Shown here in pieces: positions 1 to 35,259 of a stretch of 35,259 nt of DNA. The translations under genes and the position numbers were made by a program. The stretch spans positions 1 to 35,259 of the IMG/VR virus record IMGVR_UViG_3300019776_001126. One strand, given 5' to 3'. Numbering within the stretch: position 1 is the first letter of the stretch; every line of letters begins with the position of its first letter. The notes below the pieces were generated by a model that did not search any database, had not been told where the DNA came from, and saw only the letters and a list, made by a program, of their open reading frames with translations. Origin of the DNA: a virus.

Positions 1-816
1 TTAAATCCCATTTAAATCAATCTTGAAGTTCGCAGTCAAAACTTCTGTTTTCTTCTTGCGTACTCCTGACTTGGCAGCAACAGTAACATCTTGTACTATC
101 TCTATTTGATGCCAGCCATGCGCCTTAACAAACTCCTTAAGTACTGGACTCGGGTAACTACTCAATAAGAACTTTCCTTCCAAGTTACTCAACAATGTGA
201 GCAGTTGTGTAAAGTCTTCAATTGAATAGCCATCATAGTGACCACAATCACTGTTGTAGTAAGGTGGATCACAATAGAAGAATGCATCAGCAGTATCGCG
301 TGAACGTATAATTCGAACAGCATCAGCGCACTCAATTTGCACATTTTGTAAGCGTATAGCAAAGTCCTCAGTAAACGATATCCGTTTGTTTGATATCTTC
401 AAACTGGTTGTGTTCTTGGCAATATCATATCCCCAAGTTGAATCCAACATACCTGCGAATCCCTGTGAGGCTAAAACCCAAACCGCCCAGGCTCTATCTA
501 TCTTTGAAAATAGATGTGGGTTCTGATACATTGTTTTTGCATCACGGTGTAATTGGCGCGAGTGTAATGATATCCTGATTCGCTTCTCCAAATCAACAAA
601 ATCATTCTTTACACAATCATAGAAGTTGATCAACTCACTATTGGTGTCATTGATAATCTCAACTCCTGATGGTTCCTTAGCCCAAAACACTGCACCACCT
701 CCAACGAATGGCTCACAATATAATTTATGTTCAGGTACCAATTGCAGAATTTTACTCACTAATTTCTGCTTACCGCCATAATAACTTATTGGCGTTTTCA
801 TTTTTGTTTTGCTCAT
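1..816 (-). CDS. dam: D12-class DNA adenine N6-methyltransferase (Dam-like)
   Basis: Transfers methyl from S-adenosylmethionine to adenine N6 in DNA; Dam relatives usually act at GATC, but the target here is inferred only. Visible motifs are SYYGGK (residues 11-16), the SAM-binding FVGGGAVF (37-44), the acidic strand INDTNSELINFY (55-66) and catalytic DPPYY (183-187), in the order expected for the D12 family. At 271 residues it is full length, with the stop codon in the first three bases of the window. It lies behind a strong hairpin terminator (846-926), so it is probably not simply co-transcribed with the tail genes. In Mu-like phages DNA-modification genes often sit at this right end and protect the phage from host restriction. 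It could instead be the first host gene, since the phage right end is not identified. Confidence 0.93.
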   Translation of the reverse strand: MSKTKMKTPISYYGGKQKLVSKILQLVPEHKLYCEPFVGGGAVFWAKEPSGVEIINDTNSELINFYDCVKNDFVDLEKRIRISLHSRQLHRDAKTMYQNPHLFSKIDRAWAVWVLASQGFAGMLDSTWGYDIAKNTTSLKISNKRISFTEDFAIRLQNVQIECADAVRIIRSRDTADAFFYCDPPYYNSDCGHYDGYSIEDFTQLLTLLSNLEGKFLLSSYPSPVLKEFVKAHGWHQIEIVQDVTVAAKSGVRKKKTEVLTANFKIDLNGI

Positions 817-845
817 AATATTTCATTTAGTTACATTTGTTTCAT

Positions 846-926
846 CCCAACAAAAAAGCACATCAAGTACCTCCAAGGCATTACGCTCTCGGCTTGGCAT
901 TTGATGTGCTTTTTATTTTTGTTGGG
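846..926. terminator. Large bidirectional hairpin terminator between fibre gene and dam
   Basis: The left arm (846-866) and right arm (901-926) form a long stem around GCACATCAA/TTGATGTGC, flanked by A and T runs on both sides and closed by CCCAAC/GTTGGG; a 5-nt bulge lies in the right arm. The 34-nt loop can form its own stem, CCAAG (873-877) with CTTGG (893-897). T-rich stretches follow the stem on either strand, so it should terminate transcription from both directions. It ends the minus-strand late operon. The elaborate loop is unusual for a plain terminator. Confidence 0.75.
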
Positions 927-956
927 AAACCTAAATAGAAAAAGTCGGGAGCGTTA

Positions 957-1745
957 CTATACCCCTTCGAACGGTGTTATCTGACTGAAATCAATCAAAT
1001 ATGCAGCTGCTGGCTCAACAGATCTAAATCTAATTTCACCATTTGTTAAGATAACTCCTGAAATATTATCGATATCTCCTCCTGATCCTGTTTTTTGTCC
1101 AAGAATGAATTCCTTTTCAACTTCGGGTCTATAACCAACAGGGAGTGTTGCAATCAACAAATCTTGCAATCCATCAACTGGATCCTCTTCGTATCTAAAT
1201 CCACGTAAATGAACAAATTCACTTGAATCCTTCTTAAATTCAATTGACCATGTATCAATACCATTTGTAGTGTCAACTAAATTATGCCAGGAATCAGTAT
1301 TAATTTTGATTCGTGTGATCTGAAAGATATTCTTTGTATCAGCATACTCAGTATATCCAGCAGGAATTGAAGATGCAACTGTTACCTTAGCAGCACGCCC
1401 CTGATAGGTATTGAAATCTAGTGTAGATTGAAATACTTTATAGCCTTCAGAATCGAAATAAGTATATAAGTCCCAATATTCAAATTGACCAACTGAAGGC
1501 TCAGGATAAGTGTGCGCTGGAACAATACAAATTTCTCCACTAATGGAAATAAAACCTGCAGCAATTGAAACGGTTCCTGATGTAACTGTTCTTTCACACC
1601 CTGAAATTATTACCGCTTCCGAGTCAGTTACTCCATAACCACTCATTAATCCTTTGAAAGCTTCTCTGATTCCATTGTCAATCCATCTGAAATCATTCAA
1701 TGTTAGTGGAAAACCACCGTTATCTGTTGTTTTTAAAGTATTCAT
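957..1745 (-). CDS. Terminal tail fibre / tail-tip protein (putative)
   Basis: Protein of 262 residues, the last gene of the minus-strand tail operon, overlapping the previous gene by ATGA. It is rich in beta-prone segments, Thr, Ser, Gly and aromatic residues, with no signal peptide or membrane segment. The N-terminus (KTTDNGGFPLTLNDFRW) resembles the start of short fibre/tip proteins encoded after baseplate J and tail protein I in Bacteroidota Mu-like phages. Position next to the end of the structural operon is where Mu encodes its tail fibre, so receptor binding is the likely role. This is inferred from position and composition; no catalytic motif is visible. Confidence 0.6.
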   Translation of the reverse strand: MNTLKTTDNGGFPLTLNDFRWIDNGIREAFKGLMSGYGVTDSEAVIISGCERTVTSGTVSIAAGFISISGEICIVPAHTYPEPSVGQFEYWDLYTYFDSEGYKVFQSTLDFNTYQGRAAKVTVASSIPAGYTEYADTKNIFQITRIKINTDSWHNLVDTTNGIDTWSIEFKKDSSEFVHLRGFRYEEDPVDGLQDLLIATLPVGYRPEVEKEFILGQKTGSGGDIDNISGVILTNGEIRFRSVEPAAAYLIDFSQITPFEGV

Positions 1746-2218
1746 ACAATTTCAATTTTATAGCGCTTTGCAGCGAGTTTATATTTGTTCAATAGGTATT
1801 TCATCAAGTCTTCATTAAAAACGACTGTAGAGGGCACGTTTACAATGAAATCGTAAGGATTAATCTCATTCTGATTGAATAGATATGTTGGAGCACCACC
1901 TTCTGCATTGTTGAATAGAAAGGTTTCTTCATTGTTTTCAGCATTATTAAAGATGAATACCTGTTCAATGAAAACTGCATCAGTAATATAAATACCTTCA
2001 TCTATCGGGTCAAATTCATCATTCAACATTCGCTCCAACTTACATACTTGTCCGTTTATTTGTAAATCATACTCAACACTTGCATATAGATCATCGAATT
2101 GATCATGCAATTGAATTAATGGTTTGAACGCAGCATTCAAATACTCAATTACTTCAGGAGCCTTATGCTGAGGTGGTAATAACCAAAGTACCAGGAAATA
2201 AAAATCTATGACTATCAT
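1742..2218 (-). CDS. Baseplate/tail protein in the gpI (Mu gp48) position, with FNNAE repeats
   Basis: Protein of 158 residues, ATGA-overlapped with both neighbours, so translationally coupled between baseplate J and the fibre gene. This is the position of P2 gpI or Mu gp48, which links baseplate wedge and fibre. The N-terminal part (LLPPQHKAPEVIEYLNAAFKP) is helical and amphipathic. The middle carries three degenerate repeats of the form hFxFNN/QxE: VFIFNNAENNEE, TFLFNNAEGG and TYLFNQNE (about residues 87-117). The repeats suggest a small beta-rich linker. I do not recognise a named family with certainty; function is inferred from synteny. Confidence 0.6.
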   Translation of the reverse strand: MIVIDFYFLVLWLLPPQHKAPEVIEYLNAAFKPLIQLHDQFDDLYASVEYDLQINGQVCKLERMLNDEFDPIDEGIYITDAVFIEQVFIFNNAENNEETFLFNNAEGGAPTYLFNQNEINPYDFIVNVPSTVVFNEDLMKYLLNKYKLAAKRYKIEIV

Positions 2219-3084
2219 GCTAAAATGTATGTAATTGAATCAGATAAAGGAAAGGCTGGATCGATAGTTAAATAACCGGCATTTGGATTGTAATAATCTC
2301 CAAGTGCAACAAAAGTATTGATACCGTATTGAGCGGACGCATTTTCATATACTGGATTCACAACCCCTTCCACTTGTTGAATTTTATCGGTCAATTCAGT
2401 TATTGAGAACACGCCATTAAATGGTAAACCTTTACAATAATCAGTGATTGCAGTTTCAATTGGTTTTATTGAGGTATTACTGATTAATTCACCATTTGCA
2501 TTTATGACCAACGGATCTACATAAACACGGTATTGAACTCTGAGCAGATCAGGAACCCGAGATACACAAGTTATGATCACGCCAGCAAATTTCAACTTCT
2601 GCATGTATGCAATGAAAGCATCCAGTTCGAGTGTTGTTAATGGCTCAGGCGTTCCTGCTCCATCAAGTTTAGCAACTTTCAGAAACAATTGTCCACCTAT
2701 TTCATTCACGGAAACAAGCTTCACAATACGCAGCGCTTCGTTCACTGCTGCATATTGATACTCACCATCTGCTTGTAATACTAGTGCATCACCGTATTGA
2801 AACTCCAATGCCCGGGCATGATACCATTGAACACTACCAATTTTTAATTGGAGTGCTCTTTCTTCTATCCATGCAACATGATCATCAAAGCGTTTTTCAT
2901 GCATCCATATCCCAAACGCAATAACAAAAAACATCAAACGCCACACAGCAACCTTACTGGCTGTTGTTAGATCAGCTAAAAGTGTTTGTGTGTTATCAAT
3001 GTTTGGTTGCAGCGTTGAAAGTGTTGCCATCGTTTGTTTTTCGAGCAACATTTCATCTAATATTTGATTAATTGTGCGTGCCAT
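2215..3084 (-). CDS. Baseplate J-like wedge protein
   Basis: Protein of 289 residues, shorter than Mu gp47 or P2 gpJ, but with the recognisable C-terminal pattern of the baseplate J family: a beta strand segment (VPDLLRVQYRVYVDPLVIN), an IxTAIxDYC-type helix (KPIETAITDYCKGLPFNG) and TDKIQQVEGVVNP. In contractile tails this protein forms the wedge ring that triggers sheath contraction. The N-terminal half has a hydrophobic patch (VAVWRLMFFVIAFGIW) that looks like a buried helix rather than an export signal. It sits between a small 65-residue protein and the gpI-position protein, as expected for the baseplate cluster. Confidence 0.8.
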   Translation of the reverse strand: MARTINQILDEMLLEKQTMATLSTLQPNIDNTQTLLADLTTASKVAVWRLMFFVIAFGIWMHEKRFDDHVAWIEERALQLKIGSVQWYHARALEFQYGDALVLQADGEYQYAAVNEALRIVKLVSVNEIGGQLFLKVAKLDGAGTPEPLTTLELDAFIAYMQKLKFAGVIITCVSRVPDLLRVQYRVYVDPLVINANGELISNTSIKPIETAITDYCKGLPFNGVFSITELTDKIQQVEGVVNPVYENASAQYGINTFVALGDYYNPNAGYLTIDPAFPLSDSITYILA

Positions 3085-3085
3085 G

Positions 3086-3283
3086 TTATAATTCTAAATT
3101 TAGTTTATCTTCATAAGGTTGTGTATCATACCAATTCCAACCATCAACAGGATAATCATAAGTGTCTTTTTTATTTCTATCCAGAGTATATTCAAAACTT
3201 ATTACTTTATTAGGTGCGAAGAACCATTGTTGGGATGTTTTATCAAATTTGTAAAACCCACTAGTATCTACTTTTTCTTCCAT
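3086..3283 (-). CDS. Small tail-region protein of unknown function
   Basis: Protein of 65 residues. I chose ATG at 3283 because it immediately follows the upstream stop at 3286 in an AT-rich TAATTATG context; a start at 3304 would force an 18-base overlap. It contains many Trp, Tyr and Asp residues (DGWNWYDTQPYED) and no transmembrane segment. The aromatic C-terminus is reminiscent of small fibre-associated or fibre-assembly proteins, but I do not recognise a family. It lies between the BspA-like fibre and baseplate J, so a role in fibre attachment or folding is an inference from position only. Confidence 0.6.
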   Translation of the reverse strand: MEEKVDTSGFYKFDKTSQQWFFAPNKVISFEYTLDRNKKDTYDYPVDGWNWYDTQPYEDKLNLEL

Positions 3284-3285
3284 AA

Positions 3286-4923
3286 TTATAAGGTTACTGT
3301 CCAATTTTTAGATGTTGCAATGAGTATGTCAGCTGCTGTTAAGCTAACAGAACCAGGATTATTTGTAATTATAATTACCTGAGTTGTTACAGGAGTGCCC
3401 AAGTCGTTGAACAAATCAATAAGCGCCTGATGGCGTAGATTACATCCAGCAATAGTAAAAGAAACTTTTATACCTGGAAGTCTCAGAGTTCGTAGCGCTA
3501 GACAATTGTAAAATGCCCCAGTGGTCACCAATATATTTGCTGCCGATGTAAATATAATCTCTCTCAGAGCGTTACACTCGCCAAACGCATATTGAATATT
3601 GGTTGCTGATGTATTCGATATAGTGCCAATTTTCTGAAGCGCTGTGCAGTAGTAAAACATCTGTGCCATGCTGGTAGACAGGTTTATATTTATGTTTCCA
3701 AGTTGTACTAAATGAGAACATCCATAAAACATGTTTCCTGTTGAGTTTACGCTAGGCATTGAAATGTTTCCGAGCTTTTTGAATGCCGATTGCTGAAAGA
3801 AACCGTATGCTGTAACTGCAGAATTCCACGTGAAGTCCATTTCATCAATGTTACCAATAAAGGCAAACATCTGCTGTGACGATGTAGCCGATGCTGTATT
3901 GGCTATAAATTTCAAATTGCGCAACGCTCCCATTCCGTTATAGTAGTTGTTCGCATTAACAGATGAATAGTTTGCACTGAATATTTGAAACCTCTGCAAA
4001 ATGGATGGATATCTACTGAATATTGGCCACGATGTGCTCCAATTTATAGCTATATCAAGCCAGTTGTTTGATCCACCATTAGAAATTGCAGCACCGAGAT
4101 TTACAGTAGTAGCAGCACCGCTAGTAAATGTTATTTGGATCAATACTTGTTTGTAGTTTCGTCCATAGGAATCTTGTAGAATTGCTCCACTAATTGCTGT
4201 ATAGTCATATCTCTTGATCTTGGCTGTAGTACCCGTTACATTGGTAGTAGTGCCATCACCCCAATTTATAGAGTAGGCAATACTCGAAACGGTTCCAATA
4301 GATATACTTGCTGCATTCTCCTCTCCCTCAAACACAGCGAAGATTCCAACAGCTCGTTTATCCGTTGTTGAAATATCTGGCAAGGCTATCCATTCAGATG
4401 GGCGCATCCAAATATTTGGGTCTGGAGTAGGAGTACAAATCATTGGAATGTTACTCGGCAAGTCAACCTCTGTTCCATCTGAATCAATATGAATAATATT
4501 TGGCACCTCAACATGCGCATCGGTTCCAGCAACATACGTATCAGATGCTAATTCATCTCCTAACGTATTAAAGGCTTTAACAGTTCCATTTGGAATAGGT
4601 AACTCCTGCACCCCTGTTCCAGGAGCGAAGCTTGATGATGCAATAACTTCATTCAAGGTATTAATCGCTTGAACGATGATTGTGTATGCTGGTAAAGTTG
4701 TATCAGAAGATGCCAATGAAAAGTCGTTTGATTCATTCAACTTGGCATAGAAATCAACAACTTCTTGCTTCATTACTTCAGGAGCAACATAAGCTCCAGT
4801 TGGAATGTCCAGGCTCGTAAGATTGTTGGCATGTAGAAAATCAAAAAGCCCGGACAATGCACCGCCATTTTCGAGCAGCACATCAAAGATTGATTGATCT
4901 ACTTTTTTATTAATAAGTCCCAT
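3286..4923 (-). CDS. BspA-like leucine-rich-repeat tail fibre/adhesin
   Basis: Protein of 545 residues. The N-terminus (DVLLENGGALSGLFDFLHANN, then a short IPTGAYV turn) resembles the LysM-like segment of tail-X type baseplate proteins common in Bacteroidota phages. A low-complexity middle follows, and from about residue 300 to 510 there are irregular leucine-rich repeats of the BspA/LRR_5 type, seen as recurring MFYGCSHL, MFYYCTAL, AFGECNAL and AFYNCLAL segments spaced about 22-25 residues apart. BspA-like repeats are surface-binding modules, so this is a good candidate receptor-binding fibre. It overlaps the upstream gene by 14 bases. It carries no signal peptide, which fits a virion protein rather than a secreted host adhesin. 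Confidence 0.78.
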   Translation of the reverse strand: MGLINKKVDQSIFDVLLENGGALSGLFDFLHANNLTSLDIPTGAYVAPEVMKQEVVDFYAKLNESNDFSLASSDTTLPAYTIIVQAINTLNEVIASSSFAPGTGVQELPIPNGTVKAFNTLGDELASDTYVAGTDAHVEVPNIIHIDSDGTEVDLPSNIPMICTPTPDPNIWMRPSEWIALPDISTTDKRAVGIFAVFEGEENAASISIGTVSSIAYSINWGDGTTTNVTGTTAKIKRYDYTAISGAILQDSYGRNYKQVLIQITFTSGAATTVNLGAAISNGGSNNWLDIAINWSTSWPIFSRYPSILQRFQIFSANYSSVNANNYYNGMGALRNLKFIANTASATSSQQMFAFIGNIDEMDFTWNSAVTAYGFFQQSAFKKLGNISMPSVNSTGNMFYGCSHLVQLGNININLSTSMAQMFYYCTALQKIGTISNTSATNIQYAFGECNALREIIFTSAANILVTTGAFYNCLALRTLRLPGIKVSFTIAGCNLRHQALIDLFNDLGTPVTTQVIIITNNPGSVSLTAADILIATSKNWTVTL

Positions 4924-5200
4924 GCGCTTTAATTATTTGTGTTGCTGGATCCACTGATGCAAATGATTGTTTTGCACCATCAGCTTCCAAATTCAATAAT
5001 ATCTTTCTTTCAAGTTCGGCAACCGTTGCAGGAGATAAACTTGAATTAATGTACTGTGTCATATTCACGCCAATCAATGGAGCATTTTTAAAATGTCCAG
5101 GCGCTGCCATCAGAATGTGTTCAACATGTTGCTCATCACTAAATGACACGTTCCAATCACCATTCACAATCGGCGCTTTTATGTTGATATCCTTAGCCAT
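4910..5200 (-). CDS. Small baseplate-cluster protein (gp46/gp25 position)
   Basis: Protein of 96 residues from ATG at 5200, which overlaps the upstream stop in the compact ATGGCTAA arrangement; a start at 5230 would lie deep inside the spike gene. It contains GDWNVSFSDEQHVEHILMAAPGHFKN, a pattern of alternating short helices, and a C-terminal helix (VAELERKILLNLEADGA) followed by VDPATQIIKAHG. In length and position, between the spike and the fibre/baseplate J genes, it matches the small gp25/gpW-like wedge protein (Mu gp46). The sequence similarity is not strong enough for me to assert that family. Confidence 0.6.
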   Translation of the reverse strand: MAKDINIKAPIVNGDWNVSFSDEQHVEHILMAAPGHFKNAPLIGVNMTQYINSSLSPATVAELERKILLNLEADGAKQSFASVDPATQIIKAHGTY

Positions 5201-5735
5201 GTTTAATGTTTTCGTTTTCCATATTCTCAAAGTTGATCACAACTGATGCGGTTGCGCTATTAAAAGCTGTTGCACCAGCAGGACCATTTGCAGCGCTTCC
5301 AACTCCAACTGCTGTTAATCCACTTGCAACTGCTGATTTAATTGTTTCAACTGCTTGTTTTAATTCATTCAAATTGCTCAAGACTGCATCTACTTTTAAA
5401 ATCCCACCAAAGTCTTCATTGCGTAAAATCAACTTTTCAGTAGGTGCAAATCGTATGTTCTTAATTTCAGAATATACAAGCGCTGTTAAGTTCTCAAGCT
5501 TTCCATCAGTCATACCACACAACACATAAGAACCTACGACTGGTTCAATGAATATCCCTGAATCCTCACCATTCAATACTGACTTGATTGTAACATCTTC
5601 TACCTTGGCTCCAATGTTTAATTCCATAGCAATTGTCCAGGTACTTGCATCAAACGATGTTACCTTTCCGATCATTAAATCAGGTTTAACCATTGATTTA
5701 ACCATTGCACGAATTGCTGTTTTAATATCTGTCAT
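5193..5735 (-). CDS. Baseplate spike / assembly protein V-like (Mu gp45-like)
   Basis: Protein of 180 residues with ATGA overlap to the upstream gpD-like gene. It begins with a short helix, then an OB-fold-like beta region (LMIGKVTSFDASTWTIAMEL through GSYVLCGMTDGKLENL) typical of gpV/gp45 spikes, where the protein crosses the target membrane after sheath contraction. The C-terminal third is Ala/Gly/Val rich (ASGLTAVGVGSAANGPAG) and may form the tip or trimer strand. The order gpD then spike then small wedge protein is the Mu order gp44-gp45-gp46. Family assignment rests on pattern and synteny. Confidence 0.72.
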   Translation of the reverse strand: MTDIKTAIRAMVKSMVKPDLMIGKVTSFDASTWTIAMELNIGAKVEDVTIKSVLNGEDSGIFIEPVVGSYVLCGMTDGKLENLTALVYSEIKNIRFAPTEKLILRNEDFGGILKVDAVLSNLNELKQAVETIKSAVASGLTAVGVGSAANGPAGATAFNSATASVVINFENMENENIKHG

Positions 5736-6676
5736 GTTCTTGGTCCTGGGCTTATGGTTTGCTGAAATCCTTCAATTCCAAATTCATATACTAATCCATC
5801 AACATAATACTCTCCTGTCTTATCTGATTCCTGATCATTACGCAGTGTTATAATATCTCCATGTTTTACCAATGGCAATCCAAATGCAACGAAGTCACCA
5901 CGGAACCCATCATATTGAATGCGCTCCATTTCTTTCTCTGCTGCTTTTTGAAGTTCATCTTTTGGTAAATCAAAGAAGTTCAATGTTCTTTCTTCGCCAT
6001 CTGATTGTCCAATTGTTACTTCAAGCTTTTCACCGTTCGACATGTTGGAAATGGCTGTTACCTTTAAATTCAAATCATCTTTGGACATGTATTCCAAGTT
6101 CTGAGATTTGATATTTGAATTTGATGCATTGTCCAGGACAAATACATGTCGGTTCAAATTTTGTGGATCATACTGTTTTCCAACTACCACTTTACCGTTT
6201 CGAACGAATATTGGAAAACCATAATCTTGTTTTAGTTGATCAAGTAATTGTGCTGCGGTCAACTTTACAACTGTAAACTTTGGAAGCGACATGTCGAAAC
6301 AATCAACTTCATAAGGCAATACCTTTGATAAATAGGATTGAAATGTTTCATCCTTTGCGTTCTCAGTTACCTGAGTTTGTTTCAGTTTCCACATGAGATC
6401 CTCACATTCAATTTCAATTGGAACCTTCGGATGAACACGTACTACAAATCCTTTAAAGATCTCTTTCAATCCTCCTGATTCATAACCAACTTCAATTGTG
6501 ACTTCTGTACCTTTTGGAATGGCATTCTTCAATTGGTTTGAATCAACTTTTAATGCAGCAGGAAGCATGATTGTCGCTTTTTGCGTCAACTCCTTCCATG
6601 TGCTTTCAACTGTTACCTTGTGAACAAAGTCGAAATTCAATGAACCAATTTTGATATGACAAACAAGTACTTCCAT
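5732..6676 (-). CDS. Tail hub protein, phage late control gpD family (Mu gp44-like)
   Basis: Protein of 314 residues. It forms the trimeric hub between tail tube and spike in contractile tails. Segments typical of gpD are seen: a beta-rich start, VTIEVGYESGGLKEIFKGFVVR (tail-tube-like domain), FDMSLPKFTVVKLTAAQLLDQL with YGFPIFVRNGKVVVGK (the family's internal Q-D-YG-F core), and a C-terminal KHGDIITLRNDQESDKTGEYYVDG segment. It overlaps the DUF6046-like gene by one base and the spike gene by ATGA, so it is part of a tightly coupled baseplate cluster. Confidence 0.82.
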   Translation of the reverse strand: MEVLVCHIKIGSLNFDFVHKVTVESTWKELTQKATIMLPAALKVDSNQLKNAIPKGTEVTIEVGYESGGLKEIFKGFVVRVHPKVPIEIECEDLMWKLKQTQVTENAKDETFQSYLSKVLPYEVDCFDMSLPKFTVVKLTAAQLLDQLKQDYGFPIFVRNGKVVVGKQYDPQNLNRHVFVLDNASNSNIKSQNLEYMSKDDLNLKVTAISNMSNGEKLEVTIGQSDGEERTLNFFDLPKDELQKAAEKEMERIQYDGFRGDFVAFGLPLVKHGDIITLRNDQESDKTGEYYVDGLVYEFGIEGFQQTISPGPRT

Positions 6677-7320
6677 TAAATAATTGTTTCTGATGGTTTA
6701 TCCTGGATAATTAATGGTAATGGTTTTGTAGACTTCGCAGTAAATGAATATACTTGCACATTGATGTGTGGCGTTTTAGTGATCGGTTGTTCACTTAATA
6801 CAACAATCTCATAAATACCAAGAGCATTCATTGCTTCATGTTCAATTTCAATCGACTTATTCAAGTCCATGTATTTTTGAAAGGCTTTTAATTGCTCCAA
6901 TGGATAAATCGGTTGATTTTCACAGAGCATCCCCGAAACAGTGATCATCCAATCACCATTGTTGATGAATTCGTCTACTGATGTATCACGACCTTGAATA
7001 ATGGTAGAAATAATGTTTTTGGTTCTATTTACTTCACAAACCGCACTTTCAAGCAACAAATCAGGTAAACCATCGATGCTCTTCAATTTCAAAGGCATGA
7101 ACAACGGCATACCAGCCAAATTAGAACTGGTACCATAATTCTTACGATTGTACAATTGAACATTATCATATCCAATAGCAATCTTTGTAGCAGTTTCCAA
7201 CGCTTCTTGGTACTCAACTTCAGAACGTGTATTCAATAATTGATTCACAGCAATTCCAAGCGCAGGATTGAATCTTACGTCACTGGCAAATAATGCTAAT
7301 TCAGGTAATTTAAATTCCAT
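6676..7320 (-). CDS. DUF6046-like baseplate/tail protein
   Basis: Protein of 214 residues, located between tape measure and gpD hub. This is the slot of Mu gpN (DNA circularisation/tail tip) or of the LysM-type tail assembly protein in P2-like tails. I recognise it from memory as the DUF6046 type found in Bacteroidota phages: VCEVNRTKNIISTIIQGRDTSVDEFI, GDWMITVSGML and YPLEQLKAFQKY are the characteristic stretches, ending in PHINVQVYSFTAKS. No catalytic residues are obvious. It probably links the tape-measure end of the tube to the hub. Confidence 0.72.
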   Translation of the reverse strand: MEFKLPELALFASDVRFNPALGIAVNQLLNTRSEVEYQEALETATKIAIGYDNVQLYNRKNYGTSSNLAGMPLFMPLKLKSIDGLPDLLLESAVCEVNRTKNIISTIIQGRDTSVDEFINNGDWMITVSGMLCENQPIYPLEQLKAFQKYMDLNKSIEIEHEAMNALGIYEIVVLSEQPITKTPHINVQVYSFTAKSTKPLPLIIQDKPSETII

Positions 7321-7331
7321 TTGAATACTGT

Positions 7332-9497
7332 TTAAATTGCTACTTCAAAATCACGTACGGAACCAACAAGTGCCTCCGTAACCATTTTCTTTATTTCAGC
7401 TGCTCCTTCTTTTAGAGAGGATGCGTTGATATTAATTTCTTTCACGAGGTTATCAATTCTCACATCAATACGTCTCACTTCTCCAGCACCTGACATTACT
7501 TTTTCAGAATTACTGGTTGATTTTGGTGAATAACCACCTGCAGAAACAATTGGAGCATTCCCTTTTCCGTTCTTGCGTCCTAATTTTTCAGCTTGTAAGT
7601 CAAGTAAGGTGTTTTTTGATTCCTTCGCATCAGCTGCTAATGCATTTTTCTGAGCATTTAAATCAGTGATATTTGCTTTACTTGCTCTATACATTCGATC
7701 ATTGCCTGCTTTCAAGTAACGATCTGCATTGCTTTTTTGGATATCAAGTAAACCATTGATATTTGCAAGTTCAGCTTGATAATCTGTGTCTCTTTTTTGT
7801 GCTGCCTTTAGTTTTCGTTCAGATAGTTCTTGATCACTAATTTTACCAGCTTTTCTCAAGCGCTCAATATATCGAAGTTCATCTTCATATTTCGTTTGAT
7901 ATTTGCTTGTTAATTTAGATCCATACTTATCTCCTGACTCTTGTGCCTTTTTCATTCGATCAATAGCACGTTGTGCTTCATCCGCACCTGATGCCATTTG
8001 ATAGAACTGATAAGCAGCTTCAGCAGCCAATGTTATGAACGCTGCAATACCGATACCAGCTAGAGCAGTTCCAAAGCCTTTAACCATAGAACTTGCCGTA
8101 CTGGTACTAGTACCCATTTTTGAGACATTACCAGCGGCATCTTTCGCAGCAGATGAGGTGTTTTTTAAAGGTGTAACTGTAGATGTAGCAGTTTCTTTTA
8201 ACTTTACAAATCTTCCATTTGCATCTCTCAATCGTGTATTCGTCTCCTGAAGAGGTACATCTGTTTCAACTAATTTGCCTTTGAAAAATTTAAACGTCGA
8301 ACTTACACCGCTAACTATTGGTGCAAATGAAGCTAATGTTTGTCCGACCTGTGCTAATGGTTCCAAGTATGCTGTTGCTCCACCGGTTGCTTCAAAAAAT
8401 GCCAACTTAGCATCATCAATCGATGCTTTCATTCGTTTCATTTTCTCTGCAGTAGATTCCATTACCGCATTGGCTTGCTCTTGCGCACCACCTGTTTTCC
8501 CAATTTGTTTAGAAAGTTTATCCTGTGCGTCAACTGAGTCTAACAAGATATTCGCTGCAGCAGCATTTTCAACTCCAAAGACTTGTGCCATAATTGTGGC
8601 ATCTCCTTGGGCTTTCTTTAACTCGCGTAAACGTGTTGTAAATGGCAAAGCTGTGTTAGATACAATATTCATATCAACTCCCAACTTTCGCAACTTAATG
8701 GCTGCTTCTTTTGGAAGTACATCTTCACCTGCCATTTTTCCAAGAACATTTCGAAGCGCCATACCAGCCTCCGAACCTTCTTTACCTCCTGCTGCTAATG
8801 CTTGAATTGCAGCATTGGTTTCAATGAATGAAACCTTTGCTTGTTTGGCAGCAACTCCCGAAACTTTTAACGCTGCTGAAATTTGCGGAACCTCGGCTGC
8901 TCCTGCTTGCGCAGAGTTAGCCATGACATCCATCATTTTGGCCATTTCAGCTGCTGCCGTTTTCGGATTACTGAGATCTACTCCAAACTGAAGCATCCCA
9001 GTGGTTAAGGCGTCCGCTGCACCTGCAGCATCTCCTCCCATAGTTTTGGAAAGGATCTGCACGTTTCGCTCCATTGTGTTGAGCGATTCTTTACTTTTTG
9101 CGATATCAGGTCCTAAACGACCTAACAACATTTTATAGGTATTGATCGATGCAGCGGCATTGCCTCCGAACTCTTTTGCAGATGCTCGTGCAGATGCTCC
9201 TAATCCATCGAGTTCTTTACCCGTGATGCCAGTTAAGGCAGATAAGTCTTGTAACGATGCGTTAAATTCAAGACCAGGACCGTTAAGATCCTGCAAGCCT
9301 TGATTAACGTTTTGTAGATTTTGATGAAATGCAGCTAGGTTGACTGATTTCAATGAATTCTGAATATTCGATATGGAAGATGCTGTATTCTTTTGAAATG
9401 CAGCAGATGATTTCTGATTCTCTTCGAAACCAGCTTTCATCTGCTTAAGAACATCAATTATGTTCCCCTTGGCATTTATGTGAATGTTTTCTTCCAT
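7332..9497 (-). CDS. Tail tape measure protein
   Basis: Protein of 721 residues, the longest in the structural operon. It sets tail length and occupies the tube lumen. The first 370 residues match the TP901/PhageMin_Tail pattern: an N-terminal coiled coil, then GKELDGLGASARASAKEFGG, EVPQISAALKVSGVAAKQAK, NAAIQALAAGGKEGSEAGMALRNV and MAQVFGVENAAAANILL. A hydrophobic segment at about 474-497 (FGTALAGIGIAAFITLAAEAAY) is the usual single membrane-inserting stretch. The remainder is charged coiled coil with RLRKAGKISDQELSERKLKA. The start ATG overlaps the stop of the frameshifted chaperone extension by one base, which couples the two. Confidence 0.92.
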   Translation of the reverse strand: MEENIHINAKGNIIDVLKQMKAGFEENQKSSAAFQKNTASSISNIQNSLKSVNLAAFHQNLQNVNQGLQDLNGPGLEFNASLQDLSALTGITGKELDGLGASARASAKEFGGNAAASINTYKMLLGRLGPDIAKSKESLNTMERNVQILSKTMGGDAAGAADALTTGMLQFGVDLSNPKTAAAEMAKMMDVMANSAQAGAAEVPQISAALKVSGVAAKQAKVSFIETNAAIQALAAGGKEGSEAGMALRNVLGKMAGEDVLPKEAAIKLRKLGVDMNIVSNTALPFTTRLRELKKAQGDATIMAQVFGVENAAAANILLDSVDAQDKLSKQIGKTGGAQEQANAVMESTAEKMKRMKASIDDAKLAFFEATGGATAYLEPLAQVGQTLASFAPIVSGVSSTFKFFKGKLVETDVPLQETNTRLRDANGRFVKLKETATSTVTPLKNTSSAAKDAAGNVSKMGTSTSTASSMVKGFGTALAGIGIAAFITLAAEAAYQFYQMASGADEAQRAIDRMKKAQESGDKYGSKLTSKYQTKYEDELRYIERLRKAGKISDQELSERKLKAAQKRDTDYQAELANINGLLDIQKSNADRYLKAGNDRMYRASKANITDLNAQKNALAADAKESKNTLLDLQAEKLGRKNGKGNAPIVSAGGYSPKSTSNSEKVMSGAGEVRRIDVRIDNLVKEININASSLKEGAAEIKKMVTEALVGSVRDFEVAI

Positions 9498-9739
9498 TAT
9501 CGAATTGCAGACAAGGTTTTAAGTAAATTGACAAATAGCACCTCAAGCTTATTGTCGATTGATTGTTCAATAATTTTTTTGTTAAAATCTCGAAGAAAAA
9601 GAGCCTCCTGTGCCAGTCGAACGAACTCTTGTTCGCTCAACTGGTAGGGGTTTAATTTGAATGATTCTCTGATGAGCGCTCCAACCTTTCTGATCTCGTC
9701 TAAGCCGTCTTCAGTATTAATGAGGTTAGAGCTTACAGC
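9497..9739 (-). CDS. Tail assembly chaperone, -1 frameshift extension (gpT-like part)
   Basis: This stretch has no start codon of its own but is open in the -1 frame relative to the upstream chaperone gene. It encodes 80 residues beginning AVSSNLINTEDGLDEIRKVG, continuing through KLNPYQLSEQEFVRLAQEAL, and ends with a TAA overlapping the tape-measure ATG. Usable -1 overlap is short: the -1 frame is closed by a TAG shortly upstream and the 0 frame stops at 9733-9735. Only GGAAAAG (9745-9739, read GTG GAA AAG) looks slippery in that interval. The predicted fusion is about 303 residues. A frameshifted chaperone pair before the tape measure is the norm for long-tailed phages (lambda G/GT, P2 E/E'). 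Confidence 0.82.
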   Translation of the reverse strand, partial: AVSSNLINTEDGLDEIRKVGALIRESFKLNPYQLSEQEFVRLAQEALFLRDFNKKIIEQSIDNKLEVLFVNLLKTLSAIR

Positions 9740-10407
9740 TTTTCCACCTGTGAGACAAACGTTCTAAAGATTGCGTTTGCTACTAAATAGATAGATAACA
9801 AGATTTCATCATCATCAGTCGTTTTCAGGATCTCATCACAAGTGATCAAGCACTCTTGCCAATAGATCATTCCTGATGTGGCAAAGTCTGATCCTGTAGA
9901 AGCCTTTTCAAAATCCATCAATTCAGGCTTGAAAAGGTAGGCTTCGGCTTTTGTTTCTTTTCCTTCAGCATCAACTGATAATACAACTGTCAACTTTCTC
10001 AATTCACCTGCAGCTCTAACACGAGCAATCGCATCAGCTGTTATGCTTGGATTATTCAACAGATTCACAACCGTTTCATTATCTACTGATAAGTACTCCA
10101 TGCGTGTTGTTTTTAACTGGAAGATGTAACCCATTTTGGTTGCTGCTGATTTGAGCAATTCAGGATCCGTTTTAATCCTTTCATCGCCTTCCAACCAACA
10201 ATCCATTAGTTGAGACTTTCCTGTTAAAAAATCATCATCACCTCCGATTTTTGCTGACGAAGTAATGTCGAGCATATTTGGGTGTCGAACGATACAAAAG
10301 ATATCTGGTCGAAACTGATCAGGGGTGATTTTGTGAATTTGTTTGAATTCTTTTTTCCATTGTGCAATTTTTGCTGCAGATGGCATCTTGATAGTTGAGT
10401 GTGACAT
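9733..10407 (-). CDS. Tail assembly chaperone (gpG-like, 0-frame product)
   Basis: Protein of 224 residues between tail tube and tape measure, the fixed place of the tail chaperone that coats the tape measure during tube assembly. Sequence shows WKKEFKQIHKITPD near the start, a mixed alpha/beta middle, and ends FVSQVEKL. I assign the role from position and from the -1 frame that continues from its last codons to the tape-measure start. Long for a chaperone of this kind, but Bacteroidota Mu-like phages carry versions of similar size as far as I recall. The 0-frame product should be the abundant one. Confidence 0.75.
   Translation of the reverse strand: MSHSTIKMPSAAKIAQWKKEFKQIHKITPDQFRPDIFCIVRHPNMLDITSSAKIGGDDDFLTGKSQLMDCWLEGDERIKTDPELLKSAATKMGYIFQLKTTRMEYLSVDNETVVNLLNNPSITADAIARVRAAGELRKLTVVLSVDAEGKETKAEAYLFKPELMDFEKASTGSDFATSGMIYWQECLITCDEILKTTDDDEILLSIYLVANAIFRTFVSQVEKL
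9739..9745 (-). promoter_or_regulatory. Probable -1 frameshift site in the tail chaperone gene
   Basis: Read on the minus strand, the heptamer G GAA AAG lies in the 0 frame (GTG GAA AAG CTG TAA), two codons before the stop. A -1 slip re-pairs the lysine tRNA perfectly on AAA, while the P-site GAA to GGA pairing is imperfect, so this is a weaker site than lambda's GGGAAAG. It is the only plausible slip site between the closing -1 TAG upstream and the 0-frame TAA. I see no strong stem just downstream; only a weak AGCT/AGCT pairing. Confidence 0.6.
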
Positions 10408-10420
10408 GTTATATTATTTA

Positions 10421-10852
10421 TTAATTAGTACTGTGATATTTGATTCCTGCACAAATCAGATCCAACTTGATGATTGATTTGGTATCACCTTGTTTTAAAT
10501 CAAATTTGTTGTTTGTAAACTCAGCATTCTGAATGATGTAAGTTTTTTGCGTTGCGTTAATCGTTTCTTTGAATGAAACAACGATTTCAAATGGTGGGAT
10601 AACTGTAATATCTCCTCCTGAAATTGCTTGAAGCGCTTCTACTTCAAATTGGTACAATTCCATTGAAACTGTTTCGTATTCACGATTACCGTGTCCGCGA
10701 CCGATCGGCTCGTCTCCTGCACCGTATAGATTCTCTTTGGTTTTTTTATCGCCAAAAGAGATAGATGTAATTCCAGTAAGTGTTCGCCCTAAGAAGTTAA
10801 CACGAACTGATGCCCAGGCGTGTTGAACGCCGTTAATAAATACTTGATTCAT
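10421..10852 (-). CDS. Tail tube protein
   Basis: Protein of 143 residues directly downstream of the sheath gene, the invariant sheath-tube order of contractile tails. It has the beta-barrel character of tube subunits and typical stretches: TGITSISFGDKKTKENLYGAGDEPIGRGHG, MELYQFEVEALQ and a C-terminal INATQKTYIIQNAEFTNN followed by KLDLICAGI. Similar patterns (YGaG.ePigrg.G) are found in Bacteroidota phage tube proteins. It stacks as hexamer rings to form the tube. Confidence 0.82.
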   Translation of the reverse strand: MNQVFINGVQHAWASVRVNFLGRTLTGITSISFGDKKTKENLYGAGDEPIGRGHGNREYETVSMELYQFEVEALQAISGGDITVIPPFEIVVSFKETINATQKTYIIQNAEFTNNKFDLKQGDTKSIIKLDLICAGIKYHSTN

Positions 10853-10854
10853 GA

Positions 10855-12063
10855 CTAATTATTAGGGTTAGTAAATCCGATGTAGTTTGTAATCGTTTCA
10901 GCTACACCAGTTGGAATAATCGAAAGATTAGCGTCAATATTTGGACTCGCCAAAATATTCTGATTAGGATCAATAGTGAACGGCGGTGTTGATCCTAATG
11001 GATCAGGACCCGAAATTTCACCAGCTTGGAACATTGGGCGGATTGCTTTATTTCCTGCTGCTTCCATTGCTGCAATGGTTACTGAATCGATTTGACCAGC
11101 TTCATTCACAACAACCGGACTATTCACATAAGGCAACATTGCAATACGAATTAAACGAGCTGCTTTGTTCCAGGTACGGTTATTATTAATCGTACTGTAA
11201 TCATCAGTTGCTGTTGTACAAGTGAATGCACCATTCATATAAATGCCCGAATAATCAGTATATGTAACAAAGAACAAATAGCCGTTTGTTTCCAACGTTG
11301 CTAATTGCGTTGGGGTCATATTTGCGAGCAATACACCATTGATGCGAGCAGATGTAAATGAACCAATCAATAAATTGAACTTACCAACCCATCCAATGTT
11401 TTCATTCACTTTTGCCAGTGAAATAACTCCCAATGCACGTCCGATTGAAGTATGCTTTTGCGCCCATGCACCTAATGAATAGAATGCATCATTTTGACCA
11501 ATCATCACTGATACATGTTTGGCTAATGCAGTACGCGTATTTGTTGCGCCTGTTGCTCCCAATGCTTCAAGAATAATGTGAATTGGTCGGTTGTTTTGAA
11601 AACAATACAACGCGAACAATTGAGCTTGTGCAATTGCAGCAGTCAAGGCAACCTCATAATCAGCAGGAGCAACCGATGGATTGAACGCTGCTGCGAGTTG
11701 TTTAATCTTACCTTCAGCTGTATTAATCAGCTTAATTGCTGATGTTGCCAAAGTTGGAGTGAACATTTCAACGAATGTTGCTGTCTGCGCTGTGAATTGC
11801 ACATAAAGCGTTCCTCCAGGATTAACTTCGAAGAATTCCTTGATTGGTTGATATACCTGAACCGATGATGCAATATCAAAGGCTTCATTAACACCAACTG
11901 CTTCTGCATCGGCTGCTGATCCAAACACATATACATTATTCAAAACGTATGTTGCACCTCCTGAAGGTGCTGGTGCTTGAATGATGATTGCCGAAATACC
12001 ATCATTGGACTTGGCAATTATGCCAAGTCCTCCTGATTGTTGAATATTTATTACATTTCCCAT
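10855..12063 (-). CDS. Contractile tail sheath protein (DUF2586 type)
   Basis: Protein of 402 residues. The DUF2586 family is a Bacteroidota tail sheath relative, recognised here by an N-terminal GIIAKSNDGISAIIIQAPAP, the YVFGSAADAEAVGVNEAFD and FFEVNPGGTLYVQF segments, and a C-terminal domain (TWNKAARLIRIAMLPYVNSP, GQIDSVTIAAMEAAGNKAI) corresponding to the handshake domain of sheath proteins. It is shorter than Mu gpL (about 495 residues), as is usual for this family. Contraction of the sheath drives the tube through the cell envelope. It is followed at two bases by the tube gene. Confidence 0.88.
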   Translation of the reverse strand: MGNVINIQQSGGLGIIAKSNDGISAIIIQAPAPSGGATYVLNNVYVFGSAADAEAVGVNEAFDIASSVQVYQPIKEFFEVNPGGTLYVQFTAQTATFVEMFTPTLATSAIKLINTAEGKIKQLAAAFNPSVAPADYEVALTAAIAQAQLFALYCFQNNRPIHIILEALGATGATNTRTALAKHVSVMIGQNDAFYSLGAWAQKHTSIGRALGVISLAKVNENIGWVGKFNLLIGSFTSARINGVLLANMTPTQLATLETNGYLFFVTYTDYSGIYMNGAFTCTTATDDYSTINNNRTWNKAARLIRIAMLPYVNSPVVVNEAGQIDSVTIAAMEAAGNKAIRPMFQAGEISGPDPLGSTPPFTIDPNQNILASPNIDANLSIIPTGVAETITNYIGFTNPNN

Positions 12064-12089
12064 AACGGATATTAAATTTCAATGATTAA

Positions 12090-12590
12090 TTATTCTGCTG
12101 CTGGATTTCCTTCAGTAGAACCTACTGGAGTGTAATCATCACCTTCAGCACCTTCGCCTTCAGCACCACCTTCAGCAGCACCTTCAGCACCTTCGTCCTT
12201 TGGTTTTTTATCAGCTGATTCCAATGTTACCAAGTATGCTTCCACCTCTTCAATCAAGGCTTTAGTACCTTTATTTGATTTGGTTGTTGCTTCCAAACCT
12301 TTTGATTTAGCGAACTCAATAATATCTTTGAATTTTCCTTCTTTCCAATCTGTTGAACTCGGAGCAGCACTTCCAGGTGTCGTTGATTTACCACCTTTGT
12401 TTTCATTGTTGAACTGCTCACGAGTCAACTCTTGAAATTCTGCTTTGAACTCAGTGCAATGCGTTTTAGCATAGTGTTTGTGCTTTACAAAGAAGACATT
12501 ACCATCTGAAGTGATAATGATTGAGTTTTCTGATGGGTTAGCATCGAATACTGATTTTACTTGATCAGCGTTGTATTTGATTTTTGACAT
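12090..12590 (-). CDS. Acidic protein in the Mu gp35 position, with SAP/HeH-like helix pair
   Basis: Protein of 166 residues between the membrane/coiled-coil protein and the sheath. The N-terminal 50 residues look globular (KYNADQVKSVFDANPSENS, then short beta strands). The segment KFKDIIEFAKSKGLEATTKSNKGTKALIEEVEAYL resembles a small helix-extended-loop-helix/LEM-like fold used for nucleic acid or protein contact. The C-terminus is an unusual low-complexity tail of repeated GAEG and EGAE units, strongly acidic. In Mu the gp35 gene occupies this position. Function unknown; a head-tail junction or assembly factor is possible. Confidence 0.6.
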   Translation of the reverse strand: MSKIKYNADQVKSVFDANPSENSIIITSDGNVFFVKHKHYAKTHCTEFKAEFQELTREQFNNENKGGKSTTPGSAAPSSTDWKEGKFKDIIEFAKSKGLEATTKSNKGTKALIEEVEAYLVTLESADKKPKDEGAEGAAEGGAEGEGAEGDDYTPVGSTEGNPAAE

Positions 12591-12614
12591 AATTAAATGG
12601 CTTTTAAATGATAT

Positions 12615-12974
12615 TTAATTCTCTTTTTTTTGGAAGTGTTGAAGTTCCTTTTCAAGTTGATTAACTGTTTTCAGAAGTTTGCGATTTTGTGCCAACACTT
12701 CAATATTTTGATTTAATAAAGTGGCATTTTGAGCAGCAATATGATCCATTTGCTTTTTCATCTCCTCGATAGCTTCATCACGAACCTTTAAGAGCGTATC
12801 GAAATTTGCAATTGTATCTTTGTAGATATCAATTTCAGTTCTTTTATTGGCTAGCTCAACTGTTCTTGCTTCTGCTGTTGATTTCTTGCGACCTTGTAAG
12901 TATGCAACCACGGTTCCAACGATTGTCATTGCTGGACCTATTACATACATCATGATCATTTCCATTGTGCTCAT
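12615..12974 (-). CDS. Membrane-anchored coiled-coil protein next to endolysin (holin/spanin candidate)
   Basis: Protein of 119 residues: one N-terminal hydrophobic helix (about residues 5-26, MIMMYVIGPAMTIVGTVVAYL), a basic stop (QGRKK), then a long charged coiled coil to the C-terminus (about 40-119). It overlaps the endolysin gene by ATGA, so both are made together. The architecture fits a single-pass lysis accessory, for example an inner-membrane spanin subunit or a class III-like holin. With only sequence I cannot decide between these. A structural role in the capsid is less likely given the adjacent amidase. Confidence 0.6.
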   Translation of the reverse strand: MSTMEMIMMYVIGPAMTIVGTVVAYLQGRKKSTAEARTVELANKRTEIDIYKDTIANFDTLLKVRDEAIEEMKKQMDHIAAQNATLLNQNIEVLAQNRKLLKTVNQLEKELQHFQKKEN

Positions 12975-13597
12975 AGCTTATCGATCTTTTGAATGGCGTT
13001 TACAATTGCCGTTGCAATGCGATCCTGAACTTTTGGATCCATCAACATACGGCACTCTTTTTCGTTGGTATGAAACATTGTTTCGATTAGCATAGAAGGA
13101 AATGACTTTGAACTGATCACTGTGAATAGCTCCTCTTTGTCAGGATCTCCATCTTGTAAGTTTGAGCGACCTGATAATTCAGGAAATACGGCTTTGAATT
13201 CATTGAAGAGAATCGTTGCCATTGGATCTGATTCCGTTTGCCCTGGAGAAGTGAAAACTTCAAAACCATGTGCGCTTTCTTGCGCTGCTGCATTTGAATG
13301 GATGCTGATTAAAACACCGGACTTTTTTGCTAAGTCAATAGCTGCTTTTGCTCGGCTAACTCGTGTTGACAATGCTATATCTTGCCACTCGCTTGGAGTT
13401 ACAGTATAGACAAATGAAATTCCGAGTGCTTTTAATTTTTCTCCAACCTTAGCGGCAATGGATCTGTTTCCAACTCCTTCGTAATAAACGGAACCGTCTG
13501 ACCATTTCGGGGAACGTTTTCCCGGTGTAACATACAGCCCTGTTGCAGGATCCAATGCCCCATGTCCAGGATCAATTATGTATATTCTCTTGCTCAT
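12971..13597 (-). CDS. N-acetylmuramoyl-L-alanine amidase endolysin (Amidase_3)
   Basis: Cleaves the bond between N-acetylmuramic acid and L-alanine of peptidoglycan to release progeny. The protein is 208 residues from ATG at 13597; an in-frame GTG at 13624 is possible but less likely. Zinc-site motifs of the Amidase_3 family are complete: IIDPGHG (H12), YYEGVGNR (E40), SIHSN (H100), and the catalytic glutamate in IETMFHTN (E172). There is no signal peptide, so export depends on a holin, and the ATGA-coupled membrane protein downstream is the obvious partner. The lysis gene is embedded between capsid and tail genes, unlike Mu, where lys lies before the head genes. Confidence 0.92.
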   Translation of the reverse strand: MSKRIYIIDPGHGALDPATGLYVTPGKRSPKWSDGSVYYEGVGNRSIAAKVGEKLKALGISFVYTVTPSEWQDIALSTRVSRAKAAIDLAKKSGVLISIHSNAAAQESAHGFEVFTSPGQTESDPMATILFNEFKAVFPELSGRSNLQDGDPDKEELFTVISSKSFPSMLIETMFHTNEKECRMLMDPKVQDRIATAIVNAIQKIDKL

Positions 13598-13647
13598 GAT
13601 CTTTTGACGATTCCGTTTTTTCACTCAACCAACTACGATTGTCTTAG

Positions 13648-14673
13648 TTAGACTGCTGCCGAATAAATGGCACCATTCCCTTTGTTTCTTTTTGAACCTC
13701 CTGCTGCTCGTTGTTGGAAGCCCATTACGTCTCCACGTAATTCAGGATCATTTTCACGAATGAACATTTTAGCTGTTCCACGGCATTTAAATGCCTCACG
13801 GTTGTGCCAGAATACAGATGCTGTTGAGTCTGTTGAAGATGCAGCTGCTTCCCATGCTACTTTTGCACCATTGGTATTGTTGTATCTTGGTAAGTCTTGA
13901 TCTGCTACAGAATAAACTTTGAAGCCATAAATAACTCCTTTATCCATAATGCGGTTAAATAAGTCTTTATCCTCTAAGTCTAAATCCTCTTCATGAGTAG
14001 ATGACAAAGCGATAACTCGTCCTGTTGCAGGAATACGTTGTTGATCAAATGCACGTTTAAGTTTACGTACGTCTGCAAATGTTAAACGTTTACGTCCTGT
14101 TCCATCATCGGCTCCTGTTGTTACCATAATTGGATGCCAAGCTGTGTTTGTTCCTGGAGCAACATTGAATAACAAACGTGTCAAGAACCACATTTTTAAT
14201 GAATTTGCATGACCATCAATAATAGACTTACGTTTGTCATAACTTAACTCAGCCTGTTCAGCAGCTTTTAATAATGTATTTGCTGTATCAAGAGTATCAA
14301 GTTCCAATGCGATAGGAACATCCGTACGTTGTGCATATGGAATATCAGTTGCTGCATTCACAAATACTTCAGGATCTACTCCTGCTTCAGCTAAATTGAT
14401 GATATCATTCTGAACGAATGCAGATAAATCTTGGAATTCAGCTAATAATGCATCATCGGCATAGAATCCTTCCTCTAAGTCTGGCAACCAAACTTCTTGA
14501 TTTAATCCTACAGATGCAACTCCTGTAATGTTGTTCAAATATGCTGCACCTGCAACAACAAGTGAACCGCCTCCAATTAATGGTGCTGATACACCAGCCA
14601 TAGGCACTACTAATGCGATGGCCATTAAAACTACGGCGATCAGTCCGTATCCTGTGTTAAATAACTTTTTCAT
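13648..14673 (-). CDS. Major capsid protein with signal-peptide-like N-terminus
   Basis: Protein of 341 residues that follows the protease-scaffold gene, the standard place for the coat protein. The body from about residue 60 resembles coat proteins of Bacteroidota Mu-like phages, with VWLPDLEEGFYADDALL, DLSAFVQNDIINLAEAGVDP, LDTLDTANTLLKAAEQAELSYDKRKSIIDGH and a C-terminal basic, Gly-rich QQRAAGGSKRNKGNGA. The first 47 residues are odd: MKKLFNTGYG, a long hydrophobic run (residues 11-29), then VSAPLIGGGSLVVAGAAYL, which reads like a signal peptide with an AxA-type site. It may be a delta-domain-like prosequence removed by the head protease, or a membrane-targeting assembly signal. Confidence 0.85.
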   Translation of the reverse strand: MKKLFNTGYGLIAVVLMAIALVVPMAGVSAPLIGGGSLVVAGAAYLNNITGVASVGLNQEVWLPDLEEGFYADDALLAEFQDLSAFVQNDIINLAEAGVDPEVFVNAATDIPYAQRTDVPIALELDTLDTANTLLKAAEQAELSYDKRKSIIDGHANSLKMWFLTRLLFNVAPGTNTAWHPIMVTTGADDGTGRKRLTFADVRKLKRAFDQQRIPATGRVIALSSTHEEDLDLEDKDLFNRIMDKGVIYGFKVYSVADQDLPRYNNTNGAKVAWEAAASSTDSTASVFWHNREAFKCRGTAKMFIRENDPELRGDVMGFQQRAAGGSKRNKGNGAIYSAAV

Positions 14674-14701
14674 AATTTAAAAAAATCGGGTTTTTCCCTG
14701 G

Positions 14702-15145
14702 TTAATAATTAATGTTTGATTTGCGACACAACTCAGCGTATGCTTCAGGATCATCCTTTTTCATTGCTAATAAACCAACTGTGTCTTTTTCTCTCCAGTC
14801 TTTGTGCGTCCATGACTCACGACCTTCAGCAGCTGCAACAGCACCAGGAGTTTGTTGAGTTGCTCCTAAACTTCCTTTTACAGGAATTTTAGCCAACATG
14901 CGCTCAGTTAAATCATAGTTTGCCTCTGCATCTTTGATATACTGCTCTTTCTCAGATCCTAAGATTTTACCAGCTGTAACAGCTTCAGTTACTAATTTCT
15001 CCGCTCTTGCTTTCAAGTCGGCTTTCTCTTTTTGCTCCATTGTTTCCATCTTTTTTTGATGTGCTTCAATGGCAGCATTAATTTGCTCTTCTGTTGAATT
15101 CTCATCCAATCCAAGTGCTTGCAATGATTTAGCGTTTAGCTTCAT
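14702..15145 (-). CDS. Possible independently translated scaffold (internal start)
   Basis: Met220 of the protease-scaffold gene (ATG 15145-15143) lies exactly at the junction between the low-complexity linker and the coiled-coil scaffold and is preceded by the A-rich leader AAAAATAAAGTAGAA, a favourable Bacteroidota initiation context. Use of this start would give a 147-residue scaffold, the same arrangement as Mu I/Z, where Z is the in-frame 3' part of I. This is known for Mu and inferred here; the sequence alone cannot prove initiation. Confidence 0.4.
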   Translation of the reverse strand: MKLNAKSLQALGLDENSTEEQINAAIEAHQKKMETMEQKEKADLKARAEKLVTEAVTAGKILGSEKEQYIKDAEANYDLTERMLAKIPVKGSLGATQQTPGAVAAAEGRESWTHKDWREKDTVGLLAMKKDDPEAYAELCRKSNINY

Positions 15146-15802
15146 TTCTACTTTATTTTTGGGTGTGTTTTGTGTGTTTGTGATAGGTGTTTTTGGTGGT
15201 TTTTGCTCATCTTCGTCAGGTTTATCCCAAGCAGAGAATAAGCTTGCTACCATTTTTAGATCCTGGTAAGCTGACATATCAGGATTATCAGAAAGAATTG
15301 GATCAATAATCTCATCGATTAATTTGGCTTCCAATGCTTCTTGCGCAGTGTACCAATTATCTCCGTTCATCAATTCAGTTAACTCAGCTTCGGGTTTCCC
15401 CATTTTTGATGATAATGTTGCAAGGAATGTTTTTTCCATTGCTCTCAACACTTTAGCAGTACTTTCAAATGATTTCGCATTCCCTTGGTTATAACCTGAT
15501 GGTGCGTGAATCATAATAAAGGCATTGGATGCCATACGCACTGTGTTTGCTGCCAACATGATAATGGACATCATTGAAGCAGCTAAACCATCAATCTCAA
15601 TAGTGATGTTTGCTTTTGATGCTTTGATTGCGTTAAATATCAAATTGCCATCGATTACACTTCCACCAGGTGAGTGAACATTAATAATCACATCTCCTTT
15701 AGATGCCAATAGTTTTTTTAACGAACTAACGATGTAAGGACCATCACCTTGCCATATCGTTCCGTAGAGTTTTACATTGTTACCATCTATTTCTGCATAC
15801 AT
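14702..15802 (-). CDS. Head maturation protease (ClpP/S14 fold) fused to scaffold
   Basis: Protein of 366 residues. Residues 1-170 are a ClpP-type serine protease: NVHSPGGSVIDGN, the nucleophile Ser76 in DGLAASMMS, His99 in FIMIHAP and a likely Asp148 in NGDNWYTAQEALEAKLID. Residues 220-310 form a charged coiled coil with KMETMEQKEKADLKARAEKL, typical of a scaffold. The protein would shape the prohead and then degrade the scaffold, as Mu gpI does. The linker at 190-218 is Pro/Asn/Lys rich. First gene of the leftward late operon; its start lies at the divergent control region. An internal ATG (15145) could give a separate scaffold. Confidence 0.88.
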   Translation of the reverse strand: MYAEIDGNNVKLYGTIWQGDGPYIVSSLKKLLASKGDVIINVHSPGGSVIDGNLIFNAIKASKANITIEIDGLAASMMSIIMLAANTVRMASNAFIMIHAPSGYNQGNAKSFESTAKVLRAMEKTFLATLSSKMGKPEAELTELMNGDNWYTAQEALEAKLIDEIIDPILSDNPDMSAYQDLKMVASLFSAWDKPDEDEQKPPKTPITNTQNTPKNKVEMKLNAKSLQALGLDENSTEEQINAAIEAHQKKMETMEQKEKADLKARAEKLVTEAVTAGKILGSEKEQYIKDAEANYDLTERMLAKIPVKGSLGATQQTPGAVAAAEGRESWTHKDWREKDTVGLLAMKKDDPEAYAELCRKSNINY

Positions 15803-15973
15803 GCTAAAAGCGTATTAATTTGAACTGTGTAGGTCACAAATTTCAGTTGGCTTTTTGTTAATGACAAATTGACATAGTTTAACACTTTTACATTAATTGT
15901 ATGACACAATGACACAATTAGTATAGTACAAATGCGTTTTTGATGATTCCAATAAGGAAACGACCTTTGAATC
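15803..15973. promoter_or_regulatory. Divergent late control region with paired TGACA repeats
   Basis: This 171-bp gap drives both late operons: protease and tail genes leftward, terminase and portal genes rightward. TGACA occurs at 15862, 15870, 15902 and 15910, that is two 8-bp-spaced pairs exactly 40 bp apart, in AT-rich surroundings (TGACAAATTGACA and TGACACAATGACACAA). I find no TAnnTTTG -7 box on either strand, which suggests activator-dependent promoters, as with Mu C protein. The repeats are candidate activator sites. The activator gene is not identified. Confidence 0.55.
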
Positions 15974-16405
15974 ATGAACAATGCAGAAAAAAAGGAGCTA
16001 GCACGTAATCTTTATGTGAAATCGGACTTCAACCGTAAGGAGATTGCGTCTCAAGTTGGTACCACCGAAAAGACACTTCGCAGATGGATTGATGAAGGTG
16101 ATTGGGATAAGATGAAAGATGCTTTACAAATCACTCGACCTAAATTATTACAGGATGCTTATGCTCAATTGAATGCAATCAATCGACATATTGAAGAAAA
16201 GTTGGGAGGAATTCCCACGAAGGATCTATCTGATGCAAAAGCAATAATCCGAAAGGAAATAGAGGTTTTTGACTTTCAACCGATTCATAAGTATATAGAG
16301 GTATTCGAGGACTTCATTCAATATTTATCCAAAAATGAACCTGCAAAGGTTAGCGAGTTTGCTACTCTATCTCAAAGATTCATTAATCAGTTAAACCGTA
16401 AATAA
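15974..16405 (+). CDS. Terminase small subunit (Mu gp27-like)
   Basis: Protein of 143 residues. The first 45 residues are a helix-turn-helix of the terminase small subunit type (ELARNLYVKSDFNRKEIASQ, GTTEKTLRRWIDEGDWDKM), where the recognition helix ends in the RRWIxxGDW signature seen in DUF1804-like gp27 proteins. The rest is helical and likely oligomerises (LQDAYAQLNAINRHIEEKL, FIQYLSKNEPAKVSEFATLS). It recognises phage DNA and recruits the large subunit. The stop codon overlaps the ATG of the terminase large subunit (TAATG), a classic pairing. First gene of the rightward late operon. Confidence 0.87.
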   Translation: MNNAEKKELARNLYVKSDFNRKEIASQVGTTEKTLRRWIDEGDWDKMKDALQITRPKLLQDAYAQLNAINRHIEEKLGGIPTKDLSDAKAIIRKEIEVFDFQPIHKYIEVFEDFIQYLSKNEPAKVSEFATLSQRFINQLNRK

Positions 16406-17922
16406 TGGCAGAGGCTTATAAACTGAAGGATAAAGAGGCTCAAAAGCGGTATCAAGCGCTTGTTAAACGAATTACCGAAAGCAATGCCGTAAATGCTTTT
16501 GAATCTAAAAAGGATCAGGAATCACGAATTAGTGCATGTAAAGCCGATTTTAAAAAAGCGGTGGAAACATACTTTAAGCACTATGCTGAATCAGAGACAC
16601 CTTCTTTTCACATACGCATTGCTCGAAAGGTTCGCAGAAATCCAAAATACAAGGGTTGGTTAAAATGGGCACGAGGTCATGCAAAATCAGTTGTTGCACT
16701 TGTTTTACTCCCATTATGGTTATGGATGAATGGTGATATCAAGTTCTTAGTTGTCGTTGGGCAAAATGAAACTAAAGCTGCTATTTTGCTTGGAGATCTT
16801 CAAGCGGAGTTTGAACACAATCAATTGCTTATTCATGACTTTGGTGTACAAAAGGTTGTTGGATCATGGGAGGACAGCATGTTTGTAACTGCATCAGGTT
16901 TTAAAGCTAAGGCAATTGGTATGGGTCAAGACCCTCGCGGTTTACGTGTTGGTGCTGATCGTCCAGACTACATTGTAGCCGATGATTGGGAAACAAAAGA
17001 AACCGCCAAAAACCCACGAAGACAAGACGAATACGCCGAGTGGTTCCTTCGTGGCGTTATCCCATCAATGGATAATAAAAACAGGCGTGTATTAATTGCT
17101 CAAAATCACTGGACACCACGAATGATCTTTTCCAAGATCGTAGAAGAAAACAAGTCCTGGGACATTGATCGATTGGATGGATATAATCCTGTTACACATG
17201 AGCCAACTTGGAAAGAAAAGTATGAGCGTTGGTTCTTTAAAGAGGTAGAAGGTGAAATTGGTACAATTAGAGCCTTAGCTGAATACAATAACACACCGCA
17301 TGTTGAGGGGAAAATGTTCCTTGATGAATACATTCAATGGTCACCTCTTCCACGATTGAAATCGATGGATGCAATTATTGGGCGTTGGGATGTTGCTTAC
17401 GGTGGAACTCCAACAAGTGATACAAGTGCTGTTCGCATTTGGGGTTTAAAAGATGGAAAGAAATACTTGATTGATTGTTTCGTAAAACCTGCCAAACTAA
17501 AGATGGCTTTACAGTGGATTGCAATGTTTCAAAAGAACCTACCTAATGGAGTTGCAATTCAAATTGGATTTGAAAGCCAATTTTGGAACGAAGAGGTTTA
17601 CCGTAACATTAAAGAAGTTGAGGATGAACACAAAATCATATTGAACCTTACCAAGATTGATCGAAGAACTGGTAACAAGTATGATCACATGATGACGATG
17701 TTGCCGCAGTATCAAAATGGACGAGTGTATTATAATGAGAAATTGAAATCACACAATGATACTCAAACAGGCTTGGCACAATTGAAAGGTTTGGAACCTG
17801 GATATAAAACAAAAGATGATGCGCCTGATGCAGATGTTTATGCTTTCGATCATTTAGATCTATTCACAAGTTCAAAACAATCAACTCACCGAATACACAA
17901 ACGAGAATCTCGAAAATATTAA
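16405..17922 (+). CDS. Terminase large subunit (Mu gp28-like)
   Basis: ATP-powered DNA packaging motor and headful nuclease, 505 residues. The Walker A variant ARGHAKSV is at 89-96, and the Walker B strand DYIVADDWE at 188-196 provides the Asp pair. The RNase H-like nuclease begins at about 320 with GRWDVAYGG (D329) and SDTSAVRIWG, then FESQFWNEEVYR (E390), and ends before DADVYAFDHLDLF, the family's final acidic motif. All key residues of TerL are present. It works at the portal vertex; the following genes gp36-like, portal and MuF complete that vertex. Confidence 0.93.
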   Translation: MAEAYKLKDKEAQKRYQALVKRITESNAVNAFESKKDQESRISACKADFKKAVETYFKHYAESETPSFHIRIARKVRRNPKYKGWLKWARGHAKSVVALVLLPLWLWMNGDIKFLVVVGQNETKAAILLGDLQAEFEHNQLLIHDFGVQKVVGSWEDSMFVTASGFKAKAIGMGQDPRGLRVGADRPDYIVADDWETKETAKNPRRQDEYAEWFLRGVIPSMDNKNRRVLIAQNHWTPRMIFSKIVEENKSWDIDRLDGYNPVTHEPTWKEKYERWFFKEVEGEIGTIRALAEYNNTPHVEGKMFLDEYIQWSPLPRLKSMDAIIGRWDVAYGGTPTSDTSAVRIWGLKDGKKYLIDCFVKPAKLKMALQWIAMFQKNLPNGVAIQIGFESQFWNEEVYRNIKEVEDEHKIILNLTKIDRRTGNKYDHMMTMLPQYQNGRVYYNEKLKSHNDTQTGLAQLKGLEPGYKTKDDAPDADVYAFDHLDLFTSSKQSTHRIHKRESRKY

Positions 17923-17924
17923 TT

Positions 17925-18389
17925 ATGACAGTCTTAGAAATTGAAGATGTTTTAGCACTTATCGAACAAGATGTGCTTGATGATATAACAGGAGGAGATA
18001 ATACGCTCCTAGACAAAGCAGAACTATCAGCGCTTGGTGAAATTACAGGATATCTCAATATCCGATATGATGCAGCAAAGTGTCTTGATCGAACAATGAT
18101 TGCTGTTCCTGCAATTGTTCCACCAGCAACAGAACCAGCACACCAAGGTTACAATGGTATTTCAACTGTCCTGGAAAAACTTACAGATGTGATGTTGTAT
18201 AATTTACATACACGCATTATGCCTGATAACATCCCAACACTTCGCCAAACTCGCTACGAGAATGCGATAACTTGGTTTGAAAAGGTCGCAGATGGTTTTA
18301 TTGCTCCAGCGCTGCCGATTAAAACAGAAGATCCAACTACACCACTTCGTTACGGTAATTCATCAACTCCACAAAATCCCTATTATTAA
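17925..18389 (+). CDS. Head-tail connector protein, DUF1320/Mu gp36-like
   Basis: Protein of 154 residues. The start (VLEIEDVLALIEQDVLDDIT, then LLDKAELSALGEITGYLNIRYD) has the acidic helical start and the YLxxRYD motif of DUF1320 proteins, such as Mu gp36. These are small helical adaptor proteins beneath the portal. It lies between terminase and portal, two bases from each; in Mu, gp36 follows the coat gene, so its location is shuffled here along with the whole head block. The C-terminal 50 residues are Pro/Thr rich and probably extended. Confidence 0.72.
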   Translation: MTVLEIEDVLALIEQDVLDDITGGDNTLLDKAELSALGEITGYLNIRYDAAKCLDRTMIAVPAIVPPATEPAHQGYNGISTVLEKLTDVMLYNLHTRIMPDNIPTLRQTRYENAITWFEKVADGFIAPALPIKTEDPTTPLRYGNSSTPQNPYY

Positions 18390-18391
18390 TT

Positions 18392-19630
18392 ATGGCAAAT
18401 GCTTATAAACAAACTGGAATTGGTTTCAAAAGCCAAGGTGCAACTGTAAAAACAGAACGTCCAAACCGCCTTGCATTAACTCAATTTGTCGCATCTCAAC
18501 AGCAACGAGGTAGACAAATGATTAACGACTGGTTAAAAGCACTTCAAGCGGCTGAAAATCCCGAAAAACCGAACCGTGAACAATTGTATAAATTGTATCA
18601 TAATTTATTAATGGATGCCGATTTAACAGCTGAATGGGAAACGCGAAGAAAGTTGCGTGTTGTTGGTGCTGGATTTAATTTATACGACAGCAACAATAAG
18701 CCTGTTGAGGAGGCCACAAAGCTATTAGAACAAAAATGGTTCATGGATATCATCAACCATGCTTTTGACTCCAAATTATTAGGTCATTCATTGATTGAGG
18801 TTAAATCAATTACTGCAGATGGATTGATCGGTGACGTTTCATTAATTAACCGCCGATTCGTTATTCCTGAAAAAGGGATTCATGTAACCAAAATTGGTGA
18901 TGAAAAAGGTGTCTTGTATCGTGAGGATCCAATCTATGCTCCTTGGATTTTTGAATTTGGTGAATCCAACGATTTTGGATTGTTGGCGAAGGCTGCACCT
19001 TATATCTTATTCCTTCGTTTTGCACTTGCTGCTTGGAGTGAGTATGCAGAGAAATTTGTAATGCCTGTTCGTGTGGGGAAAACCAATACGAAAGATAAAG
19101 AATCATTGAACCGATTGGATAGTATGATGCTTGACATGGCAACAGCTTCTTATGCAATCCTGGATAAAGATGAAGAATTTGATTTCATTGAAACATCAAA
19201 AACGGATGGATCCAATGTATTTGATAAGTTGATCACAACGTGTGCTGGTAAATTATCAAAGCTTATCAATGGAGCAGTGATCGGTGAGGGAACCAACGGC
19301 GGTTCCAATGCAAAGGAGCAAGTTGGACAAGATATGCAAGATCTTGTTACGAATGCTGATATGATGTGGTTCGAGGGCATCATGAACCAAGAGTTAATCC
19401 CACGATTGGCATTGATGGGATATCCATTCACTGATCTAACATTCAAGTTCAATCGATTGGATGATTTACAATCAGAATTAAAAATTGTTACTGGTTTGCT
19501 GGAGTATTACGATATTCCTGAAAACGAGATCACTGACAAGTTTGGATGGTCTGTTACGAAAAAAGAAACGCCACAACCTGGTAAGGACAAAAAAATACAG
19601 GCAAACAGCGCTGGTAGTTTTTTCGAATAA
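18392..19630 (+). CDS. Portal protein, DUF935 (Mu gp29-like)
   Basis: Protein of 412 residues. It forms the dodecameric ring through which DNA enters and leaves the head. Typical DUF935 stretches are present: LYHNLLMDADLTAEWETRRK, NHAFDSKLLGHSLIEVKS, LRFALAAWSEYAEKFVMPVRVG, NGAVIGEGTNGGSNAKEQVG and the C-terminal MNQELIPRLALMGYPF. It is somewhat shorter than Mu gp29. The gene ends ...AGT TTT TTC GAA TAA, a slippery heptamer followed by a hairpin, so a minority of ribosomes should continue into the -1 frame and make a portal-MuF fusion. The C-terminal residues 390-412 are Lys/Gln/Ser rich and look like a flexible linker. Confidence 0.92.
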   Translation: MANAYKQTGIGFKSQGATVKTERPNRLALTQFVASQQQRGRQMINDWLKALQAAENPEKPNREQLYKLYHNLLMDADLTAEWETRRKLRVVGAGFNLYDSNNKPVEEATKLLEQKWFMDIINHAFDSKLLGHSLIEVKSITADGLIGDVSLINRRFVIPEKGIHVTKIGDEKGVLYREDPIYAPWIFEFGESNDFGLLAKAAPYILFLRFALAAWSEYAEKFVMPVRVGKTNTKDKESLNRLDSMMLDMATASYAILDKDEEFDFIETSKTDGSNVFDKLITTCAGKLSKLINGAVIGEGTNGGSNAKEQVGQDMQDLVTNADMMWFEGIMNQELIPRLALMGYPFTDLTFKFNRLDDLQSELKIVTGLLEYYDIPENEITDKFGWSVTKKETPQPGKDKKIQANSAGSFFE

Positions 19631-19649
19631 GCCCCGGAACATTCGGGGC
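19618..19649 (+). promoter_or_regulatory. Programmed -1 frameshift signal joining portal and MuF
   Basis: The slippery heptamer T TTT TTC (19618-19624) is in the portal reading frame and matches the X XXY YYZ rule exactly. A 6-nt spacer containing the portal stop (GAATAA) is followed by a 6-bp all-GC stem with 7-nt loop, GCCCCGGAACATTCGGGGC (19631-19649). The -1 frame is closed by TAG at 19615-19617, immediately before the slip site, and is open from there to 20937, with no ATG before the MuF domain. The slip gives ...SFF-RISPGTFGAK... and then MuF. All three elements of a bacterial -1 frameshift cassette are present in standard spacing. Confidence 0.82.
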
Positions 19650-20940
19650 AAAACTAACAGAACATTACTCAAATATATTGGGTAAGGATGTTAGCACATT
19701 TCAAGCTGCTGCAGTATTGAGTGAATCTGATATCGATAAGATCCTAAAAGACATCTTTAACGGTTCGGAAGAAATACCTGAAGAATTATTTCAGGCAACT
19801 TACAAGCACTTAGCTGAAGGAGTAACAAATGGTTATGGTGATATTTCAACTCCTTCAGATGCAATGATGGTTTATCAACTAAAGAACAATGTTGCTGTGT
19901 TTTCTGCTTTCAAAGCAAATCATTACGGAAATACAATGCGCACATTGCTTGTTGATGAAAACGATAAAAAACGCACCTGGGGAGAGTTCAAGAAAGTTGC
20001 AAATGAAATAGATCCAAAATATAATCAGTTGTGGTTGGCCGCTGAATACAACTTGGCAACACGTCAGGCTCGTAGCGCCGAACAGTGGCAGAATTTCAAG
20101 CGAGATCAGGACGTATATCCTAATTTAGAATGGACACCTTCTCGTAGCGCGAATCCACGTGAACCACATATGAAATATTATGGTCTAATTTTGCCAATCA
20201 ATCATCCGTTTTGGGATGTTGCCATGCCTCCTTTCGGTTGGGGTTGTATGTGTGGATTAAAGCAAACTAGATCCGAAACAACTGAAAAGGACATCGAAAT
20301 GCCGGATCCTATTCCTGGCATTGAAGGCAACGCTGGAAAAAGTGGACGTGTGTTCTCAGCTTCTCATGCATTTGTTACTGCAGTCAAGAAAGAGGATAAG
20401 GCAGCAGTTCAAGCAGCACTTAATAAATACAAATCGAATCTTGATGATGTGATTGTGTACAAGGTTGGTAAAAACGCAGTGAGTATTCCTGTAAATGCTC
20501 ATGCCGATGATCTAATCGAAAATGTATTGTATTTAACACCATTTGTAAAAAAGTACAAACAAGATTATGCATTGCGATCACATATTGAAACAGGAATTAA
20601 AGGGGACACTAATCCTGAACTTCAAAAAGGTAAAGCTACTGGTGATTTAACAACATACAGTACTGCAAAAGACATCTATTCCTATATCAAAACTAATTGG
20701 AAAGATAAATACAGCATTCAGATGAAGAAGTTTGATGATGTATTTGTTGCATTTGATTTTAACGGAAAACTTACCGACAAAAATTACTCTTTGATGTGGA
20801 GAGCGCTTTATGGAGAAATGGTGAGTGCTGATAGAGTTCAATTTGTGCTCTTGAAAAATGGAGACAAGGTATATAAGATCAACAAAAAGAACTTGGATGG
20901 AAAAGCAGAACTAGCTAAAATCAAAAAGGAGCTACTATAA
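19624..20940 (+). CDS. MuF minor head protein, made as -1 frameshift fusion to portal; extra C-terminal domain
   Basis: MuF/gp30-type minor head protein, 438 residues in the -1 frame after the slip site. There is no ATG start; the first possible independent start is a TTG at 19678 (420 residues), so the fusion to portal is the preferred reading (about 849 residues in all). Residues are counted from that TTG. The MuF core covers about 30-200, with the family signature NHPFWDVAMPPFGWGCMCGLKQ at 175-196. A further domain at about 250-420 (NPELQKGKATGDLTTY, IKTNWKDKYSIQMKK, DDVFVAFDF) is not needed for MuF function. Extra C-terminal domains in MuF proteins are often toxins or nucleases (PBECR types); that is a family-level inference, and I see no certain catalytic set. 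A terminator overlaps the stop. Confidence 0.85.
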   Translation, partial: RISPGTFGAKLTEHYSNILGKDVSTFQAAAVLSESDIDKILKDIFNGSEEIPEELFQATYKHLAEGVTNGYGDISTPSDAMMVYQLKNNVAVFSAFKANHYGNTMRTLLVDENDKKRTWGEFKKVANEIDPKYNQLWLAAEYNLATRQARSAEQWQNFKRDQDVYPNLEWTPSRSANPREPHMKYYGLILPINHPFWDVAMPPFGWGCMCGLKQTRSETTEKDIEMPDPIPGIEGNAGKSGRVFSASHAFVTAVKKEDKAAVQAALNKYKSNLDDVIVYKVGKNAVSIPVNAHADDLIENVLYLTPFVKKYKQDYALRSHIETGIKGDTNPELQKGKATGDLTTYSTAKDIYSYIKTNWKDKYSIQMKKFDDVFVAFDFNGKLTDKNYSLMWRALYGEMVSADRVQFVLLKNGDKVYKINKKNLDGKAELAKIKKELL

Positions 20941-20953
20941 AGTAACTCCTTTT
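20924..20953 (+). terminator. Intrinsic terminator overlapping the MuF stop codon
   Basis: AAAAGGAG (20924-20931) pairs with CTCCTTTT (20946-20953), with an inner TAC/GTA pair and an AT loop around the TAA stop. It is followed by a T-run on the plus strand. It may cause partial termination or protect the upstream mRNA, lowering expression of gpG and gp37 genes relative to portal. Confidence 0.6.
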
Positions 20954-21033
20954 CTTGGCTTCGGATTGCCGCAGCGTTCCAAAACTTTAAATGCCTTTTA
21001 AACCTCGTTTAATGATACAAATATATAGCAATT

Positions 21034-21561
21034 ATGGAGAACTTTCAAAATAGCATCAACAAAATTTCACAGGCCATCAAGTACCTGGAGAAAGATATGC
21101 CGACTATTATGGGAGTGGAAGCTGTTAATCACTATAAAGATTCATTTCAAAACCAAGGGTTCACAGATAAAGGTTTAATGAAATGGGATGAGGTTGAGCG
21201 TAGAAAGAGTGGAAGCCGATGGAAAGGATTTCAATATGGAAGCACAGTTCCACGTCCTGGACAAAAACAACGAAAGAAAGGATCTCAAACAAACTATTCC
21301 CCTGCAGCGGAATCACGTCCGATACTCAGCGGAACCACCCAAGAGTTGATGAACTCAATTAAGTGGGGAAAAACGGCAAATGGTATCAAGGTATATTCAG
21401 AGATTGTATATGCCAAGATTCAAAATGAAGGTGGTGAAATGTCAATTTTTGGTAAGAAAAGAACCACTTTGAAGAAACGCCAATTCATGGGGCAATCAGA
21501 AGCGCTGCGCAACAAACTGATCCGAATTATTACAAATGATTTAAAACGCATATTCAAATGA
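21034..21561 (+). CDS. Phage virion morphogenesis protein (Mu gpG / P2 gpS family)
   Basis: Protein of 175 residues. The gpG/gpS tail completion family stabilises the tail-to-head junction. Visible hallmarks: the N-terminal amphipathic helix, VNHYKDSFQNQGFTDKG followed by the basic W-rich stretch, RPILSGTTQELMNSIKW, and VYAKIQNEGG, the family's conserved 'A-xHNEGG' core. The C-terminus has RQFMGQSEALRNKLIRI. It sits 93 bases after MuF, separated by a terminator, and overlaps the gp37-like gene by ATGA. Mu order F-G is kept. Confidence 0.85.
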   Translation: MENFQNSINKISQAIKYLEKDMPTIMGVEAVNHYKDSFQNQGFTDKGLMKWDEVERRKSGSRWKGFQYGSTVPRPGQKQRKKGSQTNYSPAAESRPILSGTTQELMNSIKWGKTANGIKVYSEIVYAKIQNEGGEMSIFGKKRTTLKKRQFMGQSEALRNKLIRIITNDLKRIFK

Positions 21562-22046
21562 CAATTTATTCAGAATTAGACAGAGCATTAGAAGCTAAAT
21601 TATTGCAAAGTTCTGCAGCAACGGTTGAGCCGTTCAATGATCAGTATCGAAATACTGAGAAAGATGTTGCTAAAGCATATCCAGCAACTTACTTTGAACT
21701 GATTGAACCAATCAACTATTCACAAGCTGGAAATGATTACCAACAAGCAACCATTCGTGCACGTGTACATTGTGTTGTATATGATTTGAAAGATACCAAA
21801 GCGAAGATTCATGCATTTGCTCAAGAGATATTCATGTTCTTAAAAGGTCAAAAATTATATTACCAGGACAATTCAGAACTTACAAGTCCATTGGTACGAG
21901 TATCGAGTACATTACCGAAACGGTATAAGAATCTAAAGGTACTTACTATTGATTTTGAGTTTGAAGCGTTTGACATGTCAACATTGCCAACAGGCTTGCA
22001 AGAGGTAGCCGCAAGTTTCACACTGAACCAGGTACCAATTGAATAA
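21558..22046 (+). CDS. Mu gp37-like / tail terminator-type protein (DUF1834-like)
   Basis: Protein of 162 residues, ATGA-coupled to gpG. Composition (TIYSELDRALEAKLLQ, AYPATYFELIEPINY, ATIRARVHCVVYDLKD, KIHAFAQEIFMFLKG, FEFEAFD) fits small alpha/beta proteins at the head-tail interface, such as Mu gp37 or lambda gpU-type terminators. In Mu, gp36 and gp37 lie after the coat gene, here they flank the portal-MuF-gpG block on the opposite strand to the coat. Last gene of the rightward operon, ended by a strong terminator. Assignment is by pattern and position. Confidence 0.65.
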   Translation: MTIYSELDRALEAKLLQSSAATVEPFNDQYRNTEKDVAKAYPATYFELIEPINYSQAGNDYQQATIRARVHCVVYDLKDTKAKIHAFAQEIFMFLKGQKLYYQDNSELTSPLVRVSSTLPKRYKNLKVLTIDFEFEAFDMSTLPTGLQEVAASFTLNQVPIE

Positions 22047-22078
22047 AAAAAAGCCGACTGGATCCAGTCGGCTTTTTT
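22047..22078. terminator. Strong bidirectional terminator between convergent operons
   Basis: A perfect inverted repeat of 16-bp arms centred on GGATCC: six A, then GCCGACTG, then its complement and six T. It separates the rightward head operon from the leftward early/accessory operon and works in both directions because both strands end in a T run. This is one of the clearest terminators in the window. Confidence 0.92.
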
Positions 22079-22080
22079 GA

Positions 22081-22230
22081 TTACTTTTCTTTATCGAGCA
22101 GTTTTTTCAATAGCTCAATTTGTTCTTTTCCGTTTTTTCTCATGGCTTCCATCCAAGTGATAGCATAATATGCTAAAAAGATGATGAAGCCGCAGCCTAG
22201 AATTAAGGCAATTTGTTCAGGTGAAATCAT
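22081..22230 (-). CDS. Small single-span membrane protein
   Basis: Short gene of 49 residues beginning MISPEQIALILGCGFIIFLA and continuing YYAITWMEAMRKNGKEQ. One membrane helix at about 5-24 (ALILGCGFIIFLAYYAITW) is followed by a charged amphipathic tail of Lys and Glu ending LLKKLLDKEK. It starts six bases after the small lipoprotein gene ends, so the pair is probably co-expressed. Likely role unknown; small membrane proteins of this sort can be holins or lysis regulators, and a pairing with the preceding lipoprotein resembles a two-component spanin, but this is only suggestive. Last gene of the leftward operon before the terminator. Confidence 0.65.
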   Translation of the reverse strand: MISPEQIALILGCGFIIFLAYYAITWMEAMRKNGKEQIELLKKLLDKEK

Positions 22231-22235
22231 AATTA

Positions 22236-22403
22236 TTAGTGTTTAGATTCTGATTCTTTTTTAACATTGGCATCTTGGATTCGCTTTTGTTCTTTCACAC
22301 GCTCCATTTCTGCCGCTTTATCCTCTTCAAGAGTTGATTGATCGTTATTTGAACAAGCGAATGTCATTCCTGCGACAACCGCAAATAAAAGGTACTTTTT
22401 CAT
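22236..22403 (-). CDS. Small lipoprotein (o-spanin-like candidate)
   Basis: Protein of 55 residues with a lipoprotein-type signal: MKKYLLFAVVAGMTFAC, with the lipidated Cys at residue 17 in a TFAC box. The mature part is short, highly charged and helical (EEDKAAEMERVKEQKRIQ). Small outer-membrane lipoproteins with a charged helix are typical of outer-membrane spanins; the adjacent 49-residue membrane protein and the coiled-coil protein at 12615 are possible partners. Upstream the leader is AACCAACAAAATG, a CAAC-type leader frequent in this operon. No homologue name is claimed. Confidence 0.65.
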   Translation of the reverse strand: MKKYLLFAVVAGMTFACSNNDQSTLEEDKAAEMERVKEQKRIQDANVKKESESKH

Positions 22404-22414
22404 TTTGTTGGTTT

Positions 22415-22666
22415 TTATTCGGTTAATATTTCAATATAACTAGGTAATTGATCAGGAACATTGCCGACCTCCATAATTACACAATCAGCAATCGGCACAC
22501 CTTCCAATGCAAAAACTATCATCCCTAAGTCTGATACTACTTTTTGAGGATGATCAGTTATGCCTTGTTTTAATGCAGTAATTAAATCGAACCTAATTTC
22601 AATACGAGGCATTTTTATTTCACGATCTTTGAACGGGAATGGTAAATTAAGTGGTTTTAAACTCAT
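22415..22666 (-). CDS. Hypothetical protein, 83 aa
   Basis: Protein of 83 residues beginning MSLKPLNLPFPFKDREIK, then MPRIEIRFDLITALKQGI, VVSDLGMIVFALEGVPIAD and VPDQLPSYIEILTE. It looks like a small soluble alpha/beta protein; no family is recognised. A TATATTTG -7 box lies just upstream (22688-22695), so it has a private promoter that would also drive the lipoprotein and membrane gene behind it. Confidence 0.6.
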   Translation of the reverse strand: MSLKPLNLPFPFKDREIKMPRIEIRFDLITALKQGITDHPQKVVSDLGMIVFALEGVPIADCVIMEVGNVPDQLPSYIEILTE

Positions 22667-22687
22667 GTTTAATTTTTATTAGGTTTT

Positions 22688-22695
22688 CAAATATA
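22688..22695 (-). promoter_or_regulatory. Bacteroidota -7 box (TATATTTG) for the 83-aa gene
   Basis: On the minus strand the sequence reads TATATTTG, a perfect TAnnTTTG. No good -33 TTG is found 19-21 bases upstream; the nearest TTG is 27 bases away. Transcription would start within about 20 bases of the start codon at 22666. Confidence 0.45.
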
Positions 22696-22759
22696 CATTT
22701 TTTTGATAATGCAGTATAAGCGCAACTGAAGTATGCTCCTATACGAACGTCATAGTCAA

Positions 22760-23050
22760 TTATAAACTGACCTTCACATCAAATCCAAACTCCTGCAAAT
22801 CGTGTTTGTCTTTTTCCCATTTTTCTGTAACTTCTTTTTGAAGTTTTGACCACTTTTCTTTTTTGAAAGCTATCTCACTTGCGTAACTTTCATAAGGAAT
22901 ATTTTCTTTAAAAATCTTAGTTGAACCATCCATAAACTTGATGACAAAACCAGCTTCACGATTAAGAAACATTTTCTTTTCCTTTTCTATTTCCCAGATA
23001 GCTGTAATTTCTTTGGTGTCTATTTTTTCACCTAAAACGATTATTTCCAT
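22760..23050 (-). CDS. Hypothetical protein of a possible inserted cassette, 96 aa
   Basis: Protein of 96 residues, charged and Lys/Glu rich (WEIEKEKKMFLNREAG, KEKWSKLQKEVTEKWEKDKH), starting with a short beta hairpin (MEIIVLGEKIDTKEITAIWE). No family recognised; no membrane segment. It is flanked on both sides by intergenic blocks (22681-22759 and 23051-23194) that look unlike the otherwise gap-free phage operon and resemble recurrent Bacteroidota intergenic sequence, so it may be a cargo gene. Its product is probably not part of the phage's core functions. Confidence 0.6.
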   Translation of the reverse strand: MEIIVLGEKIDTKEITAIWEIEKEKKMFLNREAGFVIKFMDGSTKIFKENIPYESYASEIAFKKEKWSKLQKEVTEKWEKDKHDLQEFGFDVKVSL

Positions 23051-23194
23051 TTCGATTAAAATAACTGGCTATAACACGTGTTTTGCAATATGGCGGGTAA
23101 AGTGCAAAATTCAGCGTTACTGCCTTGATTAAACATTAGTTGTAAATTGAAAGTGTAGTGCCTTGAAACCACCACATCGCAAAGCACCTCAACG
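23051..23194. other. 144-bp non-coding block with Bacteroidota intergenic-repeat character
   Basis: Within an operon where genes otherwise nearly touch, this block has no reading frame and contains, read on the minus strand, AACGTTGAGGTGCTTTGC near its start and CCCGCCATATTGCAAAAC followed by ACGTGTTATAGCC near its end. From memory such CCGCC-ATATTGC-ACGTGTTA strings recur between unrelated small genes in many Bacteroidota genomes. It may be a recombination remnant of a mobile cassette. No -7 box is visible. Confidence 0.4.
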
Positions 23195-23452
23195 TTATTC
23201 AAAACGAATTGTTAACCCTTTTCCAACGCTTGAACAAAAGCATCCTTCAACACTTTTGCCAAATTTATCTTTGGCTTTAAAACCTGTAGAGAAGTTATCA
23301 TCTTTCCCACAACAAAAAGCATTGTAACCAGTGTTGACCACTTGTGTATATCCTTGTGATTCTAATTGTTCTTTTCCAGTTCTAAAATCATTGTCACTGG
23401 TGCATGCTGCTAATAATGCAGCTGTAAATACTACTAAAATTGTTTTTTTCAT
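23195..23452 (-). CDS. Small Cys-rich lipoprotein, phage-moron type
   Basis: Protein of 85 residues with lipoprotein signal MKKTILVVFTAALLAAC; lipid Cys at residue 17. The mature part (SQGYTQVVNTGYNAFCCGKD, FSTGFKAKDKFGKSVEG, CFCSSVGKGLTIRF) has the pattern QGYT-TGY-C-D-F-TGFKA-G-V-G-CS-KG-TIRF that I recall from small lipoproteins in proteobacterial phages; this is from memory. Four further Cys suggest disulfides in the periplasm. Likely a cell-envelope moron, possibly affecting superinfection. It sits next to the possible cassette. Confidence 0.7.
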   Translation of the reverse strand: MKKTILVVFTAALLAACTSDNDFRTGKEQLESQGYTQVVNTGYNAFCCGKDDNFSTGFKAKDKFGKSVEGCFCSSVGKGLTIRFE

Positions 23453-23456
23453 GTTA

Positions 23457-23708
23457 TCACGAATTAAGTTGGTTTTGTTTAATGGATCCTAACAATGGTG
23501 AATCTGTATTGAAAGAATCAGTTGCTTTCAGGAAGTCAATTTCGACTTTTGCCGATGCAATCAATGAGTTTGATACATTAACAATTGCTTTCGACCGTTC
23601 GACCTCACGATCTCGTGAGATAGGGTTTTTCATTGCTTCATCGTCGCCCAATCGTTCTAATTGAGCAAATAGGTGATCACGTAGATCATTCATCTTGTTT
23701 CTCGCCAT
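23457..23708 (-). CDS. Small conserved early protein, 83 aa
   Basis: Protein of 83 residues from ATG at 23708, in MARNKMNDLRDHLFAQLERL. The C-terminal half contains a helix ending ISRDREVERSKAIVNVSNSL, then IASAKVEIDFLKAT. I recall similar proteins (MNDLRDHLFxxLE..., then AxxIxxxAKVExDxxK) in Bacteroidota Mu-like phages, always near the HNH/MazG genes, without a known function. An earlier TTG at 23714 is possible. It overlaps the HNH gene by 23 bases. Confidence 0.65.
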   Translation of the reverse strand: MARNKMNDLRDHLFAQLERLGDDEAMKNPISRDREVERSKAIVNVSNSLIASAKVEIDFLKATDSFNTDSPLLGSIKQNQLNS

Positions 23709-24285
23709 ATTCAATCGTTTTTCTGTTTAATTTGCTTGTTAATCTAATTAATTCTCTAATCTCAGGAGGGTAATTCATTATTGAGTTTCTGAGCATGTTT
23801 TCTCTCTTATTCACAATATGTAGATTTGATGGATTCACATTCAATCGGTTTTTATCCTTGAATTGTATGTTATATCCTTTTGGTATTTCACCATTCAGCT
23901 GCTCCCAAACCATGCGATGCACAAACTGCCATTTATTCGGTTCTGCTACTTTCTGAACTACATAACCAAGAGAGTTGACCAACACGGTTCCAACGGCAAC
24001 ATGATTGTGTGGCTTATTGCCTTTTTTGAAAAACGTGTGTCGGTATTTGTCTTTATCTGATTCAGATAATTTCTTGCCTTTGTTGTGTGGAATGTTACCT
24101 TTCACTCGTTGACCAATTGCACAATTTCGCAAGCGAACATCTTCAGGAAGCTTGATTCCTAGTTTAGTGATTCGATTCTTTACACATGATCTTGATACTC
24201 CCAAATGAATCCCAATTGCAGCAGCTGTCATTTCACCATAATTTGCACGGATGAAATCCTCCTCATCTTTGGTCCAGGTTCTCAT
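23686..24285 (-). CDS. HNH endonuclease with N-terminal HTH
   Basis: Protein of 199 residues from ATG at 24285, directly after the MazG stop. Residues 1-45 form a SANT/Myb or GcrA-like HTH (TWTKDEEDFIRANYGEMTAA, IHLGVSRSCVKNRITKLGI). After a linker with FFKKGNKPHNHVAVGTVLV, the HNH nuclease core is HRMVWEQLNGEIPKGYNIQF, then DKNRLNVNPSNLHIVNK, the pattern with the first H and the N-NL-V residues. HNH nucleases of phages can be homing endonucleases or DNA nickases; a link to packaging is also known for HNH genes beside terminase, but this one is in the early region. Homing is the most probable role. Confidence 0.85.
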   Translation of the reverse strand: MRTWTKDEEDFIRANYGEMTAAAIGIHLGVSRSCVKNRITKLGIKLPEDVRLRNCAIGQRVKGNIPHNKGKKLSESDKDKYRHTFFKKGNKPHNHVAVGTVLVNSLGYVVQKVAEPNKWQFVHRMVWEQLNGEIPKGYNIQFKDKNRLNVNPSNLHIVNKRENMLRNSIMNYPPEIRELIRLTSKLNRKTIEYGEKQDE

Positions 24286-24286
24286 G

Positions 24287-24583
24287 TTAGTTGGTTTTTT
24301 CGATTCTAAGGCGTTCTGATAATCTCTTAATCTTAAAACTCTTGTATTGATCAACTTGAAATTGACCGTTTAAAGCCAATGTGATTTGTTCTACCATGAT
24401 CACAACATCTGCCAGTTCTTCAAATAGATTCGCTTCAGCTTCAGATCCATTTCTTCTATATTTACTAACTGCGACAATTAATTCAGCGCACTCCTCTTGT
24501 AGGATATCCAATTGAGCATCTAAACCATAGATATCAATAGCTTTAAGATATACCTTTTCACGTTCTGTTTTTTCATGTTCCAT
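24287..24583 (-). CDS. MazG-like nucleotide pyrophosphohydrolase
   Basis: Protein of 98 residues from ATG at 24583 (the upstream gene ends at 24585). Metal-binding residues of the all-alpha NTP-PPase superfamily are present: EECAEL (E31, E34) and EELADVVIM (E56, D59), that is ExxE, then ExxD. Phage MazG proteins hydrolyse dNTPs or (p)ppGpp and may keep the cell in a productive state; the substrate here is unknown. Length matches the minimal MazG domain. It sits among early small genes with HNH downstream. Confidence 0.85.
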   Translation of the reverse strand: MEHEKTEREKVYLKAIDIYGLDAQLDILQEECAELIVAVSKYRRNGSEAEANLFEELADVVIMVEQITLALNGQFQVDQYKSFKIKRLSERLRIEKTN

Positions 24584-24584
24584 A

Positions 24585-24851
24585 TTACTTATATTGATCA
24601 AAGTGCATACTAACTTGTGTCATCAAGTTCTCCATAACATAGATGGCTTCCATTTCATCATCGATGGCTCCAAGATCATCTCTAAGCATCACGAGCATTA
24701 TTCCACATGCTGCCAAAAATGAATCCTTCATCAATTTGTTTTGAATGGGATGCATGGCGCTTTGTTTCAATCCTACTCGTTGGAGATATAAATCATACTG
24801 TACCTCCAAGTTGAATTTCTCATTGAATTCTGCAATTCTGTTTTCGTTCAT
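24585..24851 (-). CDS. Small early protein, 88 aa
   Basis: Protein of 88 residues: EFNEKFNLEVQYDLYLQRV, then MKDSFLAACGIMLVMLRDDL and AIYVMENLMTQVSMHF. It is mostly helical. I recall this pattern (VQYxLYLQRV, FxxACGxMLxxLRDxxG, ENMxxQV) as an uncharacterised protein shared by Bacteroidota Mu-like phages. Probably a small early regulator or dimer. Its start has the ACTCAACTATATG leader shared with the gene at 27468. Confidence 0.65.
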   Translation of the reverse strand: MNENRIAEFNEKFNLEVQYDLYLQRVGLKQSAMHPIQNKLMKDSFLAACGIMLVMLRDDLGAIDDEMEAIYVMENLMTQVSMHFDQYK

Positions 24852-24861
24852 ATAGTTGAGT

Positions 24862-25104
24862 TTAAAATTTCACTTTACCACATTCATCACACTTTGTATA
24901 GCTGCTATCAAATTGAATGGCTGATGAGTTGGGACATGAGCAGAAACGATCTTCATTGTTATCTGCTGTTGATAGGAATAGATCTACTGATCGTTCCAAG
25001 CGCATACTTTCGTTGAGCGCTTCTTTTGAACGTGTTCTGAAGTACGTTTTTTGAGCCGTGCGCATCTGACGCACCAACTCCGTTAGTTGGATGTTTGTAT
25101 TCAT
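24862..25104 (-). CDS. Small zinc-ribbon protein, 80 aa
   Basis: Protein of 80 residues: an N-terminal helical part with RTAQKTYFRTRSKEALNESM and LERSVDLFLST, then CSCPNSS and a C-terminal CDECG. The Cys pairs CxC and CxxC look like a zinc ribbon. The helix with YFRTRSKEALNES resembles small phage DNA-binding proteins. No more exact family. Could be a late-gene regulator candidate, but this is not shown. Confidence 0.6.
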   Translation of the reverse strand: MNTNIQLTELVRQMRTAQKTYFRTRSKEALNESMRLERSVDLFLSTADNNEDRFCSCPNSSAIQFDSSYTKCDECGKVKF

Positions 25105-25105
25105 T

Positions 25106-25312
25106 TTAATTGTTGTTTACGAAATAAATTAGATCACTGATCAGTTGAATAAAGGTTGCAGCGGCTACTGCTCCGAGTAATGGATATTGCTTTAAGAAAA
25201 CAAAGCAGAGAATTAGAATGATCACTTTTACAATCATGATCGATATCAGTTTCTCTTGATCTGAAATGGAGTCGAGATACTCCAGGAACTTCGTTGTGTT
25301 GTTTTTTTTCAT
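25106..25312 (-). CDS. Small two-span membrane protein, 68 aa
   Basis: Protein of 68 residues with two hydrophobic helices (about 22-40, LISIMIVKVIILILCFVFL; 45-64, LLGAVAAATFIQLISDLIYF) separated by KQYP. Early location and size suggest superinfection exclusion or modification of the membrane, but no function can be assigned. The leader is ACTCAACTAATG. Confidence 0.6.
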   Translation of the reverse strand: MKKNNTTKFLEYLDSISDQEKLISIMIVKVIILILCFVFLKQYPLLGAVAAATFIQLISDLIYFVNNN

Positions 25313-25330
25313 TAGTTGAGTGTTGTACTG

Positions 25331-25540
25331 TTAATATTTGGTTCGGTTGTATATGATATCTTCAATGGTTACTTCAGATAAGAAGAATTGATCTGCGAGC
25401 ATGGTCATTTTCACATCTTCTGAATAGACACGAACGCCTTTGTATTTCTTATCAGAAAGCTTAGTATAAGCCTTTTTAATTGCTTCATTTCGTCTCTTTA
25501 GTCGTTCAACTCGCTGTTCTTGCTTATTTAATTCTCCCAT
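25331..25540 (-). CDS. Small basic early protein, 69 aa
   Basis: Protein of 69 residues: an N-terminal charged coil (ELNKQEQRVERLKRRNEAIK) then VYSEDVKMTMLADQFFLSEV and TIEDIIYNRTKY. The second part resembles a short helix-turn-helix (LADQFFLSEVTIEDII), as in small regulators of Bacteroidota phages. It overlaps the preceding gene by 13 bases. A transcription regulator is possible. Confidence 0.6.
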   Translation of the reverse strand: MGELNKQEQRVERLKRRNEAIKKAYTKLSDKKYKGVRVYSEDVKMTMLADQFFLSEVTIEDIIYNRTKY

Positions 25541-25947
25541 ATTCGTTGCGATAAGTAGGTTTCAGGATATTTTTTATTTATGCCAGGATTCTGTATTAAA
25601 AACTGCTCATACTTTTGAATGTATTTGTACGCCAGCATTCTGTCTTTATCGTTGAGTAATTCCCACAGCTTTTCTGCTCGTGGCTTCTTTCCAAACTTAT
25701 TATTGTAGCGATTCCAAAATGATTCAAATGATAGATCTTGTTCAACTTCGCTTACTTTCACGTTAGCAGCTTTTTTATATGCTTCTAATCGAACTAAATC
25801 GTATGGCAGTTTCTCAAATAGGAACCGTTTGGCCTCTGCGGTCATTACTCCATACTCAAGTAGTAATGAAATCAACCTACCTGTATCATCATATTCAACA
25901 ATACAACAGGCTTGAAAGCGTGTGAATTCTATGTGATACTTAGACAT
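25528..25947 (-). CDS. Early protein with replication-like helical C-terminus, 139 aa
   Basis: Protein of 139 residues. The N-terminal half (FTRFQACCIVEYDDTGRLI, LEYGVMTAEAKRFLFEKL) may be an alpha/beta fold. The C-terminal 60 residues (FESFWNRYNNKFGKKPRAEK, LWELLNDKDRMLAYKYIQKY, YPETYLSQRIWEN) match the tail of phage replisome organisers and DnaD-like proteins, where FWxxYxxKxGK...W..L....R....I..Y......YP.TYLx...W is frequent. So this is a protein contacting host replication machinery, as needed for replicative transposition; inferred. Confidence 0.6.
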   Translation of the reverse strand: MSKYHIEFTRFQACCIVEYDDTGRLISLLLEYGVMTAEAKRFLFEKLPYDLVRLEAYKKAANVKVSEVEQDLSFESFWNRYNNKFGKKPRAEKLWELLNDKDRMLAYKYIQKYEQFLIQNPGINKKYPETYLSQRIWEN

Positions 25948-26237
25948 TCTTGATTGATTTGAGTTGTGATTGTTGTTAAGACTGCTCTATCGTATGGATC
26001 TGCTGGAAACAACTGAGGCAAAACATAGTTAAGTGCCAGCGCTGTTTGTTCATCTAATTTCACTGAACGCAGCTCCATGCCTTTATCAATTGATTTCTTC
26101 ATTAACGAAACTGCAAATTGTCGAAGGATAACGCCACAAATACGTGATTCAAAATGCGTATTGAATGATGCTATTTCAGCATGCTCTAAGGTTCTCAGAA
26201 GAACTATTAGTTCCTCGTATTTAAGTTTGATTTTCAT
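25929..26237 (-). CDS. Hypothetical early protein, 102 aa
   Basis: Protein of 102 residues, helical, beginning MKIKLKYEELIVLLRTLEHA, with SRICGVILRQFAVSLMKKS and ALALNYVLPQLFPADPYDRA. No recognised family, no membrane segment. It overlaps both neighbours (ATGA with the gp16-like gene; 19 bases with the next), so is probably cotranslated with them. Confidence 0.55.
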   Translation of the reverse strand: MKIKLKYEELIVLLRTLEHAEIASFNTHFESRICGVILRQFAVSLMKKSIDKGMELRSVKLDEQTALALNYVLPQLFPADPYDRAVLTTITTQINQECLSIT

Positions 26238-26647
26238 AGTTGGATATCGTGGATGAATGTATTATATGCTTCTTGTGCTTGGCTAACAAGCTTGGTTAAA
26301 TCGGCTCCATGGTAATGGTTCAATTCAACATGTTTATGTCCGTATTGAACACACCATTGATTGATTCGCTGCATATCAGATTTTAATTCTGCAGTAACGT
26401 ATCCCATTTGAGCAAACAAGGCAATTACCTTGCGACGTTGTTTCAGTTCGCGATCTGTTGAAATTTGTTCTTTCTTCAATGATTGGTTCATGAATACAAT
26501 GAACTCGCGATATTCTGACGGAGTTAAGTTGCTCAAACTTGTTTTGGATCCATCTGTGAAAATAGAGATCCATTCGGAGCGATCAAGTTGAACACCGATG
26601 CGTTTCATCTTTTTCTCAATTGCGAAATATGTAGAGAAGTTTGCCAT
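26234..26647 (-). CDS. Phage gp16-like protein (DUF1018-like)
   Basis: Protein of 137 residues from ATG at 26647, which follows the upstream stop at 26649; a longer frame reaching 26731 would overlap a membrane protein. The C-terminal part (RRKVIALFAQMGYVTAELKS, DMQRINQWCVQYGHKHVELN, LTKLVSQAQEAYNTFIHDI) is close to the DUF1018/Mu gp16 C-terminus with its R-I-W-C--YG and L-KLV-Q-E pattern. Mu gp16 is a non-essential early protein of unknown role. Here it is in the early region just as in Mu. Confidence 0.72.
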   Translation of the reverse strand: MANFSTYFAIEKKMKRIGVQLDRSEWISIFTDGSKTSLSNLTPSEYREFIVFMNQSLKKEQISTDRELKQRRKVIALFAQMGYVTAELKSDMQRINQWCVQYGHKHVELNHYHGADLTKLVSQAQEAYNTFIHDIQL

Positions 26648-26648
26648 G

Positions 26649-26876
26649 TTACTTTTTAGTGATGAATCTGAAAATGTTAAAAATGAAATGAAGGAATCCG
26701 TACAGAACGACCAGGATAAAAATTGCTCCAATGGTTAGGAACCAAGGAAAGAACACATACAATGTGTGTAGTTCAGGCATTAATAACACTTTGAAAAGTG
26801 CGATTGTCATGCTGCTTATCGTTAAAACGATTAGAAGCGTGTTGACTAATTTGTTGTGTTTTGTTTCTGAGTTCAT
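26649..26876 (-). CDS. Small two-span membrane protein, 75 aa
   Basis: Protein of 75 residues with two membrane helices (about 10-32, VNTLLIVLTISSMTIALFKV; 41-66, VFFPWFLTIGAIFILVVLYG) and a basic C-terminus (FRFITKK). It lies next to the tRNA-like gene and upstream of the gp16-like gene. Function unknown; early membrane proteins in temperate phages often exclude superinfecting phages. Confidence 0.6.
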   Translation of the reverse strand: MNSETKHNKLVNTLLIVLTISSMTIALFKVLLMPELHTLYVFFPWFLTIGAIFILVVLYGFLHFIFNIFRFITKK

Positions 26877-26889
26877 TGTTTGTTGATTT

Positions 26890-26972
26890 TGGGGTGGTAA
26901 GAGGGATTCGAACCCTCACATCTTTTCAGAACACATATATAATGCGCGTGCTCACCATTGCACCGTTACCAC
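26890..26972 (-). tRNA. Class II tRNA-like gene, apparent anticodon AUA
   Basis: An 83-nt cloverleaf with encoded CCA reads on the minus strand: acceptor GTGGTAA/TTACCAC (7 bp perfect), D stem GTGC/GCAC with loop AATGGTGA (GG present), anticodon stem GCGCA/TGTGT with two wobble pairs and loop TTATATA, 13-nt variable arm with TCT-GAAA-AGA stem, T stem GAGGG/CCCTC with loop TTCGAAT, discriminator C and CCA. The long variable arm fits Tyr, Ser or Leu class tRNAs. Apparent anticodon AUA would read Tyr UAU; A34 is abnormal, and bases 8-9 are CG rather than U/purine, so it may be degenerate or specialised. A G at -1 opposite C73 recalls tRNA-His. It lies between two early genes in the same strand. 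Confidence 0.7.
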
Positions 26973-26985
26973 CTGTTAACTTGTT

Positions 26986-27468
26986 TTATTCTTCCACTGG
27001 TTCCATTGATCTGTACTCTGTAGAATCAAAATCAGTCCAAGGGAAAATCTCAATGATTGGAGATTCAGAGATTGTTGGAACTTTGAAGTCAATCATTAAA
27101 GTGGAAAGGCTTTCTTTGATGCGGTCATAAGCATCTTTAACACTATGAGCCGACACAAGGAAGTTTTGCGTGACTTTTTTCGCTTTCACTTCATCTGAAT
27201 TCATTCCAGCAGCTTCACTTTCGTAAGTGATTTTCACTTTATACCAAACATCTGCATCATCGTAAGCAAAAATGTCGTGGATTTCAGTTCTTGTTACTCC
27301 AACAACATTAAATTCACCTTTGATAACACTACCTAATTCTTCATAGATGCGTGCCTCAGCATCTGTAAAAGTCATTGCAGCCAATAAATAAGGCTCAGTG
27401 ACACGCTTAAAAGTTCCGTTATCCAATTGCTTGGTATATCTCACTTTTACTGTAAACCAATTGTTCAT
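26986..27468 (-). CDS. DUF4494 family protein
   Basis: Protein of 160 residues. I recognise the DUF4494 pattern of Bacteroidota phages: NNWFTVKVRYTKQLDNGTFK, VTEPYLLAAMTFTDAEARIY, VWYKVKITYESEA, QNFLVSAHSVKDAYDRIKES and ending IIEIFPW. Two repeated beta-alpha units, each with a YLL/FLV and a (T)DAExR/DAYxR helix, are visible. Function of the family is unknown; it is usually in early or nucleotide-related clusters. The leader ACTCAACTATATG is shared with the gene at 24851. Confidence 0.82.
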   Translation of the reverse strand: MNNWFTVKVRYTKQLDNGTFKRVTEPYLLAAMTFTDAEARIYEELGSVIKGEFNVVGVTRTEIHDIFAYDDADVWYKVKITYESEAAGMNSDEVKAKKVTQNFLVSAHSVKDAYDRIKESLSTLMIDFKVPTISESPIIEIFPWTDFDSTEYRSMEPVEE

Positions 27469-27485
27469 ATAGTTGAGTTTAAAAA

Positions 27486-27743
27486 TTACTTTTTCTGTCT
27501 TGCCGAAATCACTGAGATAGACACATTCTTATTCGCTAAAAATGCTGCGTGATCTCGTGAACGAGCCTTCAAAATGACATCGAACTTTCGAAGTGGTTTT
27601 CCTTCGTATTCCATTGCCATTTGTACTGTATAAGGTCGCATCCCTGCTTTTGCGATTCGAGTTCCAACGCCTGGGCGTTCAAGTTTAAGCGCTGGAATCT
27701 CATCGGCTTTTTTTTTGCGTTTGAACAAATCAAAGAATCCCAT
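27486..27743 (-). CDS. Hypothetical early protein, 85 aa
   Basis: Protein of 85 residues, beginning MGFFDLFKRKKKADEIPALK. The first 14 residues resemble a membrane-touching amphipathic helix with a basic cluster; then TRIAKAGMRPYTVQMAMEYE and EGKPLRKFDVILKARSRDHA. The rest looks like a small beta-alpha unit similar in spirit to the neighbour DUF4494 (Y-VQ-AMEYEG, SRDHAAFLANK). No family recognised. Confidence 0.55.
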   Translation of the reverse strand: MGFFDLFKRKKKADEIPALKLERPGVGTRIAKAGMRPYTVQMAMEYEGKPLRKFDVILKARSRDHAAFLANKNVSISVISARQKK

Positions 27744-27746
27744 TGC

Positions 27747-28394
27747 TTAAAGGTTTGAGAAGTTAATACTGATTGCTTTGAACTTGCCTTCCTTGTCCTT
27801 TTTGTAGAACTGGTACCCAAATTTTTTGAAGTCAATTGAATACCCCTCTTTGATCAGGCGTAATCCCTCTCTCCATTTTTCACCATCGAACTCTGATTCG
27901 TGTTTGATGAACTGCATCACTTTTGAGTATTCCAACTCACCAGCTTCGTTTTTAGAAATCAAGCCCATCAACAAATTGAAGATTCCTGGTTTAGCAGATG
28001 CTGCTCCCTCTTCCATTAAAAACTCTTGAATCAACTCAACTCCTTTGTGAGCCGTTTCATCCCATTTCGGATCCGTATCACGAGATCGTGTGATCTTGAA
28101 GTTTCCGTCTTTTGAAATAATGGAGAATCCACCTTTCGACTTTGCTGGAACCAATCCAAACTCGTCAAGTTCTGAATGTTGTGCTTCCATCATGATTGCC
28201 AATTCTTCTTTGAAGTCAGACATCATCTTTTCAATCTTAACGACTCCTTTGATGGCTTTTTGAATGCGTGATTCACGGTTTTTTTCATACGCTGCACGCT
28301 TCTTGTTTTGTACTTTGCGCTCGGCTCTTTGTTCAGCAGCTAACTGATCCATCAGTTGTTTGCGCTCTGCTTCTGTTAAATTTTTGATATTCAT
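27747..28394 (-). CDS. DUF3164 family protein of Mu-like phages
   Basis: Protein of 215 residues. The middle part has the DUF3164 signature GGFSIISKDGNFKITRSRD, then KWDETAHKGVELIQEFL. The N-terminal 80 residues are a strongly charged coiled coil (EAERKQLMDQLAAEQRAERK). DUF3164 proteins are typical of early regions of Mu-like phages (position of Mu's semi-essential early genes); function unknown. The gene has an ATGA overlap with a possible 28-aa gene just upstream. Confidence 0.82.
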   Translation of the reverse strand: MNIKNLTEAERKQLMDQLAAEQRAERKVQNKKRAAYEKNRESRIQKAIKGVVKIEKMMSDFKEELAIMMEAQHSELDEFGLVPAKSKGGFSIISKDGNFKITRSRDTDPKWDETAHKGVELIQEFLMEEGAASAKPGIFNLLMGLISKNEAGELEYSKVMQFIKHESEFDGEKWREGLRLIKEGYSIDFKKFGYQFYKKDKEGKFKAISINFSNL

Positions 28395-28477
28395 CTTTTA
28401 CTGATTTTAAAAGGGTTTAAGGTTTTAAGCCATTCTTTCAGGCATTCTGCGTTTTGTCTTGTTTTGTTCTTGCTCAT
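28391..28477 (-). CDS. Possible 28-aa micro-gene
   Basis: A 28-codon frame beginning MSKNKTRQNAECLKEWLKTL fills the only gap between two early genes. It starts in a TAATAATG context two bases after the previous stop and ends with a stop overlapping the ATG of the DUF3164 gene (ATGA), the same coupling as elsewhere in this operon. The product is basic and amphipathic. Coding status is uncertain because of its length; the coupling at both ends is the evidence. Confidence 0.4.
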   Translation of the reverse strand: MSKNKTRQNAECLKEWLKTLNPFKISKR

Positions 28478-28479
28478 TA

Positions 28480-28701
28480 TTAATTTATTGGTTGATAAAT
28501 GACTATTGTGTCGGCGATTCCCATTGGTTTCCAAGTGCCGTTTCGTTGCTGTCTTACCACTTCCATTTGAACTGAAAGGTCGTTTCGCTCAGAAACTACT
28601 TTTGAAAAATCTGCGTGGCGTGTATTCGATTTCATCCACTCAGTTAATTGCTCGTATTTCTCCTTGAGAACATTAAGCTGCTTTACATGATCTTGTGCCA
28701 T
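28480..28701 (-). CDS. Hypothetical early protein, 73 aa
   Basis: Protein of 73 residues: a coiled-coil start (VKQLNVLKEKYEQLTEWMKS) then NDLSVQMEVVRQQRNGTWKP. It overlaps the upstream gene by 29 bases. No family recognised. Possibly an adaptor or small regulator of the replication cluster. Confidence 0.55.
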   Translation of the reverse strand: MAQDHVKQLNVLKEKYEQLTEWMKSNTRHADFSKVVSERNDLSVQMEVVRQQRNGTWKPMGIADTIVIYQPIN

Positions 28702-29083
28702 ATCTTTTATAAGCGTTTAAATAACTATCAAATGCCTTTTGAATGTGGATTGAATGCACACAGAAGAATCCCATATCGTTCTGAAATAATCCATTCAAGA
28801 CCTTAATATTCATGTTGGAAACATGTCTAAGTGTTGCTGCTCTTGAAAGGAATGATTTTGCTGAAACATGGTATTGAAGCACGTACCAATTCCAAAACAA
28901 CTTGTTGCGTGAATGAAGCACGTATTCATCAGATCCTTTTGGATATACTCTTTCAATGAAAATCATTCCCATATCGAAGAGCATCGTATTATACTCCAAT
29001 TCTGAAAGGTTTAATTTTGCTTTGATTGTTTCTTTTACGAGAATCATTTCTCCTGAAACATGTGATAGTTGAGTTTTTTTCAT
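28673..29083 (-). CDS. Hypothetical early protein, 136 aa
   Basis: Protein of 136 residues directly after the P-loop ATPase gene. Sequence is helical and aromatic (LSELEYNTMLFDMGMIFIER, RNKLFWNWYVLQYHVSAKSF, HIQKAFDSYLNAYKRYG). The LFWNWYVLQ and SKxF pattern is seen in uncharacterised Bacteroidota phage proteins; I assign no function. Position within the transposition cluster suggests a role with the ATPases. Confidence 0.6.
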   Translation of the reverse strand: MKKTQLSHVSGEMILVKETIKAKLNLSELEYNTMLFDMGMIFIERVYPKGSDEYVLHSRNKLFWNWYVLQYHVSAKSFLSRAATLRHVSNMNIKVLNGLFQNDMGFFCVHSIHIQKAFDSYLNAYKRYGTRSCKAA

Positions 29084-29089
29084 TTTCTG

Positions 29090-29716
29090 TTATGTTAATT
29101 CGTTCCAATATTCTGCGGATCGCTCCTGGTTAATTATGAAGTCTTCACTTCCTTCGTATCTACTTTTAATAATTGCTCTGAATCCTTCGACTCTGATTTT
29201 CACGTGCGAATTGTATTCAACATAAATTGCAAGTGCTCCAAGTGGTTTTTTACCGTCGGCATGCGAAATCCATATAAATAGCTTTTGTGGAAACATGCGT
29301 ACTAGGTTCTTGTATTGCACCTTCGTTATGTTGGCAAATTGCAATGAGTCGATGATGATAATGTCCGGGCTTTTTTGGCGAGATAAACGCTCAATTAGTT
29401 CGTCAATCTCTTCATCCAAAATCACAAATCGGCGTTTTTCTGCTGCTGATAACTTGTGGCGTGTGATTGCATTCTTGAATGTAAGTGATGCTCCCTCTTC
29501 AATTGTATCATAAGCAACCTTGCCAAATTTTGTAAGGTACTTTGCCAACTGAATAGCAAAATCAGTCTTTCCATTTCCTGAATCACCATAGATAATCCAT
29601 GAACCACGCATTGCAACAACATCACCTATTGATGCCGCCCACTTTCCTGAGAAGTCCATTGATTTGAACTTCATCTTTTCCAGCTGGTCAATTGATATGG
29701 CTCTTCTCAATTCCAT
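29090..29716 (-). CDS. RecA/KaiC-type P-loop ATPase beside the MuB-like gene
   Basis: Protein of 208 residues with complete ATPase motifs: Walker A GDSGNGKT (44-51), an acidic TIEEGASLTF segment (71-80), Walker B DIIIIDSLQF (about 118-127) and ISHADGKKPLGALAIYVEY, which resembles the sensor-type motif and C-terminal strand of RecA/KaiC-fold ATPases. It starts on a TAATG overlap with the MuB-like gene, so they are translationally coupled. Because the MuB-like protein lacks key P-loop residues, this ATPase may supply ATP hydrolysis for target capture or strand transfer regulation; an inference. No equivalent is present in Mu itself. Confidence 0.78.
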   Translation of the reverse strand: MELRRAISIDQLEKMKFKSMDFSGKWAASIGDVVAMRGSWIIYGDSGNGKTDFAIQLAKYLTKFGKVAYDTIEEGASLTFKNAITRHKLSAAEKRRFVILDEEIDELIERLSRQKSPDIIIIDSLQFANITKVQYKNLVRMFPQKLFIWISHADGKKPLGALAIYVEYNSHVKIRVEGFRAIIKSRYEGSEDFIINQERSAEYWNELT

Positions 29717-30567
29717 TAAGCCGCTTTTTTAGATTTAGCCAATCCAAGGTATTTTTCAATACCACGTTTCAATCCTCGCATGTCTTGTTCTGATGCGTTG
29801 TAGATCTGCATGATCAAATCTTCATCTTCAATACCATTTGCACGGCATACAAGCGCTGCATCTTCTAATGTGAAATTTGGAAGTGCTATAAATTTTCTAC
29901 CAACTCTTGAGTATAATTCTCGATATCCAACTTTATCGCGTTGTACACCTCTTAAAACTCTTTTTGACAGCGCTAATACTCCTGACAATACAAATGCGCA
30001 GTGGCCTTCTAAATCATTGTAGAAATCCATGAATAAATCCAATTGTGGATCTTTCAATTTATCTGCCTGGTCAATTATGATAATTGGGCGTTTCAATGTG
30101 CGAACATGCTCAATGAAGTTCTCTATCAACTCACCAACGGTTCCTTCAGATGAAAGTCCAGCAGCGCGGAGCAATGCTTGAACGTATGTTTTCTTTGTCC
30201 AATAGTTTTTGCATTCAACAAGAATCACATTTTCGTGCGTGCGTTCGTAGCGTTTGTATGTATGCGATTTAGAACGACCTTCTTTCATTGAAATGGCAAT
30301 TGACATTCCACCGTGTTGAGTGATTCTGATTAATTGCATTAGATTCAAATAGTTTGAAGTGTCTGCGTGGTTCCAACCTAGGTCAATCTTCAAAGCCACT
30401 TGAACTTTGCGCCACATTTCGTCTTTTATCAAATCCCATTTTCCGTTGATAATGTGATTGATAGTTGCTCCTGATACGTTTGCTTTAACAGCTATCTTTT
30501 GTTGAGAAAGCTTGTCAGCCATTAGAGCAACCTCAGTGGAAATTTGTTGTTTTTGTTGAGTTTCCAT
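29716..30567 (-). CDS. MuB-like transposition protein with degenerate P-loop
   Basis: Protein of 283 residues following the transposase by 7 bases, as MuB follows MuA. Residues 1-60 are an HTH of the MuB N-terminal type (LSQQKIAVKANVSGATINHI). The AAA+ core has a degenerate Walker A at 94-101 (MKEGRSKS: the first and third glycines are Met and Ser, while Lys100 and Ser101 remain) and Walker B PIIIIDQADK with Gln167 in place of the usual catalytic Glu. The later SGVLALSKRV segment and the YRELYSRVGRKFIALPNFTL segment are typical of MuB relatives. MuB binds target DNA and activates the transposase; ATP hydrolysis may be impaired here. Confidence 0.85.
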   Translation of the reverse strand: METQQKQQISTEVALMADKLSQQKIAVKANVSGATINHIINGKWDLIKDEMWRKVQVALKIDLGWNHADTSNYLNLMQLIRITQHGGMSIAISMKEGRSKSHTYKRYERTHENVILVECKNYWTKKTYVQALLRAAGLSSEGTVGELIENFIEHVRTLKRPIIIIDQADKLKDPQLDLFMDFYNDLEGHCAFVLSGVLALSKRVLRGVQRDKVGYRELYSRVGRKFIALPNFTLEDAALVCRANGIEDEDLIMQIYNASEQDMRGLKRGIEKYLGLAKSKKAA

Positions 30568-30574
30568 GTTTTAT

Positions 30575-32533
30575 TTATAGGTAAGTGAATACTGAATCTG
30601 ATTCGACATCTGAGCGAGTGTCTTTTGGTAAAGTGGATCCCATTTTAATCATCCACTCTTGATCATCAATTAATTTTTCAGGTGTTATTCCTGTTCGGTT
30701 GCGAAGCGCTTCCAATTCTTCAAGATCACGTTGTAATTCTTTTTCACGAATGGAGTAATCTTCGAACCATGCTTCTTTGTCACCTTCAGTCATAAGAACT
30801 GGTATCTCTTGATGCGCTCGTTTCGGTTGTGCATGAGCAACAAGTACTTTATTGCCGTTGGCTGCAACCTCAATTAGTTGTATATAGCTGTCTAATTGCT
30901 CAGGATCATATCGAACAATGAACTTTTTACCGATGTTGTAGCGTCTGAAATTCAAATCAACTTTATCATCCTTGTCATATACTTCAAAAATGTATTCTTG
31001 ACCAGCGATGCGAAGGTGTAAACCATCGTTTTTATAGGTGATTGGTTTCGTTTCATTGATCCAAAACAGGTCAATCATATCTAAGAAGTCTACTGATTCT
31101 GCCATTGGAGCAGGAGCAGCATATACTTCTGATCGGGTTTTATTTGGAATCAATGGATGTGCAGCATTATTCCACATGCTTACAGCCAATTCCCACGCTT
31201 TAATCAATTCTTCTTTAGAAAGTAATCTGTGTTTATTAGCAAGGATGAAATCGATGTTCGGAACATTGTCTTTTGAACGTGATTTGATCGATTGTTTATC
31301 CGAGAACCAAAATGTACTGATTACTTGCTCTTGAAGTCGGTTAAAAATCTGCTCCGCTGGATTGGATTTCATTCTTGGAGCAGTTGGATTGTGAACGCCA
31401 CCTTGTTTTGCAATGATTCCGCTGTATAATTCTTGCATTCTGCTCGACTTGTGACCTGATTGGTTATCGTATGTCAACTTGTATGGTCGTGCCTGTGTGA
31501 AATTCAATGCTGATTTTAATGCTGTGAAGTGATCAACATGGTTTTCAGTCTCAGAAAGTGAGTAACCAATAATCATTTCAGAATACACATCGAATACAGG
31601 ATTGATTTTCAATTTAGCTGCCATGCCTGTAACATGATCCTGGTAATGAACCCAATCAAGCTTCGTTCCATCGATTGCCCAATATGCATTCGGAAACCAT
31701 TCAGATCTATCACGTGACAACTTGTGTTGAAACATGTTTGAATAGGTTTCTTTTCCGTGGCGTGCTAGGTACCAAATACGTTTGTTTTCAGGACGCTCTA
31801 AGAAGTTGTAAATTGCAGATTCTGATAACGTAGGCCATCCTTTTGCAATTCGGATCTGATCGTACAATGCAAGCAATGTTGGAATCAATGGTTTGTTAGG
31901 TTGGCAATACGTAGCGAGGAGAAAGTCGGCTATTTCTCCCGTAATTTTAACCCTGTTATCGTTCTCAATTCCTCCATGAACTAGAGAACTGTAGCCGACC
32001 GATTTAAATTTGCGGAACAAACGTTCTACTGAACGATGGTTTCCTGGTATAGAATGAGAATATTGATTTGATGGCAGTTGATTGATGGCATTTGAGATGT
32101 TTTCCCAAAGTCGTTTTGTGTTGCCTGTTACTTTGCTTCTGTTCGTTGCTTTTGAAATAACGATCGTGTCGATTGCATTAAGAATGATAGCATTTGTTGT
32201 GTATTCAAGTTGCTTTTCTTTTGGAAGAGGCTTACCGTTCGACTTTCTGAAAGCTGTGAAGAATGCAGCAGCTTCATAATCGGGTTTCATGTAAGATTCA
32301 AATATTGTTTTCTGAGCAGTTTGCGTTGGATCACCAGCAAGTTGAATTATCTTTTCTTTGATGTCTTCACGCTTGATTGAATTGAACTCAACCAATGCCT
32401 CTCTACCATTGCCACCTTTCTGAACTACGTTAATGTAGTTTCTTCTCTTGAAATTATCGTATCCATGCTTTCCAAATAGACTTATTATCTGTTCAGCTTT
32501 GACACACAATTGATTGTTATGGTAAGTATACAT
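30575..32533 (-). CDS. Mu-type DDE transposase (MuA-like)
   Basis: Protein of 652 residues that catalyses strand nicking and transfer at phage ends, for integration and for replicative transposition. The rve/DDE core has Asp288 in YWAIDGTKLDW, Asp356 in LTYDNQSGH and Glu394 in SNPAEQIFNRLQ, a D-68-D-37-E spacing in line with the MuA group. The C-terminal beta-barrel (EYIFEVYDKDDKVDLNFRRY) matches Mu-transposase C-terminal domain, ending in a helical tail rich in Glu that may contact MuB. The N-terminal 60 residues resemble a winged-helix (QIISLFGKHGYDNFKRRNYI). Length is close to MuA's 663 residues. Its target ends should lie outside and near 34100-34750. Confidence 0.95.
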   Translation of the reverse strand: MYTYHNNQLCVKAEQIISLFGKHGYDNFKRRNYINVVQKGGNGREALVEFNSIKREDIKEKIIQLAGDPTQTAQKTIFESYMKPDYEAAAFFTAFRKSNGKPLPKEKQLEYTTNAIILNAIDTIVISKATNRSKVTGNTKRLWENISNAINQLPSNQYSHSIPGNHRSVERLFRKFKSVGYSSLVHGGIENDNRVKITGEIADFLLATYCQPNKPLIPTLLALYDQIRIAKGWPTLSESAIYNFLERPENKRIWYLARHGKETYSNMFQHKLSRDRSEWFPNAYWAIDGTKLDWVHYQDHVTGMAAKLKINPVFDVYSEMIIGYSLSETENHVDHFTALKSALNFTQARPYKLTYDNQSGHKSSRMQELYSGIIAKQGGVHNPTAPRMKSNPAEQIFNRLQEQVISTFWFSDKQSIKSRSKDNVPNIDFILANKHRLLSKEELIKAWELAVSMWNNAAHPLIPNKTRSEVYAAPAPMAESVDFLDMIDLFWINETKPITYKNDGLHLRIAGQEYIFEVYDKDDKVDLNFRRYNIGKKFIVRYDPEQLDSYIQLIEVAANGNKVLVAHAQPKRAHQEIPVLMTEGDKEAWFEDYSIREKELQRDLEELEALRNRTGITPEKLIDDQEWMIKMGSTLPKDTRSDVESDSVFTYL

Positions 32534-32557
32534 GCTTAATGTGGATATGCTTGAGTA

Positions 32558-32788
32558 CTATTTGTTAATTTGGTTTTTGTGATGTAAGATCACGGAATCA
32601 AGGTCCTTGGTAATTTTTTTATATTCATCCTTGATTGAAAGAGCCGTTAATGAAGTTCGATCTCCTCTTAAACATTGTCTGATAAACGCTTTTGAAAACT
32701 GGTATTTAACCGACAGAGTTTCAACAGCTTCTCTGTTATATTTTTGCACTTGTACAGGTAAACTGTTTTTTTTCATACCTTCGCTCAT
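32558..32788 (-). CDS. Small Ner-position DNA-binding protein, 76 aa
   Basis: Protein of 76 residues, the first gene of the leftward early operon, where Mu has ner. Contains an HTH-like helix pair (VETLSVKYQFSKAFIRQCLR, GDRTSLTALSIKDEYKKITK). ATG at 32788 is preferred; a second ATG at 32776 is possible. It probably represses the early promoter or the repressor gene. It is shorter than most HTH regulators but matches Ner's length (75 residues). Similarity to Ner itself is by position and fold only. Confidence 0.65.
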   Translation of the reverse strand: MSEGMKKNSLPVQVQKYNREAVETLSVKYQFSKAFIRQCLRGDRTSLTALSIKDEYKKITKDLDSVILHHKNQINK

Positions 32789-32814
32789 TGCTTTTTTTGT
32801 TTCGTGTTATGGAA

Positions 32815-32846
32815 CAAACTTACAGAATATTTTCTGTATTGAACAA
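32815..32846 (-). promoter_or_regulatory. Leftward early promoter (TTG-N21-TAAGTTTG)
   Basis: On the minus strand TTG (32846-32844), 21-bp spacer, then TAAGTTTG (32822-32815), a perfect Bacteroidota -33/-7 pair with allowed spacing. The spacer is filled by operator 1 (core 32822-32837), so repressor binding would directly exclude RNA polymerase. The promoter lies about 27 bp upstream of the Ner-like start and drives the whole early operon. Confidence 0.75.
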
Positions 32847-32871
32847 ATTTTATTTAGAATATTTTCTGTAA
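32821..32871. promoter_or_regulatory. Two operator dyads of the phage switch
   Basis: ACAGAATATTTTCTGT (32822-32837) is a palindrome with arms ACAGAA/TTCTGT around TATT. TTAGAATATTTTCTGT (32854-32869) is a second copy with two changes in the left arm, 32 bp away centre to centre, about three helical turns, in the same face. A short GAACAAA precedes both copies. Operator 1 lies in the early promoter; operator 2 adjoins the repressor start, fitting autoregulation. Likely bound by the S24 repressor or the Ner-like protein. Confidence 0.8.
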
Positions 32872-32874
32872 AAA

Positions 32875-33588
32875 ATGAAAATAATAGACAGACTAGCCGT
32901 TTTTATTGAGAAAAATGGCATCTCAAAAAATCAATTTGACATCAATATCGGTGCCTCAAATGGTTATATTGGAAAATTAATCAGCAAAAAAGGTTCAATT
33001 GGAGGTGATGTTATAGAGAAAATATTCTCTGCTTATCCGAAACTAAATGCAAACTGGTTAATACTTGGAAAAGGTAACATGTACAATGATGATTATGAAT
33101 CCAATATAGTTCTTGAACCAAAAGAAACATATAATCTAAGAACAGACAGGATCCATTCATCCATTCAACGAGTTCCGTTGTACAACATGGAAGCTGCTGC
33201 AGGTATTGTTTCATTATTTCGTGATCAGCATTCGGAGCAGGTTATAGATTATGTTCAGGTACCAGGAATTGCAAAATGTGATGGAGCAATTTACATTACC
33301 GGTGATTCGATGTATCCATTATTAAAATCGGGAGACATCGTTATGTATAAGAAGGTCACTGATTTGCAAACAAACATTTTCTTTTGGGGTGAGATGTATT
33401 TGTTATCAGTTGATAACGATGGAGAGGATTTTGTTGTTGTTAAATACGTTCAGAAGAGCGAAAAAGGTGACGACTATATAAAACTTGTCTCACAAAATCA
33501 ACATCATGATCCAATTGATGTTCCAAAAAACAAAATAAATGCGCTTGCCCTGGTGAAAGCAAGTATTAGAATAAATTCAATGAAGTAA
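32875..33588 (+). CDS. Self-cleaving XRE-S24 phage repressor (CI/LexA type)
   Basis: Protein of 237 residues, divergent from the early operon, maintaining lysogeny. The N-terminal 65 residues are an XRE-like HTH (FIEKNGISKNQFDINIGASN, GYIGKLISKKGSIGGDVIEK). The C-terminal S24 peptidase has Ser145 in ITGDSMYPLLKSGD and Lys190 in FVVVKYVQKS, the usual Ser-Lys dyad, and a likely cleavage site Ala109-Gly110 in EAAAGIVS. DNA damage with RecA would therefore induce the phage, unlike Mu, whose repressor is not S24-type. The start is only a few bases behind operator 2. The stop touches the stop of the convergent membrane gene. Confidence 0.92.
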   Translation: MKIIDRLAVFIEKNGISKNQFDINIGASNGYIGKLISKKGSIGGDVIEKIFSAYPKLNANWLILGKGNMYNDDYESNIVLEPKETYNLRTDRIHSSIQRVPLYNMEAAAGIVSLFRDQHSEQVIDYVQVPGIAKCDGAIYITGDSMYPLLKSGDIVMYKKVTDLQTNIFFWGEMYLLSVDNDGEDFVVVKYVQKSEKGDDYIKLVSQNQHHDPIDVPKNKINALALVKASIRINSMK

Positions 33589-34092
33589 TCATTTAATGAT
33601 TATCGCACCAGCTTCTAAAATTGATAAGATTGTTAAGCCCAGGATTGTTTTATTTTTACGCTTGATCTTTTGATCCTTAATATCTAGCAGTGTATCCTTG
33701 GATGTTATCACATATTGAAGTCCAGCAATAATACTATCCTTCCCAGCATCCATTTTCTCATACTGTATGATCGTTGTATCTTGTGCATGAATGATTATAT
33801 CTTGCAACTTGATAATGTGAGTAGTATCGTGTTGGATTTTAGCATTACTTAATTGCCATTTAAAACGCTTTAATTGTCCGTTAATTGAATTGATCACATT
33901 ACGATCAATGGCAACCTGATTTAATAACTGATCAATGTTATCTTGTTTCGATTCAATACGTTTTTCAATGATGCGCTCATTAGGCTGCTGAACAATCGGT
34001 TTTGGTCGGTTAAAAATCAAACTTACTGATATAATTACCAATCCAACCACAGCAATCTGCCATCCAAGCGCCTTATTTGTACTCAATTTCAT
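33589..34092 (-). CDS. Two-span membrane protein with long coiled coil
   Basis: Protein of 167 residues: N-terminal membrane helix (about 9-27, LGWQIAVVGLVIISVSLIF), Pro-rich linker, a long coiled coil (about 38-140, with ERIIEKRIESKQDNIDQLLN, IIHAQDTTIIQYEKMDAGKD), and a second hydrophobic helix at the very end (TILGLTILSILEAGAIIIK). Ends two membrane anchors and a periplasmic or cytosolic coil between them, a design seen in spanin-like or exclusion proteins. Its own promoter (34104-34111) suggests expression in the lysogen. It converges with the repressor with zero bases between stops. It may be a phage lysogenic-conversion gene outside the switch, or host; the phage end is not fixed. Confidence 0.6.
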   Translation of the reverse strand: MKLSTNKALGWQIAVVGLVIISVSLIFNRPKPIVQQPNERIIEKRIESKQDNIDQLLNQVAIDRNVINSINGQLKRFKWQLSNAKIQHDTTHIIKLQDIIIHAQDTTIIQYEKMDAGKDSIIAGLQYVITSKDTLLDIKDQKIKRKNKTILGLTILSILEAGAIIIK

Positions 34093-34103
34093 CCTTTTTT
34101 TAC

Positions 34104-34111
34104 CAAAGATA
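34104..34111 (-). promoter_or_regulatory. -7 box (TATCTTTG) for the coiled-coil membrane gene
   Basis: On the minus strand TATCTTTG is a perfect TAnnTTTG, with TTC at 21 bp upstream as a weak -33. It lies only 12 bases from the start codon (34092), so the transcript would be nearly leaderless. Suggests independent expression during lysogeny. Confidence 0.5.
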
Positions 34112-34282
34112 CAGCTGAAAGTTGTTTTTTCTGAATAAAAAAACGCTACAACTCACTGTTTATGGGTGTTTTTGACATTTTCACATAGTATTAACCCCCT
34201 ATTTAAAGTGCGTTTTTTACTATTTTTCACCTATTTTTTAGTATTGTTTGGGTATAAATCAACATATTTTTAAATATTATTT

Positions 34283-34318
34283 GACTGCGCAACTGACCGC
34301 CCAACTGACTGCGCAACT
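34283..34318 (+). repeat. Three tandem 12-bp repeats (GACTGCGCAACT)
   Basis: Units: GACTGCGCAACT (34283-34294), GACCGCCCAACT (34295-34306), GACTGCGCAACT (34307-34318). Units 1 and 3 are identical; unit 2 differs at two positions. GC content is far above the surrounding AT-rich DNA. Possible transposase or repressor binding array near the phage left end. Confidence 0.8.
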
Positions 34319-34443
34319 GTTTTTTTAAGAAAAATGCCACTTGAATAAAATCCCTACATTTTTACAATAAAAACTAGGGTAAAACAAGCCGTTTAAGCGC
34401 TTCAATGGTAATAAACACGGGTATTTGTACCATTATGCAATAA

Positions 34444-34475
34444 AAAACGGTCACACATTGAAGTATGACCGTTTT
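34444..34475. terminator. Hairpin terminator AAAACGGTCA/TGACCGTTTT
   Basis: Perfect 10-bp arms (34444-34453 and 34466-34475) with a 12-nt loop; A-run on the left gives a T6 tract on the minus strand, and there are four T on the plus strand. It is likely to stop transcription entering from the right or from the phage side, insulating phage and host genes. Confidence 0.7.
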
Positions 34476-34486
34476 AAGTGGTATTC

Positions 34487-34508
34487 AAATGATAGTTAAA
34501 TGATAGTT
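34487..34508 (+). repeat. Perfect 11-bp tandem duplication (AAATGATAGTT)
   Basis: AAATGATAGTT at 34487-34497 is immediately repeated at 34498-34508. Lies just right of the hairpin. Could be a transposase binding pair or a slippage duplication; too long for the 5-bp target duplication of Mu-like elements. Confidence 0.8.
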
Positions 34509-34749
34509 TTGTACGTTTCGAAATATTCAATAATTCGGCAAAAATATAGCTGAATCCTTTTGTTTTTGGGCTTTTTCAGGCAAAAATATGATTATTCTTT
34601 ATGTATGTTTTGTTTTGTGGGGGTTACGTGATAATGAGAAGTTCTTTTTGCAAGAAAATTGATTTTATGTTGGGGTAAAAATAGTTAAAACAACTGTTCT
34701 CAGATACACATTAAATCACGTTTACACCTTTCAAACCATTTTAAATAGG

Positions 34750-34757
34750 TACTTTTG
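34750..34757 (+). promoter_or_regulatory. -7 box (TACTTTTG) of the host J-domain gene
   Basis: TACTTTTG is a perfect TAnnTTTG on the plus strand, 52 bp before the ATG at 34810. A good TTG -33 is not present; TTTC occurs near 34729. Supports independent host expression of the J-domain gene. Confidence 0.55.
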
Positions 34758-34809
34758 CGGCAAATTAAGCGTGTTTCTGTTCGACGGATTCACCGAATCG
34801 AAGAGAATT

Positions 34810-35259
34810 ATGAAGAGAATCATTGAATACAGAAAGTTATTTAACGTAACACGAGAAGCCAACCTAGCTGATTTAAAAAAAGTTTACCGCAATTTGGTAA
34901 AAGAATGGCATCCAGATAAATTTCAAGATGGTGATCCAAAAAAAGAAGAGGCTGAATTGAAAAGTCAAGAAATCATTGAAGCGTATTCTTTCCTTGTAAG
35001 TATTTCTCCTGAAACACATGCATTAACAAAAGATGAATACACGGAAGTGATCAATACAGAAATGATTGAAGATTTTCAATACAAAGGAATGGCGCTTAAA
35101 ATCACCTTCCAAAACGGAAATGTTTACGAATACTTCAATGTTCAACCGAGCGTTTACAACAAAATGCGCAGCACTCCAACTTTAGAGCGTTTCGCGCGAC
35201 GCCATGTTCTTTCATCTTACACATTCAGAAAGGTGATGAATACTAAAGGAGACAACTAA
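34810..35259 (+). CDS. J-domain (DnaJ) and KTSC domain protein, probably host
   Basis: Protein of 149 residues from ATG at 34810; an upstream GTG (34771) adds no conserved sequence. Residues 3-65 are a J domain with the HPD motif at 34-36 (KEWHPDKF), the Hsp70-stimulating element. Residues 88-142 form a KTSC domain (ALKITFQNGNVYEYFNVQPS, STPTLERFARRHVLSSYTFR), a small domain often found alone or at the end of lysyl-tRNA synthetases. Fusion of J and KTSC domains suggests an Hsp70 co-chaperone. The gene has its own promoter and no phage neighbours, so it marks the host side of the insertion. Confidence 0.88.
   Translation: MKRIIEYRKLFNVTREANLADLKKVYRNLVKEWHPDKFQDGDPKKEEAELKSQEIIEAYSFLVSISPETHALTKDEYTEVINTEMIEDFQYKGMALKITFQNGNVYEYFNVQPSVYNKMRSTPTLERFARRHVLSSYTFRKVMNTKGDN

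What the first reader, a model, noticed from the sequence alone, without database searches (positions are those of the whole stretch)
19618..20940. Portal and MuF joined by a textbook programmed -1 frameshift
The portal gene ends on T TTT TTC in frame, then a 6-nt spacer holding its stop, then a 6-bp all-GC hairpin (19631-19649). The MuF frame is closed by TAG at 19615-19617, directly before the slip site, and then open to 20937 with no ATG; the first potential separate start is a TTG at 19678. The simplest reading is that MuF is made only, or mainly, as a minority C-terminal extension of the portal, so one ring would carry a few MuF domains set by frameshift frequency. Frameshifting is well known for tail chaperones; I do not recall a described portal-MuF case in Mu-like phages.
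Basis: partly seen in the sequence, partly recalled or inferred. Interest (0 to 1): 0.92.

Follow-up and report, generated by a model that had tools for sequence, protein, structure and literature searches.

The report
Frameshift-made phage portal–MuF fusion
Many viruses of Bacteroides-type bacteria carry a conserved genetic "slip" signal that should make ribosomes produce two versions of the DNA-entry ring protein, one of them with an extra MuF domain that sometimes carries a toxin, so the signal probably sets how much of that domain each virus particle carries.

Summary
The Mu-type portal gene ends on an in-frame T TTT TTC, a 6-nt spacer and a GC hairpin. MuF is open in the -1 frame only from the slip site, and its first possible start is not conserved. 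The cassette recurs in relatives with 20-32% identical portals: 112 of 126 portal clusters. Stem changes compensate, and -1-frame coding constraint appears before any start codon. Hankyphage has it.

New finding: 38 portal clusters (two of them among those 14 exceptions) keep heptamer and stem with the frames swapped. MuF is fused in frame 0, and the -1 frame stops within 8-32 codons. Parsimony on one tree gives 6 polarity switches. Other slip motifs (A AAA AAG, A AAT TTT) occur at the same junction.

Best reading: programmed -1 ribosomal frameshifting makes portal and portal–MuF from one gene, giving mixed portal rings. "Minority" is not shown; the two polarities, as in dnaX, suggest a ratio not far from 1:1. 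Some relatives' MuF carries a toxin domain. I found no paper describing this in the open-access library searched. No expression data were available.

The parts
18392..19630 (+). Portal gene (Mu-type, 412 aa), the 0-frame product
   Evidence: PF06074 E 3.4e-61
19615..19617 (+). TAG closing the MuF (-1) frame directly upstream of the slip site
   Evidence: sequence
19618..19624 (+). Slippery heptamer T TTT TTC in portal frame
   Evidence: sequence; 115 of 116 representatives T TTT TTC, 1 T TTT TTT
19625..19630 (+). 6-nt spacer GAATAA holding the portal stop codon
   Evidence: sequence; alignment A6
19631..19649 (+). Stimulatory hairpin, 8-bp stem, 3-nt loop
   Evidence: fold z -5.86; compensatory changes across relatives
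19618..20940 (+). MuF open frame, -1 relative to portal (440 codons from the slip site)
   Evidence: translation; first in-frame start codon TTG 19678, not conserved
20035..20256 (+). MuF domain core within the -1 product
   Evidence: PF04233 E 3.8e-6, 28.1 bits against cut-off 29.6; phrog_19194 E 2.7e-54, phrog_220 minor head protein E 1.2e-20
19678..19680 (+). First possible separate MuF start (TTG); at this place TTA in L002, GTT in L204, GGC in L003 (ungapped comparison)
17925..18389 (+). gp36-like adaptor gene just upstream of the portal
   Evidence: PF07030 E 1.3e-8

Best explanation
This is a programmed -1 ribosomal frameshift site. Ribosomes translating the portal gene meet T TTT TTC while held up by a hairpin 6 nt downstream. 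A share of them finish the 412-aa portal at TAA. The rest slip back one base (tRNA-Phe re-pairing from TTT-TTC to TTT-TTT) and continue into MuF, giving an 849-aa portal-MuF fusion joined at SFF|RISPG. Because the fused subunits share the portal domain, they should co-assemble with plain portal into mixed rings, so the frameshift ratio sets the dose of MuF per head. Shown here: the signal, its conservation, stem covariation, coding constraint in the -1 frame before any start codon, absence of a conserved start, and retention of the signal when the two frames are swapped. Inferred: that slippage happens in cells, its efficiency, co-assembly into one ring, and delivery of MuF with the DNA.
For: Of 209 portals anchored (window + L002-L209), 198 had a stop inside the held DNA and formed 126 clusters at about 90% nt identity; 112 of 126 have T TTT TTC (111) or T TTT TTT (1) in portal frame and an open -1 frame. 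That frame is MuF by a leave-half-out profile in 116 of 116 representatives (the 112 plus 4 from the phylum sample). FF codon pairs elsewhere in these 116 portal genes: 30, none as T TTT TTC; at the junction 115 of 116 are. Stem on 119 junctions: 93.6% of cells paired against 83.2% shuffled; 75 cells changed on both sides against 21.6; slid controls 41-59%. In the MuF frame upstream of the slip site 115 of 116 have no ATG and 105 of 116 no start of any kind; the best downstream alignment column has possible starts in 54 of 114. In 15 pairs, substitutions before any start codon fall 61/33/104 on -1-frame codon positions 1/2/3. Swapped-frame relatives: 38 clusters, 228 of 228 stem cells paired, 12 double changes against 1.5 expected; MuF in frame 0 by profile in 38 of 38. 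Signal-only search in 119 genomes of one genus: 37 places in 23 genomes against 3 places for the reversed pattern; 22 of the 30 loci held are portal-MuF junctions (G001 and G002 were known beforehand to have one). Substitute heptamers at the same site: A AAT TTT with the same spacer and stem (L234), A AAA AAG.
Against: No protein or ribosome-profiling data. RNAalifold gave no consensus structure on alignment A6. A possible start lies in the overlap in 33 of 55 Hankyphage-type representatives; in the other type 29 of 61 have some possible start within 60 nt of the slip site (6 an ATG), and 33 of 61 have their first ATG 120-160 nt downstream. The window-L003 comparison shows no codon-position skew (9/9/9, ungapped). 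Exceptions among 126 clusters: 2 with separate MuF (L010, L011), 5 fused in frame 0 (L012, L013, L048, L052, L123; L012 and L052 keep the signal), 2 with MuF in +1 (L121, L122), 2 with A-runs (L007, L014), 3 partial or unrelated (L112, L207, L209). Single members within clusters break the pattern: L042 (MuF in +1), L193 and L087 (portal frame broken). In the swapped group the -1 stop is never far (maximum 32 codons) but not unusually close: median 22 against 12 at control positions, and 3 of 22 FF pairs elsewhere in those genes are also T TTT TTC.
Confidence: 0.93

Rival explanations
1. MuF is a separate protein started at its own codon (TTG 19678 in the window; a start near the portal stop in Hankyphage-type phages), by coupled re-initiation; the slip motif is incidental.
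For: Hankyphage MuF is annotated from an ATG inside the portal gene's end. 33 of 55 Hankyphage-type representatives have a possible start in the overlap: 17 GTG, 14 ATG, 2 TTG.
Against: TTG 19678 is TTA, GTT and GGC in three relatives. The best downstream column has possible starts in only 54 of 114; at the Hankyphage ATG position the 55 read GTA 18, ATG 11, GTG 9, CTG 7 and others. Coding constraint begins before any start codon. Stem and heptamer persist, including where frames are swapped. As an extra route beside frameshifting it is not excluded in the Hankyphage-type group.
Confidence: 0.05
2. Transcriptional slippage on the T6 run (or A9 run in other lineages) makes mRNAs with a shifted frame.
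For: Runs of 9 A or T slip during transcription (Atkins et al. 2016, PMC5009743, passages read). The A-type junctions have A9 or A10.
Against: T6 is short for this. The hairpin sits 6 nt 3' of the run, the spacing of ribosomal stimulators (5-8 nt; PMC4066793, passages), and would not yet exist when the polymerase is on the run (inference). A AAT TTT replaces the T run in L234 with the same spacer and stem.
Confidence: 0.03
3. For the swapped-frame phages only: the fusion is constitutive and heptamer and stem are leftovers without function.
For: The fused frame is uninterrupted there; the -1 stop is not placed unusually early.
Against: Stem paired in 228 of 228 cells with compensatory changes at outer and inner pairs; heptamer T TTT TTC in 37 of 38 clusters, T TTT TTT in 1. 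Six parsimony switches would each need an untouched vestige.
Confidence: 0.15

Closest known systems
dnaX (tau/gamma) frameshifting
   Same: -1 slip with 3' stem-loop yields long and short proteins of one complex. Both polarities are reported, and a near-50% efficiency lets a 1-nt change reverse the roles (Atkins et al. 2016, PMC5009743, passages read).
   Different: Cellular replication gene; A AAA AAG. Here a virion portal and MuF, with T TTT TTC as the main motif, in phages.
Phage tail assembly chaperones (lambda G/GT type; SPP1 17.5/17.5*)
   Same: -1 frameshift joins two adjacent phage structural genes. SPP1 17.5 has a putative -1 site at the same heptamer UUUUUUC (PMC6316719, passages).
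   Different: Chaperones between tail tube and tape measure genes; here head portal plus MuF.
SPP1 gp7 / Mu gp30 MuF proteins
   Same: MuF domain encoded next to the portal. [quoted passage not shown] 2017, PMC5576092, passages).
   Different: Separate protein held by non-covalent binding; here predicted to be covalently part of some portal subunits.
MuF polymorphic toxins, including Bxa of Bacteroides stercoris
   Same: MuF N-part with variable toxin C-part, located beside the portal. Relatives here carry Gln_amidase and sub-threshold CdiA_C matches.
   Different: Described as MuF-toxin genes of their own (PMC11699363, PMC5576092; the word frameshift occurs in neither main text). Here they read as portal extensions. 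The window's own C-part matches no family. The Bxa locus itself was not examined.
Portal-MuF single-gene fusions (Microbacterium EA3/EA5/EA8 and EB phages; Porphyromonas phages)
   Same: Portal and MuF in one gene (PMC7302621, passages).
   Different: In the passages seen, PMC7302621 links frameshifting only to tail chaperones; the four Porphyromonas fusions examined keep heptamer and stem.

Membership tests
-1 programmed ribosomal frameshift site (heptamer plus stem) | X XXY YYZ heptamer in the 0 frame of the upstream gene | tested here: met
   T TTT TTC 19618-19624
-1 programmed ribosomal frameshift site (heptamer plus stem) | Stable structure 5-8 nt downstream | tested here: met
   6-nt spacer, 8-bp stem, z -5.86
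-1 programmed ribosomal frameshift site (heptamer plus stem) | Downstream frame open across the slip site and under coding constraint there | tested here: met
-1 programmed ribosomal frameshift site (heptamer plus stem) | Both products made in cells | not testable with these tools
   no expression data available
Mu-type portal (PF06074) | Pfam match above cut-off | tested here: met
   207.9 bits against 23.9
MuF (PF04233) | Pfam match above cut-off | tested here: inconclusive
   window 28.1 bits against 29.6; close relative L002 37.4
MuF polymorphic toxin | Recognisable toxin domain C-terminal to MuF | tested here: inconclusive
   none in the window; Gln_amidase in L004, L026, L373, L389, L398
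dnaX-like dual-polarity frameshift | Same signal with long product in 0 frame in some members and in -1 frame in others | tested here: met
Tail assembly chaperone frameshift | Located between major tail and tape measure genes | tested here: not met
   located between portal and MuF

The most novel reading that the evidence does not exclude
Across Bacteroidota Mu-like phages, a conserved frameshift cassette sets the ratio of plain portal to portal-MuF within one ring. It has switched polarity about six times without being lost, because its efficiency sits near one half and only the ratio matters. Where MuF carries a toxin domain, the ribosome sets the dose of toxin tethered to the DNA gate of the virion. 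Portal rings of these phages would then be hetero-oligomers, unlike the rings of identical subunits in textbooks (recalled).
Probability: 0.5. Interest if true: 0.92.

Novelty: new variant of a known kind. Interest (0 to 1): 0.86.

Why it matters
If true, a large group of gut and environmental phages, Hankyphage included, builds portal rings from two kinds of subunit in a ribosome-set ratio. That would answer how a low-copy MuF is placed at the portal, would mean that MuF–toxin genes of this group may be annotated without their true N-terminus (the portal), and makes portal stoichiometry directly testable. The swapped-frame phages are a natural experiment on what frameshift efficiency selection maintains. 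Deposited annotations start MuF downstream of the slip site: Hankyphage from an ATG inside the overlap, Peternella from a GTG 98 nt past the portal stop.

Tried and rejected
Sequencing or assembly error in T6: rejected, same arrangement in 112 clusters. Intrinsic terminator: rejected by eye, no run of four or more T directly follows the stem on either strand; the terminator scan was not run. Separate start at TTG 19678: rejected as the main route, not conserved. RNAalifold on A6: no structure reported, so I counted pairs for a named structure instead and did an alignment-free arm test (own 3' arm matches at least 7 of 8 in 75 of 116 standard junctions, against 656 of 2320 pairings with other junctions and 92 of 805 other places; swapped group 19 of 38 against 158 of 760 and 31 of 266). 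L235 was folded at wrong coordinates and is not used. L123 was dropped from the swapped group: its heptamer is TTTTTTA and no GCCCC stem follows. L225 is the seed genome of the phylum sample. Only 49 of 53 portal places were examined; four fragments were not fetched. The MuF profile used was trained mostly on slip-bearing MuFs, so separate MuFs may be under-counted among the 22 of 49 places where none was seen. L004-L018 were hand-picked from the hits. Scans kept the best 80 of 374 and of 127 candidates. Fused genes without a T heptamer: 8 of 80, five of them with an A-run. No structure prediction was made: judged not decisive. Papers: passages only in 15 papers, none read whole; supplementary files could not be read.

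Full report
OBSERVATION. In-frame ATGs do occur further in, from 19864. The stem folds at -14.1 kcal/mol, z -5.86. A T6C with a GC stem at this spacing occurs once in the window and in none of 100 shuffles, although T6C alone is common. The window is an IMG/VR virus record.

CLOSE RELATIVES. L002 (74% identical portal), L003 (62%) and L204 (65%) have the same heptamer, spacer length, stem and frame change. The only early start codon of the window is TTA, GTT and GGC in them. From slip site to 19678 the window differs 2/2/5 from L002 and 6/4/12 from L204 by -1-frame codon position 1/2/3, and 9/9/9 from L003, where the ungapped comparison is probably out of register.

WIDE CONSERVATION. Portals were collected by portal peptides or protein similarity, not by the junction; 15 of them (L004-L018) were hand-picked from hit lists. 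Of 209 anchored portals 11 ran off their contig. The other 198 form 126 clusters, of which 112 carry the heptamer (111 T TTT TTC, 1 T TTT TTT) with MuF in -1. They include Hankyphage (L004), other gut phages, Elizabethkingia phage TCUEAP3 (L015) and genomes of Bacteroides, Phocaeicola, Prevotella, Parabacteroides and Alistipes. Exceptions are listed under evidence against. Across 116 representatives, FF elsewhere in the same genes is never spelt T TTT TTC (0 of 30), whereas at the junction it is in 115 of 116. Stem pairs covary: 75 doubly changed cells against 21.6 in shuffles, and sliding the partner by 1-3 columns destroys pairing. RNAalifold on the same alignment reported no structure.

START CODONS. 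In the MuF frame 115 of 116 representatives have no ATG, and 105 of 116 no start of any kind, between the last upstream stop and the slip site. Downstream, the best alignment column has possible starts in 54 of 114, and the best earlier ones in 45 of 101 and 44 of 100. By type: in 55 Hankyphage-type representatives 33 have a possible start inside the overlap; in the 61 others 29 have one within 60 nt (6 ATG) and 33 have their first ATG at 120-160 nt. In 15 usable pairs, substitutions lying before any start codon of either sequence fall 61/33/104 on codon positions 1/2/3 of the -1 frame. The pairs share sequences, so this is not 15 independent tests. With no start upstream in most, this stretch must be entered from the portal.

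FRAMES SWAPPED. Porphyromonas gingivalis phages (four records examined) and a Bacteroides clarus prophage-like locus encode portal and MuF as one 852-855 aa frame, yet keep T TTT TTC, spacer and stem at the join, and their -1 frame stops soon after. A scan with two of these gave 80 loci: 57 of this swapped kind, 9 standard, 8 fused without T heptamer, 6 unusable or other. With earlier fused loci, 38 distinct clusters are swapped after dropping L123; the L012 and L052 clusters are among them and were also counted as exceptions above. All 228 stem cells pair, with 12 double changes against 1.5 expected. The -1 run is 8-32 codons in the 38; 79.8% of control positions have runs of 32 or less, so all 38 doing so has a naive chance of 2e-4, although the median is longer than at control positions (22 against 12). 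On one portal tree of 197 tips, T-type polarity changes 6 times by parsimony on 161 tips; supports of nodes joining the two kinds range from about 0.6 to 1.0. The standard form makes the fusion by slipping; the swapped form would make the plain portal by slipping. In dnaX both forms are reported and tied to an efficiency near 50% (PMC5009743, passages read). By analogy the ratio here may be near 1:1; this is inference.

OTHER SLIP MOTIFS. A profile search of 395 Bacteroidota genomes found PF06074 in 44 genomes, 53 places; I examined 49. 27 show a MuF downstream: 14 with a slip motif and MuF in -1 (5 T-type, one of them the seed genome; 1 A AAT TTT, L234; 7 A-type; 1 G GGA AAG, L231, read by eye), 12 with a possible start of their own and no A or T homopolymer heptamer at the portal end, 1 fused. 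No MuF was seen in 22, with a profile trained mostly on slip-bearing MuFs. A-type portals end on A9G or A10G, one codon and the stop. In L345, L346 and L348 the first in-frame MuF start lies 333 nt past the portal stop, and none was found within 400 nt in L349; L350, L351, L354 and L355 have one at 81-126 nt. A AAT TTT also ends the portals of two large gut phages, L262 and L263, with an open -1 frame, which in L263 is the annotated MuF frame. For A9 transcriptional slippage is an open alternative.

SPECIFICITY. The bare signal TTTTTTCG-N5-GCCCC, sought in 119 genomes of one genus, matched at 37 places in 23 genomes, against 3 for the reversed control. Of 30 loci held, 20 are standard portal–MuF junctions, 2 swapped, 8 unrelated. 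G001 and G002 were known beforehand to have a junction.

FUNCTION. MuF proteins sit at the portal; [quoted passage not shown] Of 18 MuF proteins or fragments scanned, 5 carry Gln_amidase (L026 and L373 look like the same or a very similar phage), 3 LPD3, and 2 a CdiA_C match below the cut-off. The window's C-part matches no family above threshold. The likely role is to fix how many MuF units ride on the ring and enter with the DNA.

LITERATURE. Searches of the open-access library listed no paper that names a portal–MuF frameshift in title or shown abstract, and the passages opened in 15 papers show none. Most listed papers were not opened; subscription papers, preprints and supplements were not searchable, so prior mention cannot be excluded.

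Noticed in passing
window about 9498-9745 (-): After the 224-aa ORF 9733-10407 (-), in the tail chaperone position before the tape measure gene, a second frame in -1 overlaps its end and runs to the tape measure start: perhaps a second, conventional G/GT-type frameshift.
   Followed up: no
L121 and L122, portal 3' ends: CCTTTTTTCG is read CTT TTT TCG in the portal frame and MuF lies in +1 (or -2), not -1; two distinct phages share this.
   Followed up: partly
L262 and L263: Large gut phages (99.8 and 111.7 kb) end the portal on A AAT TTT with inverted repeats downstream (by eye) and an open -1 frame.
   Followed up: partly
L345, L346, L348-L351, L353-L357, L235, L239, L246-L249, L258: Portals ending in A9G or A10G before the stop with an open -1 frame (L353 ends too soon to show it): a second slip class at the same junction.
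   Followed up: partly
L004 3043 and L007 3010: Deposited MuF starts (Hankyphage ATG, Peternella GTG) lie downstream of the slip site or A-run.
   Followed up: yes
window 34771-35259 (+): ORF that looks like a J-domain protein at the right edge of the virus record; perhaps host DNA or a cargo gene (read by eye, no search).
   Followed up: no

Follow-up and report, generated by a model that had tools for sequence, protein, structure and literature searches.

Two adjacent genes of a transposable phage of Bacteroidota bacteria raise the question of how ATP is used when a MuB-like protein with an unusual ATP site is coupled to a second ATPase. The original prediction, made from the window (the whole stretch of 35,259 nucleotides analyzed), held that the P-loop of this MuB is broken, that its neighbor is an intact RecA/KaiC-type ATPase, and that either the neighbor hydrolyzes ATP in its place or target-site control has changed. 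Both open reading frames lie where they had been placed, and they are joined by TAATG, in which the stop TAA and the start ATG have one base in common. Every motif that had been quoted is present: MKEGRSKS (94-101) and DQ (166-167) in MuB, and GDSGNGKT (44-51) in the ATPase. MuB directly follows a gene for a MuA-type DDE transposase here and in nearly all relatives, and the gene order MuA-MuB-ATPase is likewise kept in nearly all of them. Positions of the features are collected in Table 1.

Table 1. Genes and diagnostic residues at the MuA-MuB-ATPase locus, in window coordinates
Feature	Position	Strand	Remarks
MuA-like DDE transposase, directly upstream of MuB	30575..32533	minus	652 aa; PHROG 310 transposase E 6e-59; rve E 2e-6 (below Pfam cut-off)
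MuB-like AAA+ target-capture protein, Gln-type Walker B	29716..30567	minus	283 aa
MuB N-terminal helix-turn-helix, residues 22-41	30445..30504	minus	model helices 22-29 and 33-41; weak HTH_3 match below Pfam cut-off
MuB Walker A, residues 94-101, MKEGRSKS	30265..30288	minus	first Gly replaced by Met, Gly before Lys by Ser; Lys100 and Ser101 kept
MuB Walker B, residues 162-167, ending D166-Q167	30067..30084	minus	Gln in place of catalytic Glu
MuB sensor-1 position, Val197	29977..29979	minus	Thr or Asn in most others
MuB Arg221 of SR(I/V)G motif	29905..29907	minus	108/108; kept down to Mu (SRIA in Mu)
Second ATPase, RadA-core-like RecA-fold protein, translationally coupled to MuB	29090..29716	minus	208 aa
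Second ATPase Walker A, residues 44-51, GDSGNGKT	29564..29587	minus	G49 and K50 invariant in 105 sequences
Second ATPase Glu73, after strand 3, likely catalytic	29498..29500	minus	invariant in 105 sequences
Second ATPase Walker B Asp123	29348..29350	minus	98% conserved
Second ATPase Arg186, at KNRFG arginine of RadA	29159..29161	minus	104/104 sequences reaching that position

The assignment of the upstream product as MuB is firm. It matches PHROG 296 (DNA transposition protein, E 2e-42), Pfam AAA_22 (E 2e-12) and, in a PDB profile search, the solved Mu B protein (E 3.6e-19) as well as TnsC, and its comparison with Mu MuB by hhalign gave an E-value of 3.5e-16. The AlphaFold model has a mean pLDDT of 96.1, and its best fold match is the MuB filament 8xvb (Z 23.3, 214 residues, 2.4 Å), followed by TnsC (Z 20.5). 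By sequence and fold, homology to Mu MuB (8xvb, 8xvc) covers the helix-turn-helix and AAA+ domains, and the gene directly follows MuA in Mu as well. Residues 104-139 also matched models of the Shiga toxin B subunit (E 0.004 to 0.04); these matches were dismissed as chance, being far under the cut-offs and within the AAA+ domain.

Relatives were collected from viral contigs, bacterial genomes and phage records by scanning for similarity to the window MuB, so the sample is uneven. The set holds 109 distinct MuB sequences including Mu, and the Winoviridae phage Peternella, hankyphage p00 and Porphyromonas phages are among the named members. Comparisons were made across the 108 Bacteroidota-type (non-Mu) sequences. 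At residue 167, 58 of these have Gln and 50 have Glu, with nothing else found, and we call them Gln-type and Glu-type; loci are cited by L numbers. The ATP pocket of MuB was assessed by alignment alone.

The P-loop differs from the expected motif as had been described, but "broken" is too strong a word, since the P-loop Lys and Ser are retained. Gly97 and Lys100 are identical in 108/108 non-Mu sequences, and residue 101 is always Ser or Thr in the alignment. At residue 99, where the motif has a Gly ahead of the Lys, the window shares Ser with L001 and L002, and Ser appears separately in L030, L047 and L048 (Winogradskyella). L001 reads GRSKS at 74% identity to the window protein and L002 reads GHSKS at 61%. 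Glu-type proteins vary at this residue too, with Cys in L132 and L133, Ser in L119 and Thr in L138. At least five changes at residue 99 are needed on the tree, and the Ser99 codons differ (TCT, TCA and AGC). Between the window MuB and L001, dN is about 0.20 and dS about 2.5, giving a dN/dS of about 0.08 that is rough because dS is saturated. MuB is thus under strong purifying selection. The motifs of L001 and L002, the three codons and the low dN/dS together show that MKEGRSKS is neither chance nor error, and strong selection with a Ser kept via different codons rules out GRSKS as a degenerate relic. The change from Gly to Ser is local, and L003 and L005 (57% identity) carry GKS, one of the two outcomes that had been named as refuting the original prediction. 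Given these GKS sequences and the repeated changes on the tree, the alignment points to a recurrent swap of small residues at position 99 and not to a dead P-loop. In the window phage and its nearest relatives the Ser is only a small further step, and similar substitutions arose repeatedly within the family.

The clade-wide change lies in Walker B, sensor 1 and the first Gly of the P-loop. Residues 164-167 of the window MuB are I-I-D-Q, and the Asp of this motif is invariant across the 108 sequences. Residue 197 occupies the sensor-1 position, Asn in Mu and Thr in TnsC by alignment, and is Val in 57/58 Gln-type proteins and Thr in 45/50 Glu-type proteins. Residue 94, the first Gly of the P-loop, is Gly in 43/50 Glu-type but 0/58 Gln-type sequences, which have Tyr, His, Asp, Glu, Met or Phe there. 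Few positions in the entire protein distinguish the two types as sharply as residues 167, 197 and 94, and the types largely separate on the MuB tree, with three changes. Because Mu, as the root, sits on a very long branch, the direction from Glu to Gln is one that we infer, from the Glu present in Mu, TnsC and hankyphage.

The Mu-type MuB loci that we fetched have GxxGxGK[ST], DE and mostly Asn at sensor 1. The window MuB departs from all three of the canonical AAA+ residues for hydrolysis, having MKEGRSKS for GxxGxGK[ST], DQ for the Walker B Glu and Val197 for a polar sensor 1. Compared with Mu MuB itself (GxxGxGKT, DE, sensor-1 Asn), the window clade lacks the first Gly and has DQ and Val, and the Lys, the Asp and the SR arginine are kept in both. 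As far as sequence can tell, these residues make an active ATPase less probable, but they do not weaken homology.

With Gly97, Lys100, Ser or Thr101, Asp166 and Arg221 kept, while Gln167 and Val197 are present and Gly94 is absent, binding of ATP without cleavage is to be expected, and Gln-type MuB is predicted to bind ATP with weak or no hydrolysis. The suggestion that MuB here does not hydrolyze ATP gains support from the Walker B Gln, the sensor-1 Val and the absent first Gly, but none from GRSKS. The reading we favor, with some confidence, is that MuB of this clade has evolved from an ATP switch into a protein that mostly holds ATP, and that the neighboring ATPase is a separate part of the operon which does not replace MuB activity. 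This shift would have come about by joint loss, with the catalytic Glu becoming Gln, the polar sensor-1 residue becoming Val and the first P-loop Gly disappearing. Gln-type MuB would bind ATP, then oligomerize on target DNA and recruit MuA, with hydrolysis slow or absent.

For Mu, the clearing of MuB from DNA close to the phage's own ends accompanies MuA-stimulated MuB ATPase activity (PMC2837660; PMC7350765), and genome immunity is only partly dependent on MuB (PMC7350765). Unlike Mu MuB, the Gln-type protein would not be cleared by MuA-stimulated hydrolysis, and in that case cis-immunity in these phages would either be weak or depend on other factors. A clade without the hydrolysis residues of MuB amounts to a natural experiment that asks if target immunity depends on hydrolysis at all; Glu-type and Gln-type orthologues both occur in nature and allow a direct comparison.

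The same substitution has been studied in relatives. IstB E167Q, engineered in the IS21 transposon in a protein whose N-terminal part differs from that of MuB, repeats it in the corresponding motif; ATPase and integration activity are lowered and the IstA-IstB complex is stabilized, while the fold is unchanged (PMC11208146). In TnsC, Glu to Gln in Walker B is hyperactive in Tn7 and crippled in Tn6677, ShCAST and McCAST (PMC11406308). Since the effects differ between relatives, sequence does not reveal what the change does in phage MuB. Some TnsC proteins of type V-K CAST systems, which are also target-selecting AAA+ partners of a DDE transposase, have already been reported to lack the Walker B Glu naturally (PMC11406308). 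The window clade is different from these in having Gln only, uniformly across the clade, together with changes at sensor 1 and the P-loop, and in working with MuA instead of TnsB. Our literature search found no biochemistry for any Gln-type MuB and, with incomplete coverage, no description of the clade.

Another possible explanation is that Gln-type MuB still hydrolyzes ATP, with Gln167 tolerated because another residue activates water or because the rate is limited elsewhere. The base might be a different MuB residue. Elsewhere the site, Arg221 included, is strongly conserved, and low natural rates are usual in the family, with IstB alone having limited ATPase activity (PMC11208146). Plain tolerance of Gln would not, however, lead one to expect that sensor 1 and the first P-loop Gly are altered too, and we consider continued hydrolysis unlikely, though a serious contender. 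Loss of nucleotide binding in the subclade of the window, leaving MuB as an ATP-independent scaffold on DNA, seems very improbable to us. The SKS in place of GKS, the Met or Glu at the first Gly and the absence of a typical Walker A from some type V-K TnsC proteins (PMC11406308) would fit a scaffold, but Gly97, Lys100, Ser101 and Asp166 are retained, and the change of residue 99 to Ser, Cys or Thr in several separate branches, Glu-type ones included, looks tolerated.

The second ATPase is closest to the core of RadA. It belongs to PHROG 6891 (ATPase, E 3e-67), and its best NCBIfam match is RadA (5e-6). The model has a pLDDT of 96.9, its first four Foldseek matches are RadA, and VIA gave a Z of 18.5 against RadA 8rxc (190 residues, 2.9 Å), with KaiC the next family at Z 16.1. 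The protein has a RecA-like core, for which RadA-core-like is a better label than "RecA/KaiC-type". Alignment by hhalign to RadA of a host genome (E 3.5e-9, 162 columns) places Arg186 on the arginine of KNRFG, the motif that supplies the arginine finger of RadA (PMC5512693). The window reads KSRYE at this position and some relatives read KNRFE. Like bacterial RadA/Sms, the protein has intact Walker motifs, and with its key residues intact beside both MuB types it looks enzymatically active from the alignment. Unlike RadA/Sms, it starts at the core without the N-terminal C4 zinc finger, its sequence having no Cys, and it ends after the core without the C-terminal Lon-like domain. With both parts missing, it is a relative of RadA and not RadA itself, and its activity may differ. 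The partner would be a single-domain motor, most likely acting on branched DNA from strand transfer or at a restarting fork. Database records call it helicase, serine protease or ATPase, and our literature search, with incomplete coverage, found no stated function for it. Its PADLOC matches (PtuA and others) reflect generic P-loop similarity and not defense.

The partner could instead be a Sak4-type RecA-like single-strand annealing protein for phage DNA recombination. Sak4 proteins are also small phage ATPases of the RecA fold and of similar size, and there are weak matches to Sak4 PHROGs 124 (E 3.5e-4) and 2872 (0.024) and an hhalign E-value of 7.6e-6 to HK620 Sak4. These similarities are weaker than those to RadA in hhalign, NCBIfam and fold. 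HK620 Sak4 lacks the KNRFG motif to which Arg186 aligns (PMC5928155) and works with a cognate SSB, whereas no SSB appeared among the Pfam and PHROG matches of the ten early-region proteins scanned. We regard a Sak4 role as doubtful and keep RadA-core-like as the description of the partner.

Occurrence of the second ATPase was counted at MuB loci. It is present at 57/57 Gln-type loci with downstream sequence (L053 stops at the contig end), so the other outcome named as refuting the original prediction, a degenerate MuB without the second ATPase, is not seen among these loci, and at 48/50 Glu-type loci, L095 and L098 lacking it with the neighboring order kept. The gene lies within 30 nt of MuB in 107/124 loci, and in L232 it is 3.2 kb downstream. 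A deep Bacteroidota lineage with a very different MuB (L229 and L230) also has it. L003 and L006 have Gln-type MuB proteins 62% identical to that of L007. The nearest match of their ATPase, at 50%, is instead that of L229, whose MuB shares no more than about 27% identity with these groups; this indicates that the ATPase was exchanged between distant lineages. On its own tree, the ATPase tracks MuB type about as loosely as it tracks lineage, with four changes. The second ATPase is best seen as a separate component, kept in the early operon of almost every Bacteroidota transposable phage.

The idea of a two-part machine for target control, in which a dead MuB had its hydrolysis taken over by the second ATPase, does not hold up as the main account. 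Tight coupling to MuB, by TAATG in the window and by short spacing in most loci, would suit it, as would the presence of the partner at every Gln-type locus and the Glu-type MuB of both syntenic loci without a partner. However, the same ATPase is equally intact beside a canonical MuB with GxxGxGK[ST] and DE in hankyphage p00, Porphyromonas phages and the Glu-type loci generally, the partner of L003 and L006 is common with a distant lineage, and 57/57 against 48/50 is no clear difference. Co-occurrence with both MuB types, exchange and the loose fit of the trees all argue against a partner specialized to rescue a dead MuB, and we set the idea aside as highly unlikely. Also improbable, in our view, is a loader-and-motor pair in which ATP-held MuB, an AAA+ cousin of helicase loaders, hands a ring motor of RadA/DnaB type onto the strand-transfer product. 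If true, it would mean that a phage motor links target capture, immunity and fork restart, replacing MuB hydrolysis and host primosome proteins in a way unseen in Mu. The arrangement of two ATPases does differ from Mu, as had been proposed, since the fetched stretches around Mu-type MuB contain no relative of the second ATPase.

Several loci deserve a separate mention. In L095 (5001-6341) and L098 (5001-6540), the Glu-type MuB is followed by a small conserved early gene with the RadA-like ATPase absent; these natural losses are useful as controls. The ATPase is also absent from L231 (8133-9974), where MuA is split over several frames and the prophage looks decayed. In some Glu-type phages (L060, L107, L124 and others), MuB and the ATPase are separated by a few hundred bases, occupied in L060 (5244-5642) by an annotated small gene. 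L229 (7889-11449) and L230 (6498-10100) are Mu-like prophages whose MuB has DDCGIGKT and DEAGDL or DEFGDL, with the ATPase directly downstream. The apparent swap of the ATPase involves L003 (5755-6378) and L006 (6501-7115) against L229 (7889-8518), while MuA and MuB stayed.

Elsewhere in the window, positions 27747-28394 on the minus strand encode a DUF3164 protein (Pfam E 1.5e-14), a conserved early gene among related phages. Beyond the repressor, a frame on the plus strand (34771-35259) is open to the window end and may be host flank or phage; by eye it resembles a DnaJ-type domain and then a KTSC-like one. Hankyphage p00 also has a gene annotated as a DNAJ chaperone, after its ATPase. Positions 1-816 on the minus strand resemble, by eye, a Dam-type adenine methylase.
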